Of a stretch of DNA of 64,000 bases, positions 1 through 64,000 are shown one piece after another (positions within the stretch are counted from its first letter, which is position 1; each line of letters opens with the position of its first letter). This DNA comes from Antedon mediterranea. Its lineage: Eukaryota > Echinodermata > Crinoidea > Comatulida > Antedonidae. A program made the translations under genes and the position numbers. The DNA lies in the NCBI RefSeq assembly GCF_964355755.1, contig NC_092676.1, forward strand, positions 7,732,288 to 7,796,287. Direction: 5' to 3'. The notes under the pieces were generated by a model. That model saw only the letters and a program-made list of their open reading frames with translations. It was not told where the DNA came from and did not search any database.

Positions 1-1762
1 AGAAACAAAGAGAATCTTTTCATAGCTTTCTTGTAGTTCCTGTGGGGTGTGTATACAGTGTTTCTTTTATACCTTAGCTTTCGTTTTGTGTAAACCATGC
101 AAAATCTGTTCACATACAGGTATTATTCTATTTATGTCTCAATGGAATTATCACAATAATTACTTTCATGATACAAAAATAGTTTCATTCAATAAAGTTT
201 CATTTATTTAACAACTAAATTTACATATTTCCTATTGTTATAATAAATGTCACATTTAATTTTACACATTTACATATCCGGCAGATATTTCTGTACACAA
301 AGTGGCTTGGCTTAAATATAAGAGTGTTGAAAGTGGAAAATTCTCATGCGGTGTTTTCTGTTTTGCATCTTCTATGAATATTCATAATATCTATGAATAT
401 TCATAACATTAATCTGCTAATCAATAGCTTAAGGAGTTCAAATCTCCCTAGCTTACCATAAAAAATGGCATCATGTGTTACAGCTCTTTTGACGTTCATT
501 CCAGTTCTGTATCCAGTTGAGTTTAAAAAATCGTATCCTGTGTCACAGTTCAAATCTTTCCTTGTTGAACGTGACCAATCAGATACAAGTCTGTTATCAT
601 GTCATCGTACTGTAACCCAGCAACCGCTAGTGCAGAAACTCCAAAAACAGAATGACATTTGAACTTCTTGAAGAGCCTTCATCAATATTCACAATATAAT
701 TAAATCAGTCCTTTGAATATTCATAGAAAACTAACATTATGTTAATATTTCTACAGATAAGAAATATATACAATATGTTAGTAAACATACCAAATATCTG
801 TACAGACAATTTTCTTGACTATATTTTTATACTAATAAATTTCAGAGAGATAAAATAAAATATCATTTTCAAATATAATAAATAAACCTATATACTACTA
901 CAATAATAGCAATACTGATGATAATTGTACAATAATAAAATAATTTTAGCAATATAAATCAGTCGGGATGAAAAGGACATTACAGCAAATAACACTTTTT
1001 CTCAATTCTCTCTCTGTTTAAAATATACTAATTCTTGATTTGGGATTAATAGTTTGCAGTTTAATGCCCAATAATCACAGCAGACAAATGTAATTTTTGC
1101 ATACAGCTATTTAGGACACTTTCACTATCCTCTCTTGCATATTATTTAAAATGTGTAAATAAACATGCTAGGGTGCATCATAGAGATATTACAGTGAATT
1201 ATATCTATATGGGTGAATACAGGGATAGTAAACATTTAGCTCTAAATCCTAATGTTCCTGTCAAAATAGAGTACAAATTTAACATTAACAAAATAAAATC
1301 TAAGAAACAGTTTGAGTGAGAAATGTTTTAAAAAATTGCTTAAATCTCAATAATTGCAGATTTTGCCAAAATAAACCTTATCTGTAACATTATAACCTCC
1401 CACCCCCTCCCCTCAATGCAATGTATGCCCAAACTACCCATTGGAAGAATAGTAATTCATCTATAATATAGTGTGTATACATCACCATGTAAGTTTTACG
1501 CAACCGTATATTATTTGAAGAGATACCTTACTACAAGTATTTGTTGATATACATAAATGAATCCAAATACATTGTATAATATTATAAATAAGCATAAATA
1601 AATGATAAATTTATAAAAATTGGCTGTATGTAGAAAATTCAACTCAATATAAATATATATTATATAATATTAAAAAAAACATAAGGGTGATCAAACCATA
1701 GTGTCTGTTCGGGGCTTCTTCAACAAGTGTGCGTTTAGAACACATACTTGTTGCAGGGCTGA

Positions 1763-2052
1763 CTATAGCTACTTTCACATCGCACCTAGATTTGGTCCGG
1801 TGCCTTGAGGAAAATATTGCAAGCATTGAGCGTGCTTTAACGGTTATCCAGTGTAAAACAAGGTCATCCATTCTCACTGTTGATTTGTCAAATAAAAAAA
1901 TGGTACAATTTAAAAACAAATGGCAGAATCAGGTATGGATTTAAATCATACGGTTTTGGTGTGAACAATCCTATTTTACCACTGAATTCATTTTCCATGA
2001 TATTTTTCTCAGGGCACCGAACCGAATCCGGGCATAGTGTGAAAGCAGCTTA
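1763..2052. mobile_element. MITE with 'gctgctttcacat' terminal inverted repeats, copy 1
   Basis: The left end (tagctactttcacatcgcac, 'ggtccggtgcc') and the right end ('ggcaccgaaccgaa', gtgtgaaagcagctta) are inverted repeats of about 45 bp. The small ORFs in this stretch are part of the element. A related copy is at 28898-29202. Confidence 0.75.
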
Positions 2053-2065
2053 AATCTGTACTATT

Positions 2066-2358
2066 TCAAGATGTATTGTCCCCCAAAAACATGAAAAATG
2101 AACACTAATATATTCAGACTTTGAATATGCCATTTTGTAGTTAATAATTTCCATAGAAAAAAAAAAAACATTTTCACAACCAAAAACCCATTGGCTGGCA
2201 GCCAATTTGACTATTTTTTGCTTAAATTAGTTTTTTCAGGTAAATAATTTTTTTCAGATCCAACTTTTGGTCAAAGTGACTCTTATGTGACATTAAAATG
2301 GCAAATTCAACAAAAAAAATTGTAAAAATTATTTTTTCAAGCGGACAATACATCTTTA
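2066..2358. mobile_element. MITE family 'aagatgtattgtcc', copy a
   Basis: Inverted ends aagatgtattgtccccc and ggacaatacatcttt. The interior has 'tttttggtcaaagtga' and 'gtgacattaaaatggca', which recur in all copies (also at 6113, 19329, 20200, 46088 and 52975). It sits directly beside the 1763-2052 element. Confidence 0.85.
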
Positions 2359-2781
2359 AATCATGCTTGGCAAAAATAAAAATATCGGCCTAACCCAATC
2401 TAATTACTATAAAGCCAACAGATCGTTGTGATTTTCCAGTATACAATTCCTATCTGTCATCTCCTGCGAGACTCCGTTGTTTACAATATGGTTGTCAACG
2501 TCTGTTTTCTGAACATTACATGGCAAAATTTGAGGCTTGGTTCGACTTTCGGCCAGTCTGTAATTAAAGTATGAGTTACATTATTATATCTTTTTCATAA
2601 TACAGGAAAAACTAAGTACTATTAAAATACAAATGCATCAATTTGGGAAACATAATACAGTTTAGCAATGCTGAAAACCAACATAAAAAGGTTAATTTAA
2701 AACAAAAAATTATTCATTGACTTAGTTTATTCTATAGTAAGACTATGCAATAGATTGATATGCAAAGCATCAATCTGACTT

Positions 2782-2865
2782 TTAAGCCCTGTCTACACTA
2801 TCAAACTTTATGTGACAAAAAACTTTTTTTGTCACATAAAGTTTGATAGTGTAGACAGGGCTTAA
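2782..2865. mobile_element. Perfect 84-bp palindromic MITE with TTAA ends
   Basis: Two 41-bp arms (2782-2822 and 2825-2865) are exact reverse complements separated by CT. Both outer ends are TTAA. It shares the arm 'gtctacactatcaaact' with at least seven other copies in the window. Confidence 0.97.
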
Positions 2866-3132
2866 CACTATCTACATTTCTATTTGTACAGGTATACTGT
2901 TAATACTACAATAGCGAGCATTTGTGTGTGTGCTTGTTTACATGGAGTTTATTTTAAAATAAGAATGATTTCAGACACATGATTAAAAAAAAAGTAAATT
3001 ACAAAAAATACTGTAAAGCCCTTAATATCCTCATGACCTTAACTTGACCTTTGCGATGAGAAAACAATCATATTCAGTCTATTCATACTTTCTTATAGGA
3101 CAATAAAATCTCGGAAACAAACTTTATCCTTT

Positions 3133-3563
3133 AAAGCCCGGCGCACACTAGAGCTTCCGGCTGAGCCAACTGCCACGAGTAACACTTGCCTCACAGTGTG
3201 CGCCGGGGATTTCGTGAGGAATCGGCCACGCGTGCCGCTGAGGAAAATATCTATCGTGTTTAATATTTTTTGGCACGCGTGCCATTTTCCTCAAGTGTGC
3301 GCCGAACGTGAGCTTCCTGCTCACTAAAAAATTCCACTGCGCATGACATGTTCTGATTTATTATGATATTTCAGCGCGTGCTGTATAGCGTAGTAAGTAA
3401 TTATCCAATCAGAAAATCGCGTACTCAAGGCGTTTAGTGTGCGTCCGATAGAACGCGAAAATAGTTTGCGGCAAATTTTTTAGTGAGCCAAGTGTTACTC
3501 GTGCCAGTTGGCTCAGCCGAAAGCTCTAGTGTGCGCCGAAAGCTCTAGTGTGCGCCGGGCTTT
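3133..3563. mobile_element. MITE with long 'aaagcccggcgcacac' inverted repeats
   Basis: The left end aaagcccggcgcacactag and the right end ctagtgtgcgccgggcttt are inverted repeats, and the pairing continues inward ('ggctgagccaactg' against 'cagttggctcagcc'). It is GC-richer than the surroundings. The right arm carries a 19-bp tandem duplication of 'gccgaaagctctagtgtgc'. Flanking TA suggests a TA target site. Confidence 0.88.
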
Positions 3564-4312
3564 AGGAACGGGGAAGGTGGGCACTCCTTGAAGCTACCTT
3601 TCTTTTAACCATGAATAACATTAATTTATTTTTTATTCATTTGGCATGAGTCGCCTAAAGGAGGAACCTACTGTCGCCTGAAAACTATAGAGTTGAATTC
3701 AACATTATATATAATATAATGTGATATTTATATAGCGCTATTTTGTAAAGATCAGGGCGCTTTGAGTGATTATTAAAACTATCTAGACTCTGAGCAGAAA
3801 TAGGCTAACGAAAGACAACCCAATAATGACAACAACAACAAAAACTTGCATGATCATGAAAAGGCGTAATAAATGTATTTTTCGTTTTCTTTTTATAATC
3901 TTAACTTACTTTGAAAAACAGTCATCAAGATTAGAATCTTTGAAATTCTACGAGAGAAAAAATTCAGCTTTAAAGTTTTACGTTTATAAAGCAAAATGCA
4001 TGAAAAGTACCACCAATGCAATAGTATGATAAAAGAGAAAAGATGACGCCACCTATACATTGTCCCATGCGATTTAGATTGATGAAGTTAAAATTAAGGG
4101 TTAAGAATGTTGTTCGTGCAGTTAATATATTTTTTAAATAAATAAATAAGTATTAATAAACAATCATGCAAGTCTACCAGTTATAACAACTATTCTTGTG
4201 TGAAATATGTACTTATTTTATAGAGGAATTTACAGACGGTAACAAATGTGAACCAGTGAAATAAACAAAAACCTCCCTAAGTTTATAGAGGGCAGTATAT
4301 CTATAATATAAT

Positions 4313-4469
4313 TAATCTCCATCTATACCATCAAACTAGAAACTAAAAAGTTCCCAAATATGGTGTTGATGCCCAAATATGGTAGTGGTATGACATCATC
4401 ATGTCCATATATGGGCACATCACATTTTTGTTGTCACATAAAGTTTGATAGTGTAGACAGAGCTTTTAA
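4313..4469. mobile_element. TTAA-type MITE, longer copy
   Basis: Ends 'tctataccatcaaacta' and 'gtttgatagtgtagacagagc'. The centre has 'ccaaatatggtagtggtatg' and 'tccatatatgggcaca'. It belongs to the same family as the palindrome at 2782. Confidence 0.85.
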
Positions 4470-4496
4470 CTTTTGATGTTCCTAATAAATGAAATG

Positions 4497-4690
4497 GAGT
4501 AGAGGAGTTGTAACTTGGTGGTTAACATGCTTGCCTTCCTATCCCAGGTCCTGGGTTCAATCCTAACCTAATGCAAGGGTAAACTCACGACTCTTTCAAC
4601 TCCACTCCCTAAGCCACAAATTAGACTTAGTTTATAAGCATGATAAATTATAAAATAGTTTATCCATCCTGAAAATTGACGAGTTGCTAG
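4497..4690 (+). mobile_element. tRNA-derived SINE (family A)
   Basis: An A-box-like 'aacttggtggttaacatgc' and a B-box-like 'gggttcaatcc' are spaced as in a tRNA. A shared tail follows, 'ccactccctaagccac' then 'ttagtttataagcatgata'. Related copies are at 34474, 40965 and, tail only, 61005 and 45225. Confidence 0.75.
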
Positions 4691-5662
4691 TTGTTGAATA
4701 CGTATGAAATAAAAAATAATTTAAAAAAATGGAAAAATATAGTTCAATTGTGTTGTAGTATATGATGTGCTCAAAATTAGTTTCTTTTTCTTTATTAATT
4801 GTTTGGTTATAAAGATTTGATTACTTACAATGAAAGATGATATGATAGATGAACTATAAATAGGCTAGTTAATTGGTTTTAAAATATAATGTAAATACGC
4901 TTAATAATGTAATCAATTAGTTTTATCACATGAGTTAGATATAATTAATTGATCCGATAGTGAAACCTTACTCACAAAATAGAATGCAAATACACTTAAT
5001 TGCTCATAATTAGAACTTGTCAAGTTAAATAACCAAAAACCCGAGTGTGCAATAATATTTTAGTTTAATTGACGTTCATTAAAAGACTTTCGTCATGAGA
5101 CATCAACCAACGTTAATAAGAGAGTTTCCTGGCATGCATCGTACGATTCTTAAAAGTGCAACTGATTACCAAAATACAAACAGTCCAATGCTACGCCAGT
5201 ATGTCATTTAATGTGATTATATAGTTTAGCTTGAATTTTACGTCAGAATAGCTAAATGTGATTCATAGGCAGATAAAAGGGGCCGGGACCAGTTGGACTG
5301 GCACGCTAAATTTGTTTTAAAACTAGAAATGCAAAATGTAGAACATTAGGTTTGAAAGTGTCAGCATTTTTTTAAACAATTTCAAAATTCTAGATCAGCC
5401 ATGGCTTTCTAGCTTAATGTGAAAAGGAATTTATATATTATTACATATTGGAAATCATATAAATGACATAAAATTTTACACCAGACTGAGTAACTTTTAC
5501 CATGATTAAAGGTTAATATCAAAATAAGTTAGTCAATAGCAATATAATGTTAAGAATGATGACATTAATTGATAAAACATACACAATTATTAATATGAAT
5601 ATATAACATAGAGCAAAGAAAATGATGACAAACTTTTTAATATAAAATTGATACAAACAGTA

Positions 5663-5823
5663 AAGCACTGTCTACACTATCAAACTAAATTGACAAAAAA
5701 AGTCTGATGTTGCCAAATATGGTATTCATATGTTCAAATATGGTAGGTAGTGATATGACATCATCATGTCCATATATGGGCACACCACATAAAGTTTGAT
5801 AGTCACGTGTAGACAGAGTTTAA
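5663..5823. mobile_element. TTAA-type MITE, longer copy
   Basis: Ends 'gcactgtctacactatcaaa' and 'gtgtagacagagttta'. The central 'catatatgggcacaccac' is as in the 4313 copy. The right arm has a small 'cacgtg' insertion. Confidence 0.85.
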
Positions 5824-6112
5824 TTTAAAAAGGAAGTTTATAAAAATATTATGAAACGTGTGACACAATTAATGAATCATAACAAAAATTAGTCACTTGG
5901 ATAAAAAAGGAAATGTTGGGTAAATGAAAGAACACTTAGGGAAGTTACTCACATTTCCCATTCATCAAGAAATGTTTTTTTTTTCTTGTTGTGCCTAGTA
6001 CACATAAACATTTGTGCCAAAAATAACTGAATGGGGTTCTGTCCCTGGGGTACCACGTTCAAAGGTAAAGAACCAATGTTAACATAGTACAAATTTATGG
6101 CAGTAGTAACTG

Positions 6113-6432
6113 TTAAAGATGTAATTGTCCCCCAAAAACATGAAAAATGAAAATCAATCAAATCAAACATTGGATTACTGTAGTTTGTAGTTCTAAAAAT
6201 GTAATCACTTCCGTAGAAAAAAAACGTGAAAAAATAATGTTTCGCTTATAAAATGACAAAATAAATGGATAAATTCAACCAAAATTGGCTTTTTTGTTTT
6301 GAATTACATTTTTTCAGGTAAATAAAATGTGTATTTCGATCAAATTTTTGGTCAAAGTGAATAACTAAGTGACATCAAAATGGCATATTAAACAAAAAAA
6401 TTATATTTTCAGGGAAGAATATATCTTTAACT
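6113..6432. mobile_element. MITE family 'aagatgtattgtcc', copy b
   Basis: Left end 'ttaaagatgtaattgtcccc', right end 'gaatatatctttaa', with shared interior 'ttttggtcaaagtga' and 'gtgacatcaaaatggca'. It lies just downstream of the LDLRAP1 stop. Confidence 0.8.
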
Positions 6433-6595
6433 TTAATCCTCTACTGTACCTGACAGTAAGAACCTCCATTTACAAGGACACAAGCATTCTGCAAGTAATT
6501 GACCAATCAGGACGTGATGGATCGTCCAAACTGTCGTTTATGATTGGTCAACTCACTTGCATTGTATCTGCTTTAATAATAAAACACTGTTCACA

Positions 6596-9500
6596 TCATC
6601 TTACCAAGTCATTATTTGTTGGACTGCCATGCGTTTCGGCCGTCGTAACTATTGTTCTACTACCGGTATCGTGCCGTGAGTGGCCCGATCTTGATTGTGT
6701 TTGACGAGGGGGCGGAGGTGGAGGAGGCAAAGATGAAGGCGAGGTACATAACCTTGAGCTTGACGTACCTATGCAAAGAAAATTAATATTACAATTTGTT
6801 TAAATAAAAAATACACATTTTTATATAAATTATTCCTGAACAAAGTCATTTTCTAGCATTTGTGAATAGTATTTCTGTTACTATATTACAAACTTATATT
6901 TACAAATCATTTGCATAAAATCCCATTGCTATGCAGTAGTCTCAGCCACTATAGCAGTGGCGTAACGTAGAGGCCTGATATCCAAAGCTGGAGGCCTCTG
7001 GGGTGTTTAGCCTTTTCAACCGTATTTTATTGCCCATTTTTTCCTCTGGGCCTTCATAAGCTCCGGGGCCCCTGGGTTTAGCCAGGGAGCGCTCATAGCC
7101 CTTACGCCACTGCACTATAGGTGTATTCAACTGGCCACTTATGAACTCCTCAAGCTGCTCACAAAAGACCTACTTGCACTGCTCGTATAAAAGCAAGCTA
7201 GGAGTCTGACGAGTTAGATTTTATTTTATTTTATATATATATCTCCACAAAACATACCATTAACATTGATGGATAAATACGTTGAAACACCTTTATGTAA
7301 AGAGTTTTATCTGCTACATAAAAGGTAAACACTGACCTCTAGGGTTTCTTGGTGGTGGGTTTATTACTACATTTGAGGGCGATATTGGAGGTGATGCTCC
7401 TAATGAACTTTCAGCGTGGACTTGGCCATTTTCTGACGGACTTTGTCTACCAGGTATATTCAAAGGTGATGATACTGTTAAACTGGACACTGTAAAGAAC
7501 AACAAAAAAAACGTATGTTTTCAAAATGCTTATTGTTTTCTACTTTAGCCTCAAATATTTTTTTAAATTTTTTTTATATAGAATTTTTTATAAAATAATA
7601 TATTTATAGATTAGATAAATCATGTATGATTATACCAAATGTTCGAGTTAAAATCACGATTGTGAGGCATTTGATAAATAGACAAACTGACCTAAAATGT
7701 CTTGACATGTTTCGAGAAACAGAAAACAACAACGCCTGGTTCCCACTAGAACGTAACGCAAGGACGTAAACGCAACGCAAGCGTTTTAACCAATGACAAG
7801 CGAAGTTATAGACAGTTAGCAATCACAAGCGAATAAGCCATCGCTTGTGATTGGTCAATTCACTTGCGTTGCGTTACGTCCTTGTGTTGCGTCACTAGTG
7901 GAAACCACGCTTTATATACCAATAGGACAGGTTTTATGTAAATGAGGAAGTAATTAGCATGATAACAAAAAAAACAAGGATGTGGACAACAAACAATCAC
8001 ATGGCAAGCGTGATATATAGATTTGTTTGTTAATGATTAGTCATAGTATAATATTTAAATATATATCTCTTTGATTTTAGTATTTTACTTTTGTTTTAAA
8101 TAAAATATTTATTGATATTATAATTTATATTTCGGATTATTCATAATATATTATTTAAATATATATTTCTTTGCTTTTACGAATTAATAATAATATTACT
8201 ATAAACTTCTAATTTTACTGTTATGGATACGTTTTTATTAATCTGAAAATATCATGCGCATCAATTTTCAACAGAGCGTGCTCTTAAGTACTAGTAGCTG
8301 TCTGGCACATACAATATTTAGCTTGTATCAATCTCCAATTGGATATTGTATTGAACATGATAATTATACTACATTTGGCACGATGTCAATAATGCTTTAC
8401 AGTTTCTGTGTGTGTGTGTGAAATTGGCAATGAGCCAAGGAAGTAATAGGTAATTATAAGTCTTTTACTAGCGAGGCAGACAGCAGACATTGAGAATCAA
8501 GGCCGAGTTTACAATACGGTGAGGAACAATGAAGAGCAAATTATATCAAACTATGCAGCAAAATAAATAAAGGAAGACTTCAATTGCATTATGTTCGTTA
8601 TTGTGGTATTAAACATAATTACAGTAGTATTTAGTTTACTATACTATTTCCTGGTATACTACTTTAAGTTAGCAGGAAACTTATAACTTATTATTGCGTT
8701 TTACATATTTCCATACAGTTGATTCTACAATGATAACATTGATAAAGTATTTGCAGACAGGGGCAGATTAAAAAATTTTAAACATGGGGATCGCTAACAT
8801 TTAATATTAATAGTAGTGAAAAATAGATATCAATTAGTATACAAATAATGAATGTTTATGACTTCATGAGTTAAAAATAGAGCAGTCAATATTTCATCGA
8901 ATGAAATATTCTCACCATTCACTGTAATACAAAACATTTATTGTTTTACAAATACAATACACCTACTTTTACTCAATTATTTATCGTAGCCTGGGAAGCT
9001 AGGCCATTAAAAAAGGCAGTGCTCCAACTTAACAAGTTGATTTCCAAATGAGATCAGTCAACAACATCACATGGCAAAAATTCTCTAATTTTTACAAAAA
9101 CCTGACTGTGCATTAGATATCACTTTTTCGTTAGATAGGGCTAATTCCAAATGACATGTGATGCGTAATTGACCAATCAAATTGCACAAATACAATCAGG
9201 TGTTACTGGTAGGGTTAGGGTTATAATATTTCATCATTTTATAATACAGTAGTAAATATTTTTATATAGCAGCTGTCATAAACGAAGAGTGTAGAAGATT
9301 GAGTTAAATGATATGCAAAATGGTAAACTCTACTGACGTTAAATGGCAACATACTATTACCTTGTTCTTGTAATTCTAGCATTTCTCCAGAACCATGCGC
9401 CGTATTTGTTCTATTATTTTTATCTTGTGTTTCCTCCCACCTTTCAAACGCTATATTGAATGAATGTGCTACCGTTAACGCTATCGCTTCAGCCTACAAT

Positions 9501-12500
9501 GAAGATAATTAATATAACAATAATTTATTAAAATTAACGCTGTAAATATTCTGTAAAATAAATCATAATAATAATTTTAAACCTGATTTTCTTTATTCAT
9601 CAGTCTTGTTTGCATAATAATGTAAAGCGTAAATGTGAGAATGATTATTTGTTTATTGGCGCTATATAAAAATGAGTTATTATTATTATTAAAAAATTGT
9701 TTGTATTTATTTTTTTTTGGGAAGTTATTGCACCCAATTTTGTCAATCCATATCCTGGGGAAATGCACATATTCAAACTGCTTTTAGGTGGACTCAAATG
9801 ATGACAAATTCAAAATCAGATTTTAGTGGACACTGACTTGGGACAAATTACATAGGTCTTAGGTCATCGAAAATTGAAAGCTCTCCGATATCAGGTGAGG
9901 ACTAAACAGGCTTTAGCGCCCTCTAAAATTTAACATCCATGTATTTTGAAAAAATAAAATAATGACATTTTTTTTATTTTTCTGCAACCCTACGGATTGT
10001 TATGAAATATTCACCTATTTAGCCCCCCTAATCTATAAAGCTGGATCCTCCTCCAATTTAATTACGCGATTTTGAGACTTATTGTTTAGATGTCGAGGTA
10101 AACAACAAGATCCTGTATTCTTATTTATATTGTTTATAGTATTATTGCCGTACATAATGCAAGTCATGCCATACTTTTATAGATTAACTCATCATCACAT
10201 GAAAGACTTATATAACAAAATTTGAATTTAACTTGATTTATGGCAAAAATCCAACAAATCATTTAATACCAGCATTAGTAATTCAAAATTGTATTCGACA
10301 ATCTTAAGAAGAAATAATACAACTCTCTCAGACCTGGACAATCTTGAGCTGGCTTAATATTTTATGTCGTCTGGTTTTTCAGAAATTCTGAATGTGTTTT
10401 TAATGGTAACCAAAAATTTTGACATTTCTACCGTTTCGAAAAAAGCTGTTTTGGGAGAGTTCGGTATTGGAAGAGTCAACTAAAAAAATTAAACACAAAT
10501 ATTTTATTTTTTATTTTGGTCCAGAGATTTAACTGTAATTTATAACTTATCAAAGGCATAAACTTTATTTTATAGAAATTGTAACGGGAATTGGACACAA
10601 CAATTGTAGACATGTGGATTATACTTACGACTTTTCTCTTAGTACATAAATATGCGTGTAATTCTAGCGTATCATTATGCGGATTTTGTGAGATAAAGCC
10701 AAATACTTTTTCATTTGATTTGTCTGCTGTACAGTACGATATTCTAAAGAAAAAAATAAATATAAATAAGTCTTGGTAAAGTTCTGTAAATGGAAGACAG
10801 AAATAGATTTCAATATTATTATTTTTGTATCAGTTGTTGTTAGTTTTACATTTTCATTCATTTAAATATTAAATAAACATATTTCTAAAATTTAAACAAT
10901 GTAACACTAACAGTTATAGAAATTGCAAAATACTAAAGAGTGCATATGGTAATAAGCCAAAGAAGCAAAACTGAAAAAAAAGCCTGAAAAAAAATATATA
11001 CAAATTTATGACACTTTCCAACTTTAAACAATTACAGTAAATCCAACATATTACTGATTAACATTAAATTCCTTCCATTATTTATATATTAATTATATGG
11101 TATGTTTTGTAGATAGTTACCTTATTAATGTGTGTAATGTAATTACTGTGTTGTTTTTGAATTAATATTTTTATTAAATTGTTAATGTTCTCTACTGAAC
11201 CGCTTTGGAAAAGATTCAGTATAAAGACAGAATAAACGGTCTATTTATAGTGAAAAATATTCTTAGAATATGATGATTATTGGTGGTATAAAAAGTGAAA
11301 GTAAATAAACAAACACACACAGTTAAAAGGAAATGAATGATTTATCAACATCAAACGGTAAAGCCACTAATCATAACTAAAATGTGAACGTCTTCTAAAA
11401 TAGTTTAGTTTATTTTCCCATGAACCAGAATCCAATGTAGTGGAACATAACTAAACATATTGTACAATAACAAGTCTGTTTTTTTAAACAGAATTGTTTG
11501 TGTAATAATAATAGACAGTAAGTGAAATTTGATTGGATGTACTACAACTTAAAATTAATCATTTTAATCTTACAGTATCAAATTCATAATATTGTTCTAT
11601 TATGCCGCGTAAACAACACATTTCTCAACCTTCAACAGAGATAAACTTGAAAAAAAATCAGATTAATTTGCATGATAATGTTTTAATTGGCATGAAATCA
11701 ATTTTGCTAAATGTTATGATTATAGACAGAAAATGGTTTGTGATTTTTAGTCTTATAGTGTTAACATGTAAAATTTTAAGCTTATAAAAGTACATTTTCT
11801 GATAGGAAGAAAGAGTAATGAATGAATTCCTATACTAATAGATGTAGGAAGTAAGTAAATACTGAGCAGGCTTAGTGCATGAGGTGTCCGGAAAACTGCT
11901 GTAAGTTTACAATTTATCGACACTAAACCATACATCTGTATCCCTTTACGACTGATACGTGTTGTGGATATGGTAGAATAACCATGGAGGTATACCTCCA
12001 TGGAATAACTAATATAGAGCTGTGTCCCAAGGAGGGGTTCCTTTAAGAATTCTTTAACATAGTTTCTTTCCAAAATATACAGTAATATCCTAATTATAAG
12101 TTTTGTACTGGTACCAGATTTTCTTAAACCATTCAGGAATTAAAGTTTCATTTGACATTGACATGCACTTCTTTAATTCTAAATAAAAAAAAATCTAAAT
12201 TATGTAGATACTGAAAATGACATTGAAAGATCTTGTAATATTTGTGTTTTTTTTTAAATCTATTTTTGCATAGTTACTAATGTATACAAGTCACCTTGCT
12301 GAAATGCTCTTTAAAATCTGTTTTACTTACTTACTGAAAGTTGTGCCAGTTTGATCTGTATAATGGTCTGTACAGTATATATTATTTGTATATGGACTGG
12401 ATTTCAATGCATTATTATCAGTAGAAAAGTAAACTACTGTTTATAAAACAGTAGAGAAACCACATAGGCGCAATATTGGTCATATCAAAAAAACTATCAA

Positions 12501-15500
12501 AAAAATATCAAATATAGCAACAGCTTTGCAGCAGCTACAGGTAGCAGCTATATATAGCAGTTGATATACATTGGCAGCATTTGATACTAATACCTATTTT
12601 GATACTAAATTTACCTATTTTGATACATGTACATTTCCAGCATTTGATAGTTGCAATATTTGATATTAATTATGCTTTATAGCTGCTATTTTGATTGTTG
12701 CAATATTTGATATCAATTTCTTTTCATAGCAGCAATATCTGATAGTTGCTATATTTGATAGTTGCTATATTTGATAGTTGCTATATTTGATATAAATTTT
12801 GCTTCATAGCAGTCTGTATTTAGACAGATGTAGCTGCTATATTTGATAAATCAGTCTCAATCATTGATATGACCAATATTGCGCCTTCCTCAGAGAAACA
12901 AGGTTTGATCATCAGTGTGCTGATCACGGTACTGTACAATGATGCTGCATTGTTGTAGTTGGCATATCTTCTCATTTTTCACTTAGCGCCATTAAATCAG
13001 TGTTGTAATGGCTATGAGCGTTCACTGACTAAACACAGAGCCTCAGTGACTAAACACAGAGCCTCAGAGCTTAAGGGGCTCAGAGCAACTACCCAGCATG
13101 TTGGATGGCTCTAGAAGTGCTAAACCAGAGGCCCTTACCCTCTGTGTTACGCCACTTAACTGCATAAAATCATTTCTCACCTGTATATTGATATTTCTAA
13201 TGTGTTTTCTTCTGTTTCTACATCTGATTGTACTATTCCTTGTGGAGTAACCTTTAGAGAAACCTTGCCTAGCTTGGTGCCTTTGGCCTACAAATAAAGT
13301 GATCAACATATAAAATTATAAATCATTTTGTTCACCTATCACTTTTCCAAATTAATACTAGTTCAGGTAAATTGCAAGTAGATGGTTGGCTTGGGAATTG
13401 GGCTACTTTGCAATGTTTCTTTTGGTCCTGGATAACCCATAACAAGTCCTCACTCTTGATGGAGCTGCTTTCAGTCTCATGGAGATGCTCATAATGGATG
13501 TTCTTGGTGGAGTCTGCTCTCAATGAAGTTGCTCTCAGGAAGCTGCTCTTGATGAACCTCCTCTCAATGGAGCCACTCTCAATAGAGTTGATCTCTTGAT
13601 GGAGACACTCTCAATAGAGCTGATCTCTTATGATGGAGACGCTCTCAGTAGAGCTGATCTCTTGATGGAGCTGAACTCTCGATGGAGCTAAACTCTTGAT
13701 GGAGCTGATCTCTTGATGGAGCTGAAGTCTCGACGGAGCTGCTCTCGATGGAGCTGATCTCTTGATGGAGCGGAAGTCTCGATGAAGCTGATCTCTTGAT
13801 GGAGCTGGTCTCAAGGAGCTGATCTTTTGATGGAGCTGCTCCTATAGAGCTGCCCTAATTGGATCTGAAAGATCTGTTGATTGAGCTGCTCTAAATGATC
13901 TGTTGATTGAGCTGCTCTACAGTAAATGATCTCTTGATTGAGCTGCTCTACTAAATGATCTCTTGATTGAGCTGCTCTAAATGATCTCTTTATTGAGCTG
14001 CTCTAAATGATCTCTTTATTGAGCTGCTCTAAATGATCTCTTGATTGAGCTGCTCTACTAAATGATCTCTTGATTGAGCTGCTCTAAATGATCTCTTGAT
14101 TGAGCTGCTCTAAATGATCTCTTTATTGAGCTGCTCTAAATGATCTCTTTATTGAGCTGCTCTAAATGATCTCTTTATTGAGCTGCTCTAAATGATCTCT
14201 TGATTGAGCTGCTCTAAATGATCTCTAGATTGAGCTGCTCTAAATGATCTCTAGATTGAGCTGCTCTAAATGATCTTTTGATTGAGCTGCTCTAAAATGA
14301 TCTGTTGATGGAGCTGCTCTAAATGATCTGTTGATTGAGCTGCTCTAAATGATCTGTTGATTGAGCTGCTCTAAATGATCTGTTGATTGAGCTGCTCTAA
14401 ATGATCTCTTGATTGAGCTGCTTTAAAATGATCTCTTAATTGAGCTGCTCTAAATGGTCTCTTGATGGAGCTGCTCTAAATGATCTCTTGATGGAGCTGC
14501 TCTCAATAGAGCTGAATGATCTCTTGATTGAGTGGTTCTCAATGGAGCTGCTCTTGATGGAGCTGATGCCATTCTTGTGAACAGTTTGTAAAATCATAGA
14601 TTTACTAGATTAGATCTCTGCTTTACATTGTTTAAATAAAGTATTCCATCATGCTTAAAACTGTAAATATTTTTCATTACCTGATTTACAATTCTTTTGA
14701 CCGCTTCAGCAGTACAGCTCTCATCATTAGCTTTGTCAACCAATGACATTCCAATGTACTTCACATAGAATGTGATACCTTCTACAACAGGTTCTTTTGC
14801 CTTTTCCCAATCATCCTGAAATTCTACAAAACCAAAAGCAAGCAACACAATTAAACAGACTAGGAGCAACAAATGAGTGAAAGAATGGAAAGGACAAATA
14901 TTGAATGTTTACGCATTGGATTGTGAGAATATTTCATGATCTCCGCTCCGACTCGTTAAAAATAGAGAAGTCAATTTTTCAAAAAAGACACCTACTTTTA
15001 TTCAATTTACCATTAAATCATTGTCGAATGCTACAGTAAGCTTGGAAGCTCGGCCACTAAAAAAGACAGCGCTGCAACTTTAAACTAAAGTAGAACAGTT
15101 ACATAGACAGCGCATACAATTTTCGAACGCGTTCAGTCAACAACGTCGCTTGGCAAAAATTCTCAAAATGTTTTAGAATTAGAGGGCGTTAATTATCACC
15201 ATTAGGTTTGATATAATTGATATTTCCATAAGTAACATTTGATTAAAAATACAGTAAGATAGATAATAAATTCAAATATTTATTAGATTATTATTTGTGA
15301 AAATAGAAGGCAAAAATATCGAGTATTATAGAAAGTTGCTATAGGCAAGGGATTAGCCAGTTGCTATAGGCAAGGGATTAAGATTTAAAATAATAAAAAT
15401 AGGTTAAAGTTGAACATCACATCCAGGTCACTGTATATGGACTGTCAAGAAAACTATTAAATAGAGCTTAAAAGCAAGGTCAAAATGCTGGCACAATTTC

Positions 15501-18347
15501 CACTGAGATTCACAGCCAGCTTATCAAAGCTAGTGGGTATTGTATCATTAAAACAAAATCAGTGAGGTAACCTAGAATTTATTGAGCATTTTATTTAAAT
15601 AAAGATGGAATGTTTGGTTTGACCTCTCTAGAGCAATTTTGTGACTTTAAAGTGGAAGTGTACTCTGTGCTATTTCTTTCTGTTATTTACTTCAGTATAT
15701 ATTAATATTAGTAGGTACTGTACAAACAAAAAAATTCTTATAAAAACAATCAGTTCGTCAGAAACCAGAAAAATAAAAAAAATTGTTCAAAAATAATGAA
15801 AAAGCACTGCATATTTTTTTTCAGCAGTTTACTAGGTGGTTCTCCTCAATCTACGATGGACAAAAAAGATATTAGTTGTAAAGGTCACGTTATCATGTTA
15901 CGTCACGCCTCCTCTCGCTTCTACAGCATGCCATGCTCGACGAGGAGCTGGCGAGACACACGTTATGTTATCATTCAAGAATATGGTTGAGTTTAAAAAA
16001 TTCCTCAACTTTTATTAACTTCTTTTAGCAAAATAACTGTGGGTGAATGTTTATTTATACCGTAAAATAAATTAGTGATGCCATTTAATAAAGTTGAAAA
16101 TATGATTTCAAAATAGTCTTTAATTGTAATGGTAGTGTATGTATTTATCAGGCTAATCCACCCTAGATCATGTGTGGCTTAAAAATAGAAAAACAGGGGG
16201 TATGTAGTAGGTGTGTCTCAAAAGGGTGAAAACTGAATTCTGATTGGCTGTACTGTGAATCATATTTTTTTGCCAAATTATTGTATTCTTGTTCAGTAAT
16301 TTTTCTTCTGATTTTTTATTTCTTAAGGTATTTATAGGCTAATAGAAAATATAATAAAATAAAATCATAATTGTTGAATTTAATTTTAAATACCGTAGAT
16401 ACTTTATGCTCTGCATGTGCAGTAAGCAAGATTGATGTAACAATTAATTCAAAGTAAAACATAATTATTAATATATACACCAAGTATTTGATTTATTAAA
16501 GCGGGAAAATTATGCCTTTTTTTCAGTTGATTTACTTAATAAATTTAATTCAAGTGAGAAAATTATGCCTTTTTGTCATTTTTGGCCCTTGTTTTTTTTT
16601 TAAATAATTTCCAGAACTGATTTATATTTTCATTTTCTTTGAATGATTTTAAAAAACAATAAAATAATCAGTTGATTGACTTAATAAACAAATTTAAGTG
16701 AGAAAATTATGCATTTTTGTCATTTAAAAAAAAATAATAATTTCCAGAACTGATTTATATTTCATTTTCTTTGAATGATTTTAAACAACAATGAAATAAT
16801 CAGTTGATTTACTTAATAAATAAAATAATATCATATCCTTATACATGAATAAACATTTACAAATAGGCATCTGTTGTTAATATTCAAAATTTCTTATACA
16901 TGACGTATTATCATCAGACTACAGTCACACCATACTGTCTGAGTCAGAGAGAGGTTATTCAGGGGACAATTAGATAATTGTATTAAAGTAATAGTATGAC
17001 ACAATTGTGCAAGAAAACCTTTTATTTGGGACTTGGCTATTGTACTTTTTTGTATTCTTTTTGTGCTGAGAATCGAGTACCCTGGATGAATAATGGTTAC
17101 ATCTAAAGTCATATAACTTGCGTTTATGTATTTTAAACATTTTTAATTGCATTTGTTTTAGCATTCATTCATTCATTCTTAAATAAACAATGTTTCAGTT
17201 TTTTAATTGTTAGCTAAAAAATGGTTTAATTATTTAGCCAAATTGGTCTTAATTACTGTACATTCTTCTTTTTTTTAAATAATCAAAAATTGGTAAAATA
17301 TAACAAATTGCAATAAATGCCTATTATTAAATATTATTTGATAATTTTAATAAATATTATAATTATATAAACTATTAATTAATAATACTATTTTAAATTA
17401 TAGAATTATTACTAAAAAATACATTCATTGACATTAATAATAATACCATATTCTATAATAAATCATTAAAAAAATATTTATAATTATTAAATTAACAACT
17501 TTACATTTAATTTGTTTAATTTATTATCAGAGTAAAAACGATTAAATATGTTTATTATTTAATTATATAACTATTTCTTAATTTTTAATAATAAATACTA
17601 TTTAATAATATGTTATTATTACTAAAAAAAATATATTGTCATAAATGTAAATAAATATTAATATAATTATAATAAATCATTAAAATATTGATAATTATTA
17701 TTTAATTAATATTTTACATTTGATATATATTATTATCAGAATAAAAACAATTAAATATGTTTATAAATAATAAAATACTAAAACTGTGCAACTAATTCTA
17801 TGTAAAGTGTGAATTTTCATTTCTCAGTGAATGTCTATTTATAAACACGCCCATTTAATATAAACACACTTTACTACTATCGTACGATATGACGGTCGCC
17901 TGAGTCAAACGCCATACATAGATGTTTTTATGAATGAACCCAGCTCAATTTGATTTTAAATAACATAATTATATTTCTATGAGTTTATACATGTTAACAA
18001 CCAAAATAAAGATTAAATCTATCATTTTGGGGCGAATTATCTGACAAAAAAAACGTTTGCGCGCGGCGGCGGGAGGATCACGCCACCACAAAATCGACCA
18101 ACCGGAATACACGTGATCATTTCTAAACCAAAACATTGAACATGTTTCAATAAAATGTCGAGATATCGCACGTAATACTCACTAAAAACGATACCATTAC
18201 TTTCTTACATGTGTACTTACTTCTATGTCTCGATTTTCCGAAACGATTTTTCATCATTTTCGGCACAAAATTCTGTTGGAAACAACAATCGCGATTATCG
18301 TTCAACGACGACGTAGTAAAAAGCGATCTTGCTGATGAAGAATTCAT
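6596..18347 (-). CDS. LDLRAP1: Low-density lipoprotein receptor adapter protein 1 (ARH) homologue, 7 coding exons
   Basis: Cytoplasmic adaptor linking NPxY-type receptor tails (LDL receptor family) to clathrin and AP-2. Exons on the minus strand: 18347-18221, 14823-14681, 13287-13181, 10743-10629, 9493-9361, 7489-7337, 6768-6596. Phases close exactly and give 316 aa, near the 308 aa of human. The junction of exons 1 and 2 reads RHRKFQDDW, matching the RHRK/ENW segment before the human PTB domain. The PTB fold runs about residues 48-180: VKYIGMSLVDK, AVKRIV, KVSLKVTPQGIV, RISYCTADKSNEKVF, LHAYLCTKRK and the C-terminal helix AHSFNIAFERW. The tail is Pro/Ser-rich. The human clathrin box LLDLE aligns with a degenerate MLELQ in exon 5. 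An in-frame ATG also occurs at 18404, and 18347 is chosen for length. The stop at 6596 lies just after a plausible donor (6605), so the extreme C-terminus could differ. The family call is firm; the tail is less sure. Confidence 0.9.
6949..7119. mobile_element. MITE with 'gcagtggcgtaac' ends
   Basis: Inverted ends gcagtggcgtaacg and cttacgccactgc, flanked by 'actata' on both sides as a likely target duplication. The interior has 'gggtttagccagggagcgct'. Related sequences are at 13003-13160, 22475-22625, 26430-26515 and 48716-48843. Confidence 0.8.
7733..7911. mobile_element. MITE with about 50-bp inverted repeats rich in 'acgcaacgcaag'
   Basis: The left arm ('cctggttcccactag', 'aacgcaaggacgtaa') pairs with the right arm ('acgtccttgtgttgcgt', 'ctagtggaaaccacgc'). 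The inner arms 'caatgacaagcga' and 'tcgcttgtgattgg' also pair. It is in LDLRAP1 intron 5. Confidence 0.85.
8870..9090. repeat. Dispersed repeat pair, copy 1
   Basis: Shares with 14955-15170, in the same order, 'aaaaatagagcagtcaat', 'cacctacttttactcaattt', 'gcctgggaagctaggcca', 'aaaaggcagtgctccaac', 'cagtcaacaacatc' and 'catggcaaaaattctc'. The likely source is a mobile element of unknown class. Confidence 0.75.
12500..12880. repeat. Degenerate 'gatagttgctatattt' repeat in LDLRAP1 intron 3
   Basis: Irregular repeats of a 16-base motif mixed with 'gcagctatatatagcag' and 'tttgatactaa' words. It is flanked by 'gcgcaatattggtcatatc' near 12470 and its reverse complement near 12880, so the tract may be the inside of one inverted-repeat element. 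Confidence 0.8.
13003..13160. mobile_element. 'gtggcgtaac' family MITE, diverged copy
   Basis: Contains 'ggctatgagcgttcactg' and 'gttacgccactt', matching the reverse orientation of 6949-7119. It has an internal duplication of 'gactaaacacagagcctcag'. It lies 20 bp from LDLRAP1 exon 3. Confidence 0.65.
13430..14575. repeat. 26-bp minisatellite in LDLRAP1 intron 2
   Basis: Tandem units around gagctgctctaaatgatctc plus ttgatt. From about 13830 the units are regular at 26 bp with single-base variants (ctttatt, ctagatt, ctgttgatt). The left part (13430-13830) is a diverged version with 'gagctgatctcttgatg' units. It ends about 105 bases from exon 2 (14681). Confidence 0.95.
14955..15172. repeat. 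Dispersed repeat pair, copy 2
   Basis: Diverged partner of 8870-9090 in the same orientation; it keeps 'gcttggaagctcggccacta' and 'ttggcaaaaattctc'. It is in LDLRAP1 intron 1. Confidence 0.75.
16500..16830. repeat. Short tandem duplication (about 170-bp units) in LDLRAP1 intron 1
   Basis: 'gagaaaattatgc', 'aatttccagaactgattt' and 'aatcagttgatttacttaa' recur two to three times in the same order, with small indels. Confidence 0.75.
17280..17790. repeat. Extreme AT-rich stretch (low complexity)
   Basis: Over 500 bases made almost entirely of A and T, with many 'ttattaataa'-type words. It lies in LDLRAP1 intron 1, upstream of the first coding exon in genome order. No gene is seen in it. Confidence 0.8.
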
Positions 18348-18600
18348 AGTATGCGAGTTCAAGAGGGCGAACGGTTTTCGGTTATGTAAACAAACAGACC
18401 ACACACAATTCCAACAAGGCGAAGGTACGCACTCAATGTCGCGGCGTACCGTATGCTAATGAACGGCTTTTTGTCCAAACACACCGAGCGGATAATCTAC
18501 GCTCATTGACAAATTTCCTTATTTGGGAAGTTCGAGGGCGTGAACTAGACGCGGCTTACTACAATTGGCTCTCGGCCAAGTGAGTGCAGTATTAATATTA
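18347..18600 (-). promoter_or_regulatory. LDLRAP1: Probable LDLRAP1 promoter and 5' UTR
   Basis: This stretch is clearly richer in CpG than its surroundings and lies directly upstream of the LDLRAP1 start. GAGGGCG occurs at 18363-18369 and 18534-18540. From 18600 to 19850 I see no gene; the stretch holds the diverged MITE at 19329-19740 and the PEBP1 3' flank. Confidence 0.4.
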
Positions 18601-19328
18601 CATACACATTTCTATTGATTTTTGTGTATGTATCTACAATCATTATTTTGATGTGAATAAATTACTTTTTTTGGTTTTATCAATGAAGTAAGAGACATCA
18701 TGCATTCATATTTACTATACTATAAATTAATACATATAATTTTTAATTCTTATTACTTTTGTATTTATTCTTTACTCCATGGTTAATCTTAATATTGTAT
18801 AAAATAAATGAATTGAATTGAATAAATAAATAAATCTAAACATTTTCAATTTTATAACAATATAAAACTCGACAAAAATTTGGCAAGCCACCATTGGCAT
18901 TATTCATTATTTCAAATTTTATAAAATTCAAAAGAAATAAAGTTTGAAATATTGAATCATAATGGCTTGGCTCATTTTGTTGTTGTGTTCTCATATCAAA
19001 CTATACTAATCACTAAAGAATGCCAGAGAGTGCTATATTATGAAAAGTCCTACTGTACTATTTACTTGGTAGGCCAAATGCCTTAGGCACTAGAGGTGTG
19101 TTCACATGGTAAGTTGTGGTTACCACCTAAGTAGCATGCATGTGTGACTTATTTGTTTACCTCAATGTAAAAATGGTTTCCATGCTTCATTTTCTTGAAA
19201 GTGAGCAATAAAGACCAATAATAAGGTCTATTCATAAATAAAGCACGGACTATGTGTTTATTTTAATTACAACTATCATCATATTACCTTTGTTGGATAG
19301 AATGTTGTGGTTTTTATACTGTTGCTAG

Positions 19329-19740
19329 TTAAAAGATGTATATTGTAGGCCGAAAACATGAACAATGAAAATTAATTAAATCAGACTTTGAATAGGTTAC
19401 TTTGTAGTTTTATTCAAGTTAATCACTTCCTTAGAAAAAAAGCGAGGAAAAAATGTTTCCACTAAAAACGACAAAATAAATGGTTAAATTCTATTCTTTT
19501 GAATTTTTATAGTATATCTATTTTTTTTTTTATATTTCATGCCAGTTTCAAATGGTATTTCCTTTTTTTATATTACTATGGACAATAAAATAATATCAGT
19601 AAAAAAATCCCATTGGCTGGTTTTTCAGGTAAATACATTTTTTCCGATTTAATTTTTGGTCAATGTGGATAACTACCATATTATGTGACATTAAATTTTT
19701 GTAAGAATTATTTTTTTAGGTGGACAATACCTTTTTAAAG
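19329..19740. mobile_element. MITE family 'aagatgtattgtcc', copy c
   Basis: Ends 'agatgtatattgtagg' and 'gtggacaatacctttttaa', with interior 'tttggtcaatgtggataac'. A central insertion makes it longer than the other copies. A further partial copy occupies about 20200-20480 in PEBP1 intron 2. Confidence 0.75.
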
Positions 19741-19861
19741 TGTACATTTTCAAGGCATTTTCAGACATGATTCATTTTCATTTCATTTATTTATCTTTGC
19801 GCAAAAAAAACATTTTATTTCAAAGAGTATATTGCTCAGAAAGTCAGAAACTGCTGTAAAT

Positions 19862-21275
19862 TTAGTTATTTTGAAACTCTTTATAAAGTTTCGAAACGTA
19901 TTCATCAAATTCCGCTTGAAAGAAATTAGCAGCTACGGGTTCTCCGAGTGCGTTAGATTTGGCAAAATTACGTACGTTCCAGCTTGCTCGGGTATCTGGA
20001 TGTTTTCTACGCTTAGCTTCTGTTGGAACTAGCTTTCCTTGTTGTTTGTAAACGATCAGCACATATCTGTGTAAGCCTGCCAGAATAACGAAAAAAACAG
20101 AAAATTAAAAACGTCTAGTCTTAATAAATAAAATATATTTATACTTTAATCAGTTGTAATATCATTTCTATTTTATAAAAGATGAAATAAAAAAAAAATA
20201 AATAAAATTAAGATCAATAAGACTTCAAATAGGCCATTTAATCAAATGAATCACCTCCATAAACAAAATTACAGATGTTTTCAGAATAAAATAAACGGTT
20301 TAATTCAAACAAAAAACCCCCATTGACTTTTTTTTTCTTTAAATTACAGATTTTTAGGTAAACAATTAATTTTTTTTTTAGTGTCACCATTATGTGACAT
20401 TAAAATGGCATATTTAACAAAAGCATTAAATTAAAATTTAAAAAAAAATTTTTTTTTTTTTTTCAGGTGTACAATCATTTACATTATAATACCATATATA
20501 CAGAAAATGTTGTTGCTCTGAGACAAAAATAAAATTCAATGCAAAGCAAAAATCTCATGACCAAATATTATAATGTTGTATACCTGTGTCCTGTGGGGGT
20601 CCAGCTCCAATATATTCAGACCAGGTCTCCCCTTTAGTTACATCATTCCCAGGTACATTCACCACCATCCAATGGTGCCACTCTCTGAATTTTGGATCTT
20701 TTCGACTTGGCGCATCAGGGTCAGTCATTATAATCGTATAAAGTGCACCATCTTCAGCTATCCAGTTGAGGTGAGTTGGTGGATTTTGCACCTGATATTA
20801 AAAGTAATATAGTACAGGTTTACGTAATTTAAAATGTTGTTTCTAGTCTAACTTTTATTTTTTACTTCGTTATCTGCATTAAATCATAAATTAAACGTAA
20901 ATATTTTACATAATTGCAGTGTGCCAAAAATTGTTTGGATTTTGCAGTGTGCGAAGTAAATATTCCCCCCCCCCCCCCCCCCGCCAAAAAAAAGATATAC
21001 ATTACTATTATGAAGGCACACCTTAAATTCTGTGGTAATTAATCATTTTTAAAACTTCTTCAAAGTGTGATTTATTTTGTTGGTGTTTCATTGCTACCCT
21101 AATGCATTCAATGTAGAGCATATATCAGGAAGTAGGATCACCTGTATATTTGCAAACTTACTTGTGTTGGGGTAAGAACTGTACCAAGGTCAACCACAAG
21201 TTCACCATATTTGACCTCAAGAATCTGAGCAGGAACCTTATCTAGAACATCAGGAACAACCTCATGCTTCTCCAT
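19862..21275 (-). CDS. PEBP1: Phosphatidylethanolamine-binding protein (PEBP1/RKIP-like), 3 exons
   Basis: Small cytosolic PEBP-fold protein. In animals PEBP1 binds phospholipid head groups and can inhibit Raf kinase. Exons: 21275-21162, 20791-20584, 20076-19862, which join in phase to give 178 aa (human 187). The start codon lies in MEKHEVVPD; the family hallmark TPTQ ends exon 1. The ligand-pocket signature DPDAPSR is at residues 62-68, followed by REWHHWMVVNVPGND. The second signature GLHR spans the exon 2/3 junction (108-111). The C-terminal helix reads FFQAEFDEYVSKLY. All pocket residues I know for the family are present. On the minus strand AATAAA occurs downstream of the stop near 19785-19815, a likely poly(A) signal. 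It sits between LDLRAP1 (same strand) and UPF0489 (opposite strand), with no functional link expected. Confidence 0.95.
20965..20982 (+). repeat. Homopolymer of 18 C
   Basis: A run of 18 cytosines in PEBP1 intron 1. A comparable run of 13 G is at 24923-24935 in the UPF0489 gene. Lengths are prone to sequencing error. Confidence 0.95.
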
Positions 21276-22298
21276 TGTAGATAATTAATTTCTGTGGTTA
21301 AAAAAAGGTTGGAATAGTTCTAATCTTAGATCACTTTCACCAAGATGGAGGTAAAAAAATAATTTTGCAAGAGTTGCTGGTGGCTATTTAACTGAGCTGA
21401 GATTGATTGGTTAAAACCCAGTATATTAAATTTAAGTAGACCAATGGTGAATGATTCTACAAATGACATGTAATTTATTTAACTAGTTAAATCATGCAAC
21501 TATAATACCAAAAGCTTACTTTATCAATTACAAATAAAAGCACTATTGTTGCATGCACCAGGGACTCTAAAAAGCATGTAAAACAACTGCTAGAATTCCG
21601 GTCGAGCGCCACCTATTACCAGCTAGGTACTCTGTTGCAAAAAAGGGGATTTCCCTTTCATTAATAATTGGAGCAAGCATTGGATTGGTGTGGTGGTAAA
21701 TGTATCTCTTTAAAAAATGCTGAAAAATTACAAATGCATGCCTGTCTACATAGTAGAAAATCACCAAGAGGTAACGCCATTGAATGTGCCTAAATAATAT
21801 CACATGTAATTATTGTAAACTAGCACGACCAACTTTACTTACTGCACCACCAGACAAGTTAGGCCTACTAGGCTAGGCCTATAGTATAGTAGGCATAGCT
21901 AGGCCTTAGTACTACTATAGGCCTATACTAGTAGTAGTAGAGTACTAGCTACTGTAGTAGGATACTCTATATATTATAGATAGGCAGTATAGAGGTTTAG
22001 GCCTAATCTACTATTAGTATTACTCCTGGGTTTACTGGCTGCAGCCAGCCCATCGTGACCAGAAAAAGTGTTTATTAGTGGCCATGTGTCAACAATTATT
22101 AAAATATGGCCTATATACTAGACCTAGATTGTTTTCATTCATTACAAAAAAGGATTTTAAATATATCTAGAAAAATATTTATAGGTCAAATATTTAAAAT
22201 GAGATCCATCAAGTCAAGCAATATACGCTGACATTTAATTGTGTATGCTTTCTCACACTTATCAATATCTTTAATGTGTGTTTACCTTTTTTCCGCAG
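21276..22298. other. Interval between PEBP1 and UPF0489: shared upstream region
   Basis: Holds the PEBP1 promoter (minus) and should hold the UPF0489 promoter and first exon, which I could not locate. From 21860 to 22030 there is a low-complexity tract of 'aggcctag', 'ctagtagtag' words. No other gene is seen. Confidence 0.5.
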
Positions 22299-25200
22299 GC
22301 TTTGCCACATATTTACCGTGCCATAGGATCCAGGCATCTTCCATTGGATGGAATGGTGATGGTACACTTTGATGCACACCCAGATCTTATGATTGCAACA
22401 GATATGAAATCTAATATTGTCTGCAACAAGCAAGCTCTGTTTGAGTAAGATGAGCTTGACCGACACTGTATGAGCAACCCATTGGCAACACCACCAGTGG
22501 GCGCAAAGGCCCCTGGTTTAGCACTCCTAACGGGCCAGCCAATGCTGGGTAGTTGCATTGGACTGCTCATGCTCTGTGGCCTATGGGTTTAGCCAGTGAG
22601 CGCTCATAGCCGTTATGTCACTGCTCTCCAGGCCACATCACATGCGTATCTGTCTAATAATATAATTAAAACATGCTTCTTAAATAATGTGTACTAATTA
22701 GTATGCTTTATATAATTATTATTTTGTTGTGAGGTAATTTCCCGATTGATCGTAATCAAAACGGTACTGGGTATGGTCTACTAGTTTTTCTGCTCCCAAC
22801 CAGTACATCCATTCATAGAAGCTTTGATGAAGTAAGCCTACCTGGTGGTGGCCATAGAACGGTCCCGAGATAACGACTATACTTCGGCTTTAGTCGATAG
22901 AAGATTGAATGAATTGTTAGAGATAGAGTATACGATGTTATGATTATGTGTAGATATGTGATTTGTTCTTTTTATTCCAATGATGTTATGTATTTAATAA
23001 ATTTGTTATATCAATTAATTAAATTATCGTAGATTGCATATTATGCGATGAATATTATTTAATACATTTTTGATATATTATTATTATTACATTAATAAAA
23101 AAAGATATTTGTTAGTATAAATTAAAAATATAGATATAAGGAAGAAAAGCAAAGAGATTATGGAGCGGCTGTACCAGAATATACAACATTAAGTATTGTA
23201 AAGTTAATATTATATTAAAAATTTAGGCGATCTTGTCAAAGGTCAAGCGCCTTCAGCCTGCCACGTTTCGATATTCAATATTGAACTTGCGGTTTATATT
23301 CCCTTATCTGAGAAGACACGTTCTACCACCAGAACCAGGTTTATGGGTAATCAGAAAAAAAAGAACCTTGACTGTTGCACCTGGTTATGCAAATTTTATT
23401 TGTTTTATAGGAGTTTATCTATTGAGAATTGGATAATGCCTGCCATGTTTGCAGGGCATCTGCAACATGTGGTTTGGGTGAAGCCACCCTGGGCCAATCA
23501 ACTAGAGGTTGGACAAACATCATTTCACATAGGAACACATGCAGAATCACAGAAAATAAGGTAACTCTATAAAGACACTAAGATTAAGAATGCTTTTTCC
23601 TCTAGAGTTTAACCACACAGGGGTGCATGCCATATAAAACACAGATGGTCTGGAGTATGAGTTTTGAATGGTTCTAGACAGTACAACCATAATTACGTAG
23701 CCATAACATCGGCAAGAGGCTCATTTGCTCCATGGTTCTGGTGGTAGAACGTGTCTTCTCAGATAAGGGAATATAAACCGCAAGTCTAGTGTACACATCT
23801 AGCTCATGTGCACTTTAAAAAACCTAGTACATCAAGTAGGGGGTTACCACAGTGTACAAGTACACGCACACACAGCCCCCGTCACACACTGGGCTCATTA
23901 TGTAATTGAGGCTGGACCATTTTAGAGGTGTTATCACTTGTTGGTCCCATCCTTCACTGAAATGTGTGTTAAGTCTATTTTTTTTAATGTACATCTTAGT
24001 GAGAAGTTGTATAAATAAATAAATGTACTCCAGAGATCTGGAAGAGGTATTACTCTATACGAAATTATTTTGTCATTTATGTAATCAATAAATTCTTAAT
24101 TTTAAGCAATTTATTTTCTAGAGTTACTTGGCCAGATTCATACTTCTTAAGCGATGTGCTCTTTGCAACAAAAGATGAACTGGAGAATGTGAAAGAAGTT
24201 AAAGTGAGCGTGGTCGACATGGAAACACCTCTTCTAAAGAGGGCGACATTTAAAGAACTTGAAAGAATCACTAAAGAAATAAATAAAAAACGAAATATTA
24301 AAAAACATCAAACTATAAGTCCTGTATCTGATGGTACTCAGAATGATCAAGCTGGTAACCAATCAAAATCTGTTACTGATACTCATACTCATAAGGTTTA
24401 TAGTGAAGACAAAAGTGAGAAAGAAATGATTAAGGATGCTGCCCTAAATATGTCTAACAAACCTCACTCTAGTCTGTCAAATAATATTTCATCAAAAACT
24501 CAATTCGAACAAACTTCAATTGTTGACGACAAATTTCATGACACAAACACCACAGAAAAGATGTTTGAGGTCATTTCGAAAGCAATAGAGGGCAGTAAGG
24601 CATATTTACTGGATATTGACTTGGACTTTTTCTCTACGAAAAATCCCTTTCGAGACATGTATACAGAGGTAAGTGAAATGTAAATTAAAACTACCAATTT
24701 TAAAATTGTTTATTGTCTAAAAGCATTTATCTGGGGGAGGCATTTATTTTTTTGGGTGTCATGGTAACATGTGAAATCAAATAAATACCCCCTAGATATG
24801 AAAAAATACAATTATAATTAATATCGAGACGTGATAAAATACAAAAACGCTTAGTAAATTGTGGATCATGTCAATCAATGAATTCTACTACAAATAGAAA
24901 TTTGTTGTAATACAATATTAGTGGGGGGGGGGGGGATTGGTTGTGATGGTTGAGAATTTGTTCAAAATGATTTTCTATTGTATTGGGGTGCGTCTATTCA
25001 AGGGAGGCGGTTATTTAAAGCGGGGCATTTATTCGAACAAATACAGTAAAACAATAGGTCCAGTGTGCACATCTTTCTGAACAGGGTGTTTACTTGGTGT
25101 GCTAATCCATATTGGCCTATGTTAAGAAGACGAATGATGACTGTCCAACAAGGTGTATGTAGCGTCTAGTCTAGTCCACATGTGCAACTATACCCCACTG

Positions 25201-26986
25201 GTCTGCACAGTAAAGGAAGATGAGATCAACTGTATAACTATACGTTAAAAGCAAATAATGGGTATACTTGGATAAAGACAATACCGTATTCAATTTATTT
25301 AATCAAATCGTTCAATTTCCAGGAACAGTATGACGTTCTCAAGAATCTTTATGACTTTATAGGACCCGCTGACGATTCAATAAGTGCAGTAAATGAATGT
25401 CAGAAAGTTAGAACAAGACAATTGATAGAGTTGGAGCTTGCGTTGAAGGCTGACCTTAAGGTCATTCCACTTACCAATGAAATAAAGCAGTTTAAGTATG
25501 TTTTTTATTATTTTTCCTGCATTACATTTACTACTATTTAATACTTCAATTTAATTCTTTAAGGGAATGCCTTCAAGACCCAAGAAAGTGTCCATTAACT
25601 TGCTCTTAGCTCCCTATCGCCACAAAGAATTAATGTGCAGCGCAGTTATATTGCTGTGCCCGATTGGTTGATTTGTAGCAGCCATATTGAAGAGAAACAA
25701 TCTACAGGTGGACACGTTTCGTGATTCTAATGCATTGGTGTTGACGATCTAGCCTTCTGCTTCTAAGGCCTTAAAACATATACTGCACTGTTGTAATGCG
25801 ACATTTATATAGCGCTATTTCATGAAGATCAGATCACTTAGATGTTACACCTTTTCAACAACATTCGTCTCCCCTAAGGGTGACATTATGTCATCAGCAG
25901 CCAACTAGACAGTGTGTGTGTGTGAACTAGTACACCGGGGTAACCCCCTACTCGTCTCGAAAGATGTACTAGGTTCTTAAAGTGCACACGAGCAATATGC
26001 ATACACTAGACCTACAGTTTATAGGACTTGTTCTACCACCAGAACCATGGAGCAAGTGAGCCTCGAACCATTGCCGATGTTATGGCAATGGATTACGGTT
26101 CCACTGTCTTAACCGCTCGGCCACTCATTCCTTCATCAGAAATTGTCCTACTGTATTCAATACATTATTTCATTCAGTTGTTATTCAGATATAAGTCAAC
26201 TTATTACCAGTATACGTGAAACAAGTCCAGAGACCCCAGACTGGGAGCTGATACACTCTGCTGGTATGTCATGTGACAACACCGATCCTGAGCTACCTCA
26301 TCATATCAGCACAGAGGAGGAGATAAAGAGCTTAATGACTGTGGCAGAATCGTTGATTGCCAAGTTACCAAGCCCTACTTTGATTACAATGTCAAGGTAA
26401 TTATAGTACTGTAATGTAGGCTAAAAGCTAAACAACGTCCAGAGGCTTTCAGCATTGGAGGCCTACTTAGGGTCCCTTAACCAGATCCTTCAGGCCTTTG
26501 CGTTGCACCACTGTAATTGTGGAATACTGTATTTACCTGTGTAGTACTAGTAGGCAAGAGCCTGTATGTACAGATATACTTTCAGGTCCCTTATGAGAGG
26601 TGGTCGCTTATGAGAGGTAGTTGCACAAAGCAGGATATTTACCACAATATTAGTATGAACAGTCTTGTATGCACAGATATTATACTTTCCAGGCCCATAA
26701 AGCTTATGAGGTGGTCTCTTATTAAAGGTTTAGCTGACCATTGCTAGTTTTAGTACAGATTGGATTGACTCGCTCTAATGAATATTGACATTTTCCACAT
26801 TATAAACGTACAGTATTTTTAATATTAAATTATTCTTACAGATCAAGTTATGATGACTATTGTCCACCAGAGTATGTTGACAACATTCAGCAACAGACGT
26901 TGAAAATGTTACAGAGAGTGTTTGGACAAATAGATGTACATCATGATTATGACACAGAGGACAATGAAGAAGAAAAAGGACAATGA
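22299..26986 (+). CDS. C5orf22: UPF0489 family protein (C5orf22 homologue), 5'-incomplete, 6 exons seen
   Basis: Conserved animal protein of unknown function. Exons: 22299-22444, 23411-23560, 24122-24668, 25323-25495, 26211-26396, 26842-26986, in phase, encoding 448 residues ending EEEKGQ. The first visible exon opens with LPHIYRAIG, which corresponds to about residue 29 of the human protein, so one short 5' exon with the ATG is missing. I searched 21276-22298 and the CpG-rich stretch at 18400-18600 without finding it. Conserved blocks: VHFDAHPDL, SIENWIMPAMFAGH, YFLSDVLF, AYLLDIDLDFFS, LPHHISTEEEI and SSYDDYCPPEYVD. The HFDAHPD and DIDLDFF motifs resemble the metal-binding Asp/His motifs of the arginase/deacetylase fold, which is an inference. 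Exon 3 carries a long low-complexity insert of about 100 residues between blocks, as in vertebrates. Introns hold SINE and MITE insertions. The stop lies only 341 bp from the NOP9 stop on the other strand. Confidence 0.9.
22475..22625. mobile_element. 'gtggcgtaac' family MITE copy
   Basis: Contains 'gcaaaggcccctggtttagc' and 'tagccagtgagcgctcatag', ending 'gttatgtcactgct'. It begins about 30 bp after the exon at 22299-22444. Confidence 0.65.
22736..23290 (+). repeat. Dispersed repeat of about 0.55 kb, copy 1
   Basis: Shares with 28110-28553, in order: 'tcaaaacggtactgggtat', 'catccattcatagaag', 'tagaagattga', 'gaagaaaagcaaagagat' and the 3' end 'taggcgatcttgtcaaaggt' ... 'tcaatattgaacttg'. 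It is in UPF0489 intron 2; the class is unknown. Confidence 0.85.
23640..23900 (+). mobile_element. tRNA-Leu-type SINE (family B), partial
   Basis: Contains 'ccataacatcggcaagaggc', 'tccatggttctggtggtaga' and 'gcacacacagcccc', matching the reverse strand of 25797-26130. Part of it ('gagaagacacgttctaccac') is repeated inverted at 23290-23345. Confidence 0.65.
25797..26130 (-). mobile_element. tRNA-Leu-type SINE (family B)
   Basis: Read on the minus strand the head is gagtggccgagcggttaag (A box) followed by ggttcgaggctcac (B box), about 26056-26128, as in leucine/serine tRNAs. The body continues to 'tatatagcgctatttc' and 'gcgacatt' at the far end. It lies in UPF0489 intron 4, 80 bp before exon 26211-26396. 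It is not a functional tRNA. Confidence 0.8.
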
Positions 26987-27327
26987 TTTACCAGGATGAA
27001 ATACTTTTAGTTATTTACAAGAAAACTCTGACAATCATGATTCAAACAGGCCCCCAGCTATTGAGTCTAACAGTCATATTGCACACTCACTGAAATATAT
27101 GAGCATGTAAATCAAATAGACAGCTCCATATTTGATTGGCACGCCAGGAAATGTTGCTATTATTGTAGACATACAAACTATGGGCCAGTTTGGACCTATT
27201 GGAACACCAGAATTTTGTGTTATCAAAAATGGTATTTGTAATGGTATTCATAGAGTATTTAATTTATTTTTTTTACAAAAAAAAATTAAATCTTCATTTT
27301 AAAATGTGTTTTTCTTGCTACTGTATA
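26987..27327. other. Shared 3' flank of UPF0489 (plus) and NOP9 (minus)
   Basis: 341 bases separate the two stop codons. It has AT-rich sequence and a minus-strand AATAAA near 27264. I see no conventional plus-strand AATAAA before the NOP9 stop, so the UPF0489 transcript may overlap NOP9 exons. Confidence 0.55.
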
Positions 27328-30300
27328 TTATTTTTTCTTTTTCTTCTTTTTTGGTTCAAGTACATCCTCTTCATCAAGCACTTTACTTTTCGTCTTTTTT
27401 TTCTTAGCAATCCCATCAAATATCTCCCCAATTTGGTCACTCGCATCAGTTCTAACCTACATAAGATAATCCTCATAGTTTTAGGGCGATTCCCGAAGAC
27501 AGGATTTTGTCTGCGTTTTTTTTTTTAAATGAATACATGGCACAAAACAAAACAGTGATATACATACCAACTCTTCTTTCCTCACTTCCTCTTGTTCATC
27601 CCTTTTTTCTGTTGATACAAAATTGAAATTAAAAACTCAACACAACAGAACTGAAGGGACATATAACGCTCTGTCTACACTATCAAACTAGTTCCCAAAT
27701 ATAGTAGTGATGTCATCATCTCCATATATGAGCACATCACATTATTTTTGTCGAATAAAGTTTGATAGTGTAGACAGAGATTTACCAAAAAGGAAGAAGA
27801 TTGTATTGACAGATTAGATGGAACAATAGAAATCCATGGATCCAAAGGGTGTTGGATTACTGATTGTGAATCCAACTCTTGCTACATTGCTTGCGTTTGC
27901 CTCTCTCCACCCAGGTGTATAAATGGGTACCTGGTTAGATCAAGACACAAATTTGCGCAAATTTCTAGCTGTATTATGTAAGTATGTTTCTATACGCGTT
28001 TGATCCCAAAAATATTACCAGGGTAAAAATGTGAAGCATTTAGAAGAACAACATATTATTCACAGGAAAGTGTCTCCTGAATAGTCTTCAGCCAAGGCTC
28101 TTTAATGTCGTGAGGTGGTTTCCCGAAAGATCATAAAATCAAAACGGTACTGGGTATGACCAACTAGCGTTCTTGTCACCAACTAGTCATCCATTCATAG
28201 AAGTACTGATGTAGTAGCCTATCTGAACGGTGACCATAGAATGTGACCTGAGACATGACTAACTACGACTTTTAGTTGATAGAAGATTGAAAAAATGTTA
28301 CTGTATGTGGATGTTTAATGAAATTATGTCAATAATGATAACACACTAGGCATATACATAGTAATGTTTGTTAGTATAAATAATTTTGAGTTAATAAGAA
28401 TAAGATATAAAGAAGAAAAGCAAGGAGACTATGGAGCAGCTATTCCTGAATAGACAATACTAAGTATTGTAATTTTAAATTATAAATTTTAGGCGATCTT
28501 GTCAAAGGTCAAGCGCCTATAGCCTGCCACGTTTCGATATTCAATATTGAACTTGACCTCCTGTATTACCTTTTACTTCAACACAGTCCGATACAAGTTC
28601 CTTTAACATTCTTTGTTTACGAATCTCCCTATTTTGTAGTTCTTTCCATTCATTCTTCTTTTTCTTGAACAGGTCAACGGCAAGATTCTTGAAAATGAAC
28701 CGGCCGTAACGGTCCGACTGCAGAAGGCGATCTTTTGGCGCCAATTCTTCGATGATTATGAATTTAATTTTCAAGTTGGCAAATTTCCACATTGTATCAA
28801 TTGTCCGGCTGCCATTTTTATCACAACATAGTTTCATTAAATTCCCCTAGAAAAAATGTAATGATTAATTTAAAATGAAAATACAGTAGTGTCCCCTTAA
28901 AGCTGCTTTCACATGCACCCACAGAAAAATATTGTGGGAAATGAGTTTAGTGGTGAAGCATCGTACACACCTAAATCGTACAATTTGAATCCATACCAGA
29001 TTTGGACTCTGAATTCAGAGTGATGTATCAAGAAGCCATTTGTTCCCTGAAATCGTATGATTTTTTCTTTTGACCAATAAACAGTGAACCTCGTTTGACA
29101 CTGAATAACTAAATTCCTACTCCATGTGAAACCACACTCAATGCTCCCGATATTATTTTCAGGGCTCCGGACCGAATATGGCCACAATGTGAAAGCAGCT
29201 TAATAGGGGTGTTCTCAGAACAAGAACAGGGATGGTGTTTAAACATAATTCATTTTGTGCTGTCATTTTCAAAAGCCACCCTTGGAAATGTCTATAGGCA
29301 AAAATGATGTTTTCAGGTTATGTGCACTCACCTGTAGCTTCTGAACAAATTGCTCCCTTTTCTTTTCACCAACAACTGCGCATTGTAAGAATGCATCGAT
29401 AATATGGCTGCCACATGAATTGCATGCCATAGCAACAAGGTCATCTGGTGACATAGCTAAGAGACTTGAAATGATTGTTTTGCAGTTCTTGAATTTGAAC
29501 ATTTGCTGAAGCAGCAGAGAGCCTTGAATGTTGAATGGAAGCGAGACAGGCTTCGGAGTTTCTTCCTATAAAATAATTCCAATTTTAAATTGAGAAAAAT
29601 AGTCCATATAATCACAAATATATTTAAACTTAAAACTAGGTACCTACACTGAATCAAAACACTAAACGCTGCCGACAATCATTTGTTTATAATTGTATTC
29701 ACTTATTTAATTGAAATCTTTAGATTCAATAGTTGAACGCTTTTTTTTTAATTCATTGTATATTGTATGTAAATCAAAATTTAAACCAACCAACCAAATT
29801 TCGTTTATACCTTGTTGTTAAAATGACAATAAATAATATCGTATCGTATCATTACTTCTGTTCTCTGGAAAATCCTTTTTAACACTTTGACTGCCAGAGG
29901 TTTTTCCAGTTAGAAACTGCCACCGCCAGCGTTTTTAGCCCAATTCGATGTTTTTATTAAAGCTGATTGAAACCATGTATGTGATCTAATTTATATGTAA
30001 TTTAGACTAAAATAATCATAAAGATTTTAGCTTTACAATGGTACCAAGAACGATTTTTAAATCGCAATATGTAAATCGTAATAGTAAAATGAAAGTAACC
30101 CACTTTTTGAATTTTTCGTAGTTTCGCGCAAGAAAGTCGAGATAATCGCGATTTTGTGCAAGACATCACAATATGAAAATATCGCCTGGTGAGATCAACA
30201 AACAACGAAAAAGTTACTTACACGGCACCGATAGGCCTATAAAAACAAGTTATCACTATCGAAAAATGTATTACATTTTATAAATCATAAATCTTACATC

Positions 30301-33300
30301 AATGTTTCGCCAAAATCCACATAGTAAAGACACCAGGCCTAGTTAACCAGGCCTAAAGTTGGTCCGGAACCGTTTTACGACTAGGGCTAGGCTATAGCCT
30401 AGTACTACTAGCCTAGGCCTAAGAGATAATAAACTGATGATAATAACCATACCATTTCAAAACAAGTTTGTTGCGTGAAACTCGGTCACTTTCAGTAAAA
30501 CACCAAAACAATTAGGGTATACATACAATAATAAAATTAAAGACTTCATATTGAAAATGACTCCATTATTTTTTATTCAGATAACAAACAAACGTGTCAA
30601 TCCACAAAAACCTTTGTAATGCTTCGGCGGCATAGCTAGCGCGCGACCGATACACAATGCGCCAAGCCATCGCTCTACGCGCTACTGTGATGCGCGGTGT
30701 TTGTTATTTCGACAGGTACCATTTTGACAGTCGTTCGTAACCAGATTAGTTACTTTCAAATTGTAAAATATTGACGGTCCAGACCGAATATAGTGTTCAT
30801 ATTTTTAGTATATACCAATAATTAACCTATCTACCGGATTTCGTAAAAAAACGCGAAAAACGAAGATCTTCGTTTTTGGCAGTCAAGCGTTGTGTTTCCA
30901 AAAACGAAGATCTTCGTGTTTGGCAGTCAAAGTGTTAAGGAATTAAAAGGAGCAGCTGAAGCAGAGATGTCTGAAGACTTCTCAGTGGATTATCATTAAC
31001 CTTTAACCTCTACATGATAATTTATAACCTACTTTGTTATATTATATCAAGGAACAACTTTAGATTAGAAAAATTCCTTCTTTACAATTGAAATACTGAT
31101 ATGAAATGTATGCTGCGTATAGCATTTTGTGATTGTGACCGTTTAATACCAAAATACTGTACCTCGTTGGTGCCATAGTACACATCATACGTTTTCAATG
31201 AACATAAAAGCGTAATGCAACTCGTCTGTTTAGACTTGGGGTCGTAGCAATGAAAAGCTGTCAACAGACCTTCAATGAATTCATCTGAAAGATGTAAGGT
31301 TAGTGTAAGAACTTTATATATATAATCTACGGTGGAAGGTCAGATCGGACATGCGGTAACGCTAACAAACTGAATGGCTTTGTTTTCTGATTGATAGGTG
31401 TTAATGGAGTCATCGATGTTGTTATTTTTGGTAAACTTAAGTTCAATACATCGTTGAACTGGGCGTTTGGTAATTCTATTGTTCTTGACTGAATAATTTG
31501 GTCGATATTCGGAATTGAGAGTCGGTTTTCGGAATGGATTTTTTGTACAGTAAGAATATGCAAATTTTTGGGACTTACACAAACGGCCGGTTTAGCGTGA
31601 AAACCTGTTTTCCGGAGTTTGGGAGAGTTGACTGTATACGTCGTTCTTATATAGCGCTTAATGCACAAAGCCTCTAAGTGCTTCACATTATTACCGCATT
31701 AATGTTTTAGATCAAACCAAATGGATAGATACTCATATAATGCTACAGCCAGTTTTGACCTATACCAGGTACCCATTTGTACACCTGGGTAGAGACAGGC
31801 AAACTTAAGTAAAGTATCTTGCCTAAGGATACAAGCAATGTGACGGGCTTTGAACTTATCATCAATAGTCCAACACGCAACACAATGCGTCACACGCCCT
31901 CACAATAATATGCAAAACCTACTTGCGTAATAAATGTATTAGTAGATTTACAGTACTACAACTACTATAGGAGATAAACTGTTTCTTAAAATACATCATA
32001 CTATAAAAATTGAATACTGTAGCTCTATATAAACTGGGAGAAATAGCAGTAACATTGACGAAAATAGGTTTAAACAAAATGTATGTACTATACAACAATA
32101 TATAAACTGTATATTAGCACAATTCTTAATTGTTGTTTTCATACTTTGTTTAATGCCAACTCTGACACAAGCTTCAGCTAGCCTCTGTAAAACCTGGATA
32201 TGATTAACAGCAAGCAGATCCTCAAAGTGGTTGTACATCTCATCAAATATCATTTCAAGCTAAGAAGAGAATGATAATGTATTTTAATAAAGTTGTTTTA
32301 ATTCAATCAAATGACATCATAATCAATAAGCACTTAGAAACCGAGTTAAGTACTTGGAAAATATTGCCAAAGAGGGCGCATGTTGATATTTCGGCCCATG
32401 TTAAAAGAGTACAAATTACAAAAGTTATTAATGATTATTAATTTTCTTGACTTTCAATAGGCACCAAAAAATCTTCAAAATTGTATGCACTATCGTGCGA
32501 ACAACAAAGCAAAGCAATTACTATACTTGGCAAAATTTTAAATTTATTAAATTAGTAATAAAATAGTTGTATAGTCACGATATTATTGCTCTTACTAATC
32601 ATGACGTTGATTGGACATGTGGAAATATTATTTTGATCAAAGGCAGCCTAAAGACTCATTTGCACTAGCTAGGAGGATAACGATCGATGATAAATAGATA
32701 AACATAAATTTTTCTTGCATAAAACAAAAAAATTACGAAAGTTTTCCGTTTAGAACTATAGGATAACCAGTTATTGTGTCTTTGATAAAAATAATATTTT
32801 TGTAAATCCAATAAAATGACTTCATGATCCATAAAAACAATAAAATCGTTGTATCACCACGATATTATGGGTCTTACTATTTTAAATCATGACGTCATTT
32901 TATTGGACTTGTGAAAATATTATTTTCACCAAAGGCAGCATAGATGGTTATTCTATAGTTTTAGGATGAACAGTTGTTGGATTTCTTTTGTTTTGTGTAG
33001 GAAAAATGCATGTTTATCTATTTATCGTAGATCGTTATCGTCCCAGTGTGAATGGGCCTTAAATGGTTATCCTATAGTTCTAGAATATATATTTCCTAAT
33101 TTCTTTTGTTTCATGTAAGAAAAACCATATTTATCTAGTTATCATCGATAATTATATAAGATAAATGGCCTTTACTGTACCTGTTCTTCTGTGCTAACTT
33201 TCTGCAATATCGTCTGCACAATATGATTTGCTATCGTGTGTAACATTATAGGTGCAAGACATCCAGCGAAGTGTTTCTTGTACAGCTTGCGGAATTCCTT

Positions 33301-36300
33301 CTCAGATGAAACCCGAATAAGAATCTCCAGCAAGTGACTGCCGATTGTGTCCACCATCAGCAGAGGTGGTTTGCTGAAAAAAAACGTGAGAAGTGTAAAG
33401 TACTCGTCATGTTATTCCTTCATTCATTAATGAGTGGAAAATTACTTCCATTTATTGTCATTTGCATATAAAATATACATAGAAATTATGTTTGCTCCGA
33501 GATACAAAAATAGATAAATAATTACAAAGTGTCACATCACTCTCGTACGGTATACGGACAAGCATTCAGGGCCAGAATGGAAGCTGGATAAAAGCTGTTA
33601 CGAAACTTATTTGTACGAGAGATGATGGACCGGTACATAACACCTCAAATTGCCTTTTTAGTAATTTTATCGATACTGGTAGAAATACAAATGCAGATCC
33701 AGGATTTTAAATAGAAACCCAGGGCCTGAAAATTGTAAAATTAAGGGCTGAATGTTCAATATTGTAATCCAACTGGGAAATAAAACTTTTTAAATCACGT
33801 GGGTGAATAAATTGTCTTTATTTTTAGTAAAGCAGAATATATTTTTATATTTTGTTGATGACGACTTTATGACTTGATAATATTGATAAGTTTAGGATAG
33901 AAGTTTTGATATTTGTGTTTGCGTTACTGAACTTTGTATGAGACAAGTACCAATCCATTATTTCCACTTGTATTGTGGACGAAAAAAAGTTATCTTAACT
34001 AATCTAAAGAGAAGTGTATTTTTTGTGATATAATTCAGCATAAAATCTATTGTAAGATTGTGTTTGTACCTGTCTTGAGTAGGTGACTCTGTTTTCTGCA
34101 ACACGTTACTACATCTCTTTAGGACCACTTTACTGAGCTTTTGGCATTTTGTTTCATCTGTAGAATGCAACACAAGCAGCAAAGCTTCTAAAACAGTACT
34201 GGCTACCGGATGTAAAAGCAACTCTAAAACACAGAATCATAAGACGAAATCCATTTATGAGGGTAGTAATTGATGGACCTAGGCCCTATATATATATGTT
34301 GCTGAAGCTATAGCTATCAGAAAATTAAATGGCATCTACAAAAAAAAGGAAAGAGCGCATTATTGGTTTGTGTACATAGCTTGTATAAACTTGTGTCTGA
34401 ATGTTTTGGTAACAATGAGCATGAAAAACAAATTAAAAAATCAATGTAAAAAAAATGTTGTAGGAAATATATCGGAGTGGAGTTGTGGCTTGGTGGTTAT
34501 GATGCTTGGCTACCACTCCAAGGGTCCTGGGTTCAAGTCCCGTCACATGTCAGGATTTTTACTAAGGACCAAATTACTCCACTCCCAAAGACTTGTAATA
34601 AGACTTTGTTTATGTAGAGCATCTTGTGTTTGTCTTGTGAACCTCTGAGGGTCCCTAATGATCAGCAATAGCTGGATGAATCACCCTCATTAAATATTGT
34701 TAAAAAAAAAATAAATATTCCATAATTTCAATGATTTACGATACAATAATCATATAAGAATGATACTGCCAAGCGGAAAAGTAAAAATCAACAGTTTTGG
34801 CTTAGTGAACGATTAACCCCTAAATTCCTTTTTCCTTTGTACAAAAGTATCCACTTGCGGATTTTTTCCATTTCTTAGGGCTGTTCCATTAAGCTTTATT
34901 GTAATCTCCGAAATTTACTAAAAGAGTATGAAACAGTATATACTTCATGTTAAAAACTTAAATGAACATTTTTGGAACACTTTTATAATCCATTGTAAAG
35001 AGATTAAAATGAAGTACTAAACTATTATAAATGATGATTGAAGAGTTGACATTTTTATATCATAATTAAATTTAACTTGAGTCATTTATCTACATAAAAA
35101 AAGTATAAACTTAGCTACAGTACCTGATAAATTAGGAAGTTCCTTTATTTTGGATATAAATTCATTTAGATATTCTGCAAATTCCTCAGGCAATTGTTCT
35201 TGTTCAGTTTCTGCATTGGTAACTTCCACAGATTTACCTAGAAAACAGATAGATACAATAATAGTACCTGGGTAGTGTCAATGAAGGCAACAACTCTTTC
35301 TTTAAAGTAAAGTTTATTAATATACTAATTATTTCTCAGTTGTGGTAACTTAAAGTTACAAAACAAATACATTTATTAATCAAATCACAATAAAATATTA
35401 ATAATATGTACAATGATTCAAGAAAATGATGAAATGGGGTCTCTTGGGAAACCAGGAGGTTTGTATGATAGAGACTCCAGATTACTTTTAAAACAAATAA
35501 TTGGTTTTCAAAACAGTAAAAAAAGATAATGAGGGAAGAAGATCAAAACATATACAAGCTAATAATTTACTAATAATAAAGAAAAGCAATTTATTTTAGA
35601 GTAAATGAACAGTGTAATTTTAATATTTAATTTAAAACTGGAAAATACAACAGGTTAATAAAACTTGAAAAAGCAGTACCTTTCTGCTGTGAGCGAGACA
35701 ATCTGCTCCTTGAAACTTCTTCCGTCACTTTGACACCGCTTAACACCTCAATGATCGTCTTAAAAACGTGACTAGCATACGTATCTATCACAACATCTTC
35801 AACAAATTCAAGAAATGCTTTTGAGATTTTCAAAATTAATTCTGAAAGTGCCGAACGGTTTTCACCAGATTGAATGAAATGCCCAGCCTTGCTGAGAGCC
35901 GTTTGCACCACATGGCATGCAAATCTGTCGTGGACAGCTGTTTCAAGGTCTTTTGTTATTCCATTTATAAATTCTTCAATCTGACTTGCATCTGCATACT
36001 GCAATAAGTCTTCGAGAATGTGGCTGGCTGTTTGGTTCCGAGAAATCTCCAATTCTTTATCTTTCAATTCATTGAATACATTTTTTAGAAATACACCTTA
36101 AAAATCAAATTCAATCAACATTACTTGTTTTTGGCCTACCACCAGCACTTAGTAATAATTTGTCAATTTTGATAATGAATTAATTGACTTATTAATATTT
36201 TCAGTCATGCTATAAATAATATTTTATATTAGTTATTACTGTAGGCCTACTAGTAATATAGTATTGCCTATATTATTAAACTTTATTTATATTTAAATTA

Positions 36301-36745
36301 TATGGCACTGTTTCAGTGTTATTATGGGATGCGCAATTTAAATCTAGTATTTTGATTGATCAAATTGCGCAAAGAAATCCTTAGGCATAAGCAATTTCAA
36401 ATTCCGCAAATCGTTTTAGTTGCGCATAACATTAAAACATATAAAACAAGAAATAGGCCGAAACGACCATGACTCGGATGCCAGTAACAGAGACAGGATC
36501 ATCAAGCTGATCTGATCATTATCAAACAGCTTATTAGGCTAATAGCCTATCGTTTTTATGTGAATAATTAACTTACTTCGATGTTCCTCTTCTTCAAAAC
36601 CTTCTTTCAGCGCATCAGAAACTCTTCTATAATAACCAATTGTTGATTCGTCTAGTCTCCCAACCCGACCATCAGGTTTTCCTTCGTGTTTATTGCCTTT
36701 CTTACCTTTCATTTTACCATGTTGCTTTTCTCTGGGCGCAGACAT
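27328..36745 (-). CDS. NOP9: Nucleolar protein 9 (Pumilio-repeat, pre-rRNA processing), 11 exons
   Basis: Pumilio-like RNA-binding protein of the nucleolus, known in yeast and man for binding pre-18S rRNA and protecting it from early cleavage. Exons: 36745-36577, 36096-35680, 35237-35124, 34223-34070, 33373-33181, 32259-32145, 31284-31163, 29565-29332, 28846-28570, 27608-27568, 27456-27328. Phases close to 654 aa (human 636). The N-terminus is basic (MKGKKGNKHEGK) and is followed by STIGYYRRVSDALKEGF, the family entry segment. Pum-type helical repeats follow: NQTASHILEDLL, DRFACHVVQTAL, DTYASHVFKTI, HPVASTVLEALL, DTIGSHLLEILI, HTIANHIVQTIL, LKTYDVYYG, NSCGSHIIDAFL, KNGSRTIDTMWKF and DRYGRFIFKNLAV. 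The C-terminus is a lysine tract (PKKKKKKK). If the exon 9 donor at 28570 is not used, an early stop follows inside a repeat at about 28541. AATAAA on the minus strand near 27264 is a likely poly(A) signal. Confidence 0.93.
27666..27784. mobile_element. TTAA-type MITE, short copy
   Basis: Ends 'gctctgtctacactatcaaa' and 'gtttgatagtgtagacagag'; the middle keeps 'tccatatatgagcacatc'. In NOP9 intron 9. Confidence 0.85.
27838..28060 (+). mobile_element. SINE family C (plus strand)
   Basis: Contains 'ctctccacccaggtgtataa', 'atgggtacctggttag' and 'aagcatttagaagaac', a layout common in marine invertebrate SINEs. The reverse copy is at 31636-31905. Confidence 0.65.
28110..28555 (+). repeat. Dispersed repeat of about 0.45 kb, copy 2, next to NOP9 exon 9
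   Basis: Same order of blocks as 22736-23290 with smaller internal spacing. Its end ('caatattgaacttg') stops about 14 bases short of the NOP9 exon 9 donor at 28570, so it forms the start of intron 9. Confidence 0.85.
28898..29204. mobile_element. MITE with 'gctgctttcacat' terminal inverted repeats, copy 2
   Basis: Inverted ends: ttaaagctgctttcacat on the left and atgtgaaagcagcttaat on the right. The interior shares 'ggctccggaccgaat' with copy 1. It is inserted in NOP9 intron 8, about 50 bp from exon 9. Confidence 0.8.
29878..30938. mobile_element. Non-autonomous DNA transposon, about 1.06 kb, in NOP9 intron 7
   Basis: The ends ttaacactttgactgcca and tggcagtcaaagtgttaa are perfect inverted repeats. 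The right end has a tandem duplication containing 'cgaagatcttcgtttttgg'. No transposase ORF is seen. An 'aggcctag'-rich core lies at 30330-30425. Confidence 0.85.
31636..31905 (-). mobile_element. SINE family C (minus strand)
   Basis: On the minus strand: 'gtgtgacgcattgtg', B-box-like 'agttcaaagccc', 'tctacccaggtgtacaaatg', 'gaagcacttagaggctttg' and terminal 'gcgctatataag'. In NOP9 intron 6. Confidence 0.7.
32574..33160. mobile_element. Nested inverted-repeat element in NOP9 intron 5
   Basis: 32660-32775 and 32945-33060 are inverted copies ('gataaatagataaacat', 'aactataggataacc' and complements). 'cacgatattat' and 'catgacgt' blocks at 32574 and 32862 are direct copies. A third diverged arm is at 33061-33160. 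Confidence 0.75.
34474..34700 (+). mobile_element. tRNA-derived SINE (family A)
   Basis: A-box-like 'ggcttggtggttatgatgc', B-box-like 'gggttcaagtcccg', then 'ctccactcccaaagacttg' and 'tgtttatgtagagcatc'. In NOP9 intron 3. The ORF over it is not a gene. Confidence 0.8.
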
Positions 36746-36850
36746 GTTGGTTTTCTGATCGACTTGACACCGAGAGAGGGCGCCGCCCCCGTGACTAATT
36801 ATTTAGCGCCCTCTATAATTGGTTAAAAAGTTGGACAAAACCATAGAAAA
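36746..36850 (-). promoter_or_regulatory. NOP9: NOP9 promoter region
   Basis: GC-rich stretch upstream of the start with GAGGGCG at 36776-36782 and its complement at 36807-36813, an inverted pair about 30 bp apart. No TATA box is visible. Confidence 0.4.
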
Positions 36851-38458
36851 TAACTCGGTTTGGTACTGTGCATTTTGTAATTAAATATGTTTGTTACAGC
36901 TTTTATGAGTTCATTAGACAATCTATAAACTAAACAATAAACAATATTGTGATAATAACTCATACTATAGAGGTTATTATCCAGTAACCTTTAGTTACTC
37001 CTCTACAGTTACACATATCATAATGTAATGGTACCATGTGGCCTAGAAAAAAGCCCCAGACAAAGTTAACGGTAATTTTGTCTCAATTTTTGAAAAAGGC
37101 TAACTTATCAAACTACTTAGAATATTGTTGGCCAATCAGAAGTCAGGGTGGGTTTTTTAAATAGTTAAGATGATATGTTTTAAGTTTAGTTTTAGTTTTG
37201 GTATGAAGCTGAACAGACACAGGTCAGCAAGAGGGCCTGTTCATTAAAGAAATATGCTTTTACTTTAACTTTACTGCATTTTTTATGTTCATCTTTGTCC
37301 GATAACTTTATATATTAAACCGCTCGGACGTTTCTCCAATCTGACTACATAATTAAACCGCTCGGACTCATGCGAAGCCCGTAACAAATATGAAGGAAAA
37401 AGTATCCATAAGGAATGAATACATATAATGTAGACGGTTTTACAGTGGGTTGTTATCACGCTGCTGCTCTAGCCCGCTACGTCACACGAGATGACTCATT
37501 CATTAGATGAAATCAAGCAGCAGTATAGTACTACACTTTGACATTTTTGTTAAAATGGAAACTCGACTTTAATTTATAGGTACCACCTGTTGAATCCAAA
37601 AAACGGCTAGGAAAAGAGTAATGACAAATCCCAAAGCATTTCTGGTATTTATGAGTCCCATGATATTACTATAATTCACTGTCAGATAATCATTGAATTA
37701 TTATCAAAACAGTCCATTGAAGTTTTTGTTTGTAATAGGATACTTGAAGTATCTAGGCGTGATGAAGTGACCCCCAGACTTGACCTTAGCAATAACAATA
37801 AGCGAGCAGCGTTTTTTGTAAGAAATATTCTTGTTTTTAATGTAGAATTATTGTATTGTACTGTATTATTTTCTATGTTCACAAAAAGAACCCTTTCATT
37901 CTCTAGTAATATATGCAACAAGATATAGATAGCTTCAGTGTAATACTATACATTAAAAATTTAACATTAAAGTACAAGAAGTGAATTTGATCATATCAAA
38001 TTATTTTTTATCCTCATTTTTTTAATGAATCTAAGATTTTCTTTGCAGCAAAATTAAAACGGATGAGCAGATTTTAAAAAGGAGTAATTTTTTACATCTT
38101 CTCCATGTTTAAAACATTTTGAACAGCACACCAGTAGTTGCCTAATAATAATAATTTAACAAACATAATTAAACTAAATAGGAAACCAAAAGAATATATA
38201 TTTCCGCAGTTAAGTTAAGAACAGCTAAGATGTCCCTAATAAATAAGTTCACTTTAAGTGAAGCAAGCATTAAAAATACTTCAGTTGCATTGAATTTTAA
38301 GAATAACATTCTGTAGTCCTTTGTCTAAAATTTTGTCTTTGATTGGATGTGTCATAACTAAGAGACTATTGTAAAAGATGCATGGTTTACGACTGTTTAA
38401 AATTCCATTAATATATAAATACAATCTATTCCTTTCAGCACAGAATTCTTGAAAATAT
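36850..38458. other. Interval between NOP9 and ACAT1
   Basis: AT-rich spacer containing the ACAT1 3' flank. 'aaccgctcggac' occurs twice (37319 and 37356). I see no supported gene; the short ORF at 37682-37921 has no recognisable domain. Confidence 0.5.
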
Positions 38459-43399
<4,941 letters not shown>

Positions 43400-44131
43400 C
43401 TTGGAAAATGTATAGACCATCAGATCTTTCCATTTAAATTGAGGAGAGTTCTCGGCTTGAAGTATTATTTTTATAAAATAATAAAATGTATCATATCTTA
43501 TCAATCTTAAATAATTATTCTTGTTTAAACTAGGAAGTAGGATATAGATATATGAAACAATTCACAATTTAGAACGTGTTTCCTTGTTTTTATGAGAAAC
43601 GATTATAAACCCCCTATTAAAAAATGGATTATTTGACACGGTCATAAAGTTCAGTACGTGCAGTTTTTCTGAATGAAAAATTAATTTCATTTCACGATTT
43701 TAATTCTTCTGAATTAAAAGTAAGTATTACAATTACGATCATTGACGCTAATAATGTTAATATAACGTATTCTAAAATTAGATTTGTATAATTGTGTTTT
43801 TGTTGAAGAATATTATATAAAAACGAGATATGTTATTCTCTAGGCCTGGCTGGGCCGGTTCGCTGGGCCTATTGAGTAGTGTGCATTGAGAGAGAGTGTT
43901 TGGACTAACTATAGATGTCTGTGTGTGGGTGTAGCTTCATTTGTATTTGCTATAACCAGGCTAGGCCTAGGAGCACTCGCATTATTTAATTTATCTATAT
44001 TTACCATTTGTATACAGTCTAAAAATGTCAATTTCACAAGTTTATTCGATTAAATACAGTTTATTTTCCTTTCATCATTATCATATTTCATTCATGATTC
44101 TATCTTTCATCCTACTTTTTTTCAGTAGAAT
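43400..44131. promoter_or_regulatory. Divergent promoter region of ACAT1 (minus) and macro-domain gene (plus)
   Basis: 732 bases separate the two start codons. The acceptor-like 'ctttttttcag' at 44114-44124 suggests a 5'-UTR intron for the macro gene, with its first exon perhaps near 43850-43980. No TATA box is clear. Confidence 0.45.
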
Positions 44132-47100
44132 ATGGATGTTATCTTAATAGATGCAAATGCCAAAAAAGAAGAAAAACATTTTATTATTAGAAAGAAGAAG
44201 AAAGAGGAGAGACGTGAACCAATAACAGTTTGTTATACATTACGAGATATAAACAAACAGCTAGTAAAAGCGTGGCAAGACATATTTGCCCCTCATCAAC
44301 ATGTTGTGGTATGATGAATTCTACACTTTAATCATTATTTAATTATTATTAATTATTTAATTTATTTATAACAAACTCAAGGGAAACTAAGCACCTTTTC
44401 TGTTTCTTAAGTTAAAAACTATAACATTACTTTATATTACATATTTATATTCATAGATAAGTGAAGGAGATATTTTTAAAGATGCACCTGCAACTGATGC
44501 AATAGTAAGTTATAAATTTTACCGATTTCAACACCCAAACTCAATTCTTAGAATTACAGTTATCCATTTTTAATACACCAAACATTTTTCGTTTCCCAAA
44601 TGTCTATAGTATTTATAGTCTTATTGTACAGAAAGTAAGGGTCATATGCAGTAAGCTACAGTATTAAGCTTGTTTAATCAACCCATTACCATCAAGATTG
44701 TGAAAGTGTATACATTTGTACTCTATACAGTGCTTTCCAAATAAATTCCACAAGATTCAATACTGTGTATTATTGTTGTGCTTAATTCTTCTGCTTTAAC
44801 TTGTTACTGTTTTTACTTATCACCACTTTAGGTATCACCGGCAAACAGTTTTGGTTTTATGGATGGCGGCATTGAATTAGCTTACTCAAGGCATTTTGGA
44901 CTGCAACTGTAAGTACTAAACAGGATGTGTATTTATAATGAATATAATTTATAACAAAGACTAACTTAAAATTCAAGATCTGTTTATTCAAGATAAGGAT
45001 TTAGGAGGGAAATTGTGTAACCATCAGACAAAGTCAACATGTACTCTGTATATACTTTTTTTTTTAGAATGAGTAGATTACAAGATGCTATTGATACTGA
45101 CAAAGATGGAGAATTATTAGTGGTGAATATTTCAATTATTATTCTAAATTTAGCAAAATTGCCAAGGATAGCCATAAGTGAATTCATTCACTGTTCTTCT
45201 CTCTTGAAATTATGTTCACATGAACAATAAGATGCTCTACATAAACAAGTCTTTGGGAGTGGGGTTGTACTACTACATATCATCTTGAGAAATTGTTTCG
45301 GCCAATGCAAGATATTTGTTGTATAGCTTATTGAGTTACAGTATACTGTGTATGAATCATCTTATGTTGGTCAGTAATGTCCAGTTATTTGTATTTGCCC
45401 AATGCAAGAGATTCTATGATAAAAAGATTACTGAGCTATTCTGTATATCAATCATCCTCTGTTGGTCAGTAATGTCCAGTTTTTTTTTGGCCAATGCAAG
45501 AGATTCTATGATTTATAGATTACGTAGCTATACTGTATATCAAGTATCCTCTGTTGGTCAGTAATGTCCGTTTTTTTACCAATGCAAGACATTCTATGAT
45601 ATATTACGGAGCTATACTGTATATCAATTATCATGTTGGTCAGTAATGTCCGTTTTTTTTACCAATGCAAGACATTCTATGATATATTACGGAGCTATAC
45701 TGTATATCAATTATCATGTTGGTCAGTAATGTCCAGTTTTTTTTTGTTGGCCAATGCAAGGGATTTTTTTATATAATGAGCTATACTGTGTATCAAGTAT
45801 ACTCTGTTGGTCAGTAATGTCCAGTTAATTTTTTCCATAGGGTGATGCCTTAATTCTTTCTACACATGAACACGTGTTTGGTAAAACAGAACAGTCTTCA
45901 TGGCAGGGATACAACCAGGACATACCAATCAAATATTTAATATCAGCACCAACGATGAGGGTTCCAATGGACGTGTCAAACACAATGAATGCCTATCTAG
46001 CATTTAGAGCTGTCATTTTAAAAGGTAACAGTTACACAAATTAAAAACTGTTAAAAACATATACCTGTAAATAAAAAATCCTAATATTAAAGATATAATT
46101 GTCCCCTTGAAAAAAAAATTGTTGTGGAATATACCACTGTATGTCACATAATAGTTATTGACCAAAAATTGAATTAAAAAAAACCATGTAATTTAAAGGA
46201 AAAAAATAGTAAAATTGTGTGCCATAACCTGGCCATAACCTAACCATTTATTTTGTCTGTTTTAAGTGAATTCATTGTTTTTGTTCAATGGAAGTGAATA
46301 ACTTCATTAAAACTTAAAACTGCAACATGGGCTGTTAATTAATGTGTCATGTTTTTTAGGACAATACATCTGTAAAAGAAAATGGCAGGTGGGTGCCTCC
46401 CACAAAACATATAAAAAAAACATCCATAACCTCTTTTCGAAGAATTTGCAATCGAGAAACATTACAATCATCTACTGTTGACTTCAATACATGAATATTT
46501 AAATACTGTATGTTTCCTTATAGTTAATAAACACAATAAGAACCCAGATAATGATCCTATAAGATCCGTACTGTGTCCTGGTCTAGCTACGTCATTCGGC
46601 AATATGGAACCAAGGCAATGTGCTTTACAGGTAATATACTTATACCAATACAGTAAATAATTTTGTTTGTATCATTAAAGACGGTCTGTCTCGATCACTA
46701 AAGTATATCTTCTTTTACAGATGAAGTATGCATATGAAATTTATGAATTAGGGTTACATAAGAATCTAAGGCATCCAGAATCTCTCGGTGAAGTCTGGGA
46801 AAAGCAACTAGCCCTGTCATCAATAGGTGGAAAGTAAGTATAGCATCCAGAGATACATTAGAGGGTGATGACACACCTGATTGAAGATACCATAGGGGGT
46901 TTGTAGAGTTTGAATGAACAGTAGAGGGTTAGGCCACACCCAATTGAAGATACCATAAGGGGTTCGTAGGGTTTGCATAAACTTTTATCTTGACGTAACA
47001 CTTTTAAACTAGGGACTAACAATTGTTTGGCCAATCTTACCAAGTTCTAGGCTAGACCAGATATAATTTTTTTCATCAGCATCTCCCTGTTACAACCTAG

Positions 47101-47738
47101 CTATGGGCTACATGATGATCAACTTGATAAATGAAATCTAAAGCGATCGCACTGGACTTAATTTGGTCAAAATAACCGAGCCGTCGGCTAAAGTGACCCA
47201 AGAAAAAGTCCAATCTGAACACTGGCCATAATTCCCTCAGGGTTAAATTAACCAAATCCAATAGTTACTTTTATCGACCATTTACCATGGTCTTGGTAAA
47301 ACTAACCGCGCGACTAAAAAGTCCAAACTGAACGTGCAACTCATGTTAACACGTGACATGCGAGTCAATCACGGTTAATTTTTTGTAAAATAACGGTAAA
47401 ACTAACTGCATAAAAAGTATGAGTGATGGTCAAATCTTCTAATAACATTGGGTAAAGCTACCAGTGCGAACAAAGCCTTATACTTATTAAGCAAGGCCTT
47501 ACTTGGGATAAAGTGGTTAAGGTTATTAAATGTGGTAGTGGTTAAGGTTATTAAATGTGGTAGTGGTTAAGGTTATTAAATGTGGTAGTGGTTAAGGTTA
47601 TTAAATGTGGTAGTGCTGTTGAAACAATAAAGGCTAGCTACTGTTTTTATTAAAAATACAGCTATTATAAGAAATTTGTTTACAGTACATATTTTTTTTA
47701 AACAATTTCTTTATAGAAGTGACCAGATTCAAATATAG
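44132..47738 (+). CDS. Macro-domain-like protein, predicted ADP-ribose binding, 8 exons
   Basis: Predicted 260-aa macro-fold protein; macro domains bind ADP-ribose or remove it from proteins and metabolites. Exons: 44132-44308, 44457-44504, 44832-44908, 45068-45122, 45841-46024, 46524-46630, 46721-46833, 47717-47738, with phases that close to the stop after KSDQIQI. Key segment at residues 76-88, VSPANSFGFMDGG followed by IELAYSRHFG, fits the macro-domain Asn plus Gly-rich ligand loop. Other blocks: CYTLRDINKQLVKAWQDIF, ISEGDIF, GDALILSTHEHVFG, YLISAPTMRVPMDVSNTMNAYLAFRA and RSVLCPGLATSFGNMEP. From memory this block order matches bacterial 'macro domain-containing' proteins more than well-known animal macroPARPs. 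A lysine-rich insert (about residues 11-31) follows the start. A 'ttttttcag' acceptor sits just before the ATG, suggesting a 5'-UTR intron. It is divergent from ACAT1, 732 bp apart. The exact substrate is unknown. Confidence 0.82.
45290..45838. repeat. About 95-bp tandem repeat, 5-6 copies, macro-gene intron 4
   Basis: Units contain 'gttggtcagtaatgtcc', 'ccaatgcaagagattctatg', 'gagctatactgtatatcaa'. The array ends at the acceptor of the exon starting at 45841, so its last unit forms the polypyrimidine tract and branch region. Confidence 0.85.
46088..46375. mobile_element. MITE family 'aagatgtattgtcc', copy e (inverted)
   Basis: Ends 'taaagatataattgtcccc' and 'ggacaatacatctgtaaa'. The interior blocks run in reverse order compared with the 2066 copy. 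In macro-gene intron 5. Confidence 0.75.
47505..47618. repeat. 25-bp tandem repeat, about 4 copies
   Basis: Perfect units of 'ggttattaaatgtggtag' plus 'tggttaa', in macro-gene intron 7. Identity between units implies recent expansion. Confidence 0.92.
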
Positions 47739-49650
47739 AAGTTGAATTGAACAATCCATTTTGTGTCATGAAAAGGCGTTGTATATCACCACAAAGTAAA
47801 AAACATGGGACATGCTTTTGTGAAGATGGTGTACTGTTACTCTTGTGTGTGATGATATGAAAAAGAAAAAAAGTGGTTAAAATACTAATTTTGTATGGAA
47901 TATAGAATGGTCATTTAATATTACTAGACTTACAAGCGAAGGCAATCCCAAAAGTGACTTAATATTCAAGAGGTTGGGAATGTAACATTTAAAAAACAAC
48001 ACATAAATAATTAAAAGTTGTTAAAAAATCATGGATGTTAATAATTTGATGATCTTAGAAATTAGTAAAAACTGTTGATTTTAACAAAAACATAAAATGA
48101 AAAAAACTTTTCCTTTCATTACTGCTTGTGATTCTTTCTAATTATGCGCAAAAATGTAAGTATCGGTATCAAGTCGTATTCATAATTATCTGAACTGAGG
48201 GCGCTATATGAGACTACAGCAAGGTATATGGTCGGAACATTTTTTTTCAATATTTATTGAATTTCGCACAAATATGAAATGGCATTACATTAATATGGAA
48301 CTACTAATTTTTCTACTACCTAGAAAAATAAGAAGGTATTTTTTATTGTAGAAAAGTGTACTAATTTTGTGATACACATTGACATAAACCGATAAGGATA
48401 GGTCTTGCACATTAAAAATGTAAATAAGTGAAAAAAAAACTAGGTAAATGTACCACTATTATGTCATTTACTAGGTTCATGTCTGTATTATTTTTAGTTT
48501 ACAATGCCCCTCTTTTGCCCATCAGGTTGTCCCATATTACAATTTGCATTGCCATTAGTAAATTATTTTGTGAAAAATGTTTATTTTCTGTACTTTACCT
48601 CGACTCCATATTTTTTGTGCCAATAGTATTTTATTATGTTAAAGTAGAGTAAACATTGTATTGACAATTGTTAGTAAACTTGGTTTCAACTGCATAGGGA
48701 GTTTTTAGGTTATGACCTTGACAGTGGCTATGAGCGCTCACTGTCTAAACCCAAAGGCCCCAGAGCATGAGCAGCACCAGTGCAACTACCCAGCATTGGA
48801 GGGCACCTTGGGAGTGTTAAACTGTGTTACACCACTGCCTTGGAACAAGTTAGGTCACTTAAAAAAGTAGGGATGTGCTTCCTCAACACAGGTTTGGTGG
48901 TTTCTAGATGACGACCGACGTCATATTTCAAAAGCTCCATTTATACACAGAATCGATTATTTTTAGTTGTTCCTTTATACCTCAATAATTAAGGATGGCC
49001 TATCATTGGTTTAGAATACAAAGGAATTGGAAATCTCCAAATGAATTGAATGATCCACCCAGTAATGGCCAATTTACAGAGACGAGCGGTAACGGTAAGC
49101 GGAAATCATGTAGCTTTCCCACATAGAATCTGTATCTATCCTGAGCGAGTTTCTGCTCAACCACCCACTCCACGTTTTGTGTATATGATCGAAATAACAT
49201 ATTCTATATTTTTGTTTTCCGCTTACCGTTACCGCTCATCTGTGTAAATTGGCCTTTAGTAGAGCTTGCAGGTTAAGTGTGTTTAAATTAAGCTGTATAG
49301 TTTCCTATTTGTGGGGCTTCCATGATTATAGGGTAATTTTTTTAAGTTACATACCGTACAAACCAGTCGGGATTTCATTTCAGCGTATTATACGAGTAAA
49401 AATAAATGTATACAATAACATCTTGCAAACAAAGTTAGTCAAAAATTTGTTTATTAGTAACAAATATTTAGTTAAGGAAATGTAAATGTTAAACAACATA
49501 CTGTATAGAAATGTTTCAAGAAGTAAATAAAATTACAGTATATGAGAATTATACTGTATAATATACGGTAGTTGGTTTCTTCCATTTCTTACTATAGTGT
49601 TACTAAACTACTAAATATTGTTAGTAATATAAATTCATAAATGTTTATTA
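47739..49650. other. Convergent interval between macro gene and zinc-finger gene
   Basis: Holds both 3' flanks, a 'gtggcgtaac' family MITE (48716-48843) and the inverted-repeat element at 49064-49257. No supported gene; short ORFs lack domain signals. Confidence 0.5.
49064..49257. mobile_element. MITE of about 195 bp with 40-bp inverted repeats
   Basis: The left arm ('ggccaatttacagagacgag', 'cggtaacggtaagcgg') pairs with the right arm ('ccgcttaccgttaccgctc', 'gtgtaaattggcc'). No coding content. Confidence 0.88.
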
Positions 49651-52170
49651 TTAGACATTTTGCATTGCTGCAACAATGATGCTGTCACCAACAGAACAGT
49701 CACTCTCTAACAGTAAGGTAGTGCCATCTGTGGATTGCATTATCACATGCTGGTTATTGGCAATGACATCACCAGAGTCCACTATCACATGCTGGTTATT
49801 GGCAATGACATCACCAGATTCCACTATCACTTGTTGGTTATCGGCAATGATGTCACCAGATTCCACTATCACATGCCGGTTATCGGCAATGATGTCACCA
49901 GATTCCACTATCACTTGTTGGTTATTGGCAATGACATCACCAGATTCCATTATCACATGCTGGTTATTAGCAATCATGTCACCAGATTCCACTATCACAT
50001 GCTGGTTATTGGCAATGATGTCACCAGATTCCACTATCACTTGTTGGTTATCGGCAATGATGTCACCAGATTCCACTATCACTTGTTGGTTATTGGCAAT
50101 GATGTCGCCAGATTCCACTATCACTTGTTGGTTATTGGCAATGACATCACCAGATTCCATTATCACATGCTGGTTATTGGCAATCATGTCACCAGATTCC
50201 ACTATCACTTGCTGGTTATTGGCAATGACATCACCAGATTCCACTATCACATGCTGGTTATCGGCAATGACATCACCAGATTCCACTATCACTTGTTGGT
50301 TATTGGCAATGACGTCACCAGATTCCACTATCACTTGCCGGTTATTGGCAATGACATCACCAGATTCCACTATCACATGCTGGTTATTGGCAATGATGTC
50401 ACCAGATTCCACTATCACTTGCTGGTTATTGGCAATGACATCACCAGATTCCACTATCATGTGTTGTTCATTATTTCCATCGATAGTAATACACTCATCA
50501 GCAGTCTGTAGAACCACATGCTGCTGCTGACCATCCGGTCCTTCTTGGACAAACACAGTTGGACCGTCTCCTTCCATTATTATCTGCTGACTACTGACTT
50601 TACCATTCTCGGAGACTGTCTGTAAATAAACCTGCTGCCCTGCCTCCAGGTTTTCTTTGTGTTGAACTACAATAGTCTGCCCATTTGATAAATAAATTTG
50701 GTGGTTGTCTTGCAGCATTGCTTGGTCCGTTTGTTGTACCTGACCTGGTTGACTATCTTCATTACCAACTGGTGGCTGTGACGATTTCTGCTGGCCATCT
50801 TCACACACCTGTACAATGTCTTTTACAGACAGTGTAGCGTCCTGGCAATCTTTTGATAATTGTTGGCACTGGTTGTCAGAATGGTTGTCCTCTTGTTCTT
50901 TCTCTGGAGGCACTGCATTAGATTCACTCTGTACTAATTCATTGACAGCCTCTTCCGACTCTGTCAAAACCATAACACTTTTTTTAGGAACTTGTGAAAG
51001 GGCAGTTTTAGCAATTGCATCTGATAGTGGCAACTTTTTCTTCACATTCTCTGACACAACAGGTTCACAAGTGGTGACTACCATCTCTCCTTCTTGTTCA
51101 TGGACATGGACAACCAAATGCACACCCTCTTTTGCTTCCTTTCTGGCTTTCTTTACCAAATTTCTAGCCGATATAATTGGTTGATCTATACATAATTGTG
51201 ATTCCTTTCTACGGTTACTTATCAGCGGTACTGCATTTTCTATTGATTCACCTTCTTTTTCTTTGTTCTCCACATGTTCTATAACTTTTTTAACAAATTC
51301 TATTTTATTTTTTCCAGGTTTATTCTGAATACAAGTGTTCCTTTTAGCCACATCTTTCACTAGTGGTTTCACAATGTAGTTCACGGTAAACCCAACCTCT
51401 CCATCATGAGTTCTTTGATGTTCTTTTAAAATATCCAGTAAAGCAAATGTTTTTTGACACATTAAGCAAGTGTAAACTTCCATGGGTTGGTTGTGAACCC
51501 TCACCATATGTTCCTTAAGGGGTTTCACTCTTAAAAATCGCCTATGACAAATGTTGCACTCCAGCGTTTGTAATGTATGCCATCGACTGTGAATTCGGAA
51601 CTCTGCAATATTTTGAAACTCTTGCTTACAAAAATCACAAGCATAAGAGCCGTGTGTTTTTTGGTGAGTCCTGAACTCTTTGTACGAATTGAGTATTTCT
51701 TGACAAAGATCACAGCAGAGTTCTTTTTCTGCAGTGCAGATGTACTGATGGCACATTATACTGGATCTCGAAAGGAACGTTTTCAGACAGGCATCACATT
51801 CATACTCCTCAGAGGTAAGTTCTTCTGTAGAAAAATTGCCATCACCTTGATCACTTCGGTATCTATATGGACGTTTTAAAGTTCTTCCAGACCTACTACT
51901 AGTTTGTGAACTAGGCTTACTACTATATTTTTTTGGGCTATCCTGTTGTACTGCTGATGACTCTTTGGTCACTATTTTTCGTGGCCGTCCCCTTTTTCGT
52001 TTAATCTTAGAATCTTTATTTGGTCGCTCATAATTATCAGTGGTAGTAATAGACCACCTAGGCCTACAGTCCTGTGATGGTAAACTATTCGATAGGCCTA
52101 CATCTTTATTTTGTTGTGCTTGTCTTATTTGCAGAGTTATGTCAGAAATTTTGTCCATGTTTGTGAACAT
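49651..52170 (-). CDS. C2H2 zinc-finger protein with AT-hook and 17 x 14-residue repeats (839 aa)
   Basis: Probable nuclear DNA-binding regulator; I do not recognise a specific orthologue. The whole ORF is one exon with ATG at 52170, and a 'gtttcag' acceptor lies about 16 bases upstream, so the upstream exon is UTR. Residues 59-65 (KRGRPRK) form an AT-hook. Fingers: 123-145 (atypical, last ligand Cys, YECDAC...HQYIC), 151-173, 177-198, 203-226 and 233-255, the last four with C-x2-C and H-x3/4-H spacing. Residues 260-480 are charged and low-complexity. Residues 480-565 are Q/V/E-rich. Residues about 571-808 are 17 near-perfect units of the type VIVESGDVIANNQQ. The end reads SIIVAAMQNV. The acidic Q-rich part could be an activation region, which is inference. 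Confidence 0.88.
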   Translation of the reverse strand: MFTNMDKISDITLQIRQAQQNKDVGLSNSLPSQDCRPRWSITTTDNYERPNKDSKIKRKRGRPRKIVTKESSAVQQDSPKKYSSKPSSQTSSRSGRTLKRPYRYRSDQGDGNFSTEELTSEEYECDACLKTFLSRSSIMCHQYICTAEKELCCDLCQEILNSYKEFRTHQKTHGSYACDFCKQEFQNIAEFRIHSRWHTLQTLECNICHRRFLRVKPLKEHMVRVHNQPMEVYTCLMCQKTFALLDILKEHQRTHDGEVGFTVNYIVKPLVKDVAKRNTCIQNKPGKNKIEFVKKVIEHVENKEKEGESIENAVPLISNRRKESQLCIDQPIISARNLVKKARKEAKEGVHLVVHVHEQEGEMVVTTCEPVVSENVKKKLPLSDAIAKTALSQVPKKSVMVLTESEEAVNELVQSESNAVPPEKEQEDNHSDNQCQQLSKDCQDATLSVKDIVQVCEDGQQKSSQPPVGNEDSQPGQVQQTDQAMLQDNHQIYLSNGQTIVVQHKENLEAGQQVYLQTVSENGKVSSQQIIMEGDGPTVFVQEGPDGQQQHVVLQTADECITIDGNNEQHMIVESGDVIANNQQVIVESGDIIANNQHVIVESGDVIANNRQVIVESGDVIANNQQVIVESGDVIADNQHVIVESGDVIANNQQVIVESGDMIANNQHVIMESGDVIANNQQVIVESGDIIANNQQVIVESGDIIADNQQVIVESGDIIANNQHVIVESGDMIANNQHVIMESGDVIANNQQVIVESGDIIADNRHVIVESGDIIADNQQVIVESGDVIANNQHVIVDSGDVIANNQHVIMQSTDGTTLLLESDCSVGDSIIVAAMQNV
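49747..50460 (-). repeat. In-frame 42-bp coding repeat array of the zinc-finger gene
   Basis: Seventeen tandem 42-bp units encode 14-residue repeats with a fixed core (VIV/M-ESGD-V/I/M-IA) and variable NNQQ, NNQH, DNQQ, DNRH or NNRQ linkers. Units 7-9 and 12-14 share the same variant order (M, then ME, then I), which indicates an internal duplication of five units. As 42 is divisible by three, the opposite strand also stays open over long stretches; those ORFs are shadows. The alternating hydrophobic pattern could form stacked beta strands. Confidence 0.95.
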
Positions 52171-52700
52171 TTGTTGTGATTTTAGTCTGAAACAAATAAA
52201 AAATTGAAGTTAAAACATCTATTGTTTTGAAATTAAATACTAAATAGGCCTAGGCCTAGGGCATAATTAATAAATACGTGATATTACCTGCTAACTGTAG
52301 GAAATATAACAGGACAGTGGCCACAGGCAGTGCTACTGCAGTTTCGCACCTAAAACTGGGCATAAGACTTCACGGTCACTCACCATCACCGCCAGGCAGC
52401 GGGTGAATGCTTTTAAATTGGGTAGGCCTAGGTAAGCTCGAGAGAGTGATGCGAAAGTGCATTATTTAAAGCCAGGTCTAGCTAGGTTAGGGCCTAGGCC
52501 TTATATCAAATAGCTAAGCTAGGCCTAGTGGCCCTATATTAAATAGCTAAGCTAGGCCTAGTAGTAGAATAAGTACCCTACGCAGCCGTTTTTCATATCG
52601 TATTTTAAAATTTTAATTGTACCTTGGCTCCTAGGCCCACTCTGATCTGGTTGACTATAGCTGAGACGCTTCCCGCTCGGCGCTGCTGCACAGTATAATC
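52171..52700 (-). promoter_or_regulatory. 5' UTR, intron and promoter region of the zinc-finger gene
   Basis: An acceptor near 52188 and a donor at 52288 (cagttagcag then gtaatat on the minus strand) define a short UTR intron. The upstream exon and promoter probably lie at 52288-52690, which is richer in CG than its surroundings and carries 'aggcctag'-type runs. A CGCCCTC word is at 52731-52737. No TATA box is evident. Confidence 0.45.
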
Positions 52701-52974
52701 ATAATAGCATTGATAAACAACCCAAGAAAACGCCCTCAATATTTTGAGGCATCACAATTATAATATTATATTTAAAAAAATTTGTCTATTTTAAAAAATA
52801 TTTATATTTAAGCCTATCATATATACCGCATATGATTGACAAGTTTATTGGCTTTAAGAGTGTCAATCAAAGAATGTTTTATATGGAAAAAAAAAGAAGA
52901 GTTTTTTAATTAATACAGTAGTTCAGTTAATTGAAATAGTTTTTGATATTAATTACTGTATTAATTTCCGAATT

Positions 52975-53130
52975 GAAGATAAATTGTCCCCCTGAAATAT
53001 ATTTAATTTTAATTAATTTTCACTTTGACCAAAAATTGGATCTAAAATATGTTTTACCTGAAAAAAAAATTGTCAAATTGGCTGCCAGCCAATGGTGTTT
53101 GGTTGAATTTAAGATTCAAGAAATGTTATT
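52975..53130. mobile_element. MITE family 'aagatgtattgtcc', partial inverted copy
   Basis: 'gaagataaattgtccccctg', 'ctttgaccaaaaattggatc' and 'ggctgccagccaatgg' match the 2066 copy read in reverse. The far end is unclear. Confidence 0.65.
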
Positions 53131-54322
53131 TGTCCACAATATAAATTCATTTCGCTTGCGGCATAATAAGACACAAACAAGGCTGTTTTTAGAATCTGTA
53201 ATGTTAAAAAATCATCAACAAAAACAAAACTAGACCAATATTAATTGTCACCATACTAATATAACATAACTTAATACCCAATGATTTTAAATCAATCTTT
53301 ATTACCAATATCATAAGCATAAATATTTATATAAAATATGTACGGATGCTAAAACAATATTCACAAAGTTTACAAATTATGAGCCTATACATTTTTGAAA
53401 GCACATAAAAACTACTATATTTGCAATACACTTTAGTATTTAATTTAAAAAGCATATTTCAATTTTTGCAAAACATTATAAACTGAAATTTCTATACAAT
53501 AATTGGAGTTGCTTGCACAATAAACAAATATTATTTATAAAAAAGATATTTTTAAAACATCATGTTATTTTTGATAAACTACTGAATAATCAAGGTCATA
53601 CAAAAAATAGGTATTTTCTCATATCTCAGATTTAACCATAATTTTGGTAGTGAATTCAATCTGTATATATTAGTAGGCATAACATTAATAACTCTTCTTT
53701 AGAAAACAACATCTGTCTACATTATCAAACTAGTTTGACAACAAAAGTGTGGTGTGACCAAATATGTAGTGATATGACATCATCATGTCCATATATGAGC
53801 ACATCAAATTTGTCACATGTTTGATAGTGTAGACAGAGCTTTAGTCACTCGCGAAGTGAAGTTGAATAACCCCAATAGTGTTAATATACTGTATATTACA
53901 TCACATTTTGAATAAGGGTATCGCAGTTTATTCAAATTCATTAGAATCCTAAAATATATTAATAGAACCATTTTTTTTTTAATTGCATAAACATAACTTG
54001 TTTGCTTAGGTGCAAACCACACAAAAACTGTAATAACCAGTGTGGACAGCAGTTATAAATTTTGTTTACAAAAATTCTACAAAGATATACAAAAAATATA
54101 TACACATTATATCAGTTTAGGTTTTGTTTACATAGGCAAGATGTATTTGATAATACAAATAAAAAACACACATTATTTATCAAATATTTTGAAATATATA
54201 AAGTATTTTTTTCATAATTCAATTTTCATAATTTAAACTGATAGACTATATATTATAAATTATGTTAATTAAATGCATATAAAATCAAGATTTTATGTTT
54301 TAATTGCAATTTTTCTATTGTA
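53130..54322. other. Spacer between zinc-finger gene and ANKRD6, with one MITE
   Basis: AT-rich; contains a TTAA-type MITE at 53706-53843 (ends 'ctgtctacattatcaaacta' and 'gtttgatagtgtagacagag'). The ANKRD6 3' UTR probably extends left from 54322. No gene seen. Confidence 0.6.
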
Positions 54323-57300
54323 TTAGTATCCAAATGTTGAGAAGGGACGTCTGGTAGAGGAACCAAAGTCTGACGTCAGTATTCTACCTGTGTTGATAGT
54401 GTTATTCAAGGTATTTGTATTGGAACCACTCTTTGATGGCTGACTTTTGGCGACATCTCCAGATGGCTCTGGTTTGGATCCTGTTTCACTTGATAAGAAC
54501 TCTTTCATGAGGGAAACGTCCAGCGGGTTCCGACGCCTGTTACCACTTCCTCCGGAATGTGTCGTGGAAGATGAAGAGATGGAAGGATTTGGACTGTGAA
54601 GAGTCGAGGAATGATTTTGTGGAATATCAAGTTGATTTAAAGATGGCACTCTGTGATTTGGAAGAACTTCTTGTTGAGGTTGTGGGTATCGTTTGTAAGA
54701 CGAGCCATCGGACTGCCTAGATTGTTGCATGTTTGATGTTTGTAAAACAGGTGTTGACATTTGTTGTTTAGCATAAAGATCAGGTTGACTAGAATACTGT
54801 GCTGGTTTTACCACCTTGCGTGAGCTGTGAGGTCCTGCTTGATTTCTCTCGGTATCCGTTTGGAATGATTTGGATTTGGTCATTTGAGCATTTTCCGAGT
54901 CTGATACATTCCTTGGTGGTGCTTGTTGCGTAGGCAATGCATTCCGTGAGTAAATGTTACCATTCATGTTTGTGACTACAAGTGGCTGACCAGATGTGTT
55001 GACTATACGAGGATGAAATGCAGCAGAAGACCTCTCTGAAGTAGGGGGTTTTGTACTCACATGATTGGGAATGCTTGCAGTCTTTAACGGTGGTACAGAT
55101 ACGGCATGTGAATAATTGGAAGATTTGCGATAAGAAGGCGATTGTTCACGTCGATAAGGTTCATTAGTTGCACTATGAACAGACTGTGAAGATTCTGTTG
55201 TAGGCTTATCACCTATAGTCTTACGAGGCCCATTTTCTATAACATGTGAATTATGGATTTGCCGATTTGTATTCAGGAGTCCTTTGGAATGTGAAATTGG
55301 CGAGTTAATTTGTTGTTTCCCTTTAAGATCATACTGACTAGTATCAATATATAAACGTTTTGTTGTGCTGCCCATACTTGGAGCAACATTATATTGAGGT
55401 GGTCTTCCATTTGGAGTATGTGAATTAATCGTATGATCCTTATTGTATGTCTCAATATCAGAATGTTTAGACAACAAAGGAGCATTTCCTCTTGTGTTTG
55501 TGATTGGTAAATTACTACTTGTGTCCTTTCTATTGATTTGAGACACAACACTGTGTCCACTTGTATCTCTACTAGAAACAGGCGACATAGCACTGTTTCT
55601 TTTTACATTTGTCATTTGAGAAACATTGTTTATTCTGTTTGTTTCTCTATTTGTGACTGGAGACACAGAATTGTGTCCTCTTGTTTCTGTCCTTGACATT
55701 GGAGAAAAACTTTGGTGTCCTCTTGTTTCGGTGTTCCTTGGGGACACATGGCTGTATCCATTTGGTATTGCTTTTAAGTTAACATTTTGCTGAGGACTGC
55801 TCTGACCAGCAGAACCAATACCAGAACTCATAGAAATCTGGTCATCTTCCAACAATGGCCGATGTCTATCTTCAATCAAGTGATTCCTATTTAACTCTAA
55901 GCCGCTATCAGGGCTAACACCATTGACCATTAAAGGTCGCGATGGCGACACCGATTTAGCACGTAGTTCAATCTGTTCTGATCCATTCATTATCACATCA
56001 GATTTTCTTGCAGCCTGCCGACTCTTACGGTCACGACTGGTCGCTTGAACTTTCTGATATGCTGGTGACATTGACCTCGACCTTACGTTATCTTTATTGA
56101 TTTCAAGTTCGCTTTTACTATTAACAATAACAGGATTATTTACCTCTGGCTCTCGCTTTGGAGACAAACTCCTACTTCTCTGGTAAGAGTTTGTGTTCTT
56201 AGGCGATGTAGGCCTTTTTGCTGGAGCCTCATTGTGTGGGATGGTTGCTGTCCCTGAGCTTTTGCCCATCACAAGTTTATCAGCTTTTTCTCCATCAATA
56301 AACTCTTTATGTACTTCAATTTCAACTGTTTGCTGGTGCTTTTTAACTCTATCTAGTTTATCTTGTTTCCACACAGCTTTTGTGAAGCTATTAGTTCGAG
56401 TCTTTGGCACAGCGCCAGTGTGTACATATAATGATGTCAGTTTGCTATCTTTATTTGGTTCATTGAACTGATTTAAAGGCCTTTCAGTATTGCGAGATGT
56501 TTGTTTATTTTTTCCTATATGCACATAGTCTTTACTATAAGGTTTATTAACATTTTGTGAAGTCCTGTTCTTAAGTAGTACATCCTCAACAATCAAGGCG
56601 TTGCTGTGTGCTGATTTGTAACTCCTCCTACGTTCAGGAGATGTCATACCTTTTGATTTATCAGTATATTTAAAGTTATCAAGGTGTTGGGTAGTTCGAT
56701 TTTGGTTATGATCATGAAGAAACGGGCTCAAAGCACCCTCTCTTTCTAGAACACTATTCATAGTCGATTGAGTCTGTACATAACCGGAATCATCCGTTTT
56801 ACATAAAGAACTACCGCATGCTGTTTCATCAGCTTGCATTTCGTTCACAACCCATTCTTTTAATTCCTCTTTAACATGTCCCATACGGTCTACATGCGTC
56901 TCTTCCCAGTCGGCTCGCTCAATTGTAGCACGGTGATGCAAACGATGCAAGCATTCCGTTTGTTCCGCATGGATACGTTCCTTGCAGAGTTTATCAAGGC
57001 ATTCTCCTTGATGCTCCATCTTTTTTTCAAGGTTGCCAATTTTACGATCTAATTTGTTATGACTATGTTCAATTTCGTGTATCATAACTTCTCTATTTGC
57101 GTCAACCTTGTTCTGTATCTGAAGAAGTTGCGGAGTGCAGTTGCAACCAACAGATGATTTCTGAAATTTAAAAAAAAGCATTTCTATAACTTGACTTATT
57201 GATTGACTTTATTTCAGAAAAACAAATTCCATATCCAAAAATTAAAATGAAAAAGAAATGAAAATCACATTCAAATTTTGTTTTAATTTAGTTATTTCAA

Positions 57301-60300
57301 CAGCATTTTACAAGGGTGGTCCATCCAGTCAGTGCTGATCATTGGGGACCCATTACAAGGGTGGTCCATCCAGTCAGTGCTGATCATTGGGGACCCATTA
57401 CAAGGGTGGTCCATCCAGTCGGTGCTGATCATTGGGGACCCATTACAAGGGTGGTCCATCCAGTCAGTGCTGATCATTGGGGACCCATTACAAGGGTGGT
57501 CCATCCAGTCAGTGCTGATCATTGGGGACCCATTACAAGGGTGGTCCATCCAGTCAGTGCTGATCATTGGGGACCCATTACAAGGGTGGTCCATCCAGTC
57601 GGTGCTGATCATTGGGGACCCATTACAAGGGTGGTCCATCCAGTCAGTGCTGATCATTGGGGACCCATTACAAGGGTGGTCCATCCAGTCGGTGCTGATC
57701 ATTGGGGACCCATTACAAGGGTGGTCCATCCAGTCAGTGCTGATCATTGGGGACCCATTACAAGGGTGGTCCATCCAGTCGGTGCTGATCATTGGGGACC
57801 CATTACAAGGGTGGTCCATCCAGTCAGTGCTGATCATTGGGGACCCATTACAAGGGTGGTCCATCCAGTCGGTGCTGATCATTGGGGACCCATTACAAGG
57901 GTGGTCCATCCAGTCGGTGCTGATCATTGGGGACCCATTACAAGGGTGGTCCATCCAGTCGGTGCTGATCATTGGGGACCCATTACAAGGGTGGTCCATC
58001 CAGTCGGTGCTGATCATTGGGGACCCATTACAAGGGTGGTCCATCCAGTCAGTGCTGATCATTGGGGACCCATTACAAGGGTGGTCCATCCAGTCAGTGC
58101 TGATCATTGGGGACCCATTACAAGGGTGGTCCATCCAGTCGGTGCTGATCATTGGGGACCCATTACAAGGGTGGTCCATCCAGTCAGTGCTGATCATTGG
58201 GGACCCATTACAAGGGTGGTCCATCCAGTCAGTGCTGATCATTGGGGACCCATTACAAGGGTGGTCCATCCAGTCAGTGCTGATCATTGGGGACCCATTA
58301 CAAGGGTGGTCCATCCAGTCGGTGCTGATCATTGGGGACCCATTACAAGGGTGGTCCATCCAGTCAGTGCTGATCATTGGGGACCCATTACAAGGGTGGT
58401 CCATCCAGTCGGTGCTGATCATTGGGGACCCATTACAAGGGTGGTCCATCCAGTCAGTGCTGATCATTGGGGACCCATTACAAGGGTGGTCCATCCAGTC
58501 GGTGCTGATCATTGGGGACCCATTACAAGGGTGGTCCATCCAGTCGGTGCTGATCATTGGGGACCCATTACAAGGGTGGTCCATCCAGTCGGTGCTGATC
58601 ATTGGGGACCCATTACAAGGGTGGTCCATCCAGTCGGTGCTGATCATTGGGGACCCATTACAAGGGTGGTCCATCCAGTCGGGGCTGATCATTGGGGACC
58701 CATTACAAGGGTGGTCCATCCAGTCGGTGCTGATCATTGGGGACCCATTACAAGGGTGGTCCATCCAGTCGGTGCTGATCAATGGGGACCCATTACAAGG
58801 GTGGTCCATCCAGTCGGTGCTGATCATTGGGGACCCATTACAAGGGTGGTCCATCCAGTCGGTGCTGATCATTGGGGACCCATTACAAGGGTGGTCCATC
58901 CAGTCGGTGCTGATCATTGGGGACCCATTACAAGGGTGGTCCATCCAGTCGGTGCTGATCATTGGGGACCCATTACAAGGGTGGTCCATCCAGTCGGTGC
59001 TGATCATTGGGGACCCATTACAAGGGTGGTCCATCCAGTCGGTGCTGATCATTGGGGACCCATTACAAGGGTGGTCCATCCAGTCGGTGCTGATCATTGG
59101 GGACCCATTACAAGGGTGGTCCATCCAGTCGGTGCTGATCATTGGGGACCCATTACAAGGGTGGTCCATCCAGTCGGTGCTGATCATTGGGGACCCATTA
59201 CAAGGGTGGTCCATCCAGTCAGTGCTGATCATTGGGGACCCATTACAAGGGTGGTCCATCCAGTCGGTGCTGATCATTGGGGACCCATTACAAGGGTGGT
59301 CCATCCAGTCGGTGCTGATCATTGGGGACCCATTACAAGGGTGGTCCATCCAGTCGGGGCTGATCATTGGGGACCCATTACAAGGGTGGTCCATCCAGTC
59401 AGTGCTGATCATTGGGGACCCATTACAAGGGTGGTCCATCCAGTCGGGGCTGATCATTGGGGACCCATTACAAGGGTGGTCCATCCAGTCAGTGCTGATC
59501 ATTGGGGACCCATTACAAGGGTGGTCCATCCAGTCAGTGCTGATCATTGGGGACCCATTACAAGGGTGGTCCATCCAGTCGGTGCTGATCATTGGGGACC
59601 CATTACAAGGGTGGTCCATCCAGTCGGTGCTGATCATTGGGGACCCATTACAAGGGTGGTCCATCCAGTCGGTGCTGATCATTGGGGACCCATTACAAGG
59701 GTGGTCCATCCAGTCAGTGCTGATCATTGGGGACCCATTACAAGGGTGGTCCATCCAGTCAGTGCTGATCATTGGGAACCCATTACAAGGGTGGTCCATC
59801 CAGTCAGTGCTGATCATTGGGGACCCATTACAAGGGTGGTCCATCCAGTCGGTGCTGATCATTGGGGACCCATTACAAGGGTGGTCCATCCAGTCAGTGC
59901 TGATCATTGGGGACCCATTACAAGGGTGGTCCATCCAGTCGGTGCTGATCATTGGGGACCCATTACAAGGGTGGTCCATCCAGTCGGTGCTGATCATTGG
60001 GGACCCATTACAAGGGTGGTCCATCCAGTCGGTGCTGATCATTGGGGACCCATTACAAGGGTGGTCCATCCAGTCGGTGCTGATCATTGGGGACCCATTA
60101 CAAGGGTGGTCCATCCAGTCGGTGCTGATCATTGGGGACCCATTACAAGGGTGGTCCATCCAGTCGGTGCTGATCATTGGGGACCCATTACAAGGGTGGT
60201 CCATCCAGTCGGTGCTGATCATTGGGGACCCATTACAAGGGTGGTCCATCCAGTCGGTGCTGATCATTGGGGACCCATTACAAGGGTGGTCCATCCAGTC

Positions 60301-62692
60301 GGTGCTGATCATTGGGGACCCATTACAAGGGTGGTCCATCCAGTCGGTGCTGATCATTGGGGACCCATTACAAGGGTGGTCCATCCAGTCGGTGCTGATC
60401 ATTGGGGACCCATTACAAGGGTGGTCCATCCAGTCGGTGCTGATCATTGGGGACCCATTACAAGGGTGGTCCATCCAGTCGGTGCTGATCATTGGGGACC
60501 CTAAACAAAATACAATTTCACATTAAAATACAACAATTAAAATAAAATTAAAATAAATAGAATTAATACAAATTTTTTTTAAATAAATAAATAATTATCA
60601 AAGTGACAATTAAAAATTTCAAAATATATACAATTCTTTTGTCTTTATATTAATTTTAAACAAATAAACAATTATAGTATCTAATAGATAATTATAGAAC
60701 TAATCAATATATTTATATTCATACAGTAGATTTTTGTTTTTCAGTGTAGAAGATGTGTTGAGATGGTCCTGGCTGGTTCATTACTCGTGCCATCATTATT
60801 TCTTCTTGAATTTTTTTCTGTTCTTTCACACGCTTTTTAAGTTCATGCTTATCAAAGCCACTTTCTTGCAACAGCTTTTCTTCAAGTTTCTGAAATCAAT
60901 CAAATACAATCATTACCACAAATTTCTTTTTATTTTTACTAATTATTTAATTTTAATTTTTTTTAAATTTCATATGCATCCAACAGTGAGAAAATCACCA
61001 ATTACATGATGGATAAACTATTCAATAATTTATCATGCTTATAAACTAAGTATCATTTGAGGCTTAGACAGTGGATTGAATAAGTTGTGTGTTACAACTC
61101 TGGAACTAGGTCAAAATTAAACTGTTGATGTTTGCTGATTTTGGTCGAAATACAGGGCTCGAAATTCAAGCTAGCAAACTAGCAATTTGCTAGTAAATTA
61201 GTCATGATTGCTAGTTGAACATTTTAAAACTAGCAAATGTTTGCTAGTTGTTATTTTACATAGGAAAGGTAGGCTTGATCTACCAATTCCAATACATGTT
61301 GAATTGAATTGAAAACAGACTAAACCTCTGTCTACACTATCAAACTTTATGTAACATAAAAATATGATGTTCCCATATATGGACATGATGTCATATCACT
61401 ACCATATTTAGACATATCACTACCATATAGGCACATCACATTTGTCACATCAAACTAATTGTAAATTAGTAATGGTATGCAATGCTAATTTTGTTTGTTA
61501 ATGAGGCTATTTTGAATATTATTGAGTTTATTATTTGTAATCTAAAGCTCTGTCTACACTATCAAACTAAAAAAAAGTGTGATGTGCCCAAATATGGTAG
61601 TGATATGACATCCATATATAGGCACATCACAATTTTTTTGTCACATAAAGTAGTAGACAGAGCTTAACAACAAAACTAGAATTGGACCATTATATCTACT
61701 GCTGTACCTTATCTTTGAGTTTCTTTTTACTAGCTTTGTCTTTTGGTACAACTAAGATGGAGTCAGGTTGATCAGTACTTTTTAGCTCTTTCCTTTTTTT
61801 GCCAGGACTTGCAGGATTCTCTGCACCCTCAGTTTTGGTCCGATTATGCTAGAAGACAAAATTAAATTATTTGAAAAACAGGCATACAATGAATGTTACG
61901 TTTACAGTATTTTTATTTTAAACACATCATGAATTCTAAACCGCCCGGTGATATACTGAAATTTAATTAATTAATTTGAAACGATTAAGATGAGGAAATC
62001 TATGAGAATGAGAAAAAGTCGCCCCAACTGCAGATTTCCTAACCATTAGACCACTGGAGTTTTCATGGTATTGTTCAAACTCGATTGGATAGCGACTCTT
62101 TAACATTCTCGGATAGATATATTTATTAATCATCATATATAACAAAAGATTCTTCTGCTTAAAAATCATTAGCACAAACAACTTTATAAAGTAAATCAGT
62201 TTGATGTAAAACCTACTTTTTTAACATAAAAAATATACAATCTTTTGTAATTCATTCATATATAGGTATTTGGCATTCGACAGTTGAAAAAAAAAAAATT
62301 AAAAAAAATTATCTGATGTATTTTAACAGTATGGTCAAGGAAATCTAACAACAGGACGCTGAGCTCGTCTTGCCAAAATATGAACTCGTAACAGTCCTTT
62401 GATCTTATGTCTGGCTGCAACAAATACCAACAGTACTGTGTTATGTACATATTCTCTGTGGCGCGCAGTTTCTGTAAGGAGAGTGGAACTGATAGTGTCG
62501 CAGCCACAGATAAACACTTTGATCTCCAGAGCTCAGCACCTTGTTGTTAGACTGCCTTGGTATGTGTGTGTAGTGTACCTTAAACCTAACTTCCTTCTTC
62601 ACTCGCGTAGGTGAAACTTCTCTACCAATGGCGCCAGTAGATTGTGAATGCTTCCCTTTTCTCTTAGCATTTTCCTTTTCTTGGTATTTTCT
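54323..62692 (-). CDS. ANKRD6: ANKRD6/Diversin homologue, C-terminal four exons (N-terminus beyond window)
   Basis: Diversin-type scaffold acting in Wnt/planar cell polarity signalling in vertebrates. Exons on the minus strand: 62692-62579, 61848-61708, 60889-60725, 57160-54323, all joining in phase 0 (1085 residues). The large last exon opens with KSSVGCNCTPQLLQIQNKV and a coiled coil to about residue 115, including KERIHAEQTECLHRLHH. This matches the human ANKRD6 segment with INGCRC and RLSAERTECLNRL. The three smaller exons are lysine-rich linkers such as SPGKKRKELK and KHELKKRVKEQKKIQEE. The remaining 830 residues are disordered, Ser/Pro/Asn-rich, with repeated SVSP/SMSP motifs, and end STRRPFSTFGY. 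Ankyrin repeats are not in this window. The last intron (57161-60724) contains the 45-bp array. The exon ending at 60725 has an in-frame stop four bases on (QKSTV), a possible alternative end. Confidence 0.85.
57301..60500. repeat. 45-bp minisatellite, about 71 copies, in ANKRD6 last intron
   Basis: About 3.2 kb of near-identical 45-bp units (core gtggtccatccagtc then R-gtgctgatcattgggg). The main variation is A or G at unit position 16; rarer variants are gggg (units 31, 46 and 48), aatggg (unit 33) and gggaacc (unit 55). All three frames on the plus strand and one on the minus stay open because 45 is divisible by three, giving spurious ORFs above 1000 codons. Its boundaries are sharp, and it lies between splice sites of ANKRD6. 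Confidence 0.98.
61005..61120 (-). mobile_element. SINE family A, tail fragment
   Basis: The reverse complement of 'tttatcatgcttataaacta' and neighbouring words matches the tail of the 4497 copy. The tRNA-like head is lost. In ANKRD6 intron. Confidence 0.65.
61323..61475. mobile_element. TTAA-type MITE
   Basis: Left arm 'ctctgtctacactatcaaac'. The middle has two overlapping 'catatcactaccatat' words. The right arm ends at 'cacatcaaacta' and lacks the terminal gtagacag block. Confidence 0.75.
61545..61668. mobile_element. TTAA-type MITE
   Basis: Left arm 'aagctctgtctacactatca', centre 'caaatatggtagtgatatga', right arm 'gtagacagagctta'. Only 40 bp from ANKRD6 exon 61708-61848. Confidence 0.85.
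62334..62562. mobile_element. Inverted-repeat element beside ANKRD6 exon 62579-62692
   Basis: The left arm ('caaggaaatctaacaacagg', 'cgctgagct') pairs with the right arm ('agctcagcac', 'ttgttgttagactgccttgg'). It ends 17 bases from the exon donor. Confidence 0.75.
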
Positions 62693-63555
62693 CTAAATAA
62701 AATGAAAAAAAATCAAAATATTAAATTCATTATCATTGGTTATCCGCACTTGGCGGATAACCTCTTGTTATTGTCAGGATCTTTTTTTTCTTTTTTTTTT
62801 TTTTTTTTTTTTCTATATTCTTCTTTCTTTCCACGAATTTTGTTCGCAGCGTATCTCTAATTCTGGCTAACAAATGATTGTATAACTTTGTCAAAAGATT
62901 GCCCTGTAGCTGTAGATGTGCAAGAAACTTTCTTTTTCAAATTTTAAGTCACGCAGCGTAAGTTACGCGCGATTTTGTGAATTTCAATGATTGATCATAG
63001 AATAAAAACTAAAAGTCGTTTTGTATTGAAACTTGGTGAAGATTTAAGTCTTATAATGCGCAAACTTTCTATGGATTAAAAATGGCATGTTTCACAAAAA
63101 GTTACGCGCGCACGCGCGTTCAAAATTTTAAAATGCGCAAAATTCATTTCTAATCAACTTTCTACGCGTTTCATGTCATTTTGAGCATTTCAAAAATTCC
63201 CACAGGTGCGCAATATTTTTACGCGCGCGTGCGCACGTACGGCAAGAACATGTTTTTTTGGCTTGATTTTTGTTTTTTCAGCCTTTTCTAGTAATTTTAC
63301 CAACTTTCAAACAATTCCGACTTAAAATCACGTCATACGAGCACGTAGAATTAAACAATTTACGCGCATTTTTGATGAAAAAGTTCAAAAATTCGTCAAA
63401 ATTATGCCTTTTTTTAAACAGTCATAGATTCTAAACTACGTGGTGAACTTTTTTAAAATTACATATTCTGAATGTAGATGAGTTTTAGATATAGAATCAT
63501 GGATCGATTTGGCTAACGGGACATTGTGACGTCATCATATGGCCACACGAATATC
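62693..63555. other. Intronic or flanking DNA, no gene seen
   Basis: Contains a long T-rich tract (62780-62812) and several 'acgcgcgcacgcgcg'-type alternating CG words at 63105-63245 in an otherwise AT-rich stretch. Further ANKRD6 exons are expected to the right but none was found here. Confidence 0.5.
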
Positions 63556-63574
63556 AAATATAGCCCCATAAAAA

Positions 63575-64000
63575 ATGAGATCGGGATCCCGATCGGGATG
63601 CGGTGGAATCCCACCGGGATCGGCCGATCCCGGTGGGATTAGACGATCCCACCGGGACGAACTCGGGATTTTTTTTTCGCAATATCGGGATAGACGGGAT
63701 TTTTTTAAGAATTGCGGGATTTTGTACGCAATATCGGGATCGTGTTTTTAGACTGCGGGATTTTGTACGCAACAACGGGATTGGCGGGATTTTGTATATA
63801 AAATTACGGGATTTTGTACGCAACATCGGGATTTTTTACGCAACATCGGGATTGTGTACGCAACATCGAAATTGGCGGGATTTTGTTTATAAAATTACGG
63901 GATTTTGTACGCAAGATCGGGATTGGTGGGATTTTGTTTATAAAATTACGGGATTTTGTACGCAAGATCGGGATCGACAGGATTGTGTTTGTAGACACGG
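63575..64000. repeat. 'cgggattttgtacgcaa' tandem repeat reaching the window edge
   Basis: Units of about 60 bp built from 'cgggattttgtacgcaacat', 'cgggattggcgggatttt' and 'gtttataaaattacggga'. The left part (63575-63670) is a GATC/GGGATCCC-rich inverted region. It continues past the window. Confidence 0.88.

Follow-up and report, generated by a model that had tools for sequence, protein, structure and literature searches.

An intron-split animal gene for a macro-domain protein of a bacterial and phage kind, with glutamate in place of a near-invariant aspartate

The stretch of DNA analysed here (64,000 nucleotides, called the window below) carries on its plus strand, at 44132-47738, an animal gene whose eight spliced exons encode a macro-domain protein of 260 residues. 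By sequence comparison the gene is of a kind whose other members met here are bacterial, archaeal and phage ones, with a distant one in yeast. The protein keeps the ligand-binding motifs of this family and has a glutamate, Glu90, at the position of the proposed catalytic aspartate. Such a protein is already known as a kind, and the novelty is the animal variant. We propose that it represents an intron-bearing gene for a stand-alone cd02900 / PHROG 2613 macro protein, nearest in structure to yeast YMR087W, which would have been acquired from bacteria and whose product would bind, and probably hydrolyse, an ADP-ribose derivative; taken as a whole, we regard this reading as evenly poised.

The spliced reading frame is stop-free, its phases are consistent, and every one of the seven introns has GT-AG borders. 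The features of the locus are as follows.

44113..44125, plus strand: probable acceptor of a 5'-UTR intron; polypyrimidine tract and CAG, read directly
44132..44308, plus strand: coding exon 1; start codon, basic N-terminal extension of about 30 residues (RKKKKEERR), first strand and helix of the macro domain
44457..44504, plus strand: coding exon 2; ISEGDIFKDAPATDAI; weak tblastn match, in place
44832..44908, plus strand: coding exon 3; active-site motif SPANSFGFMDGGIE, with Asn80 kept and Glu90 replacing the near-invariant Asp
45068..45122, plus strand: coding exon 4; RLQDAIDTDKDGELLV; based on phase and alignment
45342..45834, strand not applicable: tandem repeat of 83 bp x 5.6, which takes up the larger part of intron 4, with no coding role seen
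45841..46024, plus strand: coding exon 5; 17-residue exonic insertion (about residues 131-147), then the YLISAPTMRVP and NAYLAFRA blocks
46524..46630, plus strand: coding exon 6; PGLATSFGNM, the second ligand loop
46721..46833, plus strand: coding exon 7; C-terminal helices
47717..47738, plus strand: coding exon 8; 6 residues and the stop; consensus donor, good acceptor

When the proteins of bacterial and phage relatives were compared by tblastn with the raw window, exons 1, 2, 3, 5 and 6 were matched in order on the plus strand, at E 2e-4 for exon 1, 4e-10 for exon 3, 5e-12 for exon 5 and 3e-12 for exon 6, and weakly (E 0.9-2.7), though in the correct place, for exon 2; the same proteins reversed, as a control, gave no match to the raw window below E 0.6. 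Exons 4 and 7, whose own tblastn matches are not significant, are backed by phase and by gap-free alignment to the relatives across the junctions, and for the last six residues, in exon 8, no homology support was found among the relatives; the intron between exons 7 and 8, if retained, would bring an immediate stop. The start codon is bounded by an in-frame TAG at 44126, six bases 5' of the ATG, and, since this TAG directly follows a likely 3' splice site, an intron in the 5'-UTR is probable. The 17-residue insertion was considered as a missed intron and rejected, the sole internal GT...AG being, by eye, of about 26 bases. The basic N-terminal extension is missing from the bacterial relatives. 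The eight phase-consistent exons of an earlier note on this DNA agree with the GT-AG model and, for exons 1, 2, 3, 5 and 6, with the tblastn comparison, and the block motifs which it had named are all present in the spliced protein.

Membership in the macro-domain family, which that note had also claimed, is borne out by the PHROG 2613 profile (E 4.8e-48) and by Pfam Macro (PF01661), with which the animal protein scores a weak 23.2 bits, just above the curated cut-off of 22; the same Pfam model matches 71 of 73 relatives at E 1e-3. Pfam Macro_2 (PF14519) gives the animal protein 25.1 bits, just under its cut-off of 27, which the bacterial-type relative L034 exceeds with 27.8 bits. The cd02900 label has its basis in the annotation of one phage relative, where cd02900 Macro_Appr_pase is named. 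The best prokaryotic relative is 53% identical over about 200 residues, and the phage and plasmid relatives are 27-41% identical, those of Sinorhizobium phage phiM12, Microcystis phage Mae-JY35 and Gifsy-1 reaching 35-41%; in the scan of viral sequences no relatives appeared with a single protein query, and they did appear with an alignment-based one. The bacterial and archaeal genomes searched gave 463 relative-encoding stretches. Their distribution in bacteria is patchy: among Myxococcota, 24 of the 377 genomes sampled had matches, and among Acidobacteriota, 6 of the 396, some genomes having four or five. The block order, described in that note as a bacterial one, is common to the bacterial and phage relatives in PHROG 2613. 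A literature search on cd02900, or on PHROG 2613-type macro proteins in invertebrates, found nothing relevant, and further animals may well hold unnoticed copies of such a gene. On a viral contig of 343 kb, a phage relative (L113:2989-3696) with a gene resembling DNA polymerase III nearby has an insertion of its own at the same loop as the animal protein.

By profile, the solved structure nearest to the family is that of YMR087W (E 2e-15). The AlphaFold model of L034, the 53%-identical relative (pLDDT 96.7), has 1njr, which is YMR087W, as its best match (Foldseek E 6e-12). Structural alignment gave it Z 19.5 across 185 residues, the next best structure reaching 16.9, and this match covers residues 3-201 of the model, where most other macro domains run from about 16-28 to 180. 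The modelled relative has the alpha/beta/alpha macro fold. YMR087W is described as the sole studied Macro2-type protein, an ADP-ribose-1''-phosphate phosphatase in which de-mono-ADP-ribosylation activity is absent (PMC6397177). The animal protein may hydrolyse ADP-ribose-1''-phosphate. The tRNA 2'-phosphotransferase (PF01885) was not found in an exon-wise search of the genome, a result which says little about the Appr-1''-p route, since exon-wise searches are weak.

Column conservation was taken from 144 non-redundant relatives (below 90% pairwise identity). It reaches 85% or more in 39 columns of the family, of which the animal protein keeps 38, and Asn80 is kept. The conservation of some neighbouring columns (about 78-86) is inflated by their presence in the search pattern, outside which column 90 lies. 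The lone exception is position 90, which is Glu in the animal protein and Asp in yeast and in 143 of the 144 relatives. This Asp, which follows the MDGG loop and which the animal protein lacks, is near-invariant among the relatives here and is not a published defining feature; in a profile alignment its column falls on the catalytic-helix Asp of a Zn-dependent MacroD-type protein (5kiv). For the YMR087W structure a triad of Asn80, Asp90 and His145 was reportedly proposed (Kumaran et al. 2005). In the animal protein Asn80 of this triad is kept, Asp90 is changed to Glu, and the position of His145 is taken by Ser154; most bacterial relatives are likewise without His there. The MacroD type is characterised by a triple glycine followed by an xDx4H dyad (PMC7729036). 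This dyad is absent from the animal protein: MDGGIELAYSRH lacks the Asp, and the residue at +5 from position 90, in a column that varies within the family, is not His. The second glycine loop (PGLATSFGNM) was also considered as damaged, and this was rejected, as the bacterial family shows the same PGLxTxxGxM pattern.

With the proposed catalytic Asp changed, activity may be lost, and the protein could then be a pure ADP-ribose reader, with catalysis ended by Glu90 and binding maintained by Asn80 and the loops; like macroH2A1.1, it would sense a free derivative of ADP-ribose or targets that are ADP-ribosylated. We take this to be possible, if on the doubtful side: it is the proposed catalytic acid on which the lone change among strongly conserved columns falls, in the DNA-pattern scan of IMG/VR the motif just before this position had Asp after it in at least 120 cases and Glu in none, and the sole other Glu90 found is in a copy (L206) that has also lost Asn80. 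However, Glu also carries a carboxylate, and activity is possible in viral MacroD enzymes that lack the Asp (PMC7050489), so that inactivity is not readable from the sequence, and the part played by Asp90 is itself a putative one, since the family does not conserve the His of the xDx4H dyad.

For the enzymatic reading, the macro cleft would bind an ADP-ribose derivative, with Asn80 and the PGLxTxxG loop holding the distal ribose and the diphosphate; the protein would probably hydrolyse an ADP-ribose adduct, whether small or macromolecular, at a bond of the distal ribose, and Glu90 would substitute for the family's Asp in catalysis. Such a role is suggested by homology and by gene context. In two Myxococcota the gene next downstream of a WGR-PARP gene encodes a macro protein of a sister subfamily, whose motif is PTN(S/A)RG or similar: the WGR-PARP_reg-PARP gene at L210:5-1447 is followed by a macro gene ending at 2289, and that at L220:59-1483 by one ending at 2238. 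These are likely to be bacterial PARP writer/eraser or writer/reader pairs. A Streptomyces plasmid protein (L011:2962-5367) joins an N-terminal macro domain of the family, from this same sister subfamily, to a C-terminal ART ADP-ribosyltransferase domain; its middle has, by eye, a uracil-DNA-glycosylase-like stretch, where Pfam gave no match. A role in countering host defence based on NAD or ADP-ribose has been ascribed to phage macro proteins (PMC9503650), and the PARP/ART context together with this literature supports ADP-ribose chemistry as a probable property of the family. For the animal protein this context is indirect, since the closest relatives adjoin unrelated genes (a P450, an oxygenase and others) with no ADP-ribose theme.

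As to the origin of the gene, an old acquisition of a bacterial type seems to us most likely from the tree. It has 76 rows, with prokaryotes, viruses and one yeast sequence as the comparison set, and the animal sequence pairs in it with the Myxococcales sequence L033 (bootstrap/SH-aLRT 86/82), within a clade of seven rows with Acidobacteriota and others (93/86), which lies inside a bacterial and phage clade of 33 rows (81/98); none of these three branches is starred. The animal sequence is nested in this way among Acidobacteriota and Myxococcota sequences. It would be logical to suggest an ancient acquisition of the gene, from a bacterium or from a phage carrying a bacterial gene, and that introns, the basic N-terminal extension and the 17-residue loop were gained afterwards. 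Somewhat unlikely in our view is that it descends vertically as a Macro2-type gene orthologous to YMR087W that vertebrates have lost and the present lineage has retained, with no transfer into animals. Such descent would agree with YMR087W being the closest solved structure of the family, with the three Asgard-archaeal members which we found, and with the forced animal and yeast clade, which comes out 2.4 log units worse and which the test does not reject (p-AU 0.39), though the test has little power, the yeast branch being extremely long (5.4). Against it, the protein is 53% identical to bacterial proteins and only weakly similar to the yeast one (phmmer E 1e-4), and the free tree nests the animal row in the bacterial clade, apart from the yeast and Asgard rows. 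The old transfer which the earlier note had called possible is backed by the nesting among bacteria, on unstarred branches, with the animal and yeast grouping not rejected.

A diverged protein of an ordinary animal macro class (MacroD, TARG1, PARP14 or macroH2A) could be argued from the 27 canonical macro exon matches of the genome, but it is very improbable here: these exons are located elsewhere, the Macro model reaches E 1e-3 with none of the macro gene's own exons, and the phage and bacterial family matches far better. A Macro_2 search of the same genome gave nothing beyond exon 3 of the macro gene, at E 0.75, and phmmer of the protein against the PDB matched no human chain, which fits the earlier remark that no human orthologue was known. 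On profile and structure comparison the ordinary classes were rejected, the protein not being of the MacroD, PARP or macroH2A type that would have spoken for ordinary animal descent.

The macro gene, single copy in the assembly searched (354 Mb in 18 contigs, with the window on contig C7), stands head to head with an intron-split ACAT-like thiolase gene (43401, minus strand, against 44132, plus strand, about 0.73 kb apart), and the two possibly share a promoter; more distant are exons of NOP9 and of UPF0489/C5orf22. With ordinary animal genes as its neighbours, the macro gene is a resident, as claimed before on its introns, and the 38 Wnt family matches of the same assembly point to an animal source. 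Contamination by DNA of bacteria or phages could appeal to the 53% identity to bacteria, and so could a recent insertion that has kept its bacterial form, but both are practically out of the question, given seven introns with animal-type splice sites, intron-bearing neighbours including the head-to-head thiolase gene, a chromosome-scale contig and the many Wnt exons. Elsewhere in the window, a 45-bp minisatellite (57308-60501; 71 copies, 98% matches, G+C locally up to about 49%) is open in several frames on both strands and produces long spurious ORFs. A C2H2 zinc-finger gene (minus-strand ORF 49654-52209) has a C-terminal coding tandem repeat at 49733-50459, with 17 copies of a 14-residue (42-bp) unit (NNQHVIVESGDVIA), and a 26-bp tandem repeat (13864-14507; 24 copies, 93% matches) is adjoined by related diverged arrays from 13514.

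Macro domains read or remove ADP-ribosylation in DNA repair and antiviral defence, and to our knowledge the known human macro set holds no member of the bacterial and phage branch. With a member of this branch, animals would have one more kind of macro protein, and the exchange of Asp for Glu at the proposed catalytic acid, with the other strongly conserved columns kept, would make a clean case of a passage from enzyme to reader or to new chemistry. The uncharacterised phage family PHROG 2613 also gains a eukaryotic entry point. We may even suggest, as a distinctly unlikely extension, that some invertebrate lineage domesticated a macro domain of bacterial or phage origin which, with its acid swapped, became a dedicated reader or a re-specialised eraser of ADP-ribose adducts, possibly in the nucleus (in view of the basic N-terminus), with an immune or RNA-repair role which vertebrates lack.

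Among known systems, the bacterial WGR-PARP and macro pairs have as macro partner a distant member of the same family, about 31% identical to the animal protein and carrying the variant motif given above, whereas no PARP adjoins the animal gene. The MacroD-type hydrolases (human MACROD1/2, E. coli YmdB) share with the PHROG 2613 family the macro fold and an Asp in the helix that follows the glycine loop; the family, however, is without the His of the classic dyad and the animal protein without the Asp too, and the profile and structural match of the MacroD type to the family is weaker than that of YMR087W. Yeast YMR087W (PDB 1njr, 1txz, 1ty8) has, like the animal protein, Asn80 and a Gly-rich loop, and a loop is enlarged in it too at the site of the animal insertion, but it has Asp90 and His145 against Glu90 and Ser154, and the sequence similarity is weak. 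With the bacterial and phage proteins of PHROG 2613 / cd02900 (Gifsy-1, phiM12, Microcystis phage, Myxococcales) the animal protein differs in having Glu90 instead of Asp, the 17-residue insertion, the basic N-terminus of about 30 residues and seven introns, and has in common the core length and the block order VSPANSFGFMDGG(I/V)D, APTMRVP, PGLxTxxGxM.
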